This document shows positions 1-64,000 of a stretch of DNA of 64,000 nt, piece by piece. This DNA comes from Stentor roeselii (taxonomy: Eukaryota > Ciliophora > Heterotrichea > Heterotrichida > Stentoridae): contig RSEH01000124.1 in the NCBI GenBank assembly GCA_006503475.1, positions 62,001 through 126,000 of the forward strand, given 5' to 3'. The position numbers were made by a program, and so were the translations under genes. Every line of letters starts with the position of its first letter. Position 1 is the stretch's first letter. Below the pieces are notes generated by a model. It was not told the origin of the DNA, searched no databases, and saw only the letters and a list, made by a program, of their open reading frames with translations.

Positions 1-1671
1 CCTAATTGTCTCAGCTGCTCTCCCACAAATGTTTGCACAGTATGTGCTGCAACATTTTATGTTAACAATACAGCAGGGTGCTCGAAATGTGCTCCTCCTT
101 GTTATACCTGCAAAAGTGATGTATTATGTATGACATGCATAAATACTTTTTATCTTCCTGACCCTAAAGTTCCTTCAGTTTGTAGCAACTGCATTACAAA
201 CTGTGTTAGATGCACAGCAGGTAATAATTGCATTCAATGTGCATCCAAAATGTACTTCGACTCAACTTTAATAGCCTGTCAACCCTGTCCAGCAAATTGC
301 ACAGCCTGCAAAGAAACAGTATCAAAAGATGCAAACGATAACATCATTAAAACAGTCGAATGCACGGCTTGTGCATCACGATGTGCATTAGATGGATTAT
401 TATGCAAACCATGTACCAGTCCTTTTTGTACCTCTTGTAAGCCGATAGGAGTGTGTGCAGTGTGTCAAGGTGGTTACTACCTGGATGATTCAACTAAAGA
501 TTGTTTTAAATGCATAGCTCCATGTGGAAATTGCCTTTCGAGCACTTATTGTCTGAGTTGTGCTGGAGCTTTCTTCTTGGATGCTAATACCCCGGGAAGC
601 TGCAAGGCTTGTTTAACAAACTGCTATCGATGCACATCAACTATGGACTGCAGTTCTATTAGAGGAGGTTATTATCTATCAGCAGGAGGATCTTCGTTGG
701 CAGCAATTATAATTTGCCCTGCAGCCTGCACAGCTTGTAAAGAAATCATCATTGACAACTTAGTTTACGTCAATTGTACAACTTGCCGATCACCTTACAT
801 TCAAACTGCTACTTCAGTCCCTGGTATCTTCAAATGTTGCATGAACGGATGTTCGACATGTGAAAATAAAATTACTTGTGATTCATGTTTAACAGGCTGG
901 TCTCCTAACAGTGCTAAAGTCTGCTTCAAGTGTTCAAACTTTTGTGATACTTGTTTGTCATCTATTCGATGCTCGAAATGCTCAACTGGTTACTTACCTG
1001 TCACTGCCAGTGGACAGGTTTATTGTGCACCTGAAAAATGTAAGGATTCTAATTCTACTCAATATTGCTGGACTTGCAAACCTGGATTTTTCTGGAAAGA
1101 TGGAGGTATTTGTGATGATTGTCCGGAAGGTTGTACTTCTTGTAATTTGGATGTTTGTCAAGGTTGTAAATATGGATATTATATTGCAGGAAGGCAGTGC
1201 TGGAAATGCAAAGACGTATGCAAATCATGTGATAATGCAGAAAGATGCGCAGACTGCATCGATGGTCTAATCTTCATTCCTGAAACAGGAGCCTGTGTTG
1301 CACCAGGTACACCTCCTCCATCATCAGGCTGTCCTGACGGAAACTACAAAGATGCTCAAGGTTGCCAAGCATGTCCAACCGGATGTTCAAAATGTTCAAG
1401 TTACTGGAAATGTTTAGAAAGTCTTTCAGGTTTCTGGCTCTACGAAAACGGATGGGATACTTACGCCTGTCCTCAAAACTGTTTAATTTGCAACCCATCA
1501 ACTACAGTTCCCCACAACCTATGCTGGAACTGTAAGAAAGACTATTTCAGAGAAGGCACCAGTTGCATCGACTGCCCAGTTGAATGCTCAGAGTGCAATA
1601 ACGACGTTTGTGCAGCATGTAAGCCAGGATTTGACTTTGAAGGAACAAAATGCAAAGCGATTCCATCTTAG
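1..1671 (+). CDS. Cys-rich furin/GF-receptor-like repeat protein (5' partial)
   Basis: The reading frame is open from base 1, so the real start lies upstream of the window; the first ATG inside is at 130. The product is about 557 residues here, built from repeated CxxC-rich modules (patterns such as CxxCxxxCxxC about every 40-50 residues) like furin-like or growth-factor-receptor Cys-rich repeats. Such proteins are numerous in ciliates and usually lie at the cell surface or are secreted. No transmembrane segment is visible before the C-terminus (ending KAIPS, then TAG, followed two codons later by TAA). The function is unknown; a surface or extracellular role is inferred from the disulfide-type cysteine spacing. 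Confidence 0.85.
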   Translation, partial: PNCLSCSPTNVCTVCAATFYVNNTAGCSKCAPPCYTCKSDVLCMTCINTFYLPDPKVPSVCSNCITNCVRCTAGNNCIQCASKMYFDSTLIACQPCPANCTACKETVSKDANDNIIKTVECTACASRCALDGLLCKPCTSPFCTSCKPIGVCAVCQGGYYLDDSTKDCFKCIAPCGNCLSSTYCLSCAGAFFLDANTPGSCKACLTNCYRCTSTMDCSSIRGGYYLSAGGSSLAAIIICPAACTACKEIIIDNLVYVNCTTCRSPYIQTATSVPGIFKCCMNGCSTCENKITCDSCLTGWSPNSAKVCFKCSNFCDTCLSSIRCSKCSTGYLPVTASGQVYCAPEKCKDSNSTQYCWTCKPGFFWKDGGICDDCPEGCTSCNLDVCQGCKYGYYIAGRQCWKCKDVCKSCDNAERCADCIDGLIFIPETGACVAPGTPPPSSGCPDGNYKDAQGCQACPTGCSKCSSYWKCLESLSGFWLYENGWDTYACPQNCLICNPSTTVPHNLCWNCKKDYFREGTSCIDCPVECSECNNDVCAACKPGFDFEGTKCKAIPS

Positions 1672-1721
1672 GAGTAATAGTTAGATATTCTTAAAATTAT
1701 TCAATAAATCCGTATTAAGGT

Positions 1722-2192
1722 TTAATGTTGATATTTACTAACCAAAGAATCAATTGACTTTTCCAAGAAAAATAAACTGTGAGACCCTCTTGCTATAGGC
1801 GAACTATTCACGTAAAGCATGGCTGTAGCTTTAGCAAGGTTCTGGTCAATCGCGAGGACATCAGTGAAAATATCAACATATTGACCCTTTGACGCTGCTG
1901 CGTAAAATGAAACTGAAAGTTCAGTGGATATTGCAATTCGCTGTTGAGGGTCTAAAGTCCAGGTATGTATCGTTGTCAGACAATCAATCAAAGTACTGTA
2001 AGCTCCTCCATGCATAGTCAAGTGAACATTACAATTACTTTGTTTGATCTCAAGTCCAAAGTGCATCAATTCTTTATCTTTCTCTTTAAAAATTCCATGA
2101 AAATTCACCTGTCCACAGATCTCTGTATCAAAAAGTTTAACCTTTGAAGTTTTCAACATTTGAAGCAAGTGATTCACTCGATCTGCCAACAT
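1722..2192 (-). CDS. Hotdog-fold acyl-CoA thioesterase (ACOT13/PaaI type)
   Basis: This 156-residue protein has the size of single-domain hotdog thioesterases. The central segment MHGGAYSTLID carries the HGG motif on the long hotdog helix seen in the ACOT13/THEM2 and PaaI families, followed by strands ending near SSPIARGSHSLFFL. The family hydrolyses medium- and long-chain acyl-CoA to free fatty acid and CoA as tetramers, in cytosol or mitochondria. The ATG at 2192 is preceded by an AT-rich TATA-like stretch. The gene ends 50 bp from the end of the Cys-rich gene (convergent) and lies 29 bp downstream of the prolyl-tRNA synthetase on the same strand. Substrate preference cannot be read from sequence. 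Confidence 0.8.
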   Translation of the reverse strand: MLADRVNHLLQMLKTSKVKLFDTEICGQVNFHGIFKEKDKELMHFGLEIKQSNCNVHLTMHGGAYSTLIDCLTTIHTWTLDPQQRIAISTELSVSFYAAASKGQYVDIFTDVLAIDQNLAKATAMLYVNSSPIARGSHSLFFLEKSIDSLVSKYQH

Positions 2193-2221
2193 TATAATAA
2201 ACTATTCCTGAACCATTCTAA

Positions 2222-4351
2222 TTAATAAGACCTTCCCCAAAGTACCCTCTTCGTAGCGTTAACTCCACAATTAAAGCACTTGGTTCCTTCTGCAATCAAA
2301 TCCTGTTCAAAAGGAATACAAAGAGTTTTAGCGGCTCCAGTATAATGTTCACCATCATCATGTTTACTCTCTTCCGCAGACCTCTTCTTAACAGCTTCTT
2401 CACAAGCATTTTGTTCACACCAAGGAGTCAAAACCAAATTTTTTCCATTCAAAGCAACTAAAAAGTCCTGCCAAAGATCAACTTTAATAACTCGCGATTG
2501 CATTAAATTTTTTGCATTATAAAACATTTCTGCCTGTATTTCTTCAAGCATCGCTGGAATTTTGTCTAATTCAGATAAATTCAAAATAGTCACCTTTTTG
2601 TTAAACCTCGCGACTATCTTACAAGAGTTGCTTTGAAGGTCCTTTGGTCCGAATTCGAGTCTTAGAGGGACTCCCATCAACTCCCAGTGATTGAACTTCC
2701 AACCTGGGTGGTAATTATCTCGTTCATCAATATCTGCTCGAATTGAGAGAGCTTTTAGAGAAGAGACGATTTCTTGAGACTTTTTCAGGACTTGGTCTGT
2801 TTCTTTCTTGCTGGGAATGGGAATCACGATGACTTGCGTTGCGGCTACTCGGGGTGGAAGGATCAGGCCTTTGTTGTCGCTGTGCCACATGACCATCACT
2901 CCGATGCTTCTTGTTGTCAGTCCCCAGGAGTTTTGCCAGGCGTATTGTCTTTTGCCTTTTTCGTCTTCGAACCAGATTTCAAACATTTTGCTGAAGTTTT
3001 GACCTAAACAATGAGATGTTGCACATTGGATTCCTCTTCCGTTTGTTGGGATAAAACTCTCGATTGTCGTGGTGTAGTGACCTCCTGCGAACTTTTCTAA
3101 CTCACTTTTTTGACCTTTGATTACGGGAACTGCTAGAAGGTCTTCGTAGACTTGGGCGTATAGGTCCAGGATCTGTCTTACTTCAACTGCTGCTTGTTCA
3201 AGAGTCGAGTAAGCCGTGTGCCCTTCTTGCCAAAGGAATTCCCTAGTCCTCAAGAAAGGAGTAGGATGTTTGAACTCCCATCTCACAACATTACACCACT
3301 GATTAAGTTTAAGCGGTAAGTCCCTATGACTTCTAATCCACTTGGCAAAAGCAGGATACATGATAGTTTCAGAGGTTGGTCTGATAGCAATAGGTATTTC
3401 AAGGTCAGAAGTGCCAGATTTAGTGACCCATGCGACTTCAGGAGCGAATCCTTCAATATGACTTTTTTCAGTACTAAGAGCTTTTTCACTAACAAACATA
3501 GGAAAATACGAGTTTTTTACTCCCAGTAGTTTTATATCATGATCGAATTTCTTTTGGACTTCTTCCCAAATTGCATAAGCCCAGGGTCTAAGGATATAAC
3601 ACCCAGAGACATCATAATACTCAATAAGTCCACCCTTTGTAATAACTTCAGAATACCACCCACTGAAGTCTTTTTCCTTTTCAATAGTAACACCCAGCAT
3701 ATTATGTTCATGTTCTTCTTTTTTCACCTCTTCCTCTTTTTTTCCTTTACCTTTCTCTCCTTTATTCCCCTTTTCACTTTTTTCACCTTTACTAGGATTT
3801 TCTTCTTCTTTCCCTTCTTCAGTGAAATCAATGACTTGAGCCTCTTTTCCTATATTTTGCAGGAACTTTAAAAGGTCTTGTGAAGATATTGCAGTTGAAG
3901 CAGTGTTCACCATTGGGTGCACAATGACTTTTTCAACACCTAGAACTGCCTTGTCTAGCAAAAACTTAACAACTGAGCCGTGGTCGTTTGCAAGTGCGAA
4001 TGGGTTGACGGCCCCTGCCATTACTTGAAGATGTTCTTGAAGCTTTGGTGCTGGGGCTGCCCTGACTCCTGAAGCACCAACTCCAAGTATTTTTCCTAAA
4101 GTCTTGTATGGAGTTTCAGTATTGTGAAGAGCGGATAACAAGTAGTAGTTGTCCTTTTTGTCTTTTATGTAAAGGTTCTTCAAAAATGCGCCGTCTAGAG
4201 AACCACAGACATCTAGGCCTTCTTTTACTGTCTTGATTTCCACGTGTTCTGTTGTGGTGAAAGGAATTGATAGGGATGTTAAGAAGTGTTCTACTTCTTC
4301 TCGGGACCTCAGAAATACCTTTTCCATACTAAGCTTTCTTATTATAAGCAT
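2222..4351 (-). CDS. Prolyl-tRNA synthetase with N-terminal YbaK/ProX-like editing domain
   Basis: The 709-residue product ligates proline to tRNA-Pro in the cytosol. Residues about 1-165 resemble the YbaK/ProX trans-editing domain that hydrolyses mischarged Ala-tRNA-Pro. A charged low-complexity linker rich in Lys, Glu and Gly follows (about 185-215). The class II core runs from about 225, with FSGWYSEVITKGGLIEYYD, RPTSETIMYPAFAKW and motif 2 around RTREFLWQEGHTAY. The tail has the zinc-binding Cys pairs and a terminal Tyr (LWGRSY) typical of the eukaryote/archaeal-type enzyme. The same editing-plus-synthetase layout is known from apicomplexans. The second Met (at 4327) could also be the start. 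Confidence 0.95.
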   Translation of the reverse strand: MLIIRKLSMEKVFLRSREEVEHFLTSLSIPFTTTEHVEIKTVKEGLDVCGSLDGAFLKNLYIKDKKDNYYLLSALHNTETPYKTLGKILGVGASGVRAAPAPKLQEHLQVMAGAVNPFALANDHGSVVKFLLDKAVLGVEKVIVHPMVNTASTAISSQDLLKFLQNIGKEAQVIDFTEEGKEEENPSKGEKSEKGNKGEKGKGKKEEEVKKEEHEHNMLGVTIEKEKDFSGWYSEVITKGGLIEYYDVSGCYILRPWAYAIWEEVQKKFDHDIKLLGVKNSYFPMFVSEKALSTEKSHIEGFAPEVAWVTKSGTSDLEIPIAIRPTSETIMYPAFAKWIRSHRDLPLKLNQWCNVVRWEFKHPTPFLRTREFLWQEGHTAYSTLEQAAVEVRQILDLYAQVYEDLLAVPVIKGQKSELEKFAGGHYTTTIESFIPTNGRGIQCATSHCLGQNFSKMFEIWFEDEKGKRQYAWQNSWGLTTRSIGVMVMWHSDNKGLILPPRVAATQVIVIPIPSKKETDQVLKKSQEIVSSLKALSIRADIDERDNYHPGWKFNHWELMGVPLRLEFGPKDLQSNSCKIVARFNKKVTILNLSELDKIPAMLEEIQAEMFYNAKNLMQSRVIKVDLWQDFLVALNGKNLVLTPWCEQNACEEAVKKRSAEESKHDDGEHYTGAAKTLCIPFEQDLIAEGTKCFNCGVNATKRVLWGRSY

Positions 4352-4749
4352 GGATTGGCTAATATTTGTTAATGGATTGACTTGACTGGTTAAGTGGATT
4401 AGATTTGGGAGTGAAGGATTTGAAAGGATTTGTTTTGTGAGTTATGGTGAGGATTGCTGTAAGTTTTACTTAACCAGCTAAATCTAAAAATTTTATCCTT
4501 CAAGTACTTTCATTAAAACTTCAAGTAATCACTATCTCCAAAAGCTAATCCTAAAGTTCCTTACATGAAAATTCAATAAACTTCCAATAATCAAAGATAA
4601 TCCCTACAACCCTCCACCTACCCCCAATCCCAACTTCCAAAAATGACCAGATATCAACAGTACCCCAAAAATCCTCCATAATCTTTTAACTATAATCCCA
4701 TCCAACTTCTCTCAAAAAGTATAATTATAGAACATCTAGAACTATAAAT
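4352..4749. promoter_or_regulatory. Divergent intergenic region between ProRS and cullin genes
   Basis: About 400 bp separate the start codons of two divergent genes. The strand is pyrimidine/A-rich with no ORF. A TATA-like tract (aactataaatATG) abuts the cullin start. It must hold both promoters, but no specific factor site is recognisable. Confidence 0.4.
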
Positions 4750-6990
4750 ATGAGCAAGGCAATAATCGAGCTCGAAGACGGCTGGGGGCAAGTAACAGAA
4801 AAAGGTATCAACCATCTGATAAAATTCCTAGAAGGCGACGAGCACGCAACATTCACCCGGAAGCTTTACTCCGAGTTATACACAATCGTGTACAACATGT
4901 GCACCCAACAACGTCAAAAGAACTTCACAAAGCAGATCTACGAGCGATACGGAGAAACTCTTGAATCTTACATATCCAGTTACCTGATCCCTTCACTGAC
5001 AACTCAAGATTCCTCATTGACTTTCCTTACAAGTCTACGAGTTTCTTGGGACAAGTACCAGAAAATGACGAAATGGTTAAAGCACTTCTGTCAATACCTC
5101 GACCGTCATCATGTGACTCAAAATAGTCTTCCCGGTCTTCAAGAAGTAAGCAACTCGAAGTTTTTAGCTTTAGTAGTCGAAAAGCGCAAGGACCAAATCA
5201 CTTCGAACTTCAAAGAACTCTTTGAAAAGGACCGAAAAGGTGAAGACCTTGACCGTGAAATCCTTCGAGATGTCTTCCGCATGTTGCAGAGTCTTGACCA
5301 GTCGAAACTTGAGTCATCGCGAGTGTGTCCTGAAATCGAGCAGCATATCATTGAACAGACAAGCGACTTCTTCTTTAGAATCAGTTCCGCTTGGCTTACG
5401 GATGACGGCTTGCCTGATTATCTTAAAAAAGCTGAGGATTACTTGAAACTTGACCGTGCAAGGACTTTGTTTATCATGAATGAAGCTGCTACTGTTAAAG
5501 TTGAGAATAAGTTCTTGGAAGTCGTTATTAAGAATAATATTCAAAAGTTACTTGAAAAGGAAACTGGAATGAATTATTTACTTAATCATAACCTTCGACC
5601 TGACCTGCTTAGATTACATGTTTTAACTGCAAGTATTTCAATATGTAAGGAAAAAATCGCGGTTTTCTTAAAAGATTTCATTAAATCTGAAGGTGAAAAT
5701 GTGATTGAGGAAAAAAAAAGTAAAAGTGAGGCACTTGCTGAAGAAAAAAAAAAAAAAGGCGAACCTGTGAAAAAAGACTCTCCAGAAGACCCAGACCTGG
5801 TGAAAAACATGATCAAGTTATTAAAAAGATTTAAAAGTTTACTCGAAGAAAGCTTTAAAAACGACTCATTTTACCAGAGGTCGATAAATTCAGGCTACAG
5901 CGACGTGATCAACAAGCGTATCGGAAAGCACACCTTCGCTGAAATCCTCGCTTGTTACCTAGACAAACTTCTAAAAAAGTCAAACAACCGTATGTCCGAC
6001 CAAGAGATAGAAGAAGAGCTAGTAAACGTGATAAGTGTCTTCGAGCACTTAGAAGACAAGCAACTTTTCGCAGAGATCTTCAAAAACCAGCTAGCAAAAC
6101 GTCTTCTAAACGACCAAAGCGCGAATTCCGATGCAGAACGTTCAATTATTTCAAAGATGAAAATGATCTGTGGGTCTAACTTCACCAATAAAATGGAAGG
6201 AATGAACAATGACTTGAAATTAGCAGAAGAGATTTTAAACAAGTTTCAAAGTAGTCAAGTCCACAGGTCTGAACTCGCCATTGAATTCAAGGTGCAGGTC
6301 TTGACCAACAGTCACTGGCCTGCTTTCAAGAACAACGCCGTTAAACTACCTCAGCAGATGCAAGACTCAGTTGACCGCTTTCGGGACTTTTTTTCTTTGA
6401 ATAATCCACGAAAGAAGCTTTTGTGGATGATCAGTCTTGGAACTCTTGAAATAAGTAAAACTTTTGATTCAGGGACTTATGACTTTTTGTGCTCTTTAAA
6501 TGAAGGACTTACTTTAATGCTTTTTAATGAAACTCCGAGACTTAGTTTTCAGGAAATTCGTCTCCAGATGGGCTTTGATCATGATTTTTGTAAGAAAATT
6601 TTAAATGTTTTTTTGAATCGCAAACATAAAATACTGGAAAAAGTTAAGGATGACGGGAAAAAAGCCTGTGAAGATGATGTGTTTCAGGTCAATCATGCAT
6701 TTAGAAGTCAGACGAAAAAGGTTAAACTTCCGATTCCTTCACAGGATGAAAACTTTGAAAAGGAAAAAGTTGCTGAAGATAGAAATCATGCGATTGATGC
6801 GAGTATTGTTAGGATTATGAAATCAAGGAAAAGTTTGGCACATAATGCTTTGATCACGGAAGTTATAAGTGTCTTGCAGATATTTCGTCCTCAGATACGT
6901 GATATTAAACAGAGAATTGAAAATTTGATATCTCGGGAGTTCTTAGAACGTGATCGGAATGATCATAACTCATATAACTACTTAGCTTAA
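4750..6990 (+). CDS. Cullin scaffold of a RING E3 ubiquitin ligase (CUL1/CUL3 type)
   Basis: At 746 residues this is the normal cullin length. It has N-terminal cullin repeats, the cullin-homology domain (LEDKQLFAEIFKNQLAKRLLN) and a C-terminal winged helix with the neddylation segment DASIVRIMKSRKSLAHN, where the Lys in RIMKSRK is the expected NEDD8 acceptor. It ends in NSYNYLA, as classical cullins end in YxYLA. An extra Lys/Glu-rich insert (about residues 318-345) is encoded by two long A runs (5711-5760). The gene ends 2 bp from the convergent receptor-kinase gene. It should scaffold substrate adaptors and a RING protein; which CRL class is not decidable by eye. Confidence 0.93.
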   Translation: MSKAIIELEDGWGQVTEKGINHLIKFLEGDEHATFTRKLYSELYTIVYNMCTQQRQKNFTKQIYERYGETLESYISSYLIPSLTTQDSSLTFLTSLRVSWDKYQKMTKWLKHFCQYLDRHHVTQNSLPGLQEVSNSKFLALVVEKRKDQITSNFKELFEKDRKGEDLDREILRDVFRMLQSLDQSKLESSRVCPEIEQHIIEQTSDFFFRISSAWLTDDGLPDYLKKAEDYLKLDRARTLFIMNEAATVKVENKFLEVVIKNNIQKLLEKETGMNYLLNHNLRPDLLRLHVLTASISICKEKIAVFLKDFIKSEGENVIEEKKSKSEALAEEKKKKGEPVKKDSPEDPDLVKNMIKLLKRFKSLLEESFKNDSFYQRSINSGYSDVINKRIGKHTFAEILACYLDKLLKKSNNRMSDQEIEEELVNVISVFEHLEDKQLFAEIFKNQLAKRLLNDQSANSDAERSIISKMKMICGSNFTNKMEGMNNDLKLAEEILNKFQSSQVHRSELAIEFKVQVLTNSHWPAFKNNAVKLPQQMQDSVDRFRDFFSLNNPRKKLLWMISLGTLEISKTFDSGTYDFLCSLNEGLTLMLFNETPRLSFQEIRLQMGFDHDFCKKILNVFLNRKHKILEKVKDDGKKACEDDVFQVNHAFRSQTKKVKLPIPSQDENFEKEKVAEDRNHAIDASIVRIMKSRKSLAHNALITEVISVLQIFRPQIRDIKQRIENLISREFLERDRNDHNSYNYLA

Positions 6991-6992
6991 TA

Positions 6993-8834
6993 TTATAAGA
7001 AACGCATTAAAAAGGCTAAAATTCGCACGTAGTAGTCAGAAGGCGGTACACAACTAACTTCTTCTCGTGAAAAGATCTTCTTAATCCTAGCCTCAGCGCT
7101 TTTTTTCAAATTAAACTCCTGAAAAAAGTCGATAATTCCAACCAAAACAGGGTGTTGCGAGCCATTCACCAGATACCTAGAATGTCCATAAAGTTCCATA
7201 TCATCTAAATCAACAACCAAGACCGAATAATCCATGACTTCCAAGTCCCTCAAGACCATTAAATCCTCTCTAAGCACTCTAAGCAAGTCAGTCTTGCAAG
7301 GTTCTTCCAATCCGCGAAACCTTTCAACAAAATCCGCATCTTTCAATGTATTCAAATCGCCAGTGCGATTTGCAGTGACATATCCTTTAAGGTCATAAAC
7401 GAAGCACCTGCAATTCTTCGGCACAATTCTCTCCATCATGACAAAACTGACATCAGCAGGACGTGATTTAAACACGCCTAACACCCTGACGAGTTTCGAG
7501 TCACTTTGTTGAATGCGACTTGTGTAGTTTTTCAGCATTTTCGATAGAAAAGTTTTCCTTTCTGAGCGTTTTATGGTCTTGATAATGATTCTTCCGTCAG
7601 AAGATGTGAAGAAAAAACTACTGGACTTTCCACCTTGATTTGTTCCTTCTACTTTGATATTGGTGAAGTTATCACTGTCAATTAAAGAGCTGCAGATGTT
7701 GGCAGATGAAAAACCTGCTTTTTTCCTTATAGAATGAAAAACACTTGGAAAGTACTCAATGATTATGCTGTTGTCTTTGTATACTGATTAGTCATTACAC
7801 GTCTTTATATACGGCACTGATGCTGCAAGGGCTTGATAACGCTCAGCTGAGTAGCTAATAAGAAACTTTTTATCATAAAACTCAAGATTTTCCTCTTTAA
7901 ACCTGATAAAAAGTGTGATAAGCAGCTCGGCTACTGTCTTTCTTGTCAAATTATCAAATAAAAGGCTTAGGTTCCAAATATTCGACCTGTAAAAGTTCAC
8001 TTCTGAACTTTCATCTTTTATTTCTTCATATGTGAAGTCAATCAGAGGTGGCTTCTTTGAACGTCTAAGTTTTTTCTTTAGTTTTAAGTACAAACTTCGA
8101 CTTAATAAACGAGAACCACTTAAAACGATTCCAGAACAGGCGCCGATTGCGGCGCCGATGTGAATGTCAAGTTCTGTCACGTCTTTAAACAGCTCGATGA
8201 AGGTAAAAATGTTGGAAACTGCAAGAGTCGAAGCTACTAAAAGGTTGCTGATTGACAAGCCGATCATTAAAGGCTCGAAGGATTTTGTGGCACTTTTAAT
8301 ACTGAGAATTGAAAAAGCTAAAATCAGTGGAAAGTTCAAAACTATTGGAAAAAGTGCGAAGTAATGACCTTTTGTATCTTTTTTAATGAAACAGCTTTCA
8401 TAGGAAGTCGCGCCGAAGGACTGAAGACCTCCAATGAGACCTGTTAAAATACTTGCAGTGATCCAAGAAGACAGATGATAGATTTTTAGTCTTCTTGAAT
8501 AGGATGTGTTTGTTATTTTTCTTACTTTAAGACATACTTCGATTGAAAGGCAGGTGTTGAAGTTCCAAGTTAAGAAGTAGGCCTGGATGAAGAAAATTGA
8601 AAGACAGTCGCAGATCACTGAATTTATTTTCCTAAATGAATAATACACGCCCATCGTCGGAATCAGGATAAAGTGCAAGTTATAAACTAAAATTGAGAAA
8701 TATTGGCAAATGACCAGGCCTCCTGGGTGTTTTTTTAGCTGCTCGATATAACAGCTGACTATTATGATTGCGCAGGTCAATACTATTGATGATGTCGCGA
8801 GAATTCCAACAGCTAGTTCGTATTTATTACTCAT
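6993..8834 (-). CDS. GPCR-PIPK fusion: 7TM receptor joined to phosphatidylinositol phosphate kinase
   Basis: Two frames that look separate (7TM, 8834-7788; kinase, 7538-6993) are one gene once a 15-nt intron at 7784-7798 is removed; both are in the same frame. The product is about 608 residues. About 1-260 has seven hydrophobic segments followed by a basic stretch (KLKKKLRRSKKPP). From about 345 a PIP-kinase domain begins: IIIEYFPSVFHSIRKKAGF, Gly-rich loop GGKSSSFFF, catalytic Lys in IIKTIKRSE, YDLKG, MDYSVLV, GIIDFFQ and VPPSDYYVRI. This is the RpkA-type GPCR-PIPK architecture known from Dictyostelium and oomycetes, which would link a plasma-membrane signal directly to PIP2 synthesis. No ligand domain precedes the first helix. 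Confidence 0.88.
7784..7798 (-). other. 15-nt spliceosomal intron in the GPCR-PIPK gene
   Basis: On the minus strand it reads GTAATGACTAATCAG: GTAA start, CTAAT branch-like element with A at position 10, CAG end. It contains the only stop (TAA) between the receptor and kinase halves, and its removal keeps the frame (…IKT-LYKDN…). Confidence 0.88.
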
Positions 8835-8841
8835 AAATATT

Positions 8842-9501
8842 CTAACCCTTTTTGCCTTTCCTATCGAAATCCTCTTTAGACTTCTTTAGATATCTCCCGT
8901 TGCGGAAGACTACTTCGCCATTAAAAAGACCTTTCAATAGCTTCAATGGAGTCAAAACACATCTTGGGCCGATTTCTTTTAAGTCGTTTATGTCTGGTGA
9001 TACCTGGTAGTTTCTTAGGTAGACTTTTCCTTCTACCTGTGAAAAGCCTAAGACCCTGTCAACACTATCGCCAGCGGCACTCTTGAAATCTTGCACTGAA
9101 AATATCTGAACAATCAGCTCTTGCATCACTTGAAAAACTGGAATTGACTGGAAAGAACTATCAAAACTTAAACAACCTTTGCAAGCTTTTGAACAGTTTC
9201 CTTCAAATTTCAGCTCTTCACTTGTTCGCAGATTCTGAATCAGACATTTCAGACTTGGACCTGATGGATACAGAGCTAGCCAGAGATACGCTTGTTTTCC
9301 CTTTTTTTCTAGATAGATCAGTTGGGATGACTTGTGAGACTCCAGAAGTTCTGGGATTAGGCTTGGACTTTGATGACGGTCGATCTTGTTGGACGTTACT
9401 GAACGTGGTAGAAGATGATGAAGTTCCTTCAAGAAAAATCGCTCATTCGAAGAGATTTTCCGTGAGCTGAGAATCAGAGTTTTAGAAAAGGTCTCAGCCA
9501 T
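8842..9501 (-). CDS. BRX1: Brix-domain ribosome biogenesis protein BRX1
   Basis: The 219-residue product is almost only a Brix domain. It shows LILSSRKISSNERFFLKELHHLLP at the start, then YLWLALYPSGPSLKCLIQNL, LKFEGNCSKACKGCLSFD and VYLRNYQVSP, and ends the domain with EIGPRCVLTPLKLLKGLF. These match the BRX1 signature (SPHGPSVKF, ELKLTGNCLKGS, RNYQI, EIGPRFVLNPI). BRX1 acts in the nucleolus with EBP2 in 27S pre-rRNA processing and 60S assembly. It is shorter than yeast BRX1 because it lacks most N- and C-terminal extensions. Its ATG lies only 32 bp from the divergent start at 9534, and its end is 7 bp from the GPCR-PIPK start. Confidence 0.9.
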   Translation of the reverse strand: MAETFSKTLILSSRKISSNERFFLKELHHLLPRSVTSNKIDRHQSPSLIPELLESHKSSQLIYLEKKGKQAYLWLALYPSGPSLKCLIQNLRTSEELKFEGNCSKACKGCLSFDSSFQSIPVFQVMQELIVQIFSVQDFKSAAGDSVDRVLGFSQVEGKVYLRNYQVSPDINDLKEIGPRCVLTPLKLLKGLFNGEVVFRNGRYLKKSKEDFDRKGKKG

Positions 9502-9533
9502 ATTGCGATTTTAGAAGTTTTAGTTAGCTTATA
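9502..9533. promoter_or_regulatory. 32-bp bidirectional start region
   Basis: Only 32 bp separate the ATG of BRX1 (minus) and of the armadillo-like gene (plus). Any core promoter must lie here or inside coding sequence. A TTATA stretch sits just before the plus-strand ATG. Confidence 0.5.
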
Positions 9534-10868
9534 ATGGAAATATTTGACTTTAGAAACAAGGTCTTCATGAAAAACTCGTACGAAATTTACCAAAACGAAG
9601 TTGAAAAGTTTTCTATCAGTCTTAGAAAATCCAAAAGATATGATTTTGCTATGAAAAGAAGGAACCTGATTTCTAATCAAATTCAGGCGGAAAGGAAAAA
9701 AATTTTTGAAACCCTTTTGGAGTATCTTTCACAGTCTGGGTGTAAACCGTCGAAATTGATTTTTGAGATGAAAGATGATGATTTAGAGTTAATTTTAAAG
9801 GAAATGATGGATTCTTCTGATTGTTTTCAGGTCGATCATTATTCAGTGCTTGATTTTTTTTACTGCCTAAGTAAGTCCCCTGAAGAATGCGAGTTGATTT
9901 TAAAATTCAACCTATTAGAACCTCTAATCGATATCATAGGTATTTCAGTCAACTCAACAGAAATTCTTCAGTTATTTTTAGAAATTATCGATACCTACCC
10001 AGATGCCGCACTAGAGTTGATTCACTTAGGTCTGATTGAGCAGATCAAATCATTTTTACAGGTCTCACCAAAAGCACTCGAAATCTGCTCCTATTTGATA
10101 TATCGTCTTGTGTGCTTGTCTGGTGATAATCTAGACTGGCCTACAATCAACATCATTGTTCGTTTCTGCAAATGGCAGCTGTCAACTGGCAATGAAAGCA
10201 TCAAACTTCATGTTTATCATACGATAAATTTTATCCTTCAAAAGAGAAACAGTGAAGTTTTGTGCAAGTTTGTCTGTAAAAAAGTGGTCTCGGATATTAA
10301 AATTGATAAGTTTCAGAGAATTATTTTGGAAATTTCAATAAACATCACAACTGGAGATAATCAAATTGCTAAGAAGCTTGTCAGGTATGGAGTGTTGGAT
10401 TGTCTTGATTATCTGGCGGAAAATCGGGGTAATTTCACAGATAAGGTTGTTCATTTATTGGGAAACTTAATTGATTCCAGTGGTAATCTTAAATCAATAA
10501 TCATCACGCATCAGATTTATAAGAAAATATCTGGATTGGTCGACTCCCCTTCTTTTGAGGTACGAAAACAGGTGAGCTACTTTTATCATCATTTGTCTAA
10601 TTGTGCGAATTACATGCAACTTAATCTGTGTCTCGACTTTCAATTGTTTTTGAGGATTAATGATGTGTTTGAGTCTTCTTTGGAAATATCTAGAAATTAT
10701 TTGGATTTTTTTTATAATATTTTGAAGAAAAAGATGTACCTAGAAAAGGTCCGAAAAGCGTTTGATGAAAGCGGTTGTCTTGAAAAGATCGAAAAATTTG
10801 CGATATCTGAACATTTTTGTTTAAAATCAGCACAAGTATTGAAGAAATTTGAGAAGTACTTTGGATGA
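9534..10868 (+). CDS. Armadillo/HEAT-like helical repeat protein
   Basis: The 444-residue protein is helix-rich with repeated hydrophobic helix pairs (for example LQLFLEIIDTYPDAALELIHLGLIEQIKSFL and RYGVLDCLDYLAENRG). This is the rhythm of armadillo repeats as in importin-alpha-like proteins, without a recognisable NLS-binding Trp/Asn ladder. The first about 70 residues are charged and might parallel an importin-beta-binding-like tail (FRNKVFMKN..., RRNLISNQIQAERKK), but this is only suggestive. It is a scaffolding or transport protein of uncertain role. It ends with TGA, one of the genes showing TGA used as stop. Confidence 0.7.
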   Translation: MEIFDFRNKVFMKNSYEIYQNEVEKFSISLRKSKRYDFAMKRRNLISNQIQAERKKIFETLLEYLSQSGCKPSKLIFEMKDDDLELILKEMMDSSDCFQVDHYSVLDFFYCLSKSPEECELILKFNLLEPLIDIIGISVNSTEILQLFLEIIDTYPDAALELIHLGLIEQIKSFLQVSPKALEICSYLIYRLVCLSGDNLDWPTINIIVRFCKWQLSTGNESIKLHVYHTINFILQKRNSEVLCKFVCKKVVSDIKIDKFQRIILEISINITTGDNQIAKKLVRYGVLDCLDYLAENRGNFTDKVVHLLGNLIDSSGNLKSIIITHQIYKKISGLVDSPSFEVRKQVSYFYHHLSNCANYMQLNLCLDFQLFLRINDVFESSLEISRNYLDFFYNILKKKMYLEKVRKAFDESGCLEKIEKFAISEHFCLKSAQVLKKFEKYFG

Positions 10869-11077
10869 AAACTGTAATTTTAGTTAAAAATTAATTCAAT
10901 AAACAAGTTTCTTACATTTTTCTAATAATTTCAACTTATTTACAATTCTTCTTCTCAAATACTGAATACATCTAAGTTCCTTATTCAATTAATATTGATA
11001 TACTGCTGAAAAACTCCCATCTTTCCAACATTCTTGAAGATTCTCTAAAATTGCCTTAAAAATTTTTATTATAATCT

Positions 11078-11509
11078 TTAAAAGGTAAAACTATCACTCG
11101 TCGTTCTTTTCAAACCTCTCGGGGTCGAAGTAGGGACGAATCCCTTTTTATTCATATTCATTTGCGAGTAGCTTCCTTTCTTTTCAAGTTGATTTCTCTT
11201 TTTTATCGCTTTGCATTCACTGTCTTTACTTGAAAAGTTCTCCCTCAGCTCTTGGACTTGAGAAGAAAGCGAAAGCTTTAAGTTTTTATTTAAAACTGCA
11301 GCCTTTCGCAGAGCAGTCAGTTTTTCAAGAGCGTCTCTCAAAAGTGACGGCATGTTCAACTTCATGTGGGCGTAGGAAGGGACTGACTTTTGAAGTGCTT
11401 CGTTTTCTTCTTTCAGTTTCTTGGCTTTGCTTTCGATTTCTTTTAGTGAAGAAGAAGCGATGATCAAGGCTTTTTGCAAAACTTTGTTTTCTTCAAATGG
11501 ATCTTGCAT
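11078..11509 (-). CDS. Small coiled-coil protein, unknown
   Basis: The 143-residue protein has a heptad-like coiled coil over about residues 5-105 (KALIIASSSLKEIESKAKKLKEENEAL), then a basic, Ser/Thr-rich tail (RGLKRTTSDSF) that could be a phosphorylation site region. No family is recognised. The codon choice and charged composition look like genuine coding, but there is no homologue evidence. Confidence 0.6.
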   Translation of the reverse strand: MQDPFEENKVLQKALIIASSSLKEIESKAKKLKEENEALQKSVPSYAHMKLNMPSLLRDALEKLTALRKAAVLNKNLKLSLSSQVQELRENFSSKDSECKAIKKRNQLEKKGSYSQMNMNKKGFVPTSTPRGLKRTTSDSFTF

Positions 11510-13509
11510 TTATAAAAGTTTTTGTAGTGATTGAGAGATGTTGGGAGTGAATGATTGAGAAATTTATTTGGAGATGGAAGAGGATTTAGCTGATTGGATT
11601 TTTTATTTTAGGTTTTGGATGAATTATTGTTTTTCAGGATTTTTATGGTGGGTTATAGTCCTTGGTGAGAGGATGATTGTTGGTGATTATTATTTATCAC
11701 TTTTTAGAGATAAGATTTGGAAGGTTTAGGCTTTTATTGATTTTTTACTGTAAAATTTTAGATTTTTAATGATGTCAAGGGATTTATATATAGGATATTT
11801 GCTTTATAAGTATAGAAGTAGTGATTCAAGGATATTTTTAATTATTTTTTTGTGTAATAGATGGAAGTCATGATCATTTCATATAAGAAGTAGATACATT
11901 TTTTCACTTTGGATTTAACAAATTATCAATTTTAAGATTTTTAAACTACTTAAGTAATAAATATTAAAATTATTTACTTAGTTTTATTAATGATACTTGA
12001 TTTCAAACAATAAAGGATTATTCGAGAAAACTTTTGATTGATGAATCATAAATCTTATTATTTATAACTTTCAAGAAATCTAAAACTTTTAAATTATTGA
12101 TTTAGGTTCTTTAATCTTAAAAATTTTCAAATATTGTCAAAGTACTAGTAACTTGTATCAGACCTGAGATATTCAGCAAATTCTTCAGTACCTATTGAAA
12201 TTGATCAGGTAAAATTTTAACCAACTCTGGGACCAGTTATCGCTAGTTCAAAGAGTTTGATAATAAGGTCGTGGATTTCTTGGATACTGACCTTTTCATA
12301 ACAATAGTTTCACACAGGACTTGAAAATGATTAATTAGTATAAATCGGTGCAGATGCTAATTTGTAACTCTTTGATTGTGATGAAATCGGAAAGAATTTA
12401 TAGAATGGATTATTCATTCAGAGCAAGATGACGAAGAGTCGATTTATTATTAAGATTCTTTTGAATTTACTTGTTTTTGTTGGTCCTTGAATCGAAACCA
12501 GAAACTTGGAAAGGATTGATTTGCATACCGTTTTAGCAGAAGTAATACTTTCGGTGTGAAATCGAGGTTGATGTGCATTAAGATCTAAGATTTTACTAAG
12601 ATCTTCTTCTTTTGATTTATGCATTTAGTGATGGTTGCCAAGTTAGCTTTTAATGCAAATTTAAAAGATTTTCAAGGAACTCAAAAGTCATTCAAAGATT
12701 TTATGTTCCCTGAAATACTTAATTTTGCATAAAGGCATGGAAGAGTACATAAAGGTATTGCTTCCTATTTTAAAGATCAAAAGTATTATAAAAGCCACTA
12801 TTAAACTGATCGAAGAAATTCAAAACAAGTAAATTTATGATTTCTGTGAGATTTTATTATATCGCATTAACAGTCAGTTAGAAATTCTGAATCTTAAGCA
12901 AGATCTATAATCAAGAGTCAACTATTTCAAGCTTACCATGATAGATATATAAAATCGATTTAATTTAAAAGGCTATTGATAAAGAATTAGAACGAATTTA
13001 TTTCAGATTGAATCAGGCCATTTCACCATTTGAGACCAAGCAAGCTGAATTGATTATTGGAAAATTTATGTCTAAGGTTAAGGTTGTGTTTAGTTGAATT
13101 TTAAAGTTTGTTAAAACCATAATCCGAAATTGATTACTAGGGTGTAGGAAGAGATTTTTCACGGCTTTAAATCTAGTAATTACAGTTAACTTACCTTATC
13201 TTCCAAAATATCATAAAACATAAATAAATAAAGTCGATTAGAAAAATTCATTGAAAATATATTAAAGATCCCGATTCCAATTAAATCTTCCTAAACATTA
13301 AGAAGCCTCAGCATATAAATTCCTCAGGATTTTTCTATTAGCCTCAAAGATCACCGAATAATAAACATTAGGAAGTTTTCAAATTTTTCAGTAAAAAATA
13401 TATATTCTTTTCTCTTATAAATATTTTCATTATCTTAAATTATGTTAGTTCAAACTGAAACTATAAAAGAGCCAATAAAACTTTTCCATAACTTACTAGC
13501 TTAACTTTC
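11510..13509. other. 2-kb gene-poor region with ORF relics
   Basis: No intact gene is supported here. Short coding-like stretches occur: minus strand 12418-12624 (68 residues), plus strand 12247-12321, and a plus-strand run from the ATG at 12737 interrupted by TAA at 12830, 12908 and 12950, with another open piece about 12970-13097 in a different frame. These look like a decayed gene or genes of unknown identity. The rest is AT-rich. Confidence 0.4.
12737..13097 (+). pseudogene. Possible decayed coiled-coil gene fragment
   Basis: Reading from 12737 gives helix-like sequence (MEEYIKVLLPILKIKS..., INSQLEILNLKQDL) broken by three TAA codons. After a frame change the open segment KELERIYFRLNQAISPFE... 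follows. Stops fall where Gln would fit, consistent with CAA-to-TAA decay. No homologue is recognised, so it is weakly supported. Confidence 0.25.
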
Positions 13510-13725
13510 TTACTCAGATTTTTTCGCCTCTTCTGCCTTGCGTTCTTCCTCTTCTTCTTTTCTGACGAGATCTTGATCAACCCGGTTAGGTTCTGGCCAG
13601 AAATTTTTTATGACATCTCTCGGCATAAGAATTTTCTCTCCTCTGGCCTTGTCACCAATTTCTTTGATTTTTGATGAATTTTCTTCAAAATTACTGCCGA
13701 AGTCTTTCAATGCAACTAGAATTTC
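13510..13725 (-). other. In-frame coding-like tail downstream of the TAG
   Basis: The frame of the MGNCC gene continues past its TAG for 71 codons (…LKDFGSNFEENSSKIKEIG…, RDVIKNFWPEPNRVDQD…) and ends in a Glu/Lys-rich tail before TAA at 13510. No ATG starts this piece, so it is best explained as the natural C-terminus of the upstream protein, reached by read-through or TAG decoding, or lost by a nonsense mutation. Confidence 0.5.
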
Positions 13726-14322
13726 CTAAACTGTGTCAGAAGTTTTAAATAAAATACTTTTCGCAGTCATTAGTTTCTGTATATTCTTTGCAACTGACTT
13801 GAGGGAACTAAGAGTTTCTAACGGGTTCACTCCCTGAGCACTGCAAAGATCTTTCGCCCGTTCTGGAAATTCCTTTGCTTCCTCAATAAGACCTTCAATT
13901 TGCGGTTTAATTTCTTCTAACTTTCCAGGGGCTTCTTTAACATTAAGAGCTAAATTTTCCCAATCATCATAAATCCTAACAACATGCTGAGGAAGTTTTT
14001 TTTTATCTAAGTCCAGATAAGGACTTTCATCAACAAACTTAAAAGAGAGATGAGTGAAAACGTTTTCGACATTCGCTGAAAAAATGTAAAACATGCCGAA
14101 TATTGAGTCAGAAGAGTTACAAGATCGAAGTATGTTGGTTGAAGTTGACTTCTGATATGAAACAATCGCCTCTGAAAGGCCATCTGATACCTCGGATAAG
14201 GTGTGGAGAGGAGCGTAGGCTGAACTGAATAAATCGTTTAAAGCTTGGATTCCTATTGACTCAAGTTTCAGGTTTTCACTTGCTGACTCGCTTGATTCGG
14301 AATTTTGGCAACAGTTTCCCAT
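13726..14322 (-). CDS. N-myristoylation-type MGNCC protein, stops at an in-frame TAG
   Basis: The 198-residue protein begins MGNCCQNSE, a strong N-myristoylation plus double-Cys palmitoylation signal, so it is probably membrane-anchored on the cytosolic side. The body is helical (EKLEEIKPQIEGLIEEAKEF-like segments); no enzyme motif is seen. The TAG at 13726-13728 ends the ORF, but the same frame then stays open for 71 more codons with clear coding character. A 16-nt intron-like string (GTTTAGGAAATTCTAG on the minus strand) spans the stop; splicing it would shift frame and stop two codons later. Confidence 0.7.
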   Translation of the reverse strand: MGNCCQNSESSESASENLKLESIGIQALNDLFSSAYAPLHTLSEVSDGLSEAIVSYQKSTSTNILRSCNSSDSIFGMFYIFSANVENVFTHLSFKFVDESPYLDLDKKKLPQHVVRIYDDWENLALNVKEAPGKLEEIKPQIEGLIEEAKEFPERAKDLCSAQGVNPLETLSSLKSVAKNIQKLMTAKSILFKTSDTV

Positions 14323-15273
14323 TTATGGTGAAATATTTGGAAATTAGGATTTTTTTTGGAGGGTGATTATTTTATTTTGAATATTGAAGGGGTGAAAATT
14401 TTTATTATTTGGGGGTTTTTCATGAGGATATTCAGGGAATTTAGGGAATTGATGGGGAGAGAAAGGTTATCATTTTTTTTATTGATTTATCCCTGAGGGT
14501 GCTTAGATACATTTTGTTAGAAATATAGTTACATTTGTTTTGTTAATTAGAATTTTTATGAAAAAGATACGTTTTACTACTTAGTTACTTTAAATAAAGT
14601 CTTCAATGATAACTTATCATTTTGAAATCATGTTTTAATTAGAAGATAATTCCTTAGTGTGCTTTAATCATCTCAAAGCTTCAATATCATTCAAAATTAC
14701 AAATTTTCAAATATTGTTTTCACGATAATTATAAAATTCTTGATTTTTACTAAAGAAATTTTTCAATATCTACTATTCCTGAAAATTTCATTTTATTGAG
14801 ATAATGACTTCCACCAAAATATACTTCTTCAAATAAATTTATATAATCAATGTCTTTAGTATTCTTCAGTTATTTTTTTTAAAAATCATGATGTCAAGCT
14901 CAGCATGACAGAAAATCAAAATTTTTACCTTTCACTTTTTCATCCCCACAAATAAGAACTTTATTCTTTGAGTTTCTGACAAACTTTTAATTGTCTTAGT
15001 GATAAAAACATCTTTTCTATCAGCATCTCTATTTCGATAATTTATCCTGCTACTCTATAATTTCCAGTTTTTCCGTATCACCTTGATTTTTTCAAAGCAC
15101 TTCAATTCATTTATCGAAATTATATATTATTAAAACAATTATTTTTCTTAATTTAATCTATCTTCCCTATCTTTAATATTTACTTTCTTCTATTTGTATT
15201 TGTCTTCATTATTCACCTTTATCTCATAATCCATTTAATATCAAACTACTTATTTAAGCGTATTTTTCTTCGA
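14323..15273. other. Intergenic, no feature seen
   Basis: About 950 bp of AT-rich DNA with frequent stops in all frames. No intron-like array, repeat or RNA gene is recognised. Confidence 0.5.
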
Positions 15274-18200
15274 TTAGTTCAAACCTGCTGAATTATCTCG
15301 CTTTTTTAGTGAATTCTGAGAATTCATGTCTTGGTTATATCGATTTCTATTTTTTCCAATTGATAAGTTTGATTGATTTCTAACTTGACTGGGTCTAGAG
15401 ATGTGCCTTCCAGTGTTATTTAAAGAAATTGATGAAGATTTGGATATATTTAATTTTTCTATAATGATTCTTTTGAAATATTGAAGGTTCTCAGACTGGC
15501 TATTTGAATTAATTGCTTGGTGTATTTCACAGGACTGGTTGTTGAAAAATTCTGAAAGAAACTCTATTTCTTTTATTTCACTTAAATATCTGAAAAATGA
15601 AATAAAATTTGTGGAAAAAATATTTTTCTTTGGATGAAGTTTAACTGGATATTCATTATTTTCAGTCTTGTAATGCATGAAATATTTCAAAATGTTTTGA
15701 ATGTACTGAGTAGTCTCACTGGTCTGCGTTCTTATTTTTAGATAAAAGGTAAGTAACTCAATTGTTATTGTAAAATCATGATAACGGTAATCAAAAGAGC
15801 AGATATACTTGATTATCCTTATAATTATACCCGATTGAAACCCATTTTCCGTTTTATACAACAGAAATTCTGAAAAAAACTTCGGAATGATTTCAATTAA
15901 ATTACTGCTTTTCACGAATTCAAGCCTGCTAATAAATTCTTCAATATTCAAGTTAATATATTCAGAAAGTTCTGTAACAAGTACTATTTCAAAACTTGTC
16001 GAAGAGTTTTCATTTGATTTTTTATTTTCAGGTTGAAAATTAAAGGATTTCATGAAGATCTGAGAGTATTTCAAGATTTCATTTTCGCTTAGATCCAGAA
16101 ATACACCTACTCTCAGCAGGAAATGTAAAAAGACCTTCGGGTATAATTTGTATTCAATCAATTTGTTTATTAAAAAATTGCAATCTTGACTGAAGAAGAT
16201 AAAACTATCAAATATTTTTTTGTTTTTACTGAAAATCTCAGGAATAAGTTGAACGCAAGACTTGTTGAAAATTTCGTGTTCGGTTTTTCGCATTTTGTAG
16301 AGAAGGATGTATGGAGTTCCTAAACTTTTGTTGGAGTTTAGGTTCATGTTTGGATTGAAGAGTTGATTTAGGTCGAAGGTTTCGATGGGAAAATAACTGA
16401 GTTTGTGATCATCAAGGAGCACCCAGAATTGGCTTTGTTTCAAATAGGTTACGTAGTGGCCAGCGTTACTATTCCCAAAATGAACAATAAATCCAATCAA
16501 CTCATAAATTTTGGAATTACTTTCAAAGCATTCTTTGATATCACAGAAATCATTAATTTTTACAGTAGTTTGATTATTCGGGTCGATTTTGAATCTATTG
16601 AATGAAATAATGAAATACTCTGGTGATGTGATTAAGTACTTAGTAGACTGTGTATTTATCGACCGACATTGAGTACAAATATTTTTATCAGCTTTGATCA
16701 AATTTCCATCTGTTTGAAAATAATTTCTGATAGTATCAACCCCATCAAGATCCATGTTAATCATGAATGTCTGTCCAGATGACGTCGAAGTCTTAGAACA
16801 ACTATTGCAATAAACACTCAATGAAAACTCAATCATTATATCTTCAAGCAAATAAGGAGCTTCTAACATATCTACTCTTGTAATCAATGACGATAAAAAC
16901 TCACTTGCATCATCTTGAACAAAAAAACTCAAATTTCCTTCTTTATATATAAATTTTTTTATGATTCTTTTAGATGAAACTGTTGAAAGATTAGAATAAG
17001 TTAACTTCGCCAAAATGTAACTTAAAGTATTTAAACTTTCATTGTTAGATCTCAGAAAAATCAACTTTTGGCTCAATGGTCGAATAGCGTTTAAAAATTG
17101 TAGACTTGAGTTGATATAGCAAGTATTTCCAAAATTTTTCAGACCTTTTAAGCCGATTTGGAAGCCTTTTGAGTACTTTTGATATTTATCTATTTGTTTA
17201 AGATCGATTCTTGTTGAAAAATCATAAATGTTGTTTAAAATTTTGAATATTATTTGATTTGAGTTGTAATCTTGTTCATTATAAGAAACTGAGAATGTTT
17301 TTATTCTAGATACTAAAATTTCATACCCGAGTCTTCTGGTTTCTTCATGTTTGAATTTTATTTTTGATTGGTTGAACATCCAGTCGTTTAAGGAATATAA
17401 GTCTATTTGCACATCACAGCATTCAAGGTTTTTCAAGGCAAGTAAGTAGTTGAAAAGGTTGATGTTTGAAAATTCTGATGAATTTTCAATTTTTTTTTTT
17501 ATTTCATGGAAAAAACTAACTGATAGATTTTTTGAGAGTAAAATTGAATTTAGAACAGTGGATATGTAAATGTAATTTTTTGATTCGAGGAGGTGGAATA
17601 GGTACTTTTTTACTATTGGGTCTAGGGTTCCTCTTGGAAAAAGGATAATAGATTCATCGATTTGATTGAAATTTATATTTGTATTGTAGATCAAGTAAGG
17701 TTTTATAAAAGATTCTAGTGTGAAAAATGATTTTTCTTTGAAATTTAAAAATGACTCAATATATTTTTCGAATTTTGAGGAATCATTAAGTCTTATATCG
17801 TAGTCGTTATAATTGCAAATCAGGTTTGGGTCTAAATCTTCTTCAGAAGATGTAGAAATTTTTAAAAAACAGTCATATGCGATTGAGTTTAGTTGATGAT
17901 CTGATAGAATATCTGGAATTTTGATGAAAAAAATTAAGATTTTCTGATTGATTATTGGAATATGTTTATAATGCTCATATTCTTTTTTTATAATTTCTTT
18001 ACTTTTTAAAATATGATTATGATTTAGTGATTTAATTGAGTACAAAAACGATAAGAAGGAGTTTTCTTCATTTTTTTCTGTATTTAAGTCCAAACCTTCT
18101 ATCAAATCAGGAATAAATTTATAGTATTTTTTATCTATAGTTTGCCATAGCTCACTTTTTAAATATATTTTATTTATTTTGTAAAGAATTCTGCTCTGAT

Positions 18201-20361
18201 TATCAAATGAAAGAACCAATTCATTATTTTCTGTTCTTCCTTCTATTAGGTTCTGAGGATTTATATTTAACTTTTCACATATATCTATATAAAAATCATC
18301 TGTTTTATATTCATAAGGTGATTCAATGGTGATAATATTATTTTGTGTTCTTATTTTATATTCTCTTTTATTTCCTCTAAATGGAACTCTTGTATTAATG
18401 CCAGCTAATTCAATCATAAGTCGATCAAATTGAGTTTTATATAAATGGAAGCTCTGTTCTTCGTTTAAGTATGTTTTAATCCTTAAATAATCTAAATTTT
18501 CAGTCGAGTAGTTCAAAAACCTTGTAATAAATTCCAAATAGTCACATATAAGCTGCTCATCATTCAACCTTAAATAGGTAAAAATTAACTGGCCAAATAA
18601 TCCAAAATTTCTATTCGTGAAGTACAAAATTTTTTTGTTGAATTTTTGAATCTGATTCTGCTTTTGTAAGAAAATCAAAAAAGCCTTTGGAATTTGAGAG
18701 CAATTTTCATGACTTGTAAAATAATTAGCAAGCCTTTCATCGTAAGCATTTAAAATATTATTTTCAATCCAGTTGCAAAGAAGATCCTGTAAATTTGAAA
18801 GTGATTTCATATCATATAAAATATTTTCTATGATATTAAAATCAGCTAAACTTTGACTAAACAAAAACTCGAGAATTTTTGTTATTTTTTGTAATGTTTG
18901 TTGATTATGAACAAACTTTAATTGATTTAGAGTTGTATAACTTATTTTTAGCCTTTTTTCTATTATTTTTAAAGCTTCAAATTCACGATTTTCGAGTATT
19001 TTATAAAAAAAATCAATTAATTTTTCGTTTTGTTCAAAAGAATTTTTATATTTTTCGAAGATTTCAAGTTCAACATCTAATGACTTATCAAAAGGTAAAA
19101 CTTCAAGCAGTAGCATATCGTCTTTAATCAAAGTTTTTATGTAATTCCTTTGTTCCTTTTTGGTAATAATTAACTTACAAGCTTCTTTTAAATAAAGTTT
19201 CTTACCAGGAAAATTAGAGCAAATCATCTGCTCAAGATATGTCATAACAACATTTTCACTCATAAAATTGATCAACTGATAAAAAGTTCTGAAATAAGAA
19301 TTAATCACAACATCAAATGTAATACTTTCAAATATTTTCCTTAAAACCTCAGAAGTAATTCCATTATTTTTCAGGAAATGCTCTAAAATATTCTTCGAAG
19401 CATCTAAAAGACTTTCATGTGAAAAAATCACTATTAAATACTTTTCACAGGTATTTTGAGGTAATTTCAACTCTCCAGCAAGACTCAAAAATTTCGCAAT
19501 TTCAAGTTTTTGAACAATCTGCTCAGACTTCAAGAAAAAACTGCTACAAATATCAACCATTGCACTTTTCAACCTATTCTCCTTAATTAAACCTTGCAAC
19601 AATTTTTCCGTCTGTTCAATATCAAAAGACCTTGATTCTTTCAAACTCAGACCATTACAAAACTTAATAAATTCTTTCAAAAATCTAGAATCCGGTTGTA
19701 TCAAAAAGTTCTTAAAAAAAGAATTAAAAAAGTAAAACATCCTCAAACAAGCCCTTCTGAAAAACTTTTCTAAAAATTCTTGAATGTTCGTAATAAAAAG
19801 ACTTCTAAAAAATCCTTCATCCTTCAGGATGTCAAGTCCAGGAGCATCAAAATTATCAGCGCCTTTAAAAATCCATTCTATTATTTTTCCAAGTTCTTGC
19901 CAACCGATAACACAAAAATTTTCTTTATTTTGGAATTTTTCCCCGAATTTATAGTCTTGATTCGTTATTAGTTTCACTGCGGCGAAGACTATTTTCTTAC
20001 AAACATCAAGGAAAGATGGCTTCCATTCAGGGTATTCAGAGTAGTTTAAGGTCATCATCTGGTTAAAGGCGAAGAAGATCACTCCTGAGATTTTATTTAG
20101 AAAGCGTTCTTCTTGATTTGAGAATAGGTACAAGTCGAGTTCTGTTGTTATCTGGGAAAAATCCATAAAGTTCAAGTTGTTGAGAAGATCTTCTGAGCCT
20201 TCTAATGTTTCAGTGTTTGTTCGGAAATGACTTAGTCGAGGGTCGGTTATTGAGACTGTCTCTGAGGATGAGTCTTGATTCGTTATTTCGATGGTTAATT
20301 CGGTTATTTTTAGAACTTTATAGACTTTCCAGCCACGCTGTCTGAACTCAATAAACTCCAT
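15274..20361 (-). CDS. Giant ubiquitin carboxyl-terminal hydrolase (USP family)
   Basis: The 1695-residue deubiquitinase has its USP domain in the middle-to-C-terminal part. The Cys box GLKNFGNTCYINSSLQFL has catalytic Cys near residue 1081. A zinc-binding pair of CxxC motifs follows (YCNSCSKTS and CTQCRSI). The His box GNSNAGHYVTYLKQ has catalytic His near residue 1302, followed by WVLLDDHKLSYF. The roughly 1000-residue N-terminal part is all-helical without recognised domains, as in USP9X/USP34-type large enzymes. The insertion-free USP core is compact. The C-terminus is Asn/Ser-rich. It should cleave ubiquitin from substrates; specificity is unknown. Confidence 0.92.
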   Translation of the reverse strand: MEFIEFRQRGWKVYKVLKITELTIEITNQDSSSETVSITDPRLSHFRTNTETLEGSEDLLNNLNFMDFSQITTELDLYLFSNQEERFLNKISGVIFFAFNQMMTLNYSEYPEWKPSFLDVCKKIVFAAVKLITNQDYKFGEKFQNKENFCVIGWQELGKIIEWIFKGADNFDAPGLDILKDEGFFRSLFITNIQEFLEKFFRRACLRMFYFFNSFFKNFLIQPDSRFLKEFIKFCNGLSLKESRSFDIEQTEKLLQGLIKENRLKSAMVDICSSFFLKSEQIVQKLEIAKFLSLAGELKLPQNTCEKYLIVIFSHESLLDASKNILEHFLKNNGITSEVLRKIFESITFDVVINSYFRTFYQLINFMSENVVMTYLEQMICSNFPGKKLYLKEACKLIITKKEQRNYIKTLIKDDMLLLEVLPFDKSLDVELEIFEKYKNSFEQNEKLIDFFYKILENREFEALKIIEKRLKISYTTLNQLKFVHNQQTLQKITKILEFLFSQSLADFNIIENILYDMKSLSNLQDLLCNWIENNILNAYDERLANYFTSHENCSQIPKAFLIFLQKQNQIQKFNKKILYFTNRNFGLFGQLIFTYLRLNDEQLICDYLEFITRFLNYSTENLDYLRIKTYLNEEQSFHLYKTQFDRLMIELAGINTRVPFRGNKREYKIRTQNNIITIESPYEYKTDDFYIDICEKLNINPQNLIEGRTENNELVLSFDNQSRILYKINKIYLKSELWQTIDKKYYKFIPDLIEGLDLNTEKNEENSFLSFLYSIKSLNHNHILKSKEIIKKEYEHYKHIPIINQKILIFFIKIPDILSDHQLNSIAYDCFLKISTSSEEDLDPNLICNYNDYDIRLNDSSKFEKYIESFLNFKEKSFFTLESFIKPYLIYNTNINFNQIDESIILFPRGTLDPIVKKYLFHLLESKNYIYISTVLNSILLSKNLSVSFFHEIKKKIENSSEFSNINLFNYLLALKNLECCDVQIDLYSLNDWMFNQSKIKFKHEETRRLGYEILVSRIKTFSVSYNEQDYNSNQIIFKILNNIYDFSTRIDLKQIDKYQKYSKGFQIGLKGLKNFGNTCYINSSLQFLNAIRPLSQKLIFLRSNNESLNTLSYILAKLTYSNLSTVSSKRIIKKFIYKEGNLSFFVQDDASEFLSSLITRVDMLEAPYLLEDIMIEFSLSVYCNSCSKTSTSSGQTFMINMDLDGVDTIRNYFQTDGNLIKADKNICTQCRSINTQSTKYLITSPEYFIISFNRFKIDPNNQTTVKINDFCDIKECFESNSKIYELIGFIVHFGNSNAGHYVTYLKQSQFWVLLDDHKLSYFPIETFDLNQLFNPNMNLNSNKSLGTPYILLYKMRKTEHEIFNKSCVQLIPEIFSKNKKIFDSFIFFSQDCNFLINKLIEYKLYPKVFLHFLLRVGVFLDLSENEILKYSQIFMKSFNFQPENKKSNENSSTSFEIVLVTELSEYINLNIEEFISRLEFVKSSNLIEIIPKFFSEFLLYKTENGFQSGIIIRIIKYICSFDYRYHDFTITIELLTFYLKIRTQTSETTQYIQNILKYFMHYKTENNEYPVKLHPKKNIFSTNFISFFRYLSEIKEIEFLSEFFNNQSCEIHQAINSNSQSENLQYFKRIIIEKLNISKSSSISLNNTGRHISRPSQVRNQSNLSIGKNRNRYNQDMNSQNSLKKRDNSAGLN

Positions 20362-20568
20362 ATAAATTATAGATCAAATAGATTTAGAAGATTGTATTAA
20401 GATTAGGGTATCTTACGGTTAAGTTAGCTGATTAGATATTTAAATTTGTAGTATTTTCATCAAAATACAATCATCTTAGTCTTTCTTAAATCACTATCTC
20501 TCACCTAAATATAACTACCTTAAACTCAATAAAACCCTTTATCATATCCTATTACTCTAAACATTGAT

Positions 20569-20829
20569 TCACAAAGAAAGTCCAAAAACACAGTTCTTAA
20601 CAAAAATCATCGACAAAAAAGGATGTTGATTCGAGATTTCTGAGTACTTCGAAGATCTCATCAATGACTTTTTTTTGCTATCAATGCTTTTTCTTAACTC
20701 ATCAAGAGCATTTTCCATTTCATCTAAAGTTTTTTCAATATTGCAGTCTCCAGATTTCTGATTCACTAAGTCAAAGTCAGTCCCAGCATTCTCGATTTTA
20801 GAGACATTATGAAAAATGCAGCTGTTCAT
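20569..20829 (-). CDS. Small hypothetical protein (86 aa)
   Basis: An ATG-started ORF of 86 codons lies 22 bp downstream of the ABHD gene on the same strand. It contains a short amphipathic coiled segment (EKTLDEMENALDELRKSIDS) and a hydrophobic end. No family is recognised. It is supported mainly by charge pattern and by fitting the tight gene spacing here. Confidence 0.45.
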   Translation of the reverse strand: MNSCIFHNVSKIENAGTDFDLVNQKSGDCNIEKTLDEMENALDELRKSIDSKKKSLMRSSKYSEISNQHPFLSMIFVKNCVFGLSL

Positions 20830-20851
20830 AATTAAGACTTTTTATTAGACC

Positions 20852-21841
20852 TTAATCATCTAAATCATCAACAGCTTGGATTATGTTCTCAGCTAGTCCA
20901 TGAGGGTTGTCCCAATACATGTGATGGTCACTTCCATGCAAAGTGTAAATTAAAACTTTTCCTTCACTTTTTTCTTTCACGACGTGAGCCCCGTCTGGTC
21001 TTACCCAGTCACGGTCTCCAAAGCAGAAGGCCATGGGAACTTTTAATTCATGGATTCGATTTACTAGGGGATTTCTAGCCCAACTTCCAGGACTCAATAA
21101 AATGATGATAGCATATTCACCAGATCCAGGTAACGACGAAAGTTGCTCTAAATAAGAAATAATAAGTTTAGTCTCATCCTCAGTGATACCCATAATCCGA
21201 TGACCAAACATCATCTGCATGAAATTATGTCCCCAGGGTCCTAAAAGCCTGAAAATGTGGAGTGGTGTAATATTTCTCACCCAAAACCACATCGTAACCC
21301 TCTCTCGAAGCCTAAAGTCCCAGGTGCCTTTGAGTTCTTTCACAAAGTCGTAATTTTTAGGAGCTTCTGGAATTCCTACTGAACTCAAAAATAAAAGCTT
21401 TTCTACATGTTCTGAGTGCCTCAAAGTGTAACAACCTGCTATGTATCCTCCGAATGAATGACCTGCTAGAACGAATTTTGATAGGTTGAAGTGAATACGT
21501 AAACGCTCGATAGGTTCTACAAAGAAGACTTCAGCTTCTTCATGTGTCTTTGGAGTGAATGTTGGACGGGTTGAACGGCCCATGCCTAGGTGGTCAACGA
21601 AATAAATGCGAAATCTAGCCGTCAACTGTTTAACCACCTTAAAAAATATCATTCCTGCCCCTCCAAATCCATGAAGCACAACCAAGGGAGGTTTTGACTC
21701 ATCTCCACAAGTCAAGCAATAAAGGTAGTTACAAGGGTCAACCATAACCTTATGTTTCTTAAACTCCACTCCAGATGCATCAATGAGTTTATTTTCAATC
21801 TCTTCCAGCTTAGATGGGTTGAACAAAGCCCATTTGCCCAT
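20852..21841 (-). CDS. Alpha/beta hydrolase, ABHD4/ABHD5 (CGI-58) type lipase/acyltransferase
   Basis: This 329-residue alpha/beta hydrolase has the oxyanion HGFGGAG (about 58-63), the nucleophile elbow GHSFGG with Ser near 129, the acid region FGDRDW, and HHMYWD near the C-terminus, which keeps both the catalytic His and the HX4D acyltransferase motif. ABHD4/5 and plant At4g24160-like enzymes share this set and act as phospholipase or lysophosphatidic acid acyltransferase on membranes or lipid droplets. Because the Ser is present, it is more like ABHD4 or the plant enzyme than ABHD5, which lacks the nucleophile. Confidence 0.9.
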   Translation of the reverse strand: MGKWALFNPSKLEEIENKLIDASGVEFKKHKVMVDPCNYLYCLTCGDESKPPLVVLHGFGGAGMIFFKVVKQLTARFRIYFVDHLGMGRSTRPTFTPKTHEEAEVFFVEPIERLRIHFNLSKFVLAGHSFGGYIAGCYTLRHSEHVEKLLFLSSVGIPEAPKNYDFVKELKGTWDFRLRERVTMWFWVRNITPLHIFRLLGPWGHNFMQMMFGHRIMGITEDETKLIISYLEQLSSLPGSGEYAIIILLSPGSWARNPLVNRIHELKVPMAFCFGDRDWVRPDGAHVVKEKSEGKVLIYTLHGSDHHMYWDNPHGLAENIIQAVDDLDD

Positions 21842-21906
21842 TTTTATTCTACTGGATTAAAAACCTAAACTCCTTCATAAAAATCTCATAAATTTCTAAA
21901 GTCTCA

Positions 21907-22899
21907 TCAAAACAAATCAACAGCTTCTTGCACTTTAAAATTCTTCCTTCCCTTAATAACACTTTCTAAAATATCATTTCTTCCCCTAGAAGCACTATAA
22001 AGTGAGCTCAAAGGGCTGATTTTTTCAATATAATTCGAGTAAAAAGTAACAGCTTTTCTATCATTTTTCACTTTCTTATTCTTTTTCACAATTTCATTTT
22101 TCGGGCTTTCAAGTTGGAATCTTTTTTTCAATATTTTTTCACTGAAATTTTTTTCCAGTTTCCTGATGTTGAAATTTTCCCTGTCAATCATTTTGACCTG
22201 TTTTTTCCTTAAAAGTCTTGGAGAGACCCTGAATTCAGCAGGGGTTTTCAAGACTTTAGGTAAACTTTCTTTTTCTTTAAGGGCCTGAACCATCCAAGGT
22301 GCAAGATAATGTTTTTTCTGCCCGACATGAATTTTACTGAATAAATTAACCCGATCACTCCAGCTTGTTTCTTCACAAGCCATGAGTATCTGTGTTGCGA
22401 GATGACAATACTCGCTGGCAAGTCTGCTTTTGGTCTGACTATCAATTAACTCAAAGATTCCATCATAAAACTCTGCAAAAGTAAGACAACTGCCGCCTGA
22501 GAAGTCAATCAACAAGTCAGTCTTTACCATTTGGTCCAGTTGTCCAAAGTCAAACAGGTCTTTGGACAGTCTCAAGTATAAAACTTTTAATAAAGCCTGA
22601 TAAACCTTTTCAGAGATACCTGGTAAGTGAAAAGGGTTCACATTTTGCCAGAGTTTTTGAAGGTTTTTTAGAAGTTTTGGATTTTTTCTGATTAACAGTC
22701 GTTTTTCTAGAGAGATTAATGAATAGATCTCGCTGGTTTTTAAGTCTCGTGAAATTTGGACTAGGTTGGGTGCAAGGAAAGTGATGGAATCTTGGATTGC
22801 CTCGGGATTTGATGAGAATTTCCATTTTTTACTGTTTCGCCGGAGGGGTGAGTAGTCTCTTGAAAGCATTTTGGCTTCTTCGAGGATCTCGTGCTCCAT
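21907..22899 (-). CDS. Ciliate protein of unknown function (330 aa)
   Basis: The central part (about residues 50-210) is a compact helical region with conserved-looking stretches (GGSCLTFAEFYDGIFELIDSQ). The flanks are basic, with a Lys-rich C-terminal half (KKNKKVKNDRKAV). No catalytic motif, signal peptide or transmembrane segment is seen. Composition resembles axonemal or cytoskeletal proteins of ciliates, but that is only an impression. Confidence 0.6.
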   Translation of the reverse strand: MEHEILEEAKMLSRDYSPLRRNSKKWKFSSNPEAIQDSITFLAPNLVQISRDLKTSEIYSLISLEKRLLIRKNPKLLKNLQKLWQNVNPFHLPGISEKVYQALLKVLYLRLSKDLFDFGQLDQMVKTDLLIDFSGGSCLTFAEFYDGIFELIDSQTKSRLASEYCHLATQILMACEETSWSDRVNLFSKIHVGQKKHYLAPWMVQALKEKESLPKVLKTPAEFRVSPRLLRKKQVKMIDRENFNIRKLEKNFSEKILKKRFQLESPKNEIVKKNKKVKNDRKAVTFYSNYIEKISPLSSLYSASRGRNDILESVIKGRKNFKVQEAVDLF

Positions 22900-23036
22900 A
22901 TTCGAGATTTTAAGAGGATGAAGATAAGAATACTTGGAAAGAGAAATTTTGGAATTTTGTGATGATGAAGGATTGTTTTGAGGAAAGATTGTTTTTTTTG
23001 AAAGGGTGAATAACCTGATTATTAAATAATTAAAGA

Positions 23037-23276
23037 CTAGTCTTCAGTCGGTTCTTCTTTTTTTTGATTGAAGGAGTCTGGGTTTTCATCCTGTTCTTCA
23101 GAATTTCTTAATATCTTGTAAGTTGCGATGGAGGCAGCAAGAGAGACTTCGAGTACCTAGTTAGTCCTTACAGTCCAGATCCCATCTGCAATGTCTTTGA
23201 CCATCCCTTCTCTTTCAAAGACCTGAATAAGTTCATCAGGCTCATCAAAAGCTTCACAATAATGAGAGTTTCCCAT
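23037..23276 (-). CDS. Small MGNS myristoylation-type protein with one 15-nt intron
   Basis: This gene is too short and too interrupted for simple ORF calling. From ATG at 23276 the frame meets a TAG that lies inside a 15-nt intron (23157-23171). After splicing the protein is 74 residues, starting MGNSHYCEAFDE and ending in an acidic/basic tail EEPTED before TAG at 23037. MGNS is an N-myristoylation signal. The middle (LEVSLAASIATYKIL) is a short hydrophobic helix. Function is unknown. Confidence 0.65.
23157..23171 (-). other. 15-nt spliceosomal intron
   Basis: On the minus strand it reads GTAAGGACTAACTAG, with GTAAG start, CTAAC branch-like element, A at position 10 and TAG end. It closely matches the intron of the GPCR-PIPK gene. 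Removal restores an open frame across a TAG. Confidence 0.8.
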
Positions 23277-23435
23277 TTACAATAAAATGTTTAAAACATT
23301 AGAAGAACCTCTATAAAAAAATCCTAAAAACACTTAAAACATTAAAAAAAATCAATATTAACAAGAAAATTATCTGAATACTAAAGACAGAAGATTTATT
23401 AATACTCAACTATTAGGACTTTTTGATATTTTTAC

Positions 23436-24947
23436 TCATCCAGCCTTTTTGATCACTTTTTTGATTGAGTCACTTCTAACCTTACCTCCATGTAAGATCC
23501 AAGGATGCATAAGTCCTTCAGTCGGCTTCATCCTTTTCTCCGGGTCCCAATCAAAGCACTTTTTGACGAAATCAATCAAATCAGCACAATTCGTTTTAAC
23601 ACCAGCTTCCAAATTAAACCCAGCAACAATAGCTTGACTTCCATTAGAAAACTTATCAAATTTGAGATTTCCACCTTCAAAAAACAAGTGTTTTCTAGTA
23701 GCAGTCTTCAACACCTCAGCAGGAGGAAGGCCTAAAAATGAAATAATATACAAAAGCTGGTCTTTTTCACATTCTCCAGGCCACAAGGGCTGCCCATTGA
23801 CAAGCTCAACAATAATACACCCGAGACTCCACATATCAATCGCACAGGTATAAGCAATTCCTAACATTATCTCAGGCGCCCTGTAAAACCTGCTCTGAAT
23901 ATAAGTATGAAGTCTTTCATTCACAAAACAAGAAGATCCAAAATCAATCAACTTCACATCAGCCTTCTTCGGGTTCACCAATAAAACATTTTCAGGTTTC
24001 ACGTCACAATGAACCACTCCGAGACTTGTAGTAAATTCTAAAGCGTTCAAAATTTGTTTTGCGAAGTTTTTAATTAAATTTTCAGAAATACCTGAAAAAT
24101 TGTTGAGTCTTAGAAAATCGTAGAGGTTTAAAGAGACTAGCTCGAAAGTGATGCAGACGTGGTTTCGGAATGAAAAATAGTTTTTCATGCGGATTATGTT
24201 TTTTTTGTTTTCTGGGTCGCATTCACGGAGACGGTGAAGGACTTTTACCTCGACTGTTGCTTGTTGGTGGAATTTTGGCTTGTTTTTTATTACTTTTAAA
24301 GCAACTTTTTCTTTTTTTTTGTGGTCGAAACATTCGCAGACCTGACCGAAACTTCCTTTGCCTAGAAGACTTAGAATTTCGTAACGGTAGGCGATGTGGT
24401 CGTTTTTTACTAGCAGGTAGTCAGTGTGGTTGTCATCATACCCAAAGTTATCTTTATCCCCTTTCGGAATGAGTTTATTCGAGATGGTTCCAACAAAGTA
24501 AATCTCACTATACTTCAATATTTCTCCTTGCTCATAATTATTCAACTCATGCTTCAAAAGATTCAAAGCCCTCGCCGGTTTCAAAGGAAATTCAATTTTT
24601 TCAATTCCAAGTTGATTACTTTTAGGAGAAGCCGAAAAGTTCAAAGTGCGATTCGAGCTATTCCTAAAAAACCTTGACGAGCTTTTCCTCATATTCATCG
24701 AAGGAGAGTTCATCTTAAAAGAAGTGCTTTTCGGAGTATTTTGAGTGGAAGGTAACTTGCCATAGGCCATGCTGAAGTTATTCCTATTAGGAGCATCGAG
24801 GGTAATTTTTAAAAAGCTTCTACGAGGTTTGATCCTTGACTGATTCCCTCTCGAAGAGCTCCTAACGACTACTTTTTTTGACTTAGGCGAAAGTTTTTCT
24901 TGTGTAAGGTTCTGAGACTTTGGAATTGATTCAAATGAAGAAAGCAT
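23436..24947 (-). CDS. DYRK-family dual-specificity protein kinase
   Basis: The 503-residue protein has a Ser/basic-rich N-terminus (about 1-125), then a DYRK-type linker and kinase domain: YEILSLLGKGSFGQVCECFDH, AxK as VALKVIK, HCDVKPENVLL catalytic loop, LIDFGSSC, and YIQSRFYRAPE, where YxY/F autophosphorylation and the SRFYRAPE motif are diagnostic of DYRKs. DYRKs autophosphorylate the activation-loop Tyr during translation and then act on Ser/Thr. The subfamily is close to DYRK2/Pom1-like by N-terminal layout, which is not certain. Confidence 0.92.
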   Translation of the reverse strand: MLSSFESIPKSQNLTQEKLSPKSKKVVVRSSSRGNQSRIKPRRSFLKITLDAPNRNNFSMAYGKLPSTQNTPKSTSFKMNSPSMNMRKSSSRFFRNSSNRTLNFSASPKSNQLGIEKIEFPLKPARALNLLKHELNNYEQGEILKYSEIYFVGTISNKLIPKGDKDNFGYDDNHTDYLLVKNDHIAYRYEILSLLGKGSFGQVCECFDHKKKEKVALKVIKNKPKFHQQATVEVKVLHRLRECDPENKKNIIRMKNYFSFRNHVCITFELVSLNLYDFLRLNNFSGISENLIKNFAKQILNALEFTTSLGVVHCDVKPENVLLVNPKKADVKLIDFGSSCFVNERLHTYIQSRFYRAPEIMLGIAYTCAIDMWSLGCIIVELVNGQPLWPGECEKDQLLYIISFLGLPPAEVLKTATRKHLFFEGGNLKFDKFSNGSQAIVAGFNLEAGVKTNCADLIDFVKKCFDWDPEKRMKPTEGLMHPWILHGGKVRSDSIKKVIKKAG

Positions 24948-25057
24948 CAGAGAAATTTTTATGGAGGAATTTTTATTTAACAGTGTTAAAGAAAACAGTG
25001 AAAAATTGTTTTTGAGTGAAAATAACTTCTACAACACATGAATTACCTTAATTAACA

Positions 25058-25633
25058 TTACATCTCATGGAAAGCAACCAAGAGCAGATTTTTCAGTCTT
25101 TCTTCGTAGTCGACAAAGAGATGAGGAGTGCTGTCATCAGAATGAACTGATTTGCACGAGTTTCTTTTACTTTCACTTCTCAAGTCAGTTAAAACACAGA
25201 TATTCGGGTACCGTCTGGACCGTTTAACCTGTGTGACTTCCAAAAGCGACTCTTGAGGACTTCCAGGTCTTTCCTTCGAAGAACTTCTATTTTTCCCTAA
25301 GTCCTCGTCACAATCTTCAAGAATCCGAGAAGTACTGTTCAATGATCCCGAGTTCACCGAATCTAAAACAAAGCTATCTTCACTTCTTTCCTCTCCAATC
25401 ATGCTCATTTCATCGAACTCTCGACTGACTTCGAATTTTCCATCTCGGAACCTTCCAGGTTTTAATCTTTTTCCGAATTCTTCAGGATTTTCAAGGTTTT
25501 GAATAAAGTCAAATGTTGGCTTCTGAGCTTTGACTTGAGTTTGTTGAACTTTTTCTTGAAAAGTTGAAATTTCTGAGTTTTTTGGTTTTTTTTTGTACTT
25601 TGTTCTGGTGACCAGTGAATTATTTTGAGCCAT
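25058..25633 (-). CDS. Unknown 191-aa charged, disordered protein
   Basis: The ATG-started frame encodes a Ser/Glu/Lys-rich protein without hydrophobic core, with motifs such as RPGSPQES and KRSRRYPNICVLTDLRSE, and a short hydrophobic end (LLLVAFHEM). It sits 62 bp downstream of the Dopey-like gene on the same strand. It is likely intrinsically disordered; no family is recognised. Confidence 0.55.
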   Translation of the reverse strand: MAQNNSLVTRTKYKKKPKNSEISTFQEKVQQTQVKAQKPTFDFIQNLENPEEFGKRLKPGRFRDGKFEVSREFDEMSMIGEERSEDSFVLDSVNSGSLNSTSRILEDCDEDLGKNRSSSKERPGSPQESLLEVTQVKRSRRYPNICVLTDLRSESKRNSCKSVHSDDSTPHLFVDYEERLKNLLLVAFHEM

Positions 25634-25695
25634 GTCGGATTTTCTATCTAATAAGACATTTAAAGGTTAATTCTAAGAAAATTATTTAATTATGA

Positions 25696-28600
25696 TTAGG
25701 CTAAGGACTTCACCCGAATGAACTCGCTTTCAATTCGACTTGCCAAGTCAGCAGGGTTGAACTCGCTTGGACTGTATGAAAAAGTGTTGAATGACGAGAT
25801 TAAAGCTTTTTCTGCTTGTTTCAGTTCGGTTAAAGAAAAACTTGAAGAAAGATGTAAGATGAGCCTGGAGGTCTTTCTTGGTTCAGTCGTGAAAGATGCA
25901 GGTTTATTGAAAAAAGGAATTTGGGTCAGTAGTGGAAAGTCAAGAAATACGAGAATTTCTAGCAAAAATAATAAACTGCAAAGAAGTTGGGTATCTGGAA
26001 AAACTTGCATTTCTAAGTACTTCACTAGAAGACCTGGCCAAAAAATCTGCAGGATTTCAAAGAAAGTGTCAGAAGATAATCGCACACTCAGGACCATCAA
26101 GTTCAAAATAGCGATTGGTGCGAAGTTATCGATTTTTATAATTTCTTGAATGTTACTCTTGATGGTCTCCAGCACGAAGGGACTTATGTAGTCTTCAACG
26201 TCGCCGGTATAGAGTAAAAGACTTGTCACGAAGCAGAGTCTCGCTATTTCTTGTGAATAAGTCGCTGTTTTCTTCTTTATTTCGAAATTCGCTCGGAAGT
26301 CAGTGAATAACTTGCTGTGACCCGAGCATTGATTTAATACTTCACACCAACTGAAACAAACAGAAGGGTTTTTCTCGAAAACTTCAAGTAAAAACTCGTT
26401 ATTTTTCACTAAACCCAGAAGACTTTCACGGAAATACTGAGTGTAAAGCACTTGATTTTTACTTAACTTGTTGAAAATAAGGAATAATGGAACACATGTT
26501 ACCTTTGAGCTCACTGAACTCTTTAAAAGCATTTGAAGCCAGGACTTTAACAAGGAAAATCGATCTTTTTCATTTGGCACTAAAAAACTTAAGAAATTTC
26601 CTCCATAGTCCTGCATCCATTGAGAAATTATTAAAATTTGCTCGTTGTTTTCAGTGATCTGTTGGAAGGAAGATGATAAATTTTTTTGAAATAGTTCAGA
26701 AAAAAATTTTAAGTAAAAAGGTTTAACGGTCTGGGAAAGTTTCTGGAAATTTAAAGTGTTGAGACTTTCTGAACGAAAAATCTTGTATAAAGAGTCAGTT
26801 ATTTGGAAAAAAGTGAAGGAAAGATTTGTTTGTTGAAGAATTGTTTCGATTTGAGGAATCGATGAGGAGACTATTTCGAGCTCGGATTGGTAAATTGTGC
26901 AGAATTTACATAAAAAGTTTAGGTACAAAGAGTGAAGTTTAGGAGGATTTATTCTTTTTAAATGATTTGATGTACCTGCTATGATTTTGTCTAGAGTTAT
27001 CTGGAAAAAGGGAAGGTACTTCAAAAGACCGTCTATTTCTTCTGGTTTTGATTTGGTATTGTAAAGGTTTGACCATAACTGAATCAAACCTTCAGCAGTC
27101 GAAGTGTTTTTAGATAACAAAACAGCGACTTCTAATAAAACATGAAGAAAAGATGCATGACTTTTTTCTGAAGCAATCAAAACATCGATTAAGTTCGGGT
27201 TGTCTAAAATAAACCAGTTAATAACCCAGTCATTTTGAATATTATCTTCAAGGCTCTTTAAAAATTCAACCATATAAAACGCGGTGTTAACATCAGGATA
27301 TTGAATAATCCCAGCTAACAACAACTTCACATAATACATCGGGGCAAGGTCCGGCAACTTAAAATTTATGTAAAAACTGTAAATTCCCCTGTAAAATTCA
27401 GTCATACTTCTCAATATTTTTATTGTTTTCTTACAATTTTCTGCATTTTTCTCCAGTTCTTCTCTTGCAAAATGGTACAAAGAACTTAACTTCGAGTTTT
27501 TTAAGAAATTTTCAAAATTTTTCCTTTCTTTCATGCAGATCTTAGAAAAATCAATGCAAATCAGGACTTTTATTATTAACACCTTGGAAGATTTAGGAAA
27601 ATCTGAGGAATTTAATGACTCATGAGCGAAGTCGAGAAGTTTTGTTGCTGATGACAGGTCTGTATGTCTTGCTGAGCTTTGAAGTAGGTAAAAAACTGTA
27701 AGGGCTGTATTTTTGAATGACTTGTAAAGGGCAAGGTACTGAAAAGAAATGCATAAAAGTAGGTCGAAATAGTTCAAAACTGAATTTTTTCCTTTTGAAA
27801 TCGCTTTTGACTTGGTTTTTATTGGCTGGCTAAGAAGTCCAGATCTCATCATCAGGCAAGTCTTGGGCGAAATAGAAAAAATTAAGATATTCACTGTTTT
27901 TTCCACTAAAATCACTGACTTCTTCGAAAGACCTGCGGAAAGATGATCAAGAAGTGAATCAAAATGATGTTCATAAAAAATCACAAGGTCTGAAAATAAA
28001 AGTTCTTTTAAACTTCCAAGGTAAGGCTCTAATGAATAGTCATATTCAACTTTTTCATGGATTTTTAATGAAAGCTTTTGAATGAAGTTCGAATTGCGGA
28101 GGTCTTGAACATGGAAAACAAAACAAAAATTCAAAAAGTTAATCAAAAGTAAGAAACCTTTTTTTGATTTCAGCATTTTTACTGCGAATTTTATCCAGTC
28201 CTCTGCATATAACGCGTAATACAGCAAAACAAGTTTAACTTTTTCATGAAATTCACTGAAATAATTATCCCAAAGCACCTGAAACACGTCATATTCAAGA
28301 GGAATCCTTAAATTCTGAGAAAGAATCATCAAACAATCAAGCATTTTATCACTTATTCGCGCGTTGTTCAAAGAAATTTTATTTACTTTCAATTTCGGGT
28401 TGATTTTCAAGACTTTCAAGTAAAACTCTCCAAAACTTTTCAGTTCTCCAATTGAAAATTTTTCCAGATTTTCTTGAAAAAACTGGAAAAAATTTCCAAG
28501 ATTTTCAGGAAAAACGTCGTTTAACAGGTTTTCACAGGTTTTGAAAAAAACAGTTGAAAGTTTGAAATTTTCAACGTTTTCGATGAGTTGATTTAAAAGT

Positions 28601-29742
28601 TGGACCATTAAGACTTTAGGAAGGCCGAGCATGTCCTTAACGACGTTGATTCCTTCAAAATAATCATCAAGGTCCTTTCTTCGAATAGCTTTAGGAAAGG
28701 TGTTTAAAAGACTTGAATAAAAAGTTTCGTATTGATCAAATTCAAAGATATTTTTAAAATAATTAAAAAATTCGATGTCATTTTTGCAGAATTTTCCAAT
28801 GTTTTTTATCAGGTCTTCCATGATTTTTTCATAAAAAGACTGGCTTAAAAAGTGATGTTCTTTATTCAGTTCTAAAATATTTTCAATAAACAACAAGTCG
28901 ATTTTTTTCGTTTTCTTCAAAATAACCTTCAAAGCAGAAGCCATGACCTTTGAAGCATATTCTTCATTGTCTTCAGGTAAAAACTTAGCAAGTCTCATCA
29001 ACACCCTGCTATGTTGAGTCTGTTCAACCAAATTCGCGAAAACAAAAATTTTAATCCGATGATTTTTCCTGTTTTTCAATGAAAAAATTTCATAAATCGC
29101 GTCAATCGCCGCACACTTGACATGAAGATCAAGAGAGCTGAGTCCAGTTAAAAAAGCATTTAAAATGATAGAATTTTCCAAATCAAACATCTCCAAACTT
29201 CTAACTTCCTTGAAGATTTCTCGAGAATCCGCCATTTGTTTAGTGCAGGCCACCCAGAAGCACTCCCTTGCCATTATCGGGTAGATTATCAGGACTTCTT
29301 CAATGATTTTCAAGTAAAAGTGCTTTAGTCCTTCAGGATTACTGAGCATTGCACAGAGAAGGCCGAGTATCAGGACTTTATCATCTTTATTCACTTTAAG
29401 GTATGTTGAAAGGACTTGAGAAAAGGCTTCAATGTCGACTTTTTCTACTTTTCTGCAGTGATAAAAAGTGCTGAAGGAGAGAAAAGATTGGATTTTTGAG
29501 TTTTCAGGTTTTATGTAAAGATTTTCAAGAGATATGAACACTTGACGGTGGACTAAAGAAACTGTTGGGGATAAGCAGAAGATTAAAAGCTTTGAAAGGC
29601 TTAGGTAGTGGGAGTAGGTGAATGATGAGCTTTCAACTATGCAGGAGTTGATTTCGTCGAGAAGTGTTTTTAGGTATTGCCATTCGTACCGGTTGTTGGA
29701 TAGAGTGTAGAATTTGTTTATGAGTTTCTCGATGTTTGACAT
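25696..29742 (-). CDS. Large HEAT-like protein, probably Dopey (DOP1) related
   Basis: The 1348-residue all-helical protein has N-terminal features resembling the Dopey domain: EWQYLKTLLDEINSCIVES with a following LSKLLIFCLSPTVSLVHRQVF, comparable to the WADLISSLGKLNKAL and CLHPALPSGVHLKAL region, then REIF…LEMF…LNAFLTGLSSLDLHVKCAAIDAIYEIF as HEAT-like helices. DOP1 proteins work with MON2 and a flippase at Golgi/endosome membranes. The similarity is judged by eye and is weak outside the N-terminus; a different HEAT-repeat scaffold is possible. Confidence 0.6.
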   Translation of the reverse strand: MSNIEKLINKFYTLSNNRYEWQYLKTLLDEINSCIVESSSFTYSHYLSLSKLLIFCLSPTVSLVHRQVFISLENLYIKPENSKIQSFLSFSTFYHCRKVEKVDIEAFSQVLSTYLKVNKDDKVLILGLLCAMLSNPEGLKHFYLKIIEEVLIIYPIMARECFWVACTKQMADSREIFKEVRSLEMFDLENSIILNAFLTGLSSLDLHVKCAAIDAIYEIFSLKNRKNHRIKIFVFANLVEQTQHSRVLMRLAKFLPEDNEEYASKVMASALKVILKKTKKIDLLFIENILELNKEHHFLSQSFYEKIMEDLIKNIGKFCKNDIEFFNYFKNIFEFDQYETFYSSLLNTFPKAIRRKDLDDYFEGINVVKDMLGLPKVLMVQLLNQLIENVENFKLSTVFFKTCENLLNDVFPENLGNFFQFFQENLEKFSIGELKSFGEFYLKVLKINPKLKVNKISLNNARISDKMLDCLMILSQNLRIPLEYDVFQVLWDNYFSEFHEKVKLVLLYYALYAEDWIKFAVKMLKSKKGFLLLINFLNFCFVFHVQDLRNSNFIQKLSLKIHEKVEYDYSLEPYLGSLKELLFSDLVIFYEHHFDSLLDHLSAGLSKKSVILVEKTVNILIFSISPKTCLMMRSGLLSQPIKTKSKAISKGKNSVLNYFDLLLCISFQYLALYKSFKNTALTVFYLLQSSARHTDLSSATKLLDFAHESLNSSDFPKSSKVLIIKVLICIDFSKICMKERKNFENFLKNSKLSSLYHFAREELEKNAENCKKTIKILRSMTEFYRGIYSFYINFKLPDLAPMYYVKLLLAGIIQYPDVNTAFYMVEFLKSLEDNIQNDWVINWFILDNPNLIDVLIASEKSHASFLHVLLEVAVLLSKNTSTAEGLIQLWSNLYNTKSKPEEIDGLLKYLPFFQITLDKIIAGTSNHLKRINPPKLHSLYLNFLCKFCTIYQSELEIVSSSIPQIETILQQTNLSFTFFQITDSLYKIFRSESLNTLNFQKLSQTVKPFYLKFFSELFQKNLSSSFQQITENNEQILIISQWMQDYGGNFLSFLVPNEKDRFSLLKSWLQMLLKSSVSSKVTCVPLFLIFNKLSKNQVLYTQYFRESLLGLVKNNEFLLEVFEKNPSVCFSWCEVLNQCSGHSKLFTDFRANFEIKKKTATYSQEIARLCFVTSLLLYTGDVEDYISPFVLETIKSNIQEIIKIDNFAPIAILNLMVLSVRLSSDTFFEILQIFWPGLLVKYLEMQVFPDTQLLCSLLFLLEILVFLDFPLLTQIPFFNKPASFTTEPRKTSRLILHLSSSFSLTELKQAEKALISSFNTFSYSPSEFNPADLASRIESEFIRVKSLA

Positions 29743-30308
29743 ATTATACTGTTTTGATCAAGTGAAGAGATTTGATTTCATTTATTTTGGAGATTTTAGA
29801 GGTGAGTTGAATTGTTGTGATTGGAGATTGATGGATTTTTTTAAATATAAGACTTTTTGATTAATTAGTTTAGTGAAACTTGGACTTATTTAAGTATTAG
29901 GATTCCTATCAGTATTTGAAATAATAAACTAACGTTTTTTTTATAATCTGAAAAAGCTCGTGAATAACCTTTTATCCAGTATGTTATTTAAGTTGGAAGT
30001 AATCTTAAAAATTTAAATAATAAAATTTTTTTCTTCTGATTTCAATCCATGCAGAGAAATACTAACAACTCAACCTAAACATTAAAAAATTCCCTTCCCT
30101 TGCTCATTCCATTAAGTAATATTTCTATATACCTATAGTTTCATTATCAAAATAACCAAGACTACCAAAATTTCCAAAACATAACAAAAACCAATTTAAA
30201 TAACATCCAAACCTCCATAAATTCTAAAAAAAGCCACTTTCCTCATCTACCCACAAACATCACCAACTTTAAAAACAACCAGTTTTCAACAATCTAAAAT
30301 ATTATATC
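29743..30308. promoter_or_regulatory. Divergent intergenic region, 566 bp
   Basis: It lies between start codons of divergent genes, is AT-rich without ORFs, and has a TATA-like stretch just before both ATGs. No specific regulatory site is recognised. Confidence 0.35.
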
Positions 30309-32948
30309 ATGGAATCATATCAAACAGGATTCATTTCCTTCATAGCCTCCTTCATTTCAAGCCATTCCGACAATATAAAAACTCGAGAAATCCTAGTCCG
30401 ACGAATGATGCGAATGAAGAACGTTCAAAAGATAATAATCGAGACAATGTCTCAGCTAAGTTCAATAATCTACCAAGAAATCCTATCAATCGAAAACATC
30501 AAAACAACGACTTACTTTAAAATCCCTCCAAAAAACTCAAAACTCTTGACCCTTGCAGAAGACGTAAAAAACATAATGAACAACTACATCTTTATTCAAA
30601 GCAAAGTATCCGATATGCGAGAAATCATCGACAATTTCGATGAACACATCGAATTACCTGATGAGTCCATATCAAGTGACCCTCTTTTCACTTCTGCTTA
30701 TCACTTTTTATCAGCTATTCCCCCGAACCAAGTGATGACAAACAACGAAATCGAAGAAATCAGTAACGAACTTTGGAGTAAACAACTGGAAGTCGAGACG
30801 ATGCTTAAAATTGAAGTTAAAAAATTGAGACAATTTCAAGATTCAATTGAAAATCGCTATTTTTATAAAAACGACTTCTTGAAAACTAAAGCTGGACTTA
30901 AGATTCGTGCACTTGAAATGGAAAAAGTTAAGATTCGTGAAGAGTTTTTACAGGAAATCAATGGAATTCAGATGTTTTATGAAGAAATCATCAGTCTTGA
31001 AAATGAAAAAAATTTGAATGAGGAAAAAAGAATTAATAAGTTGTTTGATCCTTATTCAATAAAAGACCTTCCTGAAGCAATAGCGAAGATAAAAGAATTA
31101 CTAGGAATAAAACTCATCTATGAGAAAAAAAGAACAAAAGATGAAAAGTTAATCAAAGGCCTCAACACAAAACTCCAATTATTAATCGACAGCTATTCAG
31201 ACCTCTCCGAAAAACACGAAAAACTTGAAGAAAACTTCGAAGAACTAAAAAAAAACCATGAAATTTTAGTGGAAAGCTCTAATCTTCTCTCTCCAAAAAA
31301 CAAAGACCGTCCTCGGATCTCAAAACAAGAAAGTCTAAAGTTCGACCCAATCCGTCCTGAAGTGATTTTCGCTGAATTTCCATTAAAAAAAAGCGAAAAC
31401 CTAATCGATGTGAAAGTCCTGAACAAGCCCAGAAACGAGTCAATCAGAATCTCTCGAGCCGAGTCCAGAACTGAAAAATCTCGACGTTCATCTCCAAGAA
31501 AAAAGTTAAGAACTGCGACACCTGCCGGGCGAAGTAACTTTCCCGCATTTCAACAATTGCAGAAAACTCAAGAAAAACAAGAAAATGCGATAAAAGAGTT
31601 TAAACAAGCTTTGTTCGTGATTGATGAAAATTTCAAAAAGACTAACAAGGCTTTGACTGAGAATTTGGAAGAACTTGTTGGGTCGAATCTTGACATTGAG
31701 ATTCAAAATGAATCGAAAAATTTAGCGGGAAGAGGAGGATTTGAAAACAGGCAGTTTTGGCCGGTTTCAAGTCAAGGTCATCAGGTCGTTAACGGGAAAA
31801 TCTCTGTGGAAATACCGGGGGTGCTTTTGTCCAACTCGACGAAATCTTTGGAGCTTGAAGAGCAAAAAGGCACTGAACTGAAATCAACTCAAGAAAAAGA
31901 AACCCAAATGCAACAGATACAAGCGAATCAATCAGTTCAAACTAGTTCAAAACTTTTTTCTACTCTTTTATCTTTGTTCAAATCTCATAAAACTAATCAG
32001 AAATTATCAGGAAAGTCAGAAAATGACTTGGACTTGTTAATTTCTCAAGTTTTTCTTACTTTTTTAACGGAAACTAAAGACTCTTCAAGTCAATGTGAAA
32101 AAGAATCAGTTGAGCCAATTGAGTTAAAAATGAGCAGTAACGAGTTGATCAAAGGTCTTTTAAACCGGAAGACTCGAGGGACTTACTTTAAAGCAGAAAG
32201 TGAGGTAAAAGAGGACTCGATTATAGAGAAAATTATAAAAATACCTGTTTTTTCTGGGCAAAAAATCGAGGAAATCAAGGAAAATCAAATTAATCAACTG
32301 GTTCTAGCGACACAGGAATATAAAAAAGAATTCGTTATCCAGACTCAGCTTCGAGGGTTTAAAAAACTGGAACTTGAAAATATTCAGACCTTGTGGGGAG
32401 ATATCATTAATCGACGGATCTCTGACGGTGAACAGGATAAAATCTCAGTTTATTTAAGAGGACTTTTAGGAACTGCTAACTTTGAGAAAGAGAAACAGTC
32501 AGTGATCGAAATGATTGAAAGTAGTAAGTTGCAGAATTTTTCTAATCAGTCAAAAGTGAAGAAAAATCATGAAAAAGTCATGAAAAATTGGGTTAAAATC
32601 ATGACTGCTCTTTTTTGTAGTAAACTCAGTGTTTTCACTGAAACATTATCGACTGTTGAAAGTCCGACTGAGAAGTTGTTTGAAGTTGCGAAGAAGATTA
32701 AGTTTGTTAGACATCGACTGGTTAGAACAGCGAAAACGCCGACGAGGAAACATGAAGTAGACATTTTTGGGTTTGATAAGAGCGATAAGTGGATTGTTAG
32801 GTCGATCACTCCGACACTTGTGGAAACTGCTAGAGTGAAGAGTAGATATTTGAACTCTCGTCGTATCAACACTACTGACAAGTTCAGAAGGCCTGTGGTG
32901 AAAATGACTCAATATCGAGAGATCGTCAGGTCTCCTACTCGTTATTAG
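30309..32948 (+). CDS. Long coiled-coil protein, unknown (879 aa)
   Basis: Coiled-coil segments cover about residues 155-315 (for example LSEKHEKLEENFEELKKNHEILVES) and 405-450. A basic Ser/Arg patch follows the first coil (SRAESRTEKSRRSSPRKKLRT). The C-terminus is Arg/Thr-rich (RRINTTDKFRRPVVK, ending RSPTRY), which looks like a phospho-regulated, possibly microtubule-associated tail. It ends with TAG followed soon by TAA. No family is recognised; a basal-body or cytoskeletal role is only inferred. Confidence 0.7.
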   Translation: MESYQTGFISFIASFISSHSDNIKTREILVRRMMRMKNVQKIIIETMSQLSSIIYQEILSIENIKTTTYFKIPPKNSKLLTLAEDVKNIMNNYIFIQSKVSDMREIIDNFDEHIELPDESISSDPLFTSAYHFLSAIPPNQVMTNNEIEEISNELWSKQLEVETMLKIEVKKLRQFQDSIENRYFYKNDFLKTKAGLKIRALEMEKVKIREEFLQEINGIQMFYEEIISLENEKNLNEEKRINKLFDPYSIKDLPEAIAKIKELLGIKLIYEKKRTKDEKLIKGLNTKLQLLIDSYSDLSEKHEKLEENFEELKKNHEILVESSNLLSPKNKDRPRISKQESLKFDPIRPEVIFAEFPLKKSENLIDVKVLNKPRNESIRISRAESRTEKSRRSSPRKKLRTATPAGRSNFPAFQQLQKTQEKQENAIKEFKQALFVIDENFKKTNKALTENLEELVGSNLDIEIQNESKNLAGRGGFENRQFWPVSSQGHQVVNGKISVEIPGVLLSNSTKSLELEEQKGTELKSTQEKETQMQQIQANQSVQTSSKLFSTLLSLFKSHKTNQKLSGKSENDLDLLISQVFLTFLTETKDSSSQCEKESVEPIELKMSSNELIKGLLNRKTRGTYFKAESEVKEDSIIEKIIKIPVFSGQKIEEIKENQINQLVLATQEYKKEFVIQTQLRGFKKLELENIQTLWGDIINRRISDGEQDKISVYLRGLLGTANFEKEKQSVIEMIESSKLQNFSNQSKVKKNHEKVMKNWVKIMTALFCSKLSVFTETLSTVESPTEKLFEVAKKIKFVRHRLVRTAKTPTRKHEVDIFGFDKSDKWIVRSITPTLVETARVKSRYLNSRRINTTDKFRRPVVKMTQYREIVRSPTRY

Positions 32949-33004
32949 CTGTAATATTAATGCTCAATTATTAGTTCATTCAAATCTCCTAAGACTTATT
33001 ATTT

Positions 33005-33523
33005 ATGTCTCAAGAGCGCGGCCGTCAACAAAAGGATAAACTTGAACAAATCTCTAATGAGTACTCTTCACTTCACGCTCTGTTCAAGAAACTCACCACA
33101 TATGAAGAAGAGATGTCAAGCTTAAACAAGAACTTTTCTCAACAGTGGCTAAAAATTGAGAAGACTGAAGATGAGGATGACTTAAAAGGATCAATTTCAA
33201 CGTTTTCTTCAGCACTTTTCAAGTCCGAAGACTTTCGCACTGAAAGTTTAAGTCATATCAAGAAGTATATTCAAGAGCCTTTGAAGGTCTACCCGCTGAA
33301 AATCAAGAAACAAAAAAGGTCACTTTCGAGAAATGCCCGCAGTGCACGGGAGGATGACCGGCAACAAGATGACATCGAGGAAAAGATTAAGAAATACGAT
33401 GAAATGCATGTCGCAGACATGAAACAGCTCATGCTTCATTTGATCAATGCTGAAATGTTTTTTCACTGCAAGAGCATCGAGTTGTTTAGTGATGTTTATG
33501 AAAAAATAATAGCTAATGATTAG
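33005..33523 (+). CDS. FAM92/CIBAR-like BAR-domain protein
   Basis: The 172-residue helical protein matches the order of FAM92/CIBAR1 features: a long first helix (SSLHALFKKLTTYEEEMSSLN), then FRTESLSHIKKYIQEPLKVY (FAM92: AEVERLEAKVVEPLKTY), and VADMKQLMLHLINAEMFFHCKSIELFSDVYEKI (FAM92: MKDIKTIFSEFITIEMLFHGKALEVYTAAYQNI-like). FAM92/CIBAR proteins curve membranes at the ciliary base with CBY1, which fits a ciliate. It is shorter than animal homologues because the middle helix is reduced. Its stop overlaps the stop of the convergent gene by 3 bp. Confidence 0.7.
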   Translation: MSQERGRQQKDKLEQISNEYSSLHALFKKLTTYEEEMSSLNKNFSQQWLKIEKTEDEDDLKGSISTFSSALFKSEDFRTESLSHIKKYIQEPLKVYPLKIKKQKRSLSRNARSAREDDRQQDDIEEKIKKYDEMHVADMKQLMLHLINAEMFFHCKSIELFSDVYEKIIAND

Positions 33524-34632
33524 TCCTCGTCTAGCTTAGTTTCTGGCTCTGGACTGTAACGCGCCTTACTGAATATTCTGGAAAGAAGACCGTTCGATGT
33601 GGATGGCTTTGAAGATGATCTTGATTTGGTTAGTGATCTATGCGATTTTTTTTCTGATTTTTCTAAAGTGATTTGGTCCTCAGGCTGTTTGTTAAACATT
33701 TTTTCATACAAAAACCTCCGAACTTTTTCACTATTTAAAAAATTTTCCATGACTTTCCTCTTATCAATTTCTTTAAATTCAGAAAAATCGACATTTCTTT
33801 CCTTTTCAGTGATTTTTTTCATTTTTCCAACAACACGCGTAGCTTTCATTTTCCTTGCAAATATTTCACGTTTAACATCTTCAACACAAACAAGAAATAA
33901 ATCTTCCAATTCTCCTTTTTCAAGTAAATAATTCGTTTTCGCATTTTTCAGTCCTCTTAAATTTTTCCTTTCAATTTCAAGTTGACTATAAAGATGTCCA
34001 ATAGTTTCCTTGAGCCTATTGGAAACCTGATTAAAGTAGTTATTAGAAGAGCTGGTATTCAAAGCTTGTACTTTGTTAAAAGAAGGATTTTCAACTGAGT
34101 TCTGTTGAGGTTCAGGGTTATTTTCAATATTTTTAAGTTGTTCCTTAAGAACTTCCTGTTGTTTTTTAGCAGCTTCAAGTTGTTCTTCATAAAACTTTTT
34201 ATCATCAATCATTTCTTCAGCCCTTATCTTCCAAGTGTCAAGAGATCTTTTTTGTTCCTTGCAAACTTTATCAAGAGCTTCAGCTTTATCTTTAAGTTTA
34301 TTTCTCTGCAATTCAAGTTCTTTTATTTTCTGAGCTTTTCGTTTGTTGTTTTCTTCTTCATTCGCCCTGTCCTTTAACAGTCGCATTTCTTTTTGAATGG
34401 CGTACATCTTAGAGCGGTAGTTATCAAGACAGTCCTTTTCATGTTTTTTTAGAACCTCGCCAACTCGCCTGTCAAGTTTCATGACGTAAGAGTTAAGTTC
34501 ATTGTAAAGATTGTTGATGACGTCGCCATTGGGAATTGAGTTTTCCAGGTCTTTTGAAATCTTCAAAGCGTTGATTCTGTGAATGAATCCTTCTAAGGCA
34601 CGTGATGGGCTGGGGTTTTTACTGGATTCCAT
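33520..34632 (-). CDS. Coiled-coil protein with Ser/Arg-rich tail (370 aa)
   Basis: Continuous coiled coil extends over about residues 60-165 (MRLLKDRANEEENNKRKAQ…), a second coil over about 205-240, then a basic tail with repeated Ser (SHRSLTKSRSSSKPST) and an acidic end. It has no enzymatic motif. Its start codon faces the zinc-finger gene at 34675 across 42 bp. Confidence 0.65.
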   Translation of the reverse strand: MESSKNPSPSRALEGFIHRINALKISKDLENSIPNGDVINNLYNELNSYVMKLDRRVGEVLKKHEKDCLDNYRSKMYAIQKEMRLLKDRANEEENNKRKAQKIKELELQRNKLKDKAEALDKVCKEQKRSLDTWKIRAEEMIDDKKFYEEQLEAAKKQQEVLKEQLKNIENNPEPQQNSVENPSFNKVQALNTSSSNNYFNQVSNRLKETIGHLYSQLEIERKNLRGLKNAKTNYLLEKGELEDLFLVCVEDVKREIFARKMKATRVVGKMKKITEKERNVDFSEFKEIDKRKVMENFLNSEKVRRFLYEKMFNKQPEDQITLEKSEKKSHRSLTKSRSSSKPSTSNGLLSRIFSKARYSPEPETKLDED

Positions 34633-34674
34633 TGGATTATGTATTATTCAGTTTGACATAACAATAATTTTACA

Positions 34675-35058
34675 ATGGAAGAAGTTATATGTAGAATTTG
34701 CGGGTCTCCACCTTTACAAGCAGTCACTTGTGAGACTTGTTTGCTTGACTACTGTGCAAGTTGTTATAGTGAAAATAATCAAATCTGTTTTGGCTGCACC
34801 AGGCAAAACACTTGTACAGCTAATCATCGTCTGCGGCAATTGATTGTGAAATGTCAAGATTGCAATAAAGGTTATAATATTGAGAACACCCAGGTGCAAC
34901 ATAAGGTGATTTGCTCTAAAGCGAAAGTCAGGTGCGCTTTTTGTTCGAATCAATTCTTGAGAGATGAGATTAAGATGCATATGTATCAAAGTCATTATTT
35001 TTCTGTTTTGACTTGTTATGGAGAACCGGTTTATCGGATTAGTCGTTTGAACTATTAA
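34675..35058 (+). CDS. Cys/His zinc-finger protein (RING/TRAF-zinc type)
   Basis: The 127-residue protein has closely spaced Cys pairs: CRICGS, CETCLLDYCASC, CFGCTRQNTC, then KCQDCNKGY…HKVICSKAKVRCAFC…MHMYQSHYF, which resembles a RING-like/B-box finger followed by a TRAF-type zinc finger. It may be an E3 component or adaptor. The stop (TAATAG) is only 8 bp before the DHHC gene start. A 17-nt GT…AG string at 35045-35061 would fuse the two frames, so this may be the N-terminal half of one protein. Confidence 0.65.
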   Translation: MEEVICRICGSPPLQAVTCETCLLDYCASCYSENNQICFGCTRQNTCTANHRLRQLIVKCQDCNKGYNIENTQVQHKVICSKAKVRCAFCSNQFLRDEIKMHMYQSHYFSVLTCYGEPVYRISRLNY

Positions 35059-35066
35059 TAGAATTA

Positions 35067-35876
35067 ATGATAGCTTTTTTAGTTACGAATGTTGGAAAGT
35101 TTATCCAGTTTTATGTTCTTTACTCGATTCATGCTGCTGTTTTTTATGAGGTTACTTGTATTGAAGATTATTTATTGATGCAGTCGACTTATGATCGAGA
35201 TTTTAATCATTTGACTGGATGGCCGATTTACTTTTTGACTTTGTTTTACTATTTTAAAACTTGTACTAAACACCCTGGAAAAGTTAGGAAAGGATGGGAT
35301 AATTATTGCTTGAATGAAAAGTTTGGAGTCCGTCCCTGTGAAATCTGCAAAGTGTCGAAGCCATTCCGAACTTCCCACTGCAAAAGATGTAAAAAATGCA
35401 TATCGCGTCGAGACCACCACTGCATGTTTGCAAACAACTGTATCGGTTATAACAACCACAAAGCATTTCTCTGGTTTCTGATCTTCGGTTTTCTTGGAAG
35501 TTTACATTTCATAATAAGAGGTTCATTGTGGGTATACGAATGGTACTACGGTGATTATCTTATAAACTACTCAAGTATCTACGTTTTTCTTCTTTCAATC
35601 CACGTTTACAACATGATGGGTTTTTCAGGTCTTTTGTGTTATCTAGGCTTCAAAACATTAAAAAACATTCACTGCAACGCCGTGACAATGGACAGCTGGA
35701 CACAAAAGCTCTGCTGCGGAGACGGGGCAATGAACGGGTTCGACTTGGGCGTTGTTCATAACTGGACAGTGATTTTAGGGGAAAATCCTTTATTGTGGTT
35801 CAGTACAACTCCTCCTGAAACGAATGGAATCACTTCAGGTCCTGAATTTCCTAAAAAGCCGGAATACTTATTTTAA
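35067..35876 (+). CDS. DHHC-type palmitoyltransferase
   Basis: The 269-residue membrane enzyme has two N-terminal transmembrane helices (about 1-25 and 48-65) and the Cys-rich DHHC domain CEICKVSKPFRTSHCKRC…RRDHHCMFANNCIGYNNHK at about 91-140, where the Cys of DHHC forms the acyl intermediate. Two further helices follow (FLWFLIFGFLGSLHF and VFLLSIHVYNMMGFSG), and then TMDSWT, a TTxE-like motif. It S-acylates cytosolic Cys residues at Golgi or plasma membrane. It ends 14 bp from the convergent inositol-phosphate synthase. Confidence 0.93.
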   Translation: MIAFLVTNVGKFIQFYVLYSIHAAVFYEVTCIEDYLLMQSTYDRDFNHLTGWPIYFLTLFYYFKTCTKHPGKVRKGWDNYCLNEKFGVRPCEICKVSKPFRTSHCKRCKKCISRRDHHCMFANNCIGYNNHKAFLWFLIFGFLGSLHFIIRGSLWVYEWYYGDYLINYSSIYVFLLSIHVYNMMGFSGLLCYLGFKTLKNIHCNAVTMDSWTQKLCCGDGAMNGFDLGVVHNWTVILGENPLLWFSTTPPETNGITSGPEFPKKPEYLF

Positions 35877-35890
35877 GACTAATATTCTAG

Positions 35891-37420
35891 TTAACGTCTT
35901 AAACAACTTAATCTATGCTCTAACATCAGGAAATTGTCAGGCGGGAGACCGATTAGAGCTCTTATGAAGTTGATTATTGCGAAGCGCTGGGGAAATAAAC
36001 AGTGAGTCACCGGAGAACCTGATGGGACTAGAGGAGATTTCATTAGGTAGCTTAAGATGCTTAGGACTGGGTGTAACTTTGTGAAATTGTCGTCTTTGTC
36101 TAGCTTTACTTGAACTCTTGAACAGAGCTCTGATAGGATTAGGAGGTCTACTATTAGAGGAGCTGCTAGAAGAGAGTCTTCGCCGGTGTTGTGAAGGACG
36201 ATCGTGTTTGTACCTCCCATGAAGATCTCACTCATGTATTCGTCCATTGCGGTCTTGTGGTCGCCTACGTATGGAACGTATTTGAATACTACACAATGAT
36301 CAGGACTTTCATCATCTCTATACATAATTCGATTAGCCCTGATGATTTCTTCAATAATTCCACTTTTCCCAAGTTCTTTAGATCCTGAAGCTTGAGGAGC
36401 ACTAAGATTTCTAATATCATTATTTCCGAGGTGATTATACGACACCAAAGACCTAAGTTTAAGTCCAGAGTTGATAATAAAATCACTTAAAACACTTTTC
36501 AGCTTCGTTTGTCCCGACTTAAAATCATCTCCACAAATAAGAACCCCTTCCTTTTCAGCCAGTTCAACAACTCCAGGAACAAAAGTATTATGCGGTGACC
36601 CATTGATATAAATACACCCTTCCTGAATGCTAGCAACAGCAAACAAGGTAGAAGGTGAGACCTCTTCACTATTACTTTCAATAGCATTCAAAAGATGTTC
36701 CGCATTATCATTAACTCCACATCTCACAACTGAATCTTTTTCCGTATTTGCCGTCCAAACAACGACGACCTGTTCAAGTGCTCGATTTTCTTTAAACTCT
36801 CTGATATTAGCCCTGATCACTGCAAGCATCTCAGCGCGGCTTCCCTGAAGGACGTTATTTGCTCGGTCTCGTTGACTTGAAGCGATCCAGTCAGGCAAGA
36901 AGACGCTGGGCATGGGGACCATTTCTTTGAGCGTCGAGTAAAGCTTTTCTTGCAAGGCGTAGTCAAGGACTTTGGAGCGACGCATGGCGTCGCCGAGGTT
37001 CACGTTGGAAATGTCCCAACCCGTCACTTCGAGAGAGTTTGGGTCGAGAAGCGGAATTACTTTTGACATTGGAACGAAAACTGGCTGATTGTTTTCGTCG
37101 ACTCCTAAACGGATCGTCATTGACTTGCAGATTGAACCTAAGTAGTTCGAATTTACTTCACCTTCTTTTGTTGGCCAACTTGTGAAGGTCTTGTTCGCTA
37201 TTAGAGAAGCGGTGAACGTGCTACCGTTGTTGCCACCCCAACCGATCAGCATCACTCCTGTTCGACGCACTGAAAGTGATGTCTTGAATTGGAGGTTGTG
37301 GTTTATTGGATGGATTGATGTACCTTGAACTAATGTGTCGCTGTACTCGTAGGTTGAATGGATCTCGGTTGGTGTGTAGGATACCATCGGACTATCGACT
37401 TGGAATCGATCTGGCTCCAT
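35891..37420 (-). CDS. INO1: Inositol-3-phosphate synthase (myo-inositol-1-phosphate synthase)
   Basis: This 509-residue protein has the full family length. It converts glucose 6-phosphate to inositol 3-phosphate with NAD as cofactor, the first step of inositol synthesis. It shows the NAD-binding GWGGNNGSTFTASLIAN, the GDDFKSGQTKLKSVL segment, SYNHLGNNDIRNLS and KSGIIEEI with the catalytic lysines, and DHCVVFKYVPYVGDHKTAMDEY. It ends MLEHRLSCLRR as family members do. It supplies the inositol used for phosphoinositides, the substrate class of the receptor-kinase fusion at 6993-8834; that link is functional, not genomic. Confidence 0.96.
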   Translation of the reverse strand: MEPDRFQVDSPMVSYTPTEIHSTYEYSDTLVQGTSIHPINHNLQFKTSLSVRRTGVMLIGWGGNNGSTFTASLIANKTFTSWPTKEGEVNSNYLGSICKSMTIRLGVDENNQPVFVPMSKVIPLLDPNSLEVTGWDISNVNLGDAMRRSKVLDYALQEKLYSTLKEMVPMPSVFLPDWIASSQRDRANNVLQGSRAEMLAVIRANIREFKENRALEQVVVVWTANTEKDSVVRCGVNDNAEHLLNAIESNSEEVSPSTLFAVASIQEGCIYINGSPHNTFVPGVVELAEKEGVLICGDDFKSGQTKLKSVLSDFIINSGLKLRSLVSYNHLGNNDIRNLSAPQASGSKELGKSGIIEEIIRANRIMYRDDESPDHCVVFKYVPYVGDHKTAMDEYMSEIFMGGTNTIVLHNTGEDSLLAAPLIVDLLILSELCSRVQVKLDKDDNFTKLHPVLSILSYLMKSPLVPSGSPVTHCLFPQRFAIINFIRALIGLPPDNFLMLEHRLSCLRR

Positions 37421-37907
37421 TTTTTAATTTTGATCGAAACTTGTGGGGTTTTTTTGAGTTTTATTTAGAAAACTGGAGTTTTAGAGGATTCAAGGTGGAT
37501 GGAATTTGGTTTTGGTTTTTGTTTTGGTTTTTTTAGATGAATTTAAATATTTTTATTTTATTGAATCGATGATTATCAATAATTTTAAAATTTTATATAT
37601 TTAAAGCAAGCTTAATCTTTATTTTAAGACAATACAATTAGTTAGTATTAGCTAAACCAATAATCTTTTTTCTTTGAAGGCTGTCTCCTTTAAACTCTTA
37701 GATTATTAATAAAACAAAGGCGATATTATTTATTTTAAGTATCACAAAAAACCTACTTTATGGACTTTTTATTGCTCATGAGTTTAGTTTATATGATGTA
37801 TACTCATCAAGAAAACATGATCAATTACTCATTTTATTTAAAATTTAACTACCAATATCCCTGCTATTCTAATTACTTCACTAAATAAATATTATCCTAA
37901 ATTTCTA
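37421..37907. other. Intergenic, no feature seen
   Basis: A 487-bp AT-rich stretch between two minus-strand genes; no ORF or repeat. It should contain the INO1 promoter near 37430-37550, where a GT/T-rich tract lies. Confidence 0.35.
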
Positions 37908-39128
37908 TTATCTAAGTTGATTTATGATACTTTCTATAGAATCAGCCACATCTAATCGAGAAAACTTATCAATTCTTCCTAAAATCTCTATAAAAAATCC
38001 ACTTCTTGCAGATATTCCAACATTAGCCAGAAACTCTCTTTTATCTCTATAATAAATCACAGTAAGTGTTATAGCCTGTCCCAATAGCAATGCAAGTGTT
38101 AACATCACATTACTTAACAATACCTTAAGTTCTTCAATAGGAAGACTAGTATTAAACCTTTTCTTTTCTTCATCACTGACTCTTTTCTTAAGAATGAACC
38201 GATTGATAACATCAGCCTTTAAAAATTTTGAATCATTTGATATGTCTTTGAAGATTTCTTCTGTATAAAAATGATCAAAAGCTTGTAAACTGCTGATATC
38301 TTGAAGAATAAGAGTCACTTCTTTTTCTTGATATATTTTTTTTAGTATTGAGACCACTTGTTGTTGACCAGGCAGAGGAGGCCCACCAACATAAATTCCT
38401 ACAACTTTTTCATTAACTATAATCGGAGAGCCTGACATTCCATTGGTTGTTGAACAAGACACTTCTATAAGAGCTTCGGAGTGTCTTTCTATTTTTCCTT
38501 CAGAGTAAACAAGACAATTGAAATTGTGAAATATGTCTCTAGCTTGCTTTTCGATTTCTTGTTTTGTTGAGGAATAGATCTGTGGAACAGAGTAACGCAT
38601 ATCTCGAGGCATACGAGGGTATCCAGACACACAACAGGCATAGCCTACAAAATCCTCTCGACTAATTTCATAATGCATAACATGATCTCCTTCTTCTAAC
38701 TGAATCAACAAAAGTGCTGCATCACCAGAAATGCAATAATTGGCTCCAGTAATACCTGAGACAGGTCTTTCACTCATTTCTTTGGTGAACTCTTTGATAG
38801 GAAACGCAAGTCTTAAACTTCCGTTTTCTAATTTACAGCTAAAGTCATCTGCCAACGGTTTCTCTGAGTATATATCATATACTACGTGGGCAGCAGTTAA
38901 TATTAAAGCGAACTTTTGTGAGATACCTTGAACTATGATCGAATTTTTCGAAACTATAAATCCAGTTCCACCATTGCAGAAAGAAATCAAGGAATTGGCT
39001 TTGGCCATAGGTACTCTAACAGAAGTTGTCTTATTAAAGTTTATTCCTTGAGTTGTCTGGGGTTGTAAAATAGCTATATCACAAATAGTATCGAGTCTGG
39101 TCATCATATGCATAGTGAGGGGTTCCAT
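37908..39128 (-). CDS. Trypsin-fold serine protease with C-terminal hydrophobic segment
   Basis: The 406-residue protein has a chymotrypsin/trypsin-like triad: LTAAHVVYD (His), SGDAALLLIQL (Asp) and TTNGMSGSPII (nucleophile Ser). It lacks a classical signal peptide. A region at about 335-360 (LLSNVMLTLALLLGQAITL) is strongly hydrophobic and could anchor it to a membrane. The spacing resembles the S1-like proteases of the DegP/HtrA or intracellular trypsin-like group rather than secreted trypsins, and no PDZ domain follows. Substrate is unknown. Confidence 0.8.
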   Translation of the reverse strand: MEPLTMHMMTRLDTICDIAILQPQTTQGINFNKTTSVRVPMAKANSLISFCNGGTGFIVSKNSIIVQGISQKFALILTAAHVVYDIYSEKPLADDFSCKLENGSLRLAFPIKEFTKEMSERPVSGITGANYCISGDAALLLIQLEEGDHVMHYEISREDFVGYACCVSGYPRMPRDMRYSVPQIYSSTKQEIEKQARDIFHNFNCLVYSEGKIERHSEALIEVSCSTTNGMSGSPIIVNEKVVGIYVGGPPLPGQQQVVSILKKIYQEKEVTLILQDISSLQAFDHFYTEEIFKDISNDSKFLKADVINRFILKKRVSDEEKKRFNTSLPIEELKVLLSNVMLTLALLLGQAITLTVIYYRDKREFLANVGISARSGFFIEILGRIDKFSRLDVADSIESIINQLR

Positions 39129-40754
39129 TTTTATATTGTCTATATTTTGAATTATTTTAACACTTAGTATTCCTTTTTATTTTCTTCTAAATTAGAGAAT
39201 TAGTTTTCTTTATAGTAAATCGACCGGTTATTTAAAAATCTCTATTTTTGTTGTTTACATTTTTATTAAATATTATCTATATAAACCCTTATATAAACAT
39301 AATTTAATAGGATAATGAGTGATATTCCCTTCGAATTTAAAATCTAATCGAAAAACAAGAAGTTATTTTTAGTCGCAGAACTTGAGTCTATCATTATTTG
39401 ACATACCACAATAATTAAAAGGCCGAATATAAACAGTCTAGTAAAATTTATATGTCTTCTAGAGTCGGGGCCTTCAGTTATGCAATTGACTAAGTCTTAG
39501 CAACAGCGAAGGACCAAATTGCGAAGGTAATTTTTAACAATTAAAATAGATTCGAGTTGCTAAGTTCTAGAGAAGAATTTTTTCATGCACCTCATTGAAA
39601 AAACGTGGATCTGGGCATTAAGTCTTGCAAATAAAAATTGATTTTCTAGCTAAACTTCTCGATTTTAACTTCATTCAAAAGCAAATCCAGTTTAATTGGG
39701 ATCTGAAAGATCAGAAACCTCGATCTTTGAATAAGAAAAAGGTCAATATTTACCCTTAGATTTTATTTTGAATAGGGCATGATACTGGTGTTGATTACTG
39801 TGTTGATCTCTGAAAATTTTTTTAAATTTTACAATTCTAGGTTGTTCAAATTTAAAGTTTTTCCCTTCTGATAAATCATCGGAAAGCTTCAACGACGTGT
39901 TTTGATGACAGGGACTTGAATTCACCAGGTATAATAAAAGTTTCTAGGTAAAACTTACTATTCAGTCGTGATTTGTCATGTAGGAAAGTATTGAGAATGT
40001 TTATCTCGTTTCGCAGCTGATCTGATGACATACTTTGAATCTTGTAGATTAATTTTCAGCCTTTAACTCGATTACTAGAAATTCTTTGAATGTTAGTTAA
40101 ATAGTGTAAAATAAGCCTTTTTCACAAAAGTCTGTGGATTTGGGCTTCCTTAGAGTCGCTCTGATGACGATAACTAAGGAGCCATTGGTTATATTAAAAG
40201 TATAACCCTTTGGTAATATTCTATTCATACTCTTGTTATTTTTATGTTAAATCCTTGCTTCATGTAATGATGACTTGTTGTACTTCCGATATCTTTACAT
40301 CTTCTAATGTCTGCAGCTGCCGAAAGCTCTTCGAGTCAAGCTACTGTGAATAAACCGTACATTAAAACCCAGATGACATGGAAAAATCATAGCAATCTTA
40401 AGAAATAAAGTAATTTTAGCAATAGATGGTTTTGATGCAGAAGATAATGCAACATAGAAGTCTTTGTGGTACTCGGAGCAGAAGGATAGGCCTTGATTGT
40501 TCTTGTGGTGCTCAGAGTACTTATGAATAAGATTCTTCCACAATTGGCTTCGGTGATCAAGGATGATAGTGTCGAGTTTTGAAGTATTAGTATTTAAATT
40601 GTCTTAACTCGTGTAATGTTTAAGGGACTTGTATTTAATATGCAATACGTCCACCATAATTATGTGTGCTCAAATCGCTAGAAAAACCCCAAAATCATAT
40701 AATTATATAAATAAATTTGAATCTTCTACAAAATCTCCATTTATACTGTAATAA
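39129..40754. other. 1.6-kb gene-poor region with short ORF relics
   Basis: Only short minus-strand coding-like pieces are visible: 39743-39925 (basic, about 60 codons) and 40304-40594 (about 97 open codons, including SQLWKNLIHKYSEHHKNN). Neither has a convincing start/stop context or known family. The remainder is AT-rich and probably degenerated sequence. Confidence 0.35.
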
Positions 40755-41813
40755 ATGTCAAAAGAAAAAGTCTCAAACTACTGCATAGCTTGCGGTGTTG
40801 TAGTAAGCGAAGACCACATCGGTATAAAATGTGTTCAAAGACATGATATCTGCAGTAAGTGCAGTCCTCATTTCGTTTTAAACGTCTTCGAATCCCCCCA
40901 ATCTCTGATCCCAGTAAAGTGTCCTCAATGTGTCCAAGAAATCCCTTCGCTAGTCTTCGAGCGACAACTGACATCAGAGCAACTCGAGATTTACCAGCTC
41001 TACATCATCCAGCAAAAGATCTCAACTGACGAAAAGACTCAGAGCTGCCCTCATTGCAAGTACTTCGAAGTCTGGCTTAAGGAAAGTTCAGCGAATTTCT
41101 TCTATTGCAAAAATCCGAAGTGTTCTAAATTGACTTGCGCGATTTGCTTCCGAGACGTGCACTTACCTCGGACTGAAAAGCATTCGAACTACTCAGAACT
41201 AGAGGTTTTGATGATGCAAGAGCTTTACCTAGATGACAATGAAGACCAATATGAGGAGTCTTTATTAGCCAAAGAAGGTATTTACCATCATTTTAAGTGC
41301 ATCGAGCTTGCCGAGTTAAAATCTTCAATAGAAACCATTCTAGGCAAGGGAGCAATGAGAAGATGTCCTACTTGCAAACTTGCAGGAAGAAAAGACACTG
41401 CCTGCACTCACATGACTTGTCCAAAATGCGCAACTAAATGGTGTTATTTTTGTGGAAAAGATGAAAAAGTTCTTGTTGATGTTCAAAGTGGCCAAACCAT
41501 TTATACCCATAATGAAGGATGGCAATATTTTCCTCAAGCTTGCCCCATGTATTTCACTGAAATTGAAGAGTTTGATGACAGGTGGCCTCTAGATGAAGAG
41601 GAGTGCTTGGATAGGTTTCATGGAATTTTAACAAAAAAATTGGTTAAGGAAAAAATTCAGAGTGTCGGAATGGAAGAGTTTTCAAAAGTCTTGGAACAGT
41701 TTCCAGGGATTAAAAATTCGCTTCCTGAGTTTGAAGAGTTGGAAACTGATGATGTGAAGAATCCTTTTATTATCAAGATTTCCAGGGAAGAGTTTGAGAG
41801 AATGATTGAATAA
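40755..41813 (+). CDS. RBR-type (RING-IBR-RING) E3 ubiquitin ligase
   Basis: The 352-residue protein has a Cys-rich RING1-like start (CIACGVVV…CSKCSPHF…KCPQC), an IBR region (CPHCKYFEVW…FFYCKNPKCSKLTCAICFRD), and a RING2-like end (CPTCKLAGRKDTACTHMTCPKCATKWCYFCG). The Cys in DTACTHM aligns with the catalytic Cys of RBR ligases such as parkin. These enzymes form a ubiquitin thioester before transfer. The C-terminal about 90 residues are acidic and conserved in the neighbouring paralogue. Confidence 0.85.
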   Translation: MSKEKVSNYCIACGVVVSEDHIGIKCVQRHDICSKCSPHFVLNVFESPQSLIPVKCPQCVQEIPSLVFERQLTSEQLEIYQLYIIQQKISTDEKTQSCPHCKYFEVWLKESSANFFYCKNPKCSKLTCAICFRDVHLPRTEKHSNYSELEVLMMQELYLDDNEDQYEESLLAKEGIYHHFKCIELAELKSSIETILGKGAMRRCPTCKLAGRKDTACTHMTCPKCATKWCYFCGKDEKVLVDVQSGQTIYTHNEGWQYFPQACPMYFTEIEEFDDRWPLDEEECLDRFHGILTKKLVKEKIQSVGMEEFSKVLEQFPGIKNSLPEFEELETDDVKNPFIIKISREEFERMIE

Positions 41814-42404
41814 GTTTAGGAAGTTAGAGGATTTTTAATTTTTTTAGATGTTGTATCTTGAAACCTTTATTGAGATTATTATTAATTTGATAGATTTTTT
41901 ATTTTGATATGAGTAAATGAATTATAGTTTAACTTATCTTTAAGCTGCGGTACATAGACGATGGTATTGAAAAATTTTTAGGATTTATGTGGTTAGGACA
42001 TATTCAAAGCCCTGAATAAAGAATTAATTCTCATTAAATGATATGATAGGCTTACACCTGTTTTACAATATACTTTTATATTTCTTGCAAGAAATTTATT
42101 CTGCTTCTTTTTGAATTTTCGTAAGCGATGATCGTTTTGAAATATGTTCTTGTCAAAAGAGATGAAATTTACCTCTGTTACTGCTAGTTTTAACGAAATT
42201 TAACTTTCAAGATAAATCGATAAAATATTACCAGAGTAAATTCTCAATCCTTATCATTTTTTTAGAATGAATCATAAAATTTCTAGTTAGCTACTTTTAA
42301 AATATATATCAATTGTTTTTCAATATTTGATCATTTCCAATAGGCTATCTTCAAAAAATCATTTTGAAATTCATGTATAAACTATAAATTATAGAAAATT
42401 TAAG
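41814..42404. other. Intergenic between the two RBR paralogues
   Basis: 591 bp without ORF or repeat; very AT-rich. It should hold the promoter of the second copy, with TATA-like TATAAATTATAG just upstream of its ATG. Confidence 0.35.
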
Positions 42405-43208
42405 ATGTCTAGTAGTAATCCTATATTCTGTATGTCATGCTCTAAAATATTAGAAATCGATCATATAGGAATAAAATGTGTTCAAAATCATAACATCTGC
42501 TCAGGCTGTTCAAAATATTTTATCGAAACAATATTCGAAAATCCTCATTACTCAATTCCCGTGAAATGTCCAGATTGCAGCCAAGAAGTCCCATCTTTGA
42601 TTTTTGAGCGTCAACTAAAGCCTGAGCAACTAGAAATATACCAGCTTTACATAATCCAGAATAAAATTTCATCAGACGAAAAATTTCAATGCTGTCCTCA
42701 TTGCAAGTATTTCGAGATTTGGATGAAAGAAAGTTCAGCAAATTTCTTTTATTGCAAAAATCCTAAATGTAAAAAACTGACTTGTTCGGTCTGTATAAAG
42801 GATGTCCAACTACCTGAGACTGATAAACATCTTGATTACTTTGAATTGGAGTCTTTAATGTTAGAAGAATCTTTAGGAGATGATGATGAAGAGACTTATG
42901 AAGAGTCTTTAGCCAGGAGTGATGGAATTTTTTATCATTTTAAGTGTGGCTTAATGAAAGAGAAAAAAGAATCTATTGAAAAAATTATTGAAAAAGGTGC
43001 TAAAAGGAGATGCCCATCTTGCAAATTATCAGGTCGTAAAGATGATGCATGCACTCATATGACTTGTCCGAAATGCTCTACTGTATGGTGTTATTTTTGT
43101 GAGAAAGATGTAAAACAGTTAGGTAATGATGATATCTTTGAGCATAATAGTGATTGGGTATCTGACAGTAGTACTAATTGTCCTATGTACCTTACACAAA
43201 TTTCTTAG
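42405..43208 (+). CDS. RBR-type E3 paralogue, ended early by TAG
   Basis: This 267-residue copy aligns almost without gaps with the gene at 40755-41813 and keeps RING1, IBR and RING2, including CPSCKLSGRKDDACTHMTCPKC. The TAG at 43206-43208 falls where the paralogue has Glu (paralogue TEIEEFDDRW versus TQIS-stop-IDSRW). The conserved C-terminal domain therefore lies beyond the stop. The truncated product could still be an active ligase. The base composition is more AT-rich than in the first copy, in line with relaxed constraint. Confidence 0.8.
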   Translation: MSSSNPIFCMSCSKILEIDHIGIKCVQNHNICSGCSKYFIETIFENPHYSIPVKCPDCSQEVPSLIFERQLKPEQLEIYQLYIIQNKISSDEKFQCCPHCKYFEIWMKESSANFFYCKNPKCKKLTCSVCIKDVQLPETDKHLDYFELESLMLEESLGDDDEETYEESLARSDGIFYHFKCGLMKEKKESIEKIIEKGAKRRCPSCKLSGRKDDACTHMTCPKCSTVWCYFCEKDVKQLGNDDIFEHNSDWVSDSSTNCPMYLTQIS

Positions 43209-43430
43209 ATTGATTCTCGGTGGCCACTTGATGATGAGAAATGTCTTGATAGATTTCATAATATTTTAACAAAGAAATTATTGAAAAAGAAAATTGAGAA
43301 GATTGGTCTAGAGGAATATCAAAAAATACTTGAACAATTTCCAAATATTAAGAACACTGTTCCAACTTTAGATGAATTAGAAGACTATGATGTTAAAAAT
43401 CCATTTATTATTGATAATATAGAAGATTAA
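43206..43430 (+). pseudogene. Read-through tail of the RBR paralogue
   Basis: The same frame remains open for 73 codons after the TAG and matches the paralogue's C-terminus (RWPLDDEKCLDRFHNILTKK, DVKNPFII) to TAA at 43428-43430. No intron of 14-16 nt covers the TAG. It is either a recent nonsense mutation or a translated TAG. Confidence 0.7.
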
Positions 43431-43623
43431 TAAGATAAAGTAGTTTCTAATAAATTCTATTCTCAGTGTGTGGTCAACTTCAATTATTTGTTGTTAAAAT
43501 CATTCTCTTTCTATAATAATAACTCATTAAGAAAATAATCATCAACCAACTTATTTCATCCAAACCACATAAAAAAAATTCATAAAATCCCAATCATTAT
43601 TTCTATTAAAAATCATAAAATCG

Positions 43624-44718
43624 CTAATCAAGATATTGATTGAAACAATCAAAGAAACTAGTATTTTTCAATCGTTTCAACACATACATCAGGTAATTCG
43701 CCCTCAAGACACTAACTTTTGCAATTAGTTCTAAAGCTAATTCAGCCTGCTCAATGATAATCCTCCAACTATTTTCATCAACTTTATTAATTTTAATTTT
43801 TTCCGCAGTTTTTTTAAGCTCTTCCTTGAAAAGCGATTTACATTTACAATATAAGACATCCTTAATCAAATAACAAAGCACAACAAATTTTGCATAAAAA
43901 AAAGCGAAATAAATTTGATGAGATTCAAAATACTCTAAAAGCATTTCAAGTCCCTTAAAAATTTTCCCCAAATAATTCTTGACCAGTGCACATTCAGTCA
44001 TTTTTTTAATCCCAGAACGAAGACCAGGCTTTACCTGCAAAGCCATTTTAAGAATTTCCACCTCATCTTCCCCAAGTCCCTGAAAATCAACTTTCATATT
44101 AATATTTCTTATGAGTTCATCTAAAGTATTAGCAGTGAAAGGATGTCTTCCCAAAAGAATCTCATAAAAAATAACTCCAATCGCCCAAATATCCACTTTC
44201 GAGTTATATCTAACACCACTAAACATTTCAGGAGCCATATAAAAAGGAGTTCCACAAAGAGTCAAATCACTTTTATCAGGTTTTCTTGAAATCCCGAAAT
44301 CCGCTAGTTTTACGATTCCTTCATTTAGAAGAAAATTACTTGTTTTCAGATCTCTGTGAATTATTTTAAATGAATGTAAATCGTAAACAGCTCGAATAAT
44401 GTCAACAATTAATGAAATTTTATGTGAAAAGGGAATTTTTCTATTGTTTTCTAGATAGTCTGTCAAGTTTCCATCTTTACAGTATTCGAGAACTATGTGA
44501 AAATTTTCTGTTTCTTCTATTGATTCTGTTAGGTTTATGATGTTTTGACTGCCTTTGAGACTTTGAAGAGATTTTAATTCTCTTGTTATTATTTTAGAAG
44601 ATTTGCGTTTTTTAAGAGTTTTGATTGCGAAATATTTTCGAGATGAGGTGTGAATGTAAAGGGATACTGTGCTTGATGATCCAGTGCCGAGTAACTTGAC
44701 ATATGAGTATTTTTCCAT
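43624..44718 (-). CDS. Serine/threonine protein kinase (ULK/NEK-like)
   Basis: The 364-residue protein has an N-terminal kinase domain: LGTGSSSTVSLYIH (glycine loop), FAIKTL (Lys), HRDLKTSNFLL (catalytic loop), LADFGISR and LCGTPFYMAPE (activation segment), VDIWAIGVIFYEILLGRHPF. The last about 130 residues are a helical tail without known domain (LEYFESHQIYFAFFYAKF…), in the position of the EAT/MIT-like tail of ULK kinases. Subfamily assignment is tentative. Confidence 0.88.
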   Translation of the reverse strand: MEKYSYVKLLGTGSSSTVSLYIHTSSRKYFAIKTLKKRKSSKIITRELKSLQSLKGSQNIINLTESIEETENFHIVLEYCKDGNLTDYLENNRKIPFSHKISLIVDIIRAVYDLHSFKIIHRDLKTSNFLLNEGIVKLADFGISRKPDKSDLTLCGTPFYMAPEMFSGVRYNSKVDIWAIGVIFYEILLGRHPFTANTLDELIRNINMKVDFQGLGEDEVEILKMALQVKPGLRSGIKKMTECALVKNYLGKIFKGLEMLLEYFESHQIYFAFFYAKFVVLCYLIKDVLYCKCKSLFKEELKKTAEKIKINKVDENSWRIIIEQAELALELIAKVSVLRANYLMYVLKRLKNTSFFDCFNQYLD

Positions 44719-45159
44719 TGTTTGGATTTATAAAGAGTTAAAGAATTTTTTAATTTATTGTAGACACATAGGTTTAGTGTTTTAAGGGTTTTATTCTATA
44801 AGGATTTGAAATAGTTTAATTGAGTTGGTATAGTTTTTTGGATTCTTTCCTTTAAAATAAATTATTTGGTACAAAAGAGGAATTTTATTTGGAATTCTAC
44901 ATTTTAATTATTTTATATAATGTAATTGTGGAAATTTCTACAAATTTTAAAAGAATATATTTAACCATATAGCACTTCTTTTATACTTTTACATAATTAA
45001 TAAAGGTTTAAATACTCTAAGTGATTTGAATCAAAGTATTATGTTGAATTGTATTAATTTATAAAAGTTTAAAAAATGATGAATCACTAAAATAATCCCT
45101 TAATAAATAAAAATCAATAATCTAAAAAAATCATCCAAATCTAAACCAATCTAATCAAC
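44719..45159. other. Intergenic, no feature seen
   Basis: 441 bp, very AT-rich, no ORF. It contains the promoter of the kinase gene at its right-hand gene side and the 3' end of the pepsin-like gene. Confidence 0.3.
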
Positions 45160-46365
45160 CTAATCAATCCTAAAATAATAAACCCCACCTTCTCTTTTCC
45201 CTAAAATCCAAACTCCAACAGCAATCAACCCAAAGCACCCGACATAAATCCCATCTTGAAACACAGTATAAAACTGATTAAACTCATAATTTTCCCTATA
45301 AGCAGGTGCAAGTTGAATAACCCTATCTTTCACATTAAACACTGAATAATATTCCCTAAAAAACGGTTGTCCAAGTAGCCAAATATTTCGATACCCAAAC
45401 ACCATCAACAAGCAGTAGTCATCTTGAAAGTAAATATAATTCTCCGCATGAACAACATAAGCCGTTCCATTAACAACAAAGCTCAAGTCAGGGAATTTAG
45501 CATATTTCCCAATTTCACAATCACAATAAATCAATTCATCATTCTCATAACACCCACTTAACTTTTCATAGACTTCATCTCTAAAACTATCATAATTTTC
45601 CAAAGGCATAACAAGAAAAGAATACCCGATTTCAAAGTAAACATTTGAAATTGATATATTTTTTATTTCCTTTCCAATTGAAAACCCTTCGATTGACCCC
45701 ATCCAGAAGTACTCGTCAATGATTTGAATGAAACTTGGGTCTTGTCCATTGCTGTAATTGTTGAAACTGTATTCGCCGAGAGTGAAAGTGTCTTGAATGC
45801 AGTTCCTGACATCTGCGTTGGTTAAATAAAGAGAAAAAACAGGTTCTTCAATCCAGTCATCATCATAAAGCAGTTGAACGAAACTTTTGCCGTTGTTTAA
45901 GCTAAGACCCAGTCCACCGTCGGCGATCATGTCTTCGAAGCCGTGGTCTTGAAAGGCTAGGAAAAATTCTTGATCTTCGACGGTAAGGTCGCCTATTTTC
46001 ACCTCGTCGGATACGAATTCGCCTGAAACTTCTCCGTAGAAGAAAGACTCGGTTGAATATCTCTCTGATGACTTGAATGAAGCACTTAGAGAACTCTCGA
46101 ACCTGTTTTTTGACCAGTGACATCCGCTGCTTGATGATGGCACCCATGTGAAGTTTGGGATTAGGAATATTGAGAGTTTTAAAGGCTGCGGAGGATTTCC
46201 GAAACCGAATTCTAGACTGTATTCTATGTTGTTGTAGTTACAAATGCTAATAGGAGCAAGCGAAATTATATTTAACTTCTTAGTTTGTCTTGATATTGCT
46301 GACTTATCTAGTGAAAACTGATAAGATAAGACTGTATAGCTAATCAAAAACAGAAATTGAATCAT
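45160..46365 (-). CDS. Pepsin-like (A1) membrane protein, catalytic Asp residues lost
   Basis: The 401-residue protein has the A1 aspartyl-protease fold: N-terminal signal peptide (MIQFLFLISYTVLSYQF), FGFGNPPQPLKL, then WVPSSSSGCHW, the late motif LGQPFFREYYSVFNVKD, and a C-terminal membrane helix (GIYVGCFGLIAVGVWIL) with a short tail. Where active enzymes have DTGS, this copy reads LIPN, and the second DTG site reads EIGY. It should be proteolytically dead, possibly a binding protein. It is the most downstream of four related genes. Confidence 0.85.
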   Translation of the reverse strand: MIQFLFLISYTVLSYQFSLDKSAISRQTKKLNIISLAPISICNYNNIEYSLEFGFGNPPQPLKLSIFLIPNFTWVPSSSSGCHWSKNRFESSLSASFKSSERYSTESFFYGEVSGEFVSDEVKIGDLTVEDQEFFLAFQDHGFEDMIADGGLGLSLNNGKSFVQLLYDDDWIEEPVFSLYLTNADVRNCIQDTFTLGEYSFNNYSNGQDPSFIQIIDEYFWMGSIEGFSIGKEIKNISISNVYFEIGYSFLVMPLENYDSFRDEVYEKLSGCYENDELIYCDCEIGKYAKFPDLSFVVNGTAYVVHAENYIYFQDDYCLLMVFGYRNIWLLGQPFFREYYSVFNVKDRVIQLAPAYRENYEFNQFYTVFQDGIYVGCFGLIAVGVWILGKREGGVYYFRID

Positions 46366-46438
46366 TTTTGTTTTATACTAATCTAATGAAAATAAAACCA
46401 ACATCAACCAATAACATCCAGTAATCAAGTTTGAATAT

Positions 46439-47635
46439 CTAATTAAACCTAATATAATCACCTTCCTGCCTTCTTCTTAAAATTCCAGCACCTAAAGCGA
46501 TCAAAGCAACACATCCAGCATAAATCCCGGCAGCAGATACTTGATAAAAATTATTAAAACCCTCAATTTCCCGATAAGCAGGAGCAACTAGAATATTCCG
46601 ATCCTTAACATTAAACACTGAATAATATTCTCTAAAAAACGGTTGTCCAGCAAGCCAAATATCCTTATACCCTAAAACAAGTAAATAGCAGTACTCAGTA
46701 TCATAAAAAATATAATTTTCTGCATGAATCACGTACTCATTTCCATCAATTTTAAATTTCAAGTCAGGAAACTGTGAATATTTCCCAAATTCACATTTAC
46801 AAATAGCGAGATCAGTCGTATCACAACCCTTAACATTTTGATTGATTTCTGCAATAAAAGCCTTGTAATTTTCATCAGGGAGTATATTGAATAAAAACCC
46901 AACTTCAAAGTAAATCCATGAATCCAACCCTGATGTTTTCTTCTCTCCAATTGAAAACTCTTCTATTTTACTTAACCAGAATGACTCATGAAAGACTTTG
47001 ATAAGATTCGGGGTGTTTCCATTTGAATAATAATTGAAATCAGATTCACCAACAGTAAAAGTGTCAGTAAGACTATTAAAAACATCAGAATTCGTCAAAA
47101 AGAAAGAAAAGACTGGTTCACTGATGACCTGTTGTTCAAAAAGTCTTTCAATAAAATTCACTTTTGGACTCAGATTAAGTCCGAAGCCGCCGTCACTCAG
47201 CATGTCTGTCAGTTGTTTATCTGAATCAACTAGTAAAAATCTCTCGTTTTCTAATGTTAAGTCACCGATTGTGATAGTGTCAGTCACATACTCGCCGGTC
47301 ACGGATCCGATCAGGTATTGATGGGTTGAAAAGTTTCCTGATGGAATGAATGAAGAACTCCAAGTGCTTTCAAATCTTTTTTCTGAATCGTGACAGTCAC
47401 ATCCTGTCGATGGCACCCAGGTGATGTTTGAGAGAAGGCTCGTTGTTAGGCTTAGTGTTTGTGCAGGGGTTCCGAATCCGATATCGATGCTGTATTCTAT
47501 GTTGAACATGTTCGTTATGTCAATCGAGGCCAGTGATAGTATCTTCAACTTCGAATTAGATTTCCAGACCTGGGACTTTTTTAAAGGAAATTTGTAGCTC
47601 AAGACTGTAGAGATAAACATCAAAAGGTAAATCAT
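46439..47635 (-). CDS. Pepsin-like (A1) membrane protein, catalytic Asp residues lost
   Basis: This 398-residue paralogue of the neighbouring gene has a signal peptide, IGFGTPAQTLSL, WVPSTGCDCH, LAGQPFFREYYSVFNVKD and a C-terminal membrane helix. First site: SLLSNITW instead of DTGSxxxW; second site: FEVGFLF instead of DTGTS. Both Asp are absent. It lies 73 bp upstream of the 45160 gene on the same strand, so the pair arose by tandem duplication. Confidence 0.85.
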   Translation of the reverse strand: MIYLLMFISTVLSYKFPLKKSQVWKSNSKLKILSLASIDITNMFNIEYSIDIGFGTPAQTLSLTTSLLSNITWVPSTGCDCHDSEKRFESTWSSSFIPSGNFSTHQYLIGSVTGEYVTDTITIGDLTLENERFLLVDSDKQLTDMLSDGGFGLNLSPKVNFIERLFEQQVISEPVFSFFLTNSDVFNSLTDTFTVGESDFNYYSNGNTPNLIKVFHESFWLSKIEEFSIGEKKTSGLDSWIYFEVGFLFNILPDENYKAFIAEINQNVKGCDTTDLAICKCEFGKYSQFPDLKFKIDGNEYVIHAENYIFYDTEYCYLLVLGYKDIWLAGQPFFREYYSVFNVKDRNILVAPAYREIEGFNNFYQVSAAGIYAGCVALIALGAGILRRRQEGDYIRFN

Positions 47636-47874
47636 TTTTATAGTTGAATTAATTTGTGAAACAAAACCGAGTGTTTAATAAATTGATATAATTAAGCGAT
47701 AGTTTTGTTTAAACACCAAAATCGAGAATATTTTATATCAGTTTAAATGATCTAACTTTACCTATATTAACCCTAGACTAGTTAATTGAATGGCGCATTT
47801 CTAAAATCGATGAAAGACTAAAATGCAGCACTCCACTTCCCTCTCAAGAAAAAACCCTTATGCACCCAAACCAC

Positions 47875-48339
47875 TCAAACAAATAAATATTCTAATTTAA
47901 ACGCAGTACCTCTGAGTGTTGGATTAGAATTCTCAAATTTCTTTAACAGAATGTCTAACTCAACCTCAAGTTTTCGAGGACATCTTCGCTTCGTGACTGA
48001 TAATTTCTTAAAATTTTGCTTCCTTCTCACAATCTGAAAAGTTATTGGAAGATGAAAGGATTTGTGGCTCAGTTTTTTTTTGTCTTTTGCTCTTGTGAAA
48101 TTAGTCGGGGCGCTTCTTTTAAAAGGGATTTTTTCTGAAAAATCATTAATTTCATCAGATTCTTCATCTTTTGAAAAAAGTATCGGCTTTCTTCGAGTGA
48201 TAGGATTAGATGGGTCAAAATTAATGTCTTCTTCATCACTTTCGAGAAGATCTTGACGCAGATCGTGGAGTTCTATTGGCTTTTTGTCTTCGGGTTGATG
48301 GACTATCGTTTCTTGTTCATCTTGCGGGACCTGGCTCAT
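47875..48339 (-). CDS. Unknown 154-aa charged protein
   Basis: It has an acidic N-terminal half (SDEEDINFDPSNP) and basic C-terminal half (KKLSHKSFHLP, KRRCPRKLEVELDILLKKF). It is likely disordered and could bind nucleic acid or act as regulator. No family is recognised. Confidence 0.55.
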   Translation of the reverse strand: MSQVPQDEQETIVHQPEDKKPIELHDLRQDLLESDEEDINFDPSNPITRRKPILFSKDEESDEINDFSEKIPFKRSAPTNFTRAKDKKKLSHKSFHLPITFQIVRRKQNFKKLSVTKRRCPRKLEVELDILLKKFENSNPTLRGTAFKLEYLFV

Positions 48340-48857
48340 TTCGAATTTTTTATTAATGGTGGCCTGGGATGAATAAATATTCTATATATAAGCATTCTGA
48401 TAGTTATTGATTGGCTTGAGGGTTTTGGGGTTTTTTAGGTTTTAAGTAAGTTTAAATGAATTAATTCATTATGTTGATTTGAAGGTGAGGTTTAAGGATA
48501 TTTTCTTGGAGAGGATATTTAGGATTGGTGATTCTACATTATTTTGTACTTTTATTTATAAATTTGGTTGGAATTACTAGATTGTACAATAGATCTGTAA
48601 TGTTTAATTATTAAGTTCTGAAGATGTTCATAATATTAATAGTTTCTTTGTTCTTTCAAATTATTTGGTTTTATACACTTCATGGTTGCCTTAAACTATT
48701 GAAAACGATTCTTTACTTTATTAATTCAAAAGAATTGTAATTATCATATAAACATATTTGAGAAGATCTTTAGAATAAACTAGTTCAACATAAGAAAGTA
48801 TTAATACAACTATAAAATATCACTTATACTTGTAATAAAACCTTTGACTTAATCACC
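48340..48857. promoter_or_regulatory. Divergent intergenic region, 518 bp
   Basis: It separates two divergent start codons and is AT-rich. A TATA-like tract (actataaaatatc) lies at about 48810. No ORF. Confidence 0.3.
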
Positions 48858-50914
48858 ATGCCTATAAAAATGTCCTGCGTCTTTCAAGGCTGCAAGAGCG
48901 AAATCAAAGCCTCTTGCAAAATTTGTTCGAATCGCATCTATTTCTGCTGTAATCATACAGAAAATCATCAAATTCAAACAGGTCACCTTCCCAAAAATTT
49001 ATCAACAAACGAACTGAAAATAATTTTACTGAAAGCACTGAAAATTCAAATCAAAAGATGCATTGTGAAGATGTCAAAAGATACCTCAGAGATCATTGAG
49101 ACATTGAACAAGTCTTCACTTCAAGCAATAAAAAATCTTAAAAAAGTCAATCAAAACTTGAAAAATGTCTTCGATTTCATCCCTGATACTTTCGATCGAG
49201 AAAGAATTTCTTTTCTTGTAAATGAAGCTCGACTTATTGACCAGAGCATGGAATTTTCACCACAAAGCCAAATAAAGACACTACGTCAAAAATTGGCTCA
49301 AGTTGATGAGATATGTGCAGCTAAAAGCGATTCTTTGACTAGATCGGAAAATGAAATTAAGAATCTATGGAAAAAACTGACAGTAAAAGATGAAATGTTA
49401 AATGAAAGACAACAAGAGATTGAATATTTGAAGAAAAATTTTCAAAAAAGTTTGGTAAAAAATTCAAAGGATATGGAATTTATTGAGAAGCAGCTTGATA
49501 ATAAAAATAAAGAGCTGGTCGAAAGTAACTGATTTTTTAGATTTTAATCAATCAATTCTCAAAGATAAACAAGCAAAACTTAGCTCAACTTTGAGTTTAA
49601 TTGGTGGAAAAAGATCACAAGATAAAGAACTTCTAAAAAGTCACGATGGAAAATATTTGTTCAGATGTATTCAAGAATTAGGTAAATGAAAGCGAGACTG
49701 TAGATTGAATTCAGATGGTTAATTATAATGAAGTTGATTCAAGTACTATAAATAAAAGTTTGTATCAAAAATTGAGCTTGTATCTATTATGTAAGCATGT
49801 AGGATTGATCTCAGTTTGTAACCTAAATCGAAGATTGTAATTTTTTCAAAGTCTGTAAATATCATCAAGGGAGTAGATGATTATGAAGTTAGTAACCTTA
49901 ATTGAAGTTTGTAATTCACATTGAAGTGAGTTAACTTCATATAAGTTGGTATTATAAATGAAGCATGTATCAAATATAAAGTATGTCTCGAATATACAGT
50001 TTGTAACCTTTATTATGTATGTGGGATGAATAACCCCGGTATTTGACTATAAAGAGAGTAAATATGAAAAGAGCGTATAACATAATGAGAAACAAACTCG
50101 AATCCAGGGAAAAATGAAGAAAAAAATTTTAATAAAGAAAGACACTCAACTCCGATAAAAAATGAGGATTGTAACTCATATAAAGCTAGTATACTTTACC
50201 AAAGCTAGTAATTTTGTGCAAAGTCTGTGAATATTATAGAAGTGAGTATATATAAAAAAGTCTGTATCCGACATCAAAGTTTGTAAACATAAAAAGGCTG
50301 TATGCTTTATAAAGCTAGTAAAATTTATAAAGTTGGTAAAATTTATAGAGTTGGTAAAATTTATAGAGTTGGTAAAATTTATAGAGGTCGTAACAGAAAT
50401 CAAGTTTGTATAACAAACAAAGATAGTAAAAAGCATGAAGTTTGTAAACAAAATTAAGGGTGTATAAAAAATGATAGATTGTATGAAATATGATAGGGAG
50501 TACTTTAAACAAAGTCATTACAAAAGTCTGTAACATAAAATTAGTGAGTGAGCAATTTCATAGATTGTAAAATTGATCAAGGTTGTATCATTCATCTTCG
50601 GTTGTATAAGATTTGAAGGCTGTAAAGTCAATTAAGATAGTAAGAAATTTGAAGGATGTAACTTCAAATAAGTTTGTAAACTTTATCGAAGGTTGTAAAA
50701 TTCAACAAGGCAGTATATCATATTAGCTCATAAATTGAATCAAGGCAGTACATGATATAAAGGCTGTTACCGATACTTAGTACAAGTTTGGAACCTTGAA
50801 ACTCAGGAAATGGAGAAAACCATAACAGGGGAAACGAATGAGCATAAAGGAGCTTATGGAAGGCGTTGGAAAGACCGCTACCCTGAATGTGTTTACAAAC
50901 AGTGGGGTTATTAA
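48858..50914 (+). CDS. Zinc-finger/coiled-coil/WD40-like protein interrupted by 53 micro-introns
   Basis: The opening exon (48858-49524) encodes a B-box-like finger (CKICSNRIYFCCNHTENH) and a coiled coil. A 16-nt intron (49525-49540) leads to an exon ending SHDGKYLFRCIQEL. Then 49682-50780 parses into 52 consecutive GT…AG units of 14-16 nt (one ends CG), separated by exons of 3, 9, 15, 21, 39 or 81 nt. The last exon (50781-50914) reads QVWNLETQEMEKT… and ends GAYGRRWKDRYPECVYKQWGY-stop. Spliced sum 1245 nt = 414 residues in phase 1, with no stop. If the whole array is removed instead, the product is 313 residues and SHDGKYLFRCIQEL joins directly to VQVWNLETQE, a WD40-strand pattern. The N- and C-terminal coding is secure; the product of the middle is not. 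Confidence 0.72.
49525..49540 (+). other. 16-nt intron
   Basis: GTAACTGATTTTTTAG covers an in-frame TGA. Removing it joins the coiled-coil frame to the next open frame (…KELVE-NFNQSILKD…). It lacks a clear A at position 10, so it is slightly weaker than the others. Confidence 0.7.
49682..50780 (+). repeat. Array of 52 intron-like units with trinucleotide exons
   Basis: Each unit starts GTA (or GTT, GTC, GTG) and ends AG; lengths are 14 (3 units), 15 (30) and 16 (19). An A occupies position 10 in most. Of 51 exons between them, 46 are 3 nt long (ACT, ATG, TTT, CTT, CAT…) and the other five are 9, 39, 81, 15 and 21 nt, all multiples of 3. Introns are A-rich, exons T-rich. Simple repeat reading gives an approximate 18-19-bp periodicity with core AG-NNN-GTA. 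The unit at 50585-50600 ends CG. Confidence 0.85.
50333..50389 (+). repeat. Three identical 18-bp units (TTG + 15-nt intron)
   Basis: TTG followed by GTAAAATTTATAGAG occurs three times without a mismatch (50333-50350, 50351-50368, 50369-50386). The preceding unit (50315-50332) differs slightly (CTA, TATAAAG end). This is direct evidence for recent local tandem duplication inside the array. Confidence 0.9.
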
Positions 50915-51151
50915 ATAGGATAAATAATCTTTAGAATAATATTATCCTATGTCCTGAAGACTTTATAATCCTCCATCTAATCCAATCATCCAAATACATA
51001 AAAAAGAAAAATTATACTAAAAAAATCAATAAACTAAAATTTTACCCAAATCTTCTTATTTTCAAAGAAAACTATAAAAAATCTTCACTCCTAATAAAAC
51101 CTGTTAAACCCAAAAAAAAACCATTTTTTCAACAATGACTCCTACATATAA

Positions 51152-52345
51152 ATGCTCTTTCTAATCTTGCTCAGTCCTGCCTTAAGCCTAGTGCTGCCCT
51201 TGAGAGAAACTCAAGTAATGACATCATCCCCAAGAGATTCAGATAAAAAACTATCTCTTTCTTCTTCACCTGTCAAAATTTCCGAGAGCACCCAGCTGAG
51301 CACAACAATAGGATTCGGGACTCCAGTCCAAAACCTAACAATGCTATTAAACATGGCCTTATCCTACACTTGGGTACCTTCAACCACCTGCAACTGCCAT
51401 CAATCAAATTCAAGATTTGACTCAAGTAAAAGTTCATCTTATCAAAACCTTTCAACATCTGTATCTCTTGAATTTTTCCAAGTAAATGGAACTCTTTCAA
51501 GTGAAGAAGTCACTGTTGGTGACTTAGATGCTGATAACCAGACATTCATTCTTGCAAGTTTTGATAAAGATCTTGACGGGTTGAAAAGTGATGGAATGCT
51601 CGGCTTGGGGTTCAAAGAAGCATCAGATGGACATCTGACTTTTATTGAAAATTTGAAGGATCAAGAGGAAATTTCAAGAGCAGTGTTTTCGTTTTACTTA
51701 GATGGGTCGAATAGTGTTTTTACTGTTGGAGAATACGATTTTAAAGTGTATGGGACTGGGGAATATAAAAGTATTCAGGCTACGAATTCAGCTGGGTTTT
51801 GGACTACATCGGTTGAAGAGTTTAGAGTGGAAAGTACTTCTTTTGTTAATGATATTAACACAGTTTTTTTCAATATTGGAAATGAAAAATTAGTTGTTCC
51901 TAAAGATGTTTTAGATGGGTATTTTGAAAAAGTTAGTAGAAAAGTCAATGCCTGTATCAATCTGGGATTTATGGTGAGTTGTGTTTGTGAACCTGGAGAA
52001 TATGATGATTTTCCGGATTTGGAAATAAAGATTAGTGGAAATTATTTTAAGATACAAGCGAAAAATTTCATTCATGCTTATAGTAAGAATTGTGACTTGT
52101 TACTTGAGAGTGGATATGATAAGTTGGTACTTGGAAAACCTTTCTTTGAAGAGTATTATACTGTGTTTGATATGGATAACATGCAGGTTTTAGTTTCAGG
52201 TTCTGCTAAAGAGAGCGGGAATGGTAATGGGATTTTTTATTATGCTTTAATTGCTGGGGCTGCTGTTTTAGTGGTTATTATTGTGATTATTGTTTGGTTA
52301 TTGATACGCAAAAAGAAGCCAAGTGATTATCATAGTCTTAGATAG
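51152..52345 (+). CDS. Pepsin-like (A1) membrane protein, catalytic Asp residues lost
   Basis: The 397-residue protein has a signal peptide (MLFLILLSPALSLVLPL), IGFGTPVQNLTM, WVPSTTCNCHQS, LGKPFFEEYYTVFDMD and a C-terminal membrane helix with basic stop-transfer (VVIIVIIVWLLIRKKK). Site one: LNMALSYTW, so the DTGS Asp is missing; site two: FNIGNEKL. It is therefore predicted inactive. The flanking disulfide Cys pairs are retained. It lies just downstream of the micro-intron gene. Confidence 0.85.
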   Translation: MLFLILLSPALSLVLPLRETQVMTSSPRDSDKKLSLSSSPVKISESTQLSTTIGFGTPVQNLTMLLNMALSYTWVPSTTCNCHQSNSRFDSSKSSSYQNLSTSVSLEFFQVNGTLSSEEVTVGDLDADNQTFILASFDKDLDGLKSDGMLGLGFKEASDGHLTFIENLKDQEEISRAVFSFYLDGSNSVFTVGEYDFKVYGTGEYKSIQATNSAGFWTTSVEEFRVESTSFVNDINTVFFNIGNEKLVVPKDVLDGYFEKVSRKVNACINLGFMVSCVCEPGEYDDFPDLEIKISGNYFKIQAKNFIHAYSKNCDLLLESGYDKLVLGKPFFEEYYTVFDMDNMQVLVSGSAKESGNGNGIFYYALIAGAAVLVVIIVIIVWLLIRKKKPSDYHSLR

Positions 52346-53834
52346 GTAATTTAGGTTATTTGGATTAGGATATTATATGTATTTTTCTGATTATATTATA
52401 ATTGGTATCTTCACAATCTAAGTCAAGGATCATCAATTTAATTTTTCTTCAAGAAAATTTACTCAAAAGAAACATTTTTATCCTAAATTATAAGAATCTT
52501 AAATTCTTCAAGCTGAAAAGCTTAAAAAATGTATTTTTTGGCTGATTAATTGAGTGTTCAGCAAAAAGTAAACCAAGATCTTAACTTAATTTTTACATTA
52601 GTAGCTGATAAATTAAAAAAATAAGTAAAATTTACTTGCTTACACAGACTGAATAGTGAACTTTAACAGAACCTTTAGATGATGCAAACTTTTATGATAC
52701 TTGTATGTTTGTCTGTCAGAAATTTTTAAGTCTGAGATATTTTTCTTTATTTAAGAGATATGTTTAAGTTGATACTTTCTAATTGAGGCACCATGGAGAC
52801 TGAAAGTTTTGCATTATTCGAAGCCACCCTCTTAATACTATTCACTTACAGGTAAATTCATAATTCTATCTAAAAATTAAATAATCATCTAAGCTACTTT
52901 ATTTAATTTTACTCTCTTTGATATCAAAATATGGCTAAAATAATGATAAGATCGAATTTATTTTTAAAGGGTCTTCTGTTGAATTAGAGCAAAACTTTTA
53001 AAACTTGATGCACATCTTTTAAGTAAAATCTTTTGAGTAAAATCTTTTGAGTAAAATCTTTTGATACTTTGAGATTCATCACTTGACACTTAATAATCCT
53101 TTATTTCTTCTAAGATATAATTGATCTCATTTGTTCTCCAGTCGTCGATTCAGCTACTAGAGTACTTACTCTATCATTTCAAACCTTGAGCAGCATGTCT
53201 ATTTTCTCTTTAAATTAATGATTTTTAGTAAGTAATTTATAAAAATATTCATCAGCATTAAAGATAATGACTGAATAATAATCAAACAGTATCTCGACAA
53301 ACGTGTAAAGTCTATTGAAAATATTTATAATTAAGATACGAATGACATAATAGAAATAAGATTTTCTTGTAATTTTAAGATAAGAGGTTAGTTTAAAGTT
53401 TGATATTAAGATAGGTAGTAATAAAAAGAGTTAAATATAAGATTAATCAAGTAATATTATTTGATCGACATAACAGAGTCATTGATTTATAGGTATTTAA
53501 TATATTTCCAGATAATTAACTATTTATATATCTTTATTAATGATGCATTTGACTACAGTTCAATAATGAAAAACAGGATTCACTAGACTTATTACTTTTC
53601 AAAGCCAATACAGGTTTAACCCTCAAGTCAGTATTCCAATACAACATAAAAACCCTTCCTCTATAAATCTCATAAAATCAATAAATCTTTAAAATTAAGT
53701 CCAAAAAACCTTCTTAACTATTTATAGATTATCTATATTTTATAAAATTCCGATAACTCTTAAATATTGAAACAAAAACAATCTTTCTAAGAAAAAAACT
53801 GAAAAACATTAACTAAAGAGAATCTCTGCAATAT
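52346..53834. other. 1.5-kb gene-poor region
   Basis: AT-rich, no gene supported. A short ATG frame at about 52793 (METESFALFEATLL…) ends after 20 codons. The only clear structure is a 14-bp tandem repeat at 53021-53062. Confidence 0.4.
53021..53062 (+). repeat. 14-bp tandem repeat, three copies
   Basis: The unit (g/a)agtaaaatctttt repeats three times with a single difference in the first base of copy one. Its GTAA…GAG core looks like a micro-intron but units abut without coding between them. Confidence 0.75.
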
Positions 53835-54389
53835 TTATCTATAACTAACAGAGAATCTCTGACTCGGATGCAATAAATCCGAATTCTTGCATTTTCGGAT
53901 AATCTTTCGGATGATTTTTTTCCGCCAAGAAAAACAATAATATCCAAGTCTTCTCACAACAGATTTTTTTTCATCTTGCAATTTTTTCCAAATGAAGAAT
54001 TTGCAGTGAATAAAATCTCCTGATTCTTCTTCAATCACAGTAATCTTATACCCTTTTCCCTTTTTACAAAAAGGTTTATTGGTAAACTTTCTTGATTTTC
54101 GTGTTTCTAAGGATTTAGCTAATTTTTGACTGCTTGTAAAAACGTCGATCATAGTAAAATAAGATCTTATTAACAAAAGAGTCACTGTAGCAGCTAGCTT
54201 GTAATTGGGCATCGATCGGTGGTCGTTTTCGCTAAAAGACTCGTCAGAAGAATCATTATCCTCATTTACTGGAAGAACCTCCTCTCTTTGGGCAGGGCCA
54301 GGACCTAAATTTTCAAGGGTCGGTGATTCTGAATCGAGTTCTTTCTGATCATGTGAATGATTTTCACATTTCTCACACTGAATTTTCAT
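53835..54389 (-). CDS. Hypothetical 184-aa protein with basic C-terminus
   Basis: The protein starts with a Cys pair (MKIQCEKCENHSHD), has an acidic middle (NEDNDSSDESFSEND), a hydrophobic stretch (YKLAATVTLLLIRSYF) that could span a membrane, and a very basic tail (RKKIIRKIIRKC). No family is recognised. The ATG context is AT-rich like other starts here. Confidence 0.5.
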   Translation of the reverse strand: MKIQCEKCENHSHDQKELDSESPTLENLGPGPAQREEVLPVNEDNDSSDESFSENDHRSMPNYKLAATVTLLLIRSYFTMIDVFTSSQKLAKSLETRKSRKFTNKPFCKKGKGYKITVIEEESGDFIHCKFFIWKKLQDEKKSVVRRLGYYCFSWRKKIIRKIIRKCKNSDLLHPSQRFSVSYR

Positions 54390-54633
54390 TTTTTTATATG
54401 ATATTAATTATTCAAAAATTGAGCATCCACATATGGTTAGATAAAAATAATAATTTACAGTTTCATTTGAAACTTTGGGATTTGAAAGGTTATTAACTGA
54501 AATTACAACCTTAGGCTTATTTTTCATATGAAACTTGAATCTCTTATCAAAAAATAAAATTTTCCAGAGTAAATCAATCCCCAAAGAAAACACCAAAAAA
54601 TCCTAAAATCTACCAACACACTAAACCATCTAA

Positions 54634-54705
54634 AAAAAATCCCTAAAATTTCCTTTCAAAATCCCTAAATTCCTTTTCAAAATCCCTAAATTCCCTAAAA
54701 TCCCC
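54634..54705 (+). repeat. Degenerate 20-bp repeat (aaaatccctaaattcc)
   Basis: Three to four copies of a unit containing AATCCCTAAA lie just upstream of the active pepsin-like gene start (54727). It resembles a telomere-like CCCTAA word only superficially, and is more likely part of the promoter/5' leader. Confidence 0.55.
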
Positions 54706-54726
54706 ATCTTATTAACCCCTATTATA

Positions 54727-55935
54727 ATGCTGTCCTTTCTTTTATTCACCCAGGTTTCATCCTTGGTCTTACCACTGACTGAAACCCGTGCATTAAAGTT
54801 AGTAAAGAAATACGACCCGCTATCAAAGCACTCATTAGCATCATCAATGATCGAGAACAACTTTAACCTTCAATACAGTACAACTTTGGGTTTCGGTACT
54901 CCATCTCAAAACATGACCTTGACTTTAGACACAGGGTCTTCTTACACCTGGATTCCTTCAACCGAGTGTTACTGCCACGAGTCTTTGAATTCATTCGACC
55001 AAAACTTAAGCTCGTCCTACAAAAACCTTTCAAAGCCAATTACTCTTCAATACGGGATCGGGACAGTGGAAGGAATGCTTTCAAGTGAAACAGTGACTCT
55101 CGACACCTTGGAAGCAGTGAACCAAACCTTTGTCCTTTCAAGTTACGACTTCGAACTCGACTCTTTAGCTAGTGACGGACTGCTTGGCTTGGGAATGAAG
55201 GAACTTTCTGATGGGTACTTGACTTTTGTGGAAAATTTAAAGGAACAGAAGAAAATCAACAGTAGTGTCTTTTCATTTTACATCAACAATAAAGATAACA
55301 ATGTGATGGATAGTGTCTTTACTGTTGGAGAGTACGACTTGAAGAAGTATGGAAATGGGGAATATGAAACTATTGGAATCACGCCTTTGTATGGATTCTG
55401 GCTTACTTCTTTAGAAGGATTCAAGTATGGAAACAAGAGACTCAACCGAAAACAGTCCTGGGCTATTTTAGACCTCGGGTCTTCACTTATCAGCATCCCG
55501 AATGTCATGTACAGGAAGTATTATTCGGAAGTTAATAAGAAAATTAAAGGATGCTTTGATATGGGATATGTTGTTTGTAATTGCACCTTTGGAGATTATA
55601 CACTTTTCCCTGATGTTGGACTTACTATTGATGGAAATGATTTTACTATACATGCTGAGAATTATATTTATTATGAAAATGGATATTGCTACTTATTGCT
55701 TGAAGGAGGAGATCAGGACTTGTGGATTCTTGGACAACCGTTCTTTAGGGAGTTTTATACTGTTTTTGATATTGATAATTTGCAGGTATTGGCTTCTCCT
55801 GCTTTTAGAGATGGAAGGATTTTTAATGTTTTCCCTGTGAATTCGGCTTTTGTGGCTTTAGGGGTTGCTGGAATCGCTTTGCTTTGGAAGTGGGGATATA
55901 GAAGAGAGGAGAATGACTATACTAGAATTATTTAG
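54727..55935 (+). CDS. Aspartyl protease (pepsin family A1), membrane-anchored
   Basis: This 402-residue member of the local family keeps catalytic residues: LTLDTGSSYTWIPS at site one and AILDLGSSLISIP at site two (DLG instead of the usual DTG). It has a signal peptide (MLSFLLFTQVSSLVLPL), disulfide Cys near STECYCHES, the late motif DLWILGQPFFREFYTVFDIDN and a C-terminal hydrophobic helix before a short basic tail. It should hydrolyse proteins in an acidic compartment or on the surface, and is the probable ancestor type of the three inactive neighbours. Confidence 0.9.
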   Translation: MLSFLLFTQVSSLVLPLTETRALKLVKKYDPLSKHSLASSMIENNFNLQYSTTLGFGTPSQNMTLTLDTGSSYTWIPSTECYCHESLNSFDQNLSSSYKNLSKPITLQYGIGTVEGMLSSETVTLDTLEAVNQTFVLSSYDFELDSLASDGLLGLGMKELSDGYLTFVENLKEQKKINSSVFSFYINNKDNNVMDSVFTVGEYDLKKYGNGEYETIGITPLYGFWLTSLEGFKYGNKRLNRKQSWAILDLGSSLISIPNVMYRKYYSEVNKKIKGCFDMGYVVCNCTFGDYTLFPDVGLTIDGNDFTIHAENYIYYENGYCYLLLEGGDQDLWILGQPFFREFYTVFDIDNLQVLASPAFRDGRIFNVFPVNSAFVALGVAGIALLWKWGYRREENDYTRII

Positions 55936-56310
55936 GTAGTTAATGGATTTGAGGAGGTTTGGAGGCTCGATGAATATTGGTTCTGTTGTTAATGAATCAT
56001 TTGAACAAATAATAATTGTTCTAATGAATTATATTCTGTCCTTTGAAACTATGGAAATATTTATATTATTTGAACAAAACAACTATTTTTTTAGTATAGC
56101 TTTATAGATAATATGATAGAAGGGTGTTTGCATCTAAATTGTAGACATTATTTATCGATATAAAATATACTCAAATAATAATTAGCATCAAAAAGACATT
56201 CAGACTCTCAAAATTATTCCTTTAAAATTACTCCCATACGTGAGATAATTAAAAATAAGATAATTTCTAAGGCTACTTAATTTCTAATATTATGGAAATA
56301 AATATAGAAT
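55936..56310. other. Intergenic, no feature seen
   Basis: 375 bp, AT-rich, no ORF. A TATA-like sequence (aatATTATGGAAATAAATATAG) precedes the otubain start. Confidence 0.3.
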
Positions 56311-57162
56311 ATGAGCCAAATTTTTCATGATTTGACAAACAAAGGAAATCAGACTCAACTTATACCCTACGGAATCAAAGTAAGTCCTAATTATAACAAG
56401 AAAGATGAAACAGAAGCTGCAGTGACTAAAACTATTTCAGAATGTTACATTCCTATCAAAAAATTGAAAGAAGAGTATAAATTTAATCAAACTTATGTCA
56501 AAAATGTAGAACAACTTTCAAAAAAATTCGCTGCTTGGAAAAGGTCTAGAGGTGATGGGAACTGTTATTATCGTTCAGTTATTTCTTCTTTTATTGTCAA
56601 AATCTTTCATCCTGTTTATCCTGAAGAATACAGAAATAAATTTTGGCAAAATTTAACCGAATTACAACATGATCCTTATTTTGCTGCTTTCTTACCAAAC
56701 ATAAACTACTTTATTAATGAAATCTCACAATTATGGCATTCTCAAAATAAACTTCAAGAAATTCACAAAAAGATTGCTATTGAAGAGTTCGACCAAGCAA
56801 TGATTTTAGTTTCAAGAGCATTGACTTTAAGATATTTGTTGCATAAACTTCAAGATCCTGAATATTCAGCATTTTTTATAGATGATGATGCAGAGTTATT
56901 GAAAAATAACATTTTGGTAATGGGAAGAGAAGCAGAAGCTCATGAATTATCGTTGTTACCAGGAGCTCTTGATATAGAAGTAACTCAGATCAATGTTTTT
57001 GAAACATGTTTAGAAAATATTTACCCAGAAGTAGATAACACGGGAAGAAAGTTAAAAATTTCAGTTATTTCAAAGAGTCGAGGACACTACGATGGATTTT
57101 ACTCAAAACAAGAGTTGGAAAGAGAATTATATAATCTTAAACAGAGGGATTATATAATATAA
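56311..57162 (+). CDS. Otubain-like deubiquitinase (peptidase C65), copy 1
   Basis: The 283-residue protein has the OTU active site GDGNCYYRSVISSFI (Asp and Cys) near residue 85-95 and the late His region GHYDGFYSK near residue 260. The interior helix-rich part (IHKKIAIEEFDQAMILVSRALTLRYLLHKL) matches otubain (OTUB1/2) architecture, which trims K48-linked chains or inhibits E2s. It lacks the acidic N-terminal extension of OTUB1. It is the left member of a tandem pair. Confidence 0.88.
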   Translation: MSQIFHDLTNKGNQTQLIPYGIKVSPNYNKKDETEAAVTKTISECYIPIKKLKEEYKFNQTYVKNVEQLSKKFAAWKRSRGDGNCYYRSVISSFIVKIFHPVYPEEYRNKFWQNLTELQHDPYFAAFLPNINYFINEISQLWHSQNKLQEIHKKIAIEEFDQAMILVSRALTLRYLLHKLQDPEYSAFFIDDDAELLKNNILVMGREAEAHELSLLPGALDIEVTQINVFETCLENIYPEVDNTGRKLKISVISKSRGHYDGFYSKQELERELYNLKQRDYII

Positions 57163-57392
57163 TTATTAGGATTAAAGATTTATAGAGCTTTCAATAATTT
57201 TAACAGACTTTAAGATGTTATGGAAGTCTTAAATAAATTCAATTATATTTTAGTTGAAAATTAGTACATAAAAATAAACTCTGGAATTAAATTTAATAGG
57301 TAGGCCTTATATTCAGTATTAAATATTTTTCTAGGTTTCTTGCTGACTGTGAAAGACATTTTCTTTTTTTTTTGTTTACAATATTATAGAAT

Positions 57393-58244
57393 ATGTCTCA
57401 AATTTTTCATGATTTGATAAACAAAGGAAATCAGACTCAACTTATACCATACGGAATCAAAGTAAGTCCTAATTATAACAAGAAAGAAGAAACAGAATAT
57501 GCAGTGACTAAAATTATTTCAGAATGTTACATTCCTATCAAAAAATTGAAAGAAGAGTATAAATATAGTCAAACTTATCTCAAAAACATAGAACAACTTT
57601 CAAAAAAATTTGCTGCTTGGAAAAGGTCTATAAGTGATGGGAACTGTTATTATCGTTCAGTTATTTCTTCTTTTATTGTCAAAATCTTTCATCCTGTTTA
57701 TTCTGAAGAATACAGAAATAAATTTTTGCAAAATTTAACCGAATTACAACATGATCCTTATTTTGCTGCTTTCTTACCTAATATAAACTACTTTATTAAT
57801 GAAATCTCACAATTATGGCATTCTCAAAATAAACTTCAAGAAATTCACAAAAAGATTGCTATTAAAGAGTTCGACCAAGCAATGATTTTTGTTTCAAGAG
57901 CATTGACTTTAAGATATTTGTTCCATAAACTTCAAGACCCTTATTATTCACTATTTTTTATAGATGATGACGCAGAGTTATTGAAAAATAACATATTGGT
58001 CATGGGAAGAGAAGCAGAAGCTCATGAATTATCGTTGTTACCAGGAGCTCTTGATATAGAAGTAACTCTTATCTATATTCTTGAACCATGTTTAGAAAAT
58101 ATTTACCCAGAAGTAGATAATACGGGAAGAAAGTTAAAAATTTCAGTAATTTCAAAGGGTCGAGGACACTACGATGGATTTTACTCAAAACAAGAGTTAG
58201 AACAAGAATCATATGATCTTATAGCTAGGGATTATAATATTTAG
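57393..58244 (+). CDS. Otubain-like deubiquitinase, copy 2
   Basis: Same length (283) and the same frame structure as copy 1, with roughly nine-tenths of residues identical by eye. The active-site segment is ISDGNCYYRS: Asp and Cys are kept, but the Gly before Asp is Ser. The His region GHYDGFYSK is unchanged. Copy 1 ends at TAA, copy 2 at TAG-TAA. A 230-bp spacer separates them. Recent tandem duplication is the simplest reading. Confidence 0.87.
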   Translation: MSQIFHDLINKGNQTQLIPYGIKVSPNYNKKEETEYAVTKIISECYIPIKKLKEEYKYSQTYLKNIEQLSKKFAAWKRSISDGNCYYRSVISSFIVKIFHPVYSEEYRNKFLQNLTELQHDPYFAAFLPNINYFINEISQLWHSQNKLQEIHKKIAIKEFDQAMIFVSRALTLRYLFHKLQDPYYSLFFIDDDAELLKNNILVMGREAEAHELSLLPGALDIEVTLIYILEPCLENIYPEVDNTGRKLKISVISKGRGHYDGFYSKQELEQESYDLIARDYNI

Positions 58245-59164
58245 TAATGTTAAAGTTTTATTATACAAATGTTTTTCCTTCTGCAGTATCTTTCTTAAAA
58301 AAAACTTGATCACTTGAAATCTTATCTATTTTTGTAAAATCTCAATACTGGGTGATAATAAAAAATTTATCATTTGTGAGTTATTTATATTTATAGGAAT
58401 CTTTACAATAAAAAACAATGGTAAAATTCAGATTTAGCCATAGTGCTAAATGTACTCGATGACAACAAATTTTATCCCAAAACAAAGAATATCTATTAAT
58501 TAATAATCAATTCCAAGCGCGAACTACTTTAAAAGAAACTCTATATTGAGAAAATAAAATTCTCTCTTTATAACTGTGATTTTCTTATTTATGAGGGGAA
58601 TTTTGAATCATTTGATACTCAGTTGCATATCAATATAATGCAAGTACTTCTGCAGAATCAATTAGTTTTTCAAGTTTAGAGCCTCATGTTCTATATTTTA
58701 TCTCTAACATCCTAGTTACTCAATAGGTGGTGAAAGAAGAGTTGAGCAGAGATAAAAAGAGAGGAGGAGTATGATAAAAAACACGAATTGAGCATTAATT
58801 TGGCTAAATTATAGATACAAAGATTCATGGGCCACAAGCATTTGACAATTTTATAAATCATTTTGAAGAATATAATTAAGTTTATATATATATTGGTTGG
58901 AATGTGTCTATATTAATGTGTTTTTTATTATAGGCAAATTAGGAGATTGAACTCATTTTTATATTTATTACTTTTAATTGGCCAATGTACTTATTCCTTA
59001 GAAAAAAAATCAAAACATGAACATCATACAAAAATAATCAAATAAATTGATAACCTAAAATCCTAAATAAACTTTCCTTCATATTCCACAACAATAAATA
59101 ATTTATATCATAAACCCCATCAACAATCCATCTAATTCAAAAAAAACGCGGTACAATAAAATAA
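58245..59164. other. Intergenic, no feature seen
   Basis: 920 bp of AT-rich DNA with stops in all frames. No array or RNA gene is recognised. The last about 100 bp are pyrimidine-rich before the next ATG and contain ATAATTTATATCATAAA. Confidence 0.4.
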
Positions 59165-60046
59165 ATGTCAAGACGCCACACCCTTCCACCCTCCTCAGAA
59201 GAAAAAGACGATTCAACTCTAACTCCAATCTACTCCGAAAAATACTACGACCTCTTCAAATGCCCCTTCTGCAAAGAGTACTTCAATCCTCCAATAGTAG
59301 AATGTAAAAACAAGCATTCAATCTGCCAAGACTGCAGCATTGAATCCGAGATTTCCGAATCAAAAGTCTGTCCCTTATGCCATTCAAAAGTCGAGCCAAG
59401 ACGTCACCTTGAGCAGTTGATGCACGACCACAAGTTAGACTGCATCTACAAGTCAAGAGGCTGCCCATTCGAAGCGCTTCACGGGTACTCAAAACACGTA
59501 AAGTCCTGTGACTTTAAATCAAAGTTAAAATGTTATCATTCATTACTCTGCTCTTTAAAAAGCAGCTGTAAATGGGAAGGTTTAGAAGAAAATTTCTTTA
59601 GTCACTTTATTGAGGATCACAAAATATTGAAATATGAACCGGTTAAAATAAATGAGACTTTTATTATGACGAGTCACTTGCCTGATGCGGTGACTTCAAG
59701 GAACTCTTTTTTAATAATACAGGTGAGAATAGAAGACTTAGAACCGAAAGAACTGCTTCTTGAATTCGTTTATATGAGTATGCATAAAAGACTATTTTAC
59801 CTCCTAAGGTCTAAAGAAAGAGGCCTTAATTTAAAGTATGAGCTCAGCTTACTCAACCCAGAAACTAAAGAAAGTGAAAAGACGCTAAATTTGACTACTT
59901 GCGATTTTTCTGGAAACTACCTGGTCGATACTCCGAATATTTCATCCAAATATCTGGGCTATTTCTATTTGTCTAAAGTAGAAAAGTTCAAATTTTTCAA
60001 GAGTGAAGACTCGCCAGGGTTCATGCTCAGTGTAAAATTTTTATAA
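59165..60046 (+). CDS. SIAH/TRAF-type RING and zinc-finger protein
   Basis: The 293-residue protein has a degenerate RING at about 34-75 (CPFCKEYFNPPIVECKNKHSICQDC…CPLCHSK), then SIAH/TRAF-like zinc Cys/His pairs (DCIYKSRGCPFEAL…HVKSCDF, CSLKSSCKWEG…SHFIEDH), and a C-terminal beta-rich domain resembling the SINA/MATH substrate-binding domain. It is likely an E3 ubiquitin ligase. The stop is only 6 bp before the next gene. Confidence 0.8.
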   Translation: MSRRHTLPPSSEEKDDSTLTPIYSEKYYDLFKCPFCKEYFNPPIVECKNKHSICQDCSIESEISESKVCPLCHSKVEPRRHLEQLMHDHKLDCIYKSRGCPFEALHGYSKHVKSCDFKSKLKCYHSLLCSLKSSCKWEGLEENFFSHFIEDHKILKYEPVKINETFIMTSHLPDAVTSRNSFLIIQVRIEDLEPKELLLEFVYMSMHKRLFYLLRSKERGLNLKYELSLLNPETKESEKTLNLTTCDFSGNYLVDTPNISSKYLGYFYLSKVEKFKFFKSEDSPGFMLSVKFL

Positions 60047-60052
60047 GTTTAA

Positions 60053-60571
60053 ATGGAAAAAACCTGCAAATTCGAGCCTTTAGCCATGTCGATCCAACAT
60101 GTAGGAAAGCATATAAAAAGCTCTAAAATTCGATATACCTGGGACTTTTTACTCCTCGGTAAGAAATTCTCAATCGACCTCTACATCAGCCGAGTATCAG
60201 GAAAGCGAAGAATCTTTGTAAACAAATCACTAATGACAGAAGAAAAACGAAAACGATTCACAGTTTCTGAATTCTACTTAAAGATATCTAACACCTTGAT
60301 AGTCTTAAAAGAAAAAAGAGAAAATATCTTCGATATGATCATCGACAACACCTCATTCGAAACCGAAGTCCTTCTAAAAAAAAACCAAACCAACTCCACC
60401 CAAAGACTAGAGCAAAACTCCCTGATCCCAAAATCATCAGAGCCCTTAAAACCTCCAGAAATCCTATTAGACCCTTATTCCTACAACTCTCCTCCCAGTT
60501 CTTCTCCATCTTCCGACCATTTCAACTCCCAATACTCAAACATGTCCTGGGGCAACGGTAAGTTTAAATAA
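60053..60571 (+). CDS. FAIM-like small beta-rich protein
   Basis: The 172-residue protein has a beta-strand-rich core (TWDFLLLGKKFSIDLYISRVSGKRRIFVNK…FTVSEFYLKISNTLIVLKEKRENIFDMIIDNTSFE) that resembles FAIM1-type beta-sandwich proteins, common in ciliates with a similar MEKTxxFEPLxxxIxHVG start. The last 45 residues are Pro/Ser-rich and disordered. It follows the SIAH-type gene by 6 bp. The family assignment is by motif impression. Confidence 0.6.
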   Translation: MEKTCKFEPLAMSIQHVGKHIKSSKIRYTWDFLLLGKKFSIDLYISRVSGKRRIFVNKSLMTEEKRKRFTVSEFYLKISNTLIVLKEKRENIFDMIIDNTSFETEVLLKKNQTNSTQRLEQNSLIPKSSEPLKPPEILLDPYSYNSPPSSSPSSDHFNSQYSNMSWGNGKFK

Positions 60572-60599
60572 TTTCAAAACTAATGAAACATGGTTAATA

Positions 60600-61517
60600 A
60601 TGGAAGTTGAGCTGAACAATGGTACTAAAATGCCTACAGTCATTTTCGGCACTTTTGACATAAAGAAGCATGAAAGTCGTCAGGCGATTGTTGATGCGAT
60701 TGAGACAGGCTACACTCACATCGACTGTGCTGCGATTTATCAGAATGAAATCGAAGTTGGTGAAGGAATTCAAGCTGCCCTTGAAGGTGGCCTCATCACT
60801 CGAGAGAAGCTTTATGTGACTACCAAGTGCTGGATGTGTTACTTCCGCAATGTGAGGCAAGCTTGCTTGAATAGCTTGAAGAGGCTTAAGTTGACTTATC
60901 TAGATCAGTATCTGCTTCATTGGCCTTTTGCTTTGGCACCTGTTGAAGATGAGATCCCGAGTCTTGTACCTGGAAAGTCTAACTTCGATCGCTACCCACT
61001 TCATCTGGCTTGGGCTCAGATGGAAGCTCTTGTTGATGAAGGACTTGTCAGAAGTATTGGAGTTTCTAATTGGCCGATTGCCTTGCTTAATGATATGATG
61101 GGATTCGCTAGGATTCCTCCTGTTACTAATCAGTTTGAATTGCATCCTTATAATCAGAGAACGGAACTGGTTAACTTCTGTCATGAACTTAAAGTTTATC
61201 CTATTGCTTATAGGGTCATTTATAGACCACCTGATAAACCGATACATAATTTTAAGAAATGCATTTTGGATGACCCTCTAATCACCGAACTAGCCTCGAA
61301 GTACGGAAAAACTCCAGCCCAAATCCTTCTCTCCTGGTGCCTTTCCAGAAACGTAGGATACGTAGTAAAAACCGTAACAAAATCTCGAATGCTTGAAAAC
61401 TTCGAGCCGCAGTACTTAAAACTCGATCAAAGTGACTTAGACCGAATAAACTCAATGCCATTCGAAGGAGAGTACAACGAGACCTGGCCAGTCTTCGGTA
61501 TCCATCTCTTTAAATAG
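60600..61517 (+). CDS. Aldo-keto reductase
   Basis: The 305-residue protein has the AKR catalytic tetrad in place: Asp42 and Tyr47 in HIDCAAIYQNE, Lys76 in YVTTKCWM, His107 in LDQYLLHWPF. It carries a typical NADPH-binding C-terminal part (VVKTVTKSRMLENF in place of IPKSxxxxRIxEN). It starts with NGTKMPTVIFGTF as family members do. It reduces aldehydes or ketones in the cytosol; substrate is not inferable. It begins 28 bp after the previous stop and ends 24 bp before the next start. Confidence 0.93.
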   Translation: MEVELNNGTKMPTVIFGTFDIKKHESRQAIVDAIETGYTHIDCAAIYQNEIEVGEGIQAALEGGLITREKLYVTTKCWMCYFRNVRQACLNSLKRLKLTYLDQYLLHWPFALAPVEDEIPSLVPGKSNFDRYPLHLAWAQMEALVDEGLVRSIGVSNWPIALLNDMMGFARIPPVTNQFELHPYNQRTELVNFCHELKVYPIAYRVIYRPPDKPIHNFKKCILDDPLITELASKYGKTPAQILLSWCLSRNVGYVVKTVTKSRMLENFEPQYLKLDQSDLDRINSMPFEGEYNETWPVFGIHLFK

Positions 61518-61541
61518 TTAATCTCAGGCGAAGAAATAAAA

Positions 61542-62735
61542 ATGGAAGGACTTACCTCTGGCCTTTCCGTGAAAGACCGAATGAAAATGTTTCAAAAACC
61601 TGCAGAAGACCCGAAGCCAAAAACTGAGATTTCGACTGGAGTGAGTATAAAAGATCGACAAGTGAATTTCGCGAATAAACCTCAACCAGTGAATCAATTT
61701 GTTCCTTCTTCGAACTCTGGAGCTAGGTCTTCAATTCCCGCTTCGAATCCTCAGGTTGTTTCGGGCTCTTCGAATTTTAACTTGGGAAATCCGGCGAGTA
61801 CGACTTCGAACACTGCAACTAGTTATCAGACTGAAGCACCTGGAAATACTGGACTTAGTGTTAAGGAAAGAATGGCTCTTTTGCAAAGTAATAAAACTAT
61901 GCAAGAAAAAAAAGATCCTCCTTTTGTACCGAGTAGTCAAAAATCGAGTTTTAATGTGGGTGGTGGGAAAGGGTTGGAAAAGGAAGAAAATAAACCGGAA
62001 GTTGGCCTGGTCAACCGTCTATCATCATCATTCGCTCCATCCCCCCAAGTGGCCAAGCCCGAGCCACCCCCAGCAACCGGTCTAGTAAATCGTCTATCAT
62101 CATCATTCGCTCCATCTCCCCAAGTGGCCAAGCCCGAGCCACCCCCAACAACCGGTCTAGTAAATCGTCTTTCATCAAGTTTCGCTCCATCTCCCCAAGT
62201 TTCAAAATCAAATCCATTCGAAGAAGCTTCAAACGTGAAAGAAGTTGAAAAGCCTCAGATATCGACAGGAATGAGCATCAAGGAAAGAATGGCAGCGCTG
62301 CAGCAGTCTTCAAAGCCAGGGAATGAAAGACCTTCTTTGAATGCTTATGTGCCAAGTGGCCCCTCGATTGCTGATCGGATTAATTCAGTGCAGGAGTCTA
62401 AAGCGCAGTCTTCGATTCATAGAGCGAAGACTGAAGATGTTCGTGAAAGTGACGTTCGAGGGATCACTTCGAAGTTTGAACGTCAGAGTCTCAATGAACC
62501 TCCTAAACATGCACAGAGCATCAATACTGGAAGGACTGGAGGACTTGATAATGACTTTAGGAAAAAAATGGAAGGCATGGTCTTCATGCCACCACCACCT
62601 GGAGGGATGCCTGTTAGGAGTAGGGAAAGAGAGGTCGAAGAGGTCTCGAGACAGAGTAAAAGTGAATTGGTAGAACTTGATAAACCTATTAGGAAAAGAG
62701 CTGCTGCTACCTTTGATGATGATTTCGAGTTTTAA
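61542..62735 (+). CDS. Disordered repeat protein with (S/V)KxRM motifs
   Basis: The 397-residue Pro/Ser-rich protein has a recurring short motif: GLSVKDRMKMFQ, GVSIKDRQVNF, GLSVKERMALLQ, GMSIKERMAALQ and GPSIADRINSVQ, spaced through the chain. Residues about 155-225 contain a 25-residue tandem repeat (see the 75-bp repeat). A C-terminal acidic stretch ends FDDDFEF. The repeated amphipathic motif suggests several copies of one binding site, perhaps for actin or another partner; this is inference. Confidence 0.7.
   Translation: MEGLTSGLSVKDRMKMFQKPAEDPKPKTEISTGVSIKDRQVNFANKPQPVNQFVPSSNSGARSSIPASNPQVVSGSSNFNLGNPASTTSNTATSYQTEAPGNTGLSVKERMALLQSNKTMQEKKDPPFVPSSQKSSFNVGGGKGLEKEENKPEVGLVNRLSSSFAPSPQVAKPEPPPATGLVNRLSSSFAPSPQVAKPEPPPTTGLVNRLSSSFAPSPQVSKSNPFEEASNVKEVEKPQISTGMSIKERMAALQQSSKPGNERPSLNAYVPSGPSIADRINSVQESKAQSSIHRAKTEDVRESDVRGITSKFERQSLNEPPKHAQSINTGRTGGLDNDFRKKMEGMVFMPPPPGGMPVRSREREVEEVSRQSKSELVELDKPIRKRAAATFDDDFEF
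62004..62201 (+). repeat. 75-bp tandem repeat, 2.6 copies
   Basis: Units begin at 62004, 62079 and 62154 and encode GLVNRLSSSFAPSPQVAKPEPPP plus two linker residues. The DNA is much more GC-rich than its surroundings and the first two units differ at only a few positions, pointing to recent expansion. Confidence 0.9.
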
Positions 62736-62845
62736 TTAAGAGATATTTATAAGATATTATAAGATATTATAAGATTTTACAGACTACCAACAAATACCTC
62801 AAAATCATAAATTTTCACTGCTCTTAATCCTCGATGTTACCTAAG

Positions 62846-63463
62846 CTAAGGCCTGACTATGGACAAGGCCACTTCTTTAACAGACCAAATCCCCTCAACT
62901 TTCCTATGAATCCACCTTTGACTAACAGCATCCGGTTGAGGTAAGCTTTCGAAAGTCTTCCTAGTATTTCCAATAGCAGACCTATCAAGAAACCTAGAAT
63001 GCTCTACAAAATTCGCAACAATTTTCAAAACAGCAAAATTCTGAGAAACCTTTCTTGCCTCCTGAGGATTAAACTTATCCATTTCATCAATCCGTGCATT
63101 TTCCACTTCAACATCAGGAGGAATTCCACAAAAACTCATTTTTTCGCGTTGACTAAGACTATTCCAAAGCCTTTCTCTTTCCTCATCTGCTGTTTCTTCA
63201 ACGATTTCACCTCTTATCTTAAAGAATTCGTTAGTCATAGGAAAATGCCATAAAAACTCCTGTCGTGCTTCAGAAAGACTGTGAAAAAATAGACTTCTCC
63301 TGTCAATGAAAAAGAGTAAGTCTTCATTTGTGAAGCCTTGATGACGCACAGGGAACATTGAGGGCTGATTGTTTAGGACTGTGCAGGCTGTGAGCAAATT
63401 GCAGTGGTCTAAAAAACGGTTTTTCGAGTAGCTGATGTTGATTGCTTGAAACCAGCTGCTCAT
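62846..63463 (-). CDS. FMN-binding PPOX-like protein (Alr4036 type)
   Basis: The 205-residue protein shows PNPOx-like split barrel features: TACTVLNNQPSMFPVRHQGF with FIDRRSLFFHSLSEARQ, FLWHFPMTNEFFKIRGEI, and a C-terminal QRWIHRKVEGIW segment as in pyridoxamine 5'-phosphate oxidase-like proteins. It probably binds FMN and acts on a pyridoxine-like or other substrate. It ends in VRP like family members. Its start codon faces the TPR gene across 24 bp. Confidence 0.75.
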   Translation of the reverse strand: MSSWFQAINISYSKNRFLDHCNLLTACTVLNNQPSMFPVRHQGFTNEDLLFFIDRRSLFFHSLSEARQEFLWHFPMTNEFFKIRGEIVEETADEERERLWNSLSQREKMSFCGIPPDVEVENARIDEMDKFNPQEARKVSQNFAVLKIVANFVEHSRFLDRSAIGNTRKTFESLPQPDAVSQRWIHRKVEGIWSVKEVALSIVRP

Positions 63464-63487
63464 TTTTAGATACTTTGAATAGTTAAT
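63464..63487. promoter_or_regulatory. 24-bp bidirectional start region
   Basis: Only 24 bp separate the start codons of the PPOX-like gene (minus) and the TPR gene (plus), one of the shortest divergent spacers here. Confidence 0.45.
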
Positions 63488-64000
63488 ATGAACGACTTGA
63501 TTCCAATTGAGTCAGAAGAAGAATCCTCAAGTCCAGACCAAAGCGATCTGGAGAAGTCCATAATAACCTTGAACCACCTAGCAATGCAGAACCTGGAGCA
63601 TCACAAAGCGAATCACGTATTATTTTACCTAAACCAAGGCCTGCTCACAAGTAAACAAATTCTAAACACCGAGGTCCGAAGCCGTCTTCTAGCCCTGACC
63701 TACAACAACCTAGCATGTTACTTCCAGTCAATAAAAAACAGTGAAAAAGCCTTGGACTTTTTATTCAAAGCAGTTAATCTTCTATCCACCTCAAAAGACC
63801 TGATAAACCTTTCCGCAAGTCATCTGAACATCTCTTCAATCCTAACAACAATGAACCAACCAGAGCGTGCTTTACGTCACGCTTTAAAATGCATTTACTT
63901 GCTGAGAAATCGTGAAAAGTTCTCAGTCACGCTCGTAAAAGCCTTCCTCGCAGCAGGGAACCTATACAAGACCCTGAAACAAATCAAAGACGCTTTAGAA
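63488..64000 (+). CDS. TPR-repeat protein (3' partial)
   Basis: The frame is open from ATG at 63488 to the window end (171 codons). After an acidic start (MNDLIPIESEEESSS), TPR-like helix pairs appear: LALTYNNLACYFQSIKNSEKALDFLFKAV, then SASHLNISSILTTMNQPERALRHALKCIYLL and KAFLAAGNLYKTLKQIKDALE. It is likely a scaffold, possibly ciliary; the domain set downstream is unknown. Confidence 0.75.
   Translation, partial: MNDLIPIESEEESSSPDQSDLEKSIITLNHLAMQNLEHHKANHVLFYLNQGLLTSKQILNTEVRSRLLALTYNNLACYFQSIKNSEKALDFLFKAVNLLSTSKDLINLSASHLNISSILTTMNQPERALRHALKCIYLLRNREKFSVTLVKAFLAAGNLYKTLKQIKDALE

Follow-up and report, generated by a model that had tools for sequence, protein, structure and literature searches.

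In the window (the whole stretch of 64,000 nt analysed here, C30:62001–126000 of a 44.39 Mb genome in 522 contigs) we found a protein gene in which tiny introns of the heterotrich type very probably isolate single codons of a variable loop. The array in question lies at 49682–50780 on the forward strand, and its parse was rebuilt and checked unit by unit. The first-pass annotation had read it as 52 intron-like units of 14–16 nt, all of them GT..AG. Number and size range were recovered (30 units of 15 nt, 19 of 16 nt and three of 14 nt), as was the claim that the 51 exons between the units are all multiples of 3, with 46 of exactly 3 nt and one each of 9, 15, 21, 39 and 81 nt. Uniform splice-site letters were not: 51 units are GT..AG and one, at 50585–50600 (+; GTATCATTCATCTTCG), is GT..CG, representing a damaged or non-canonical splice site or an assembly error. 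The single phase-1 open frame described previously, running from DGKYLF through the array to a TAA at 50912, holds given that this CG end is accepted, and retention of the unit would put the reading out of frame. The full parse depends on allowing the CG end because a strict GT..AG parse breaks the frame: the best stop-free solution of that kind comprised 50 introns and, besides 40 exons of 3 nt and one of 0 nt, had five longer exons that are multiples of 3 and three exons of 22 nt, which break the frame. Forcing the chain to GT..AG and multiples of 3 left 47 units, and permitting odd ends with a penalty gave an optimum of 55 units, three of them non-canonical, that differs from the annotated parse. 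Directly upstream, a canonical 15-nt unit at 49667–49681 (+), beyond the range first annotated, abuts the array with 0 nt between and would be its first intron; the frame is open with or without it.

The array was also analysed with a frame-blind parser, which scores GT/AG (both mandatory), unit length, position 3 and position −3, applies mild penalties to exon length and to 0-nt exons, and ignores frame and multiples of 3. This returned 52 introns and 44 exons of 3 nt for the window array, compared with a mean of 8.9 introns (maximum 24) and a mean of 0.2 exons of 3 nt (maximum 2) in 300 dinucleotide shuffles of the same sequence. No other run of four or more such units was found in the window on either strand when the best chain per 800-nt segment was taken. 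A collinear repeat protein was considered and rejected, there being no ORF of ≥ 30 aa that spans the array; reassignment of stop codons was likewise rejected, as TGA acts as a stop like TAA and TAG in the long ORFs of the window. A search of the window for RNA genes gave no Rfam match at gathering score and no tRNA by ARAGORN.

All parts of the array gene lie on the forward strand. Its N-terminal coding exon (48858–49524, within ORF 48858–49532) is Cys/His-rich, B-box-like by eye only, with a coiled-coil-like region, and showed no Pfam family at E ≤ 0.01. It is followed by a putative ordinary 16-nt intron at 49525–49540 (GTAACTGATTTTTTAG), proposed from the sequence and the frames of two ORFs, which would align the N-terminal frame with that of the DGKYLF exon; its position 10 is T, making it weaker than most introns of the array. 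The pre-array exon ends at 49645–49666 with the 5′ half of a conserved hairpin (DGKYLFR plus T). Within the array, two of the longer exons, both open in phase 1, stand out: a 39-nt stretch at 50000–50038 that may hold decayed units, and a hydrophilic 81-nt exon at 50090–50170. The 3′ exon (50781–50911, LQVWNLETQEMEK...RRWKDRYPECVYKQWGY) supplies the 3′ half of the hairpin and a conserved C-terminal tail, and ends at the TAA stop (50912–50914). Eukaryotic aspartyl protease genes (PF00026) flank the array gene at 46439–47635 (−) and 51152–52345 (+), with a small ORF at 47875–48339 between it and the left-hand protease gene. Elsewhere in the window, an ORF of 1695 aa with a ubiquitin hydrolase (UCH) domain occupies 15274–20361 (−), and a 75-bp tandem repeat (2.5 copies, 94 %) at 62016–62200 lies within ORF 61542–62735, which has no Pfam family at E ≤ 0.01 and probably encodes a repeat protein.

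The window gene belongs to a family. Its N-terminal part (48858–49532) matches the genome in at least 123 places at E ≤ 0.001, with 150 of the 178 candidates scored, and its C-terminal tail in 78; over both strands together the pattern AAGNNNGTA-N9/10-AAGNNNGTA was counted 339 times and the backwards pattern 70 times. The first-pass annotation lacked this family, as well as the 0-nt exons, the variability of the codon-exons and the doubt over a splice site of the window copy. For parsing we used the 48 distinct tail-bearing copies, the window gene included, that tblastn (E ≤ 0.01) detected in the stretches of the genome analysed; the search of the genome lists 78 tails. Frame-blind parsing of these members gave 696 introns (93 of 14 nt, 400 of 15 nt, 193 of 16 nt and 10 of 17 nt), and of the 648 exons between introns 608 were multiples of 3 (138 of 0 nt, 368 of 3 nt and 70 of 6 nt). 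Five dinucleotide shuffles of the 48 arrays yielded 35–57 multiples of 3 among 111–145 exons, with 1–8 exons of 3 nt; reversed arrays yielded 11 multiples of 3 among 30 exons, and reverse-complemented arrays four among 11. Chance periodicity is ruled out by these shuffled, reversed and reverse-complemented controls. The window array is the longest of the 48, with 52 introns by the frame-blind parse compared with 33 in the runner-up.

Half of the 48 members (24) have all their introns in phase 1 with respect to the frame of the tail; each of the remaining 24 has one or more introns out of phase 1, or a different phase. A frame-aware parser, which scored A at position 10 and forbade stops, found an all-canonical, all-phase-1 array in 29 members (351 introns, 4–32 per gene), phase 1 being a matter of selection in this clean set. 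Short clean arrays are found in L063 (C481), L049 (C288) and L008 (C409), and L100, L101 and L102 are similarly short by eye. Nearly all of the clean arrays (27/29) start with an intron followed by a 0-nt exon. Among the 19 members without a clean parse, six (the window gene among them, its anchor having been placed by hand for the window parses given above) were without the anchor used, and 13 had odd units or phases. These failures point to the existence of decayed copies or of splice rules beyond those we know, and decayed copies are likely to be among the 19. Two further loci, L098 (C39) and L099 (C23), are array-like but poorly readable by eye and were excluded from use; they are possibly decayed members. 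Several family loci lie within a few kb of contig ends (on C51, C82, C124, C235, C247, C285, C409, C493, C497 and C521), which may point to a subtelomeric placement.

With the family in hand, we considered the possibility that the arrays are degenerate 18-bp minisatellites that remain unspliced, their GT and AG being simply the best-conserved repeat letters. Units measure ∼18–19 bp, the window copy includes near-perfect tandem stretches (50306–50386, 95 % matches), and one subfamily has many introns that nearly duplicate each other, as such a repeat would predict. A minisatellite would not, however, be expected to vary by 1–3 nt in intron length while 608 of 648 exons remain multiples of 3, nor to carry a frame that links the conserved coding sequences flanking it; position 10 is A, as in ordinary introns, and L064 presents the same anatomy with different intron sequences. 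We regard this explanation as very unlikely.

The proposal that the units are introns of heterotrich type, made in the first-pass annotation, gained support from their size (593 of the 696 family introns are 15 or 16 nt), their GTA start and AG end, the A at position 10 and an architecture shared across the family. Although position 10 was not scored by the frame-blind parser, it is A in 87 % of the 696 introns (45 of 52 for the window array); A occupies 28–45 % at positions 5–9, 11 and 12, 53 % at position 4 and 50 % at position 13. Split by length in 25 members, again unscored, A10 was present in 100 % of 23 introns of 14 nt, 90 % of 148 of 15 nt and 90 % of 103 of 16 nt, with position 11 being A in 35 % of those 103. 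In the annotated genome of Stentor coeruleus, 92.8 % of 8806 introns have a length of 15 nt and the remainder one of 16 nt; the branchpoint A falls on position 10 in 90.9 % of all introns and mostly on position 11 in the 16-nt class (PMC9505925). The array introns are thus like these in being 15–16 nt, GT..AG, A+T-rich and, at 15 nt, in having A10, and they differ in keeping A at position 10 where the 16-nt introns of Stentor are reported to have it at 11, which sets them apart from Stentor rather than from this class of introns, and in including lengths of 14 and 17 nt. They differ also in arrangement, with up to tens of introns crowding one loop and 3-nt or 0-nt exons between them. Beside 0-nt exons A10 was found in 128 of 143 introns, compared with 184 of 208 others, in a parse that scored A10. 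As the two frequencies are much the same, 0-nt exons seem to divide two complete introns.

Ordinary genes sampled in this genome have few introns: 16 of 17 chaperonin-family matches were without internal stop, and only 12 of 135 scored kinase domains (from 1346 candidates) contained one. For all 14 interruptions in those 12 kinase domains and one chaperonin domain, a 15-nt GT..AG word with A10 is a sufficient explanation, with the qualification that a few also fit other lengths and that for one of them two words of 15 nt are possible. We took ordinary introns from genes with internal stops because open-frame searches did not discriminate; searches of this kind gave seven GT..AG candidates against 3–13 for control dinucleotides in the window genes, and four against 3–14 in the N-terminal exons of the family, in neither case an excess. 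Genes for the spliceosome are present, namely Prp8 (PROCN domain) and U6. The PROCN match, at C315:8029–9246, lies within an open frame of 2296 aa, fitting few introns outside the arrays. Taken at the level of sequence, removal of the units from RNA by splicing would account for these features. Removal from DNA is the corresponding alternative, the units then being tiny internal eliminated sequences captured in a germline assembly. Ciliates do excise DNA precisely, even from coding sequence (PMC9942856), but the same word interrupts kinase genes in this assembly and constitutes the annotated introns of Stentor (PMC9505925), and GT..A10..AG is a splice signature; we consider elimination very improbable.

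If the units are spliced out, the question arises of whether the codons between them are kept. In the 25 members of the 48 whose exons are all multiples of 3 and ≤ 27 nt, stop codons at the junctions of the frame-blind parse numbered two of 241 for phase 1, compared with 11 of 266 for phase 0 and 28 of 241 for phase 2. Exon permutation across genes gave a mean of 8.6 stops, with none of 2000 trials at two or fewer; permuting within genes gave a mean of 7.4, with 1.1 % of trials at two or fewer. In the clean set, the first spliced loop codon, which is split by introns, specifies Tyr in 29/29 members, and the last specifies L, V, M, F or I in 29/29. The intron-bounded loops of these members are mostly 6–14 residues, with three of 25–40, and are rich in Y, D, G, S, F and N.

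These observations bear on a further alternative, namely that the whole array is one long intron that is removed by recursive splicing with its codons discarded. Zero-nucleotide recursive splicing is a device for long introns, and the arrays resemble it in having AG|GT junctions with no exon between; here, two words of ∼15 nt stand side by side. In favour of such a process, 138 of 648 exons are of 0 nt and have the anatomy of recursive splice points, and almost every clean array begins with one. Discarded codons would nevertheless have no reason to begin invariably with Tyr and end with a hydrophobic residue, or to be poor in phase-1 stops and not in phase-2 stops; exon lengths in threes and an open frame would be superfluous in a plain long intron, and the loop of L063 gives the spacing of a WD40 repeat (below). 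We judge recursive removal of the entire array to be the least probable of the explanations considered, and retention of the codons between heterotrich-type introns to be the better reading.

Joined by splicing, the flanks would bring together SNDGKYxFFY and L-x-VWNLETK as the paired strands of a WD40-like hairpin; the tail behind them has the consensus ARxWKDRYPECIYExWGY. Searches of Pfam with the spliced proteins found no family above cut-off, and the hairpin was not called WD40. When a profile of 14 spliced proteins was compared by hhalign with five WD40 repeats that this genome encodes at two other loci, the result was a probability of 96.8 % with a score of 47.05; 60 column permutations scored no more than 17.45, the 3′ part alone 24.5 and the 5′ part alone 28.7. 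Comparison with PDB gave RACK1 as the best match (E 0.48). Removal of nine introns from L063 leaves 17 residues from the D of DGKY to W, the same as in the intronless WD40 repeats of L096 and L097. By eye, the spliced proteins show one repeat-like hairpin, and a full propeller was not seen. On these comparisons, the spliced hairpin is likely a relative of WD40 rather than a proven member. In a search for intronless retrocopies we obtained 21 matches at E ≤ 0.1, of which two were contiguous (E 0.017 and 0.034); these are canonical WD40 repeats and not retrocopies.

The window copy itself calls for more caution than the family. Its loop is unusual, being long and largely hydrophobic, broken by the hydrophilic 81-nt exon, and clean splicing of this copy is doubtful given its GT..CG unit and possibly further decayed units. 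That the family is real and the window copy a decaying pseudogene is compatible with our preferred explanation, and we place its chances somewhat below even. Decay would fit the CG end, the possible decayed units at 50000–50038 and 50730–50744, the long hydrophobic loop and the 19 of 48 members that fail a clean parse; it sits less well with a reading that, save for one 3′ end, stays open and keeps its phase all the way from hairpin to stop, with an intact C-terminal exon and with an N-terminal ORF that is open.

We next turn to how the codons vary relative to the introns around them. A set of 83 units was drawn from 13 members picked for having three or more introns that start GTAACC, so that intron positions 4–6 are partly alike by choice; in this set the free intron positions carry 0.53–1.07 bits each, and the exon positions 0.08–0.18. 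Among 138 unit pairs with identical 16-nt introns, 18 had identical codons, with a letter identity of 46 % versus 28–32 % in other pairs. Comparisons between genes, within the clean set, listed 36 pairs with intron identity > 0.7, from among whose members the five close ones below are taken; the pairs are non-independent and their units were matched by introns alone. L049 and L061 have N-terminal proteins of 81 % identity; they share 36 of 39 fourfold-degenerate sites, and their introns agree at 89 % of 87 letters, compared with 30 % of 27 letters, which is chance level, in the loop exons. Summed over the ten pairs of five close members, introns agree at 720 of 819 letters (88 %), all exons at 98 of 195 (50 %) and inner exons at 65 of 141 (46 %), third positions agreeing at 140 of 200 just upstream (70 %) and 73 of 120 downstream (61 %). 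No such contrast was present in L065–L076 (introns 75 %, exons 73 %), L072–L069 (62 % and 61 %) or L068–L056 (37 % and 48 %); variable exons between steady introns were seen in one subfamily only. Diversifying selection, targeted mutation and exchange of units would each fit the contrast in this subfamily, part of which may come from homogenization of introns. Unit exchange would be the simplest route, because near-identical introns are natural homology arms.

Under the preferred reading, each intron of 14–17 nt would hold its 5′ site, its branchpoint A at position 10 and its 3′ site in one short word, and the spliceosome would take out each word alone, by intron definition, with neighbours removed one after another. 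Exons of 3 nt or 0 nt would be workable since recognition sits wholly within the intron. The mRNA, if expressed, would link the SNDGKYxFFY half to the L-x-VWNLETK half through a variable loop, mostly of 6–14 residues and in the clean set of up to about 40. One unit would correspond to one codon plus one intron in phase 1, such that gain, loss or exchange of units would alter the loop by whole codons and leave the frame intact. From this follows the tentative suggestion that codon-scale exon shuffling operates in a recognition-like family, with near-identical introns of 15–16 nt as homology arms around single-codon cassettes; the frame would be safe in such shuffling because the introns share phase 1 and the exons are multiples of three. 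We give this idea chances well below even, with some weight taken off since only one subfamily shows fast exons beside steady introns. Diversity might arise in the germline, in the polyploid macronucleus or through skipping of units, and the family looks built, or kept, for diversity of the loop.

Among known systems, the micro-exon genes of Schistosoma are alike in having runs of short exons, mostly in threes, and variable proteins, but their exons are mostly of 15 bp, at 10–20 per gene, with introns of 100 to almost 5000 bp; in the present family exons of 3 nt alternate with introns of 14–17 nt, up to about 52 of them, in one loop only (PMC10526429). Micro-exons of 3 nt and 1 nt in animals and plants establish that exons of 1–3 nt can be spliced, although they are isolated cases and not, as here, dozens one after another (PMC7392893, PMC4674806). 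The WD40 repeats of fungal NLR/HET proteins share with our family a WD scaffold, hypervariability at the level of the family, conserved repeats, shuffling and concerted evolution, and by this analogy a recognition role of the loop is suggested; in those proteins whole WD repeats are shuffled, whereas here it would be single codons, separated by introns, in one WD40-like hairpin (PMC4986451). Tiny introns, micro-exons and variable WD40 surfaces are each known. The first-pass annotation knew of no described gene with dozens of consecutive 3-nt exons, and we too found no gene family with an array of single-codon exons among titles and abstract beginnings of the open-access literature, which is not proof of absence.

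If the reading proposed here is true, the lower bound on the exon that a spliceosome needs drops to three letters, or even to none, and intron definition in heterotrichs becomes directly testable. It would also suggest that introns can serve as spacers, allowing a loop in a protein to be altered in steps of whole codons. Genes of this kind may escape standard gene finders and read aligners. More generally, the arrangement could reveal the limits to which splicing and gene diversity can be stretched.

Two arrays give additional detail at the level of single units. That of L064 (C493) contains four tandem ATGATT exons, which would give a YDYDYDYD loop, with three of the introns between or after them alike; a recent duplication of units is the likely origin of these exons. 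In L045 (C51) and L011 (C82), whose arrays were compared by eye and are near-identical, one 15-nt intron differs at two letters with its length and A10 kept, and the exons beside it show amino-acid changes.
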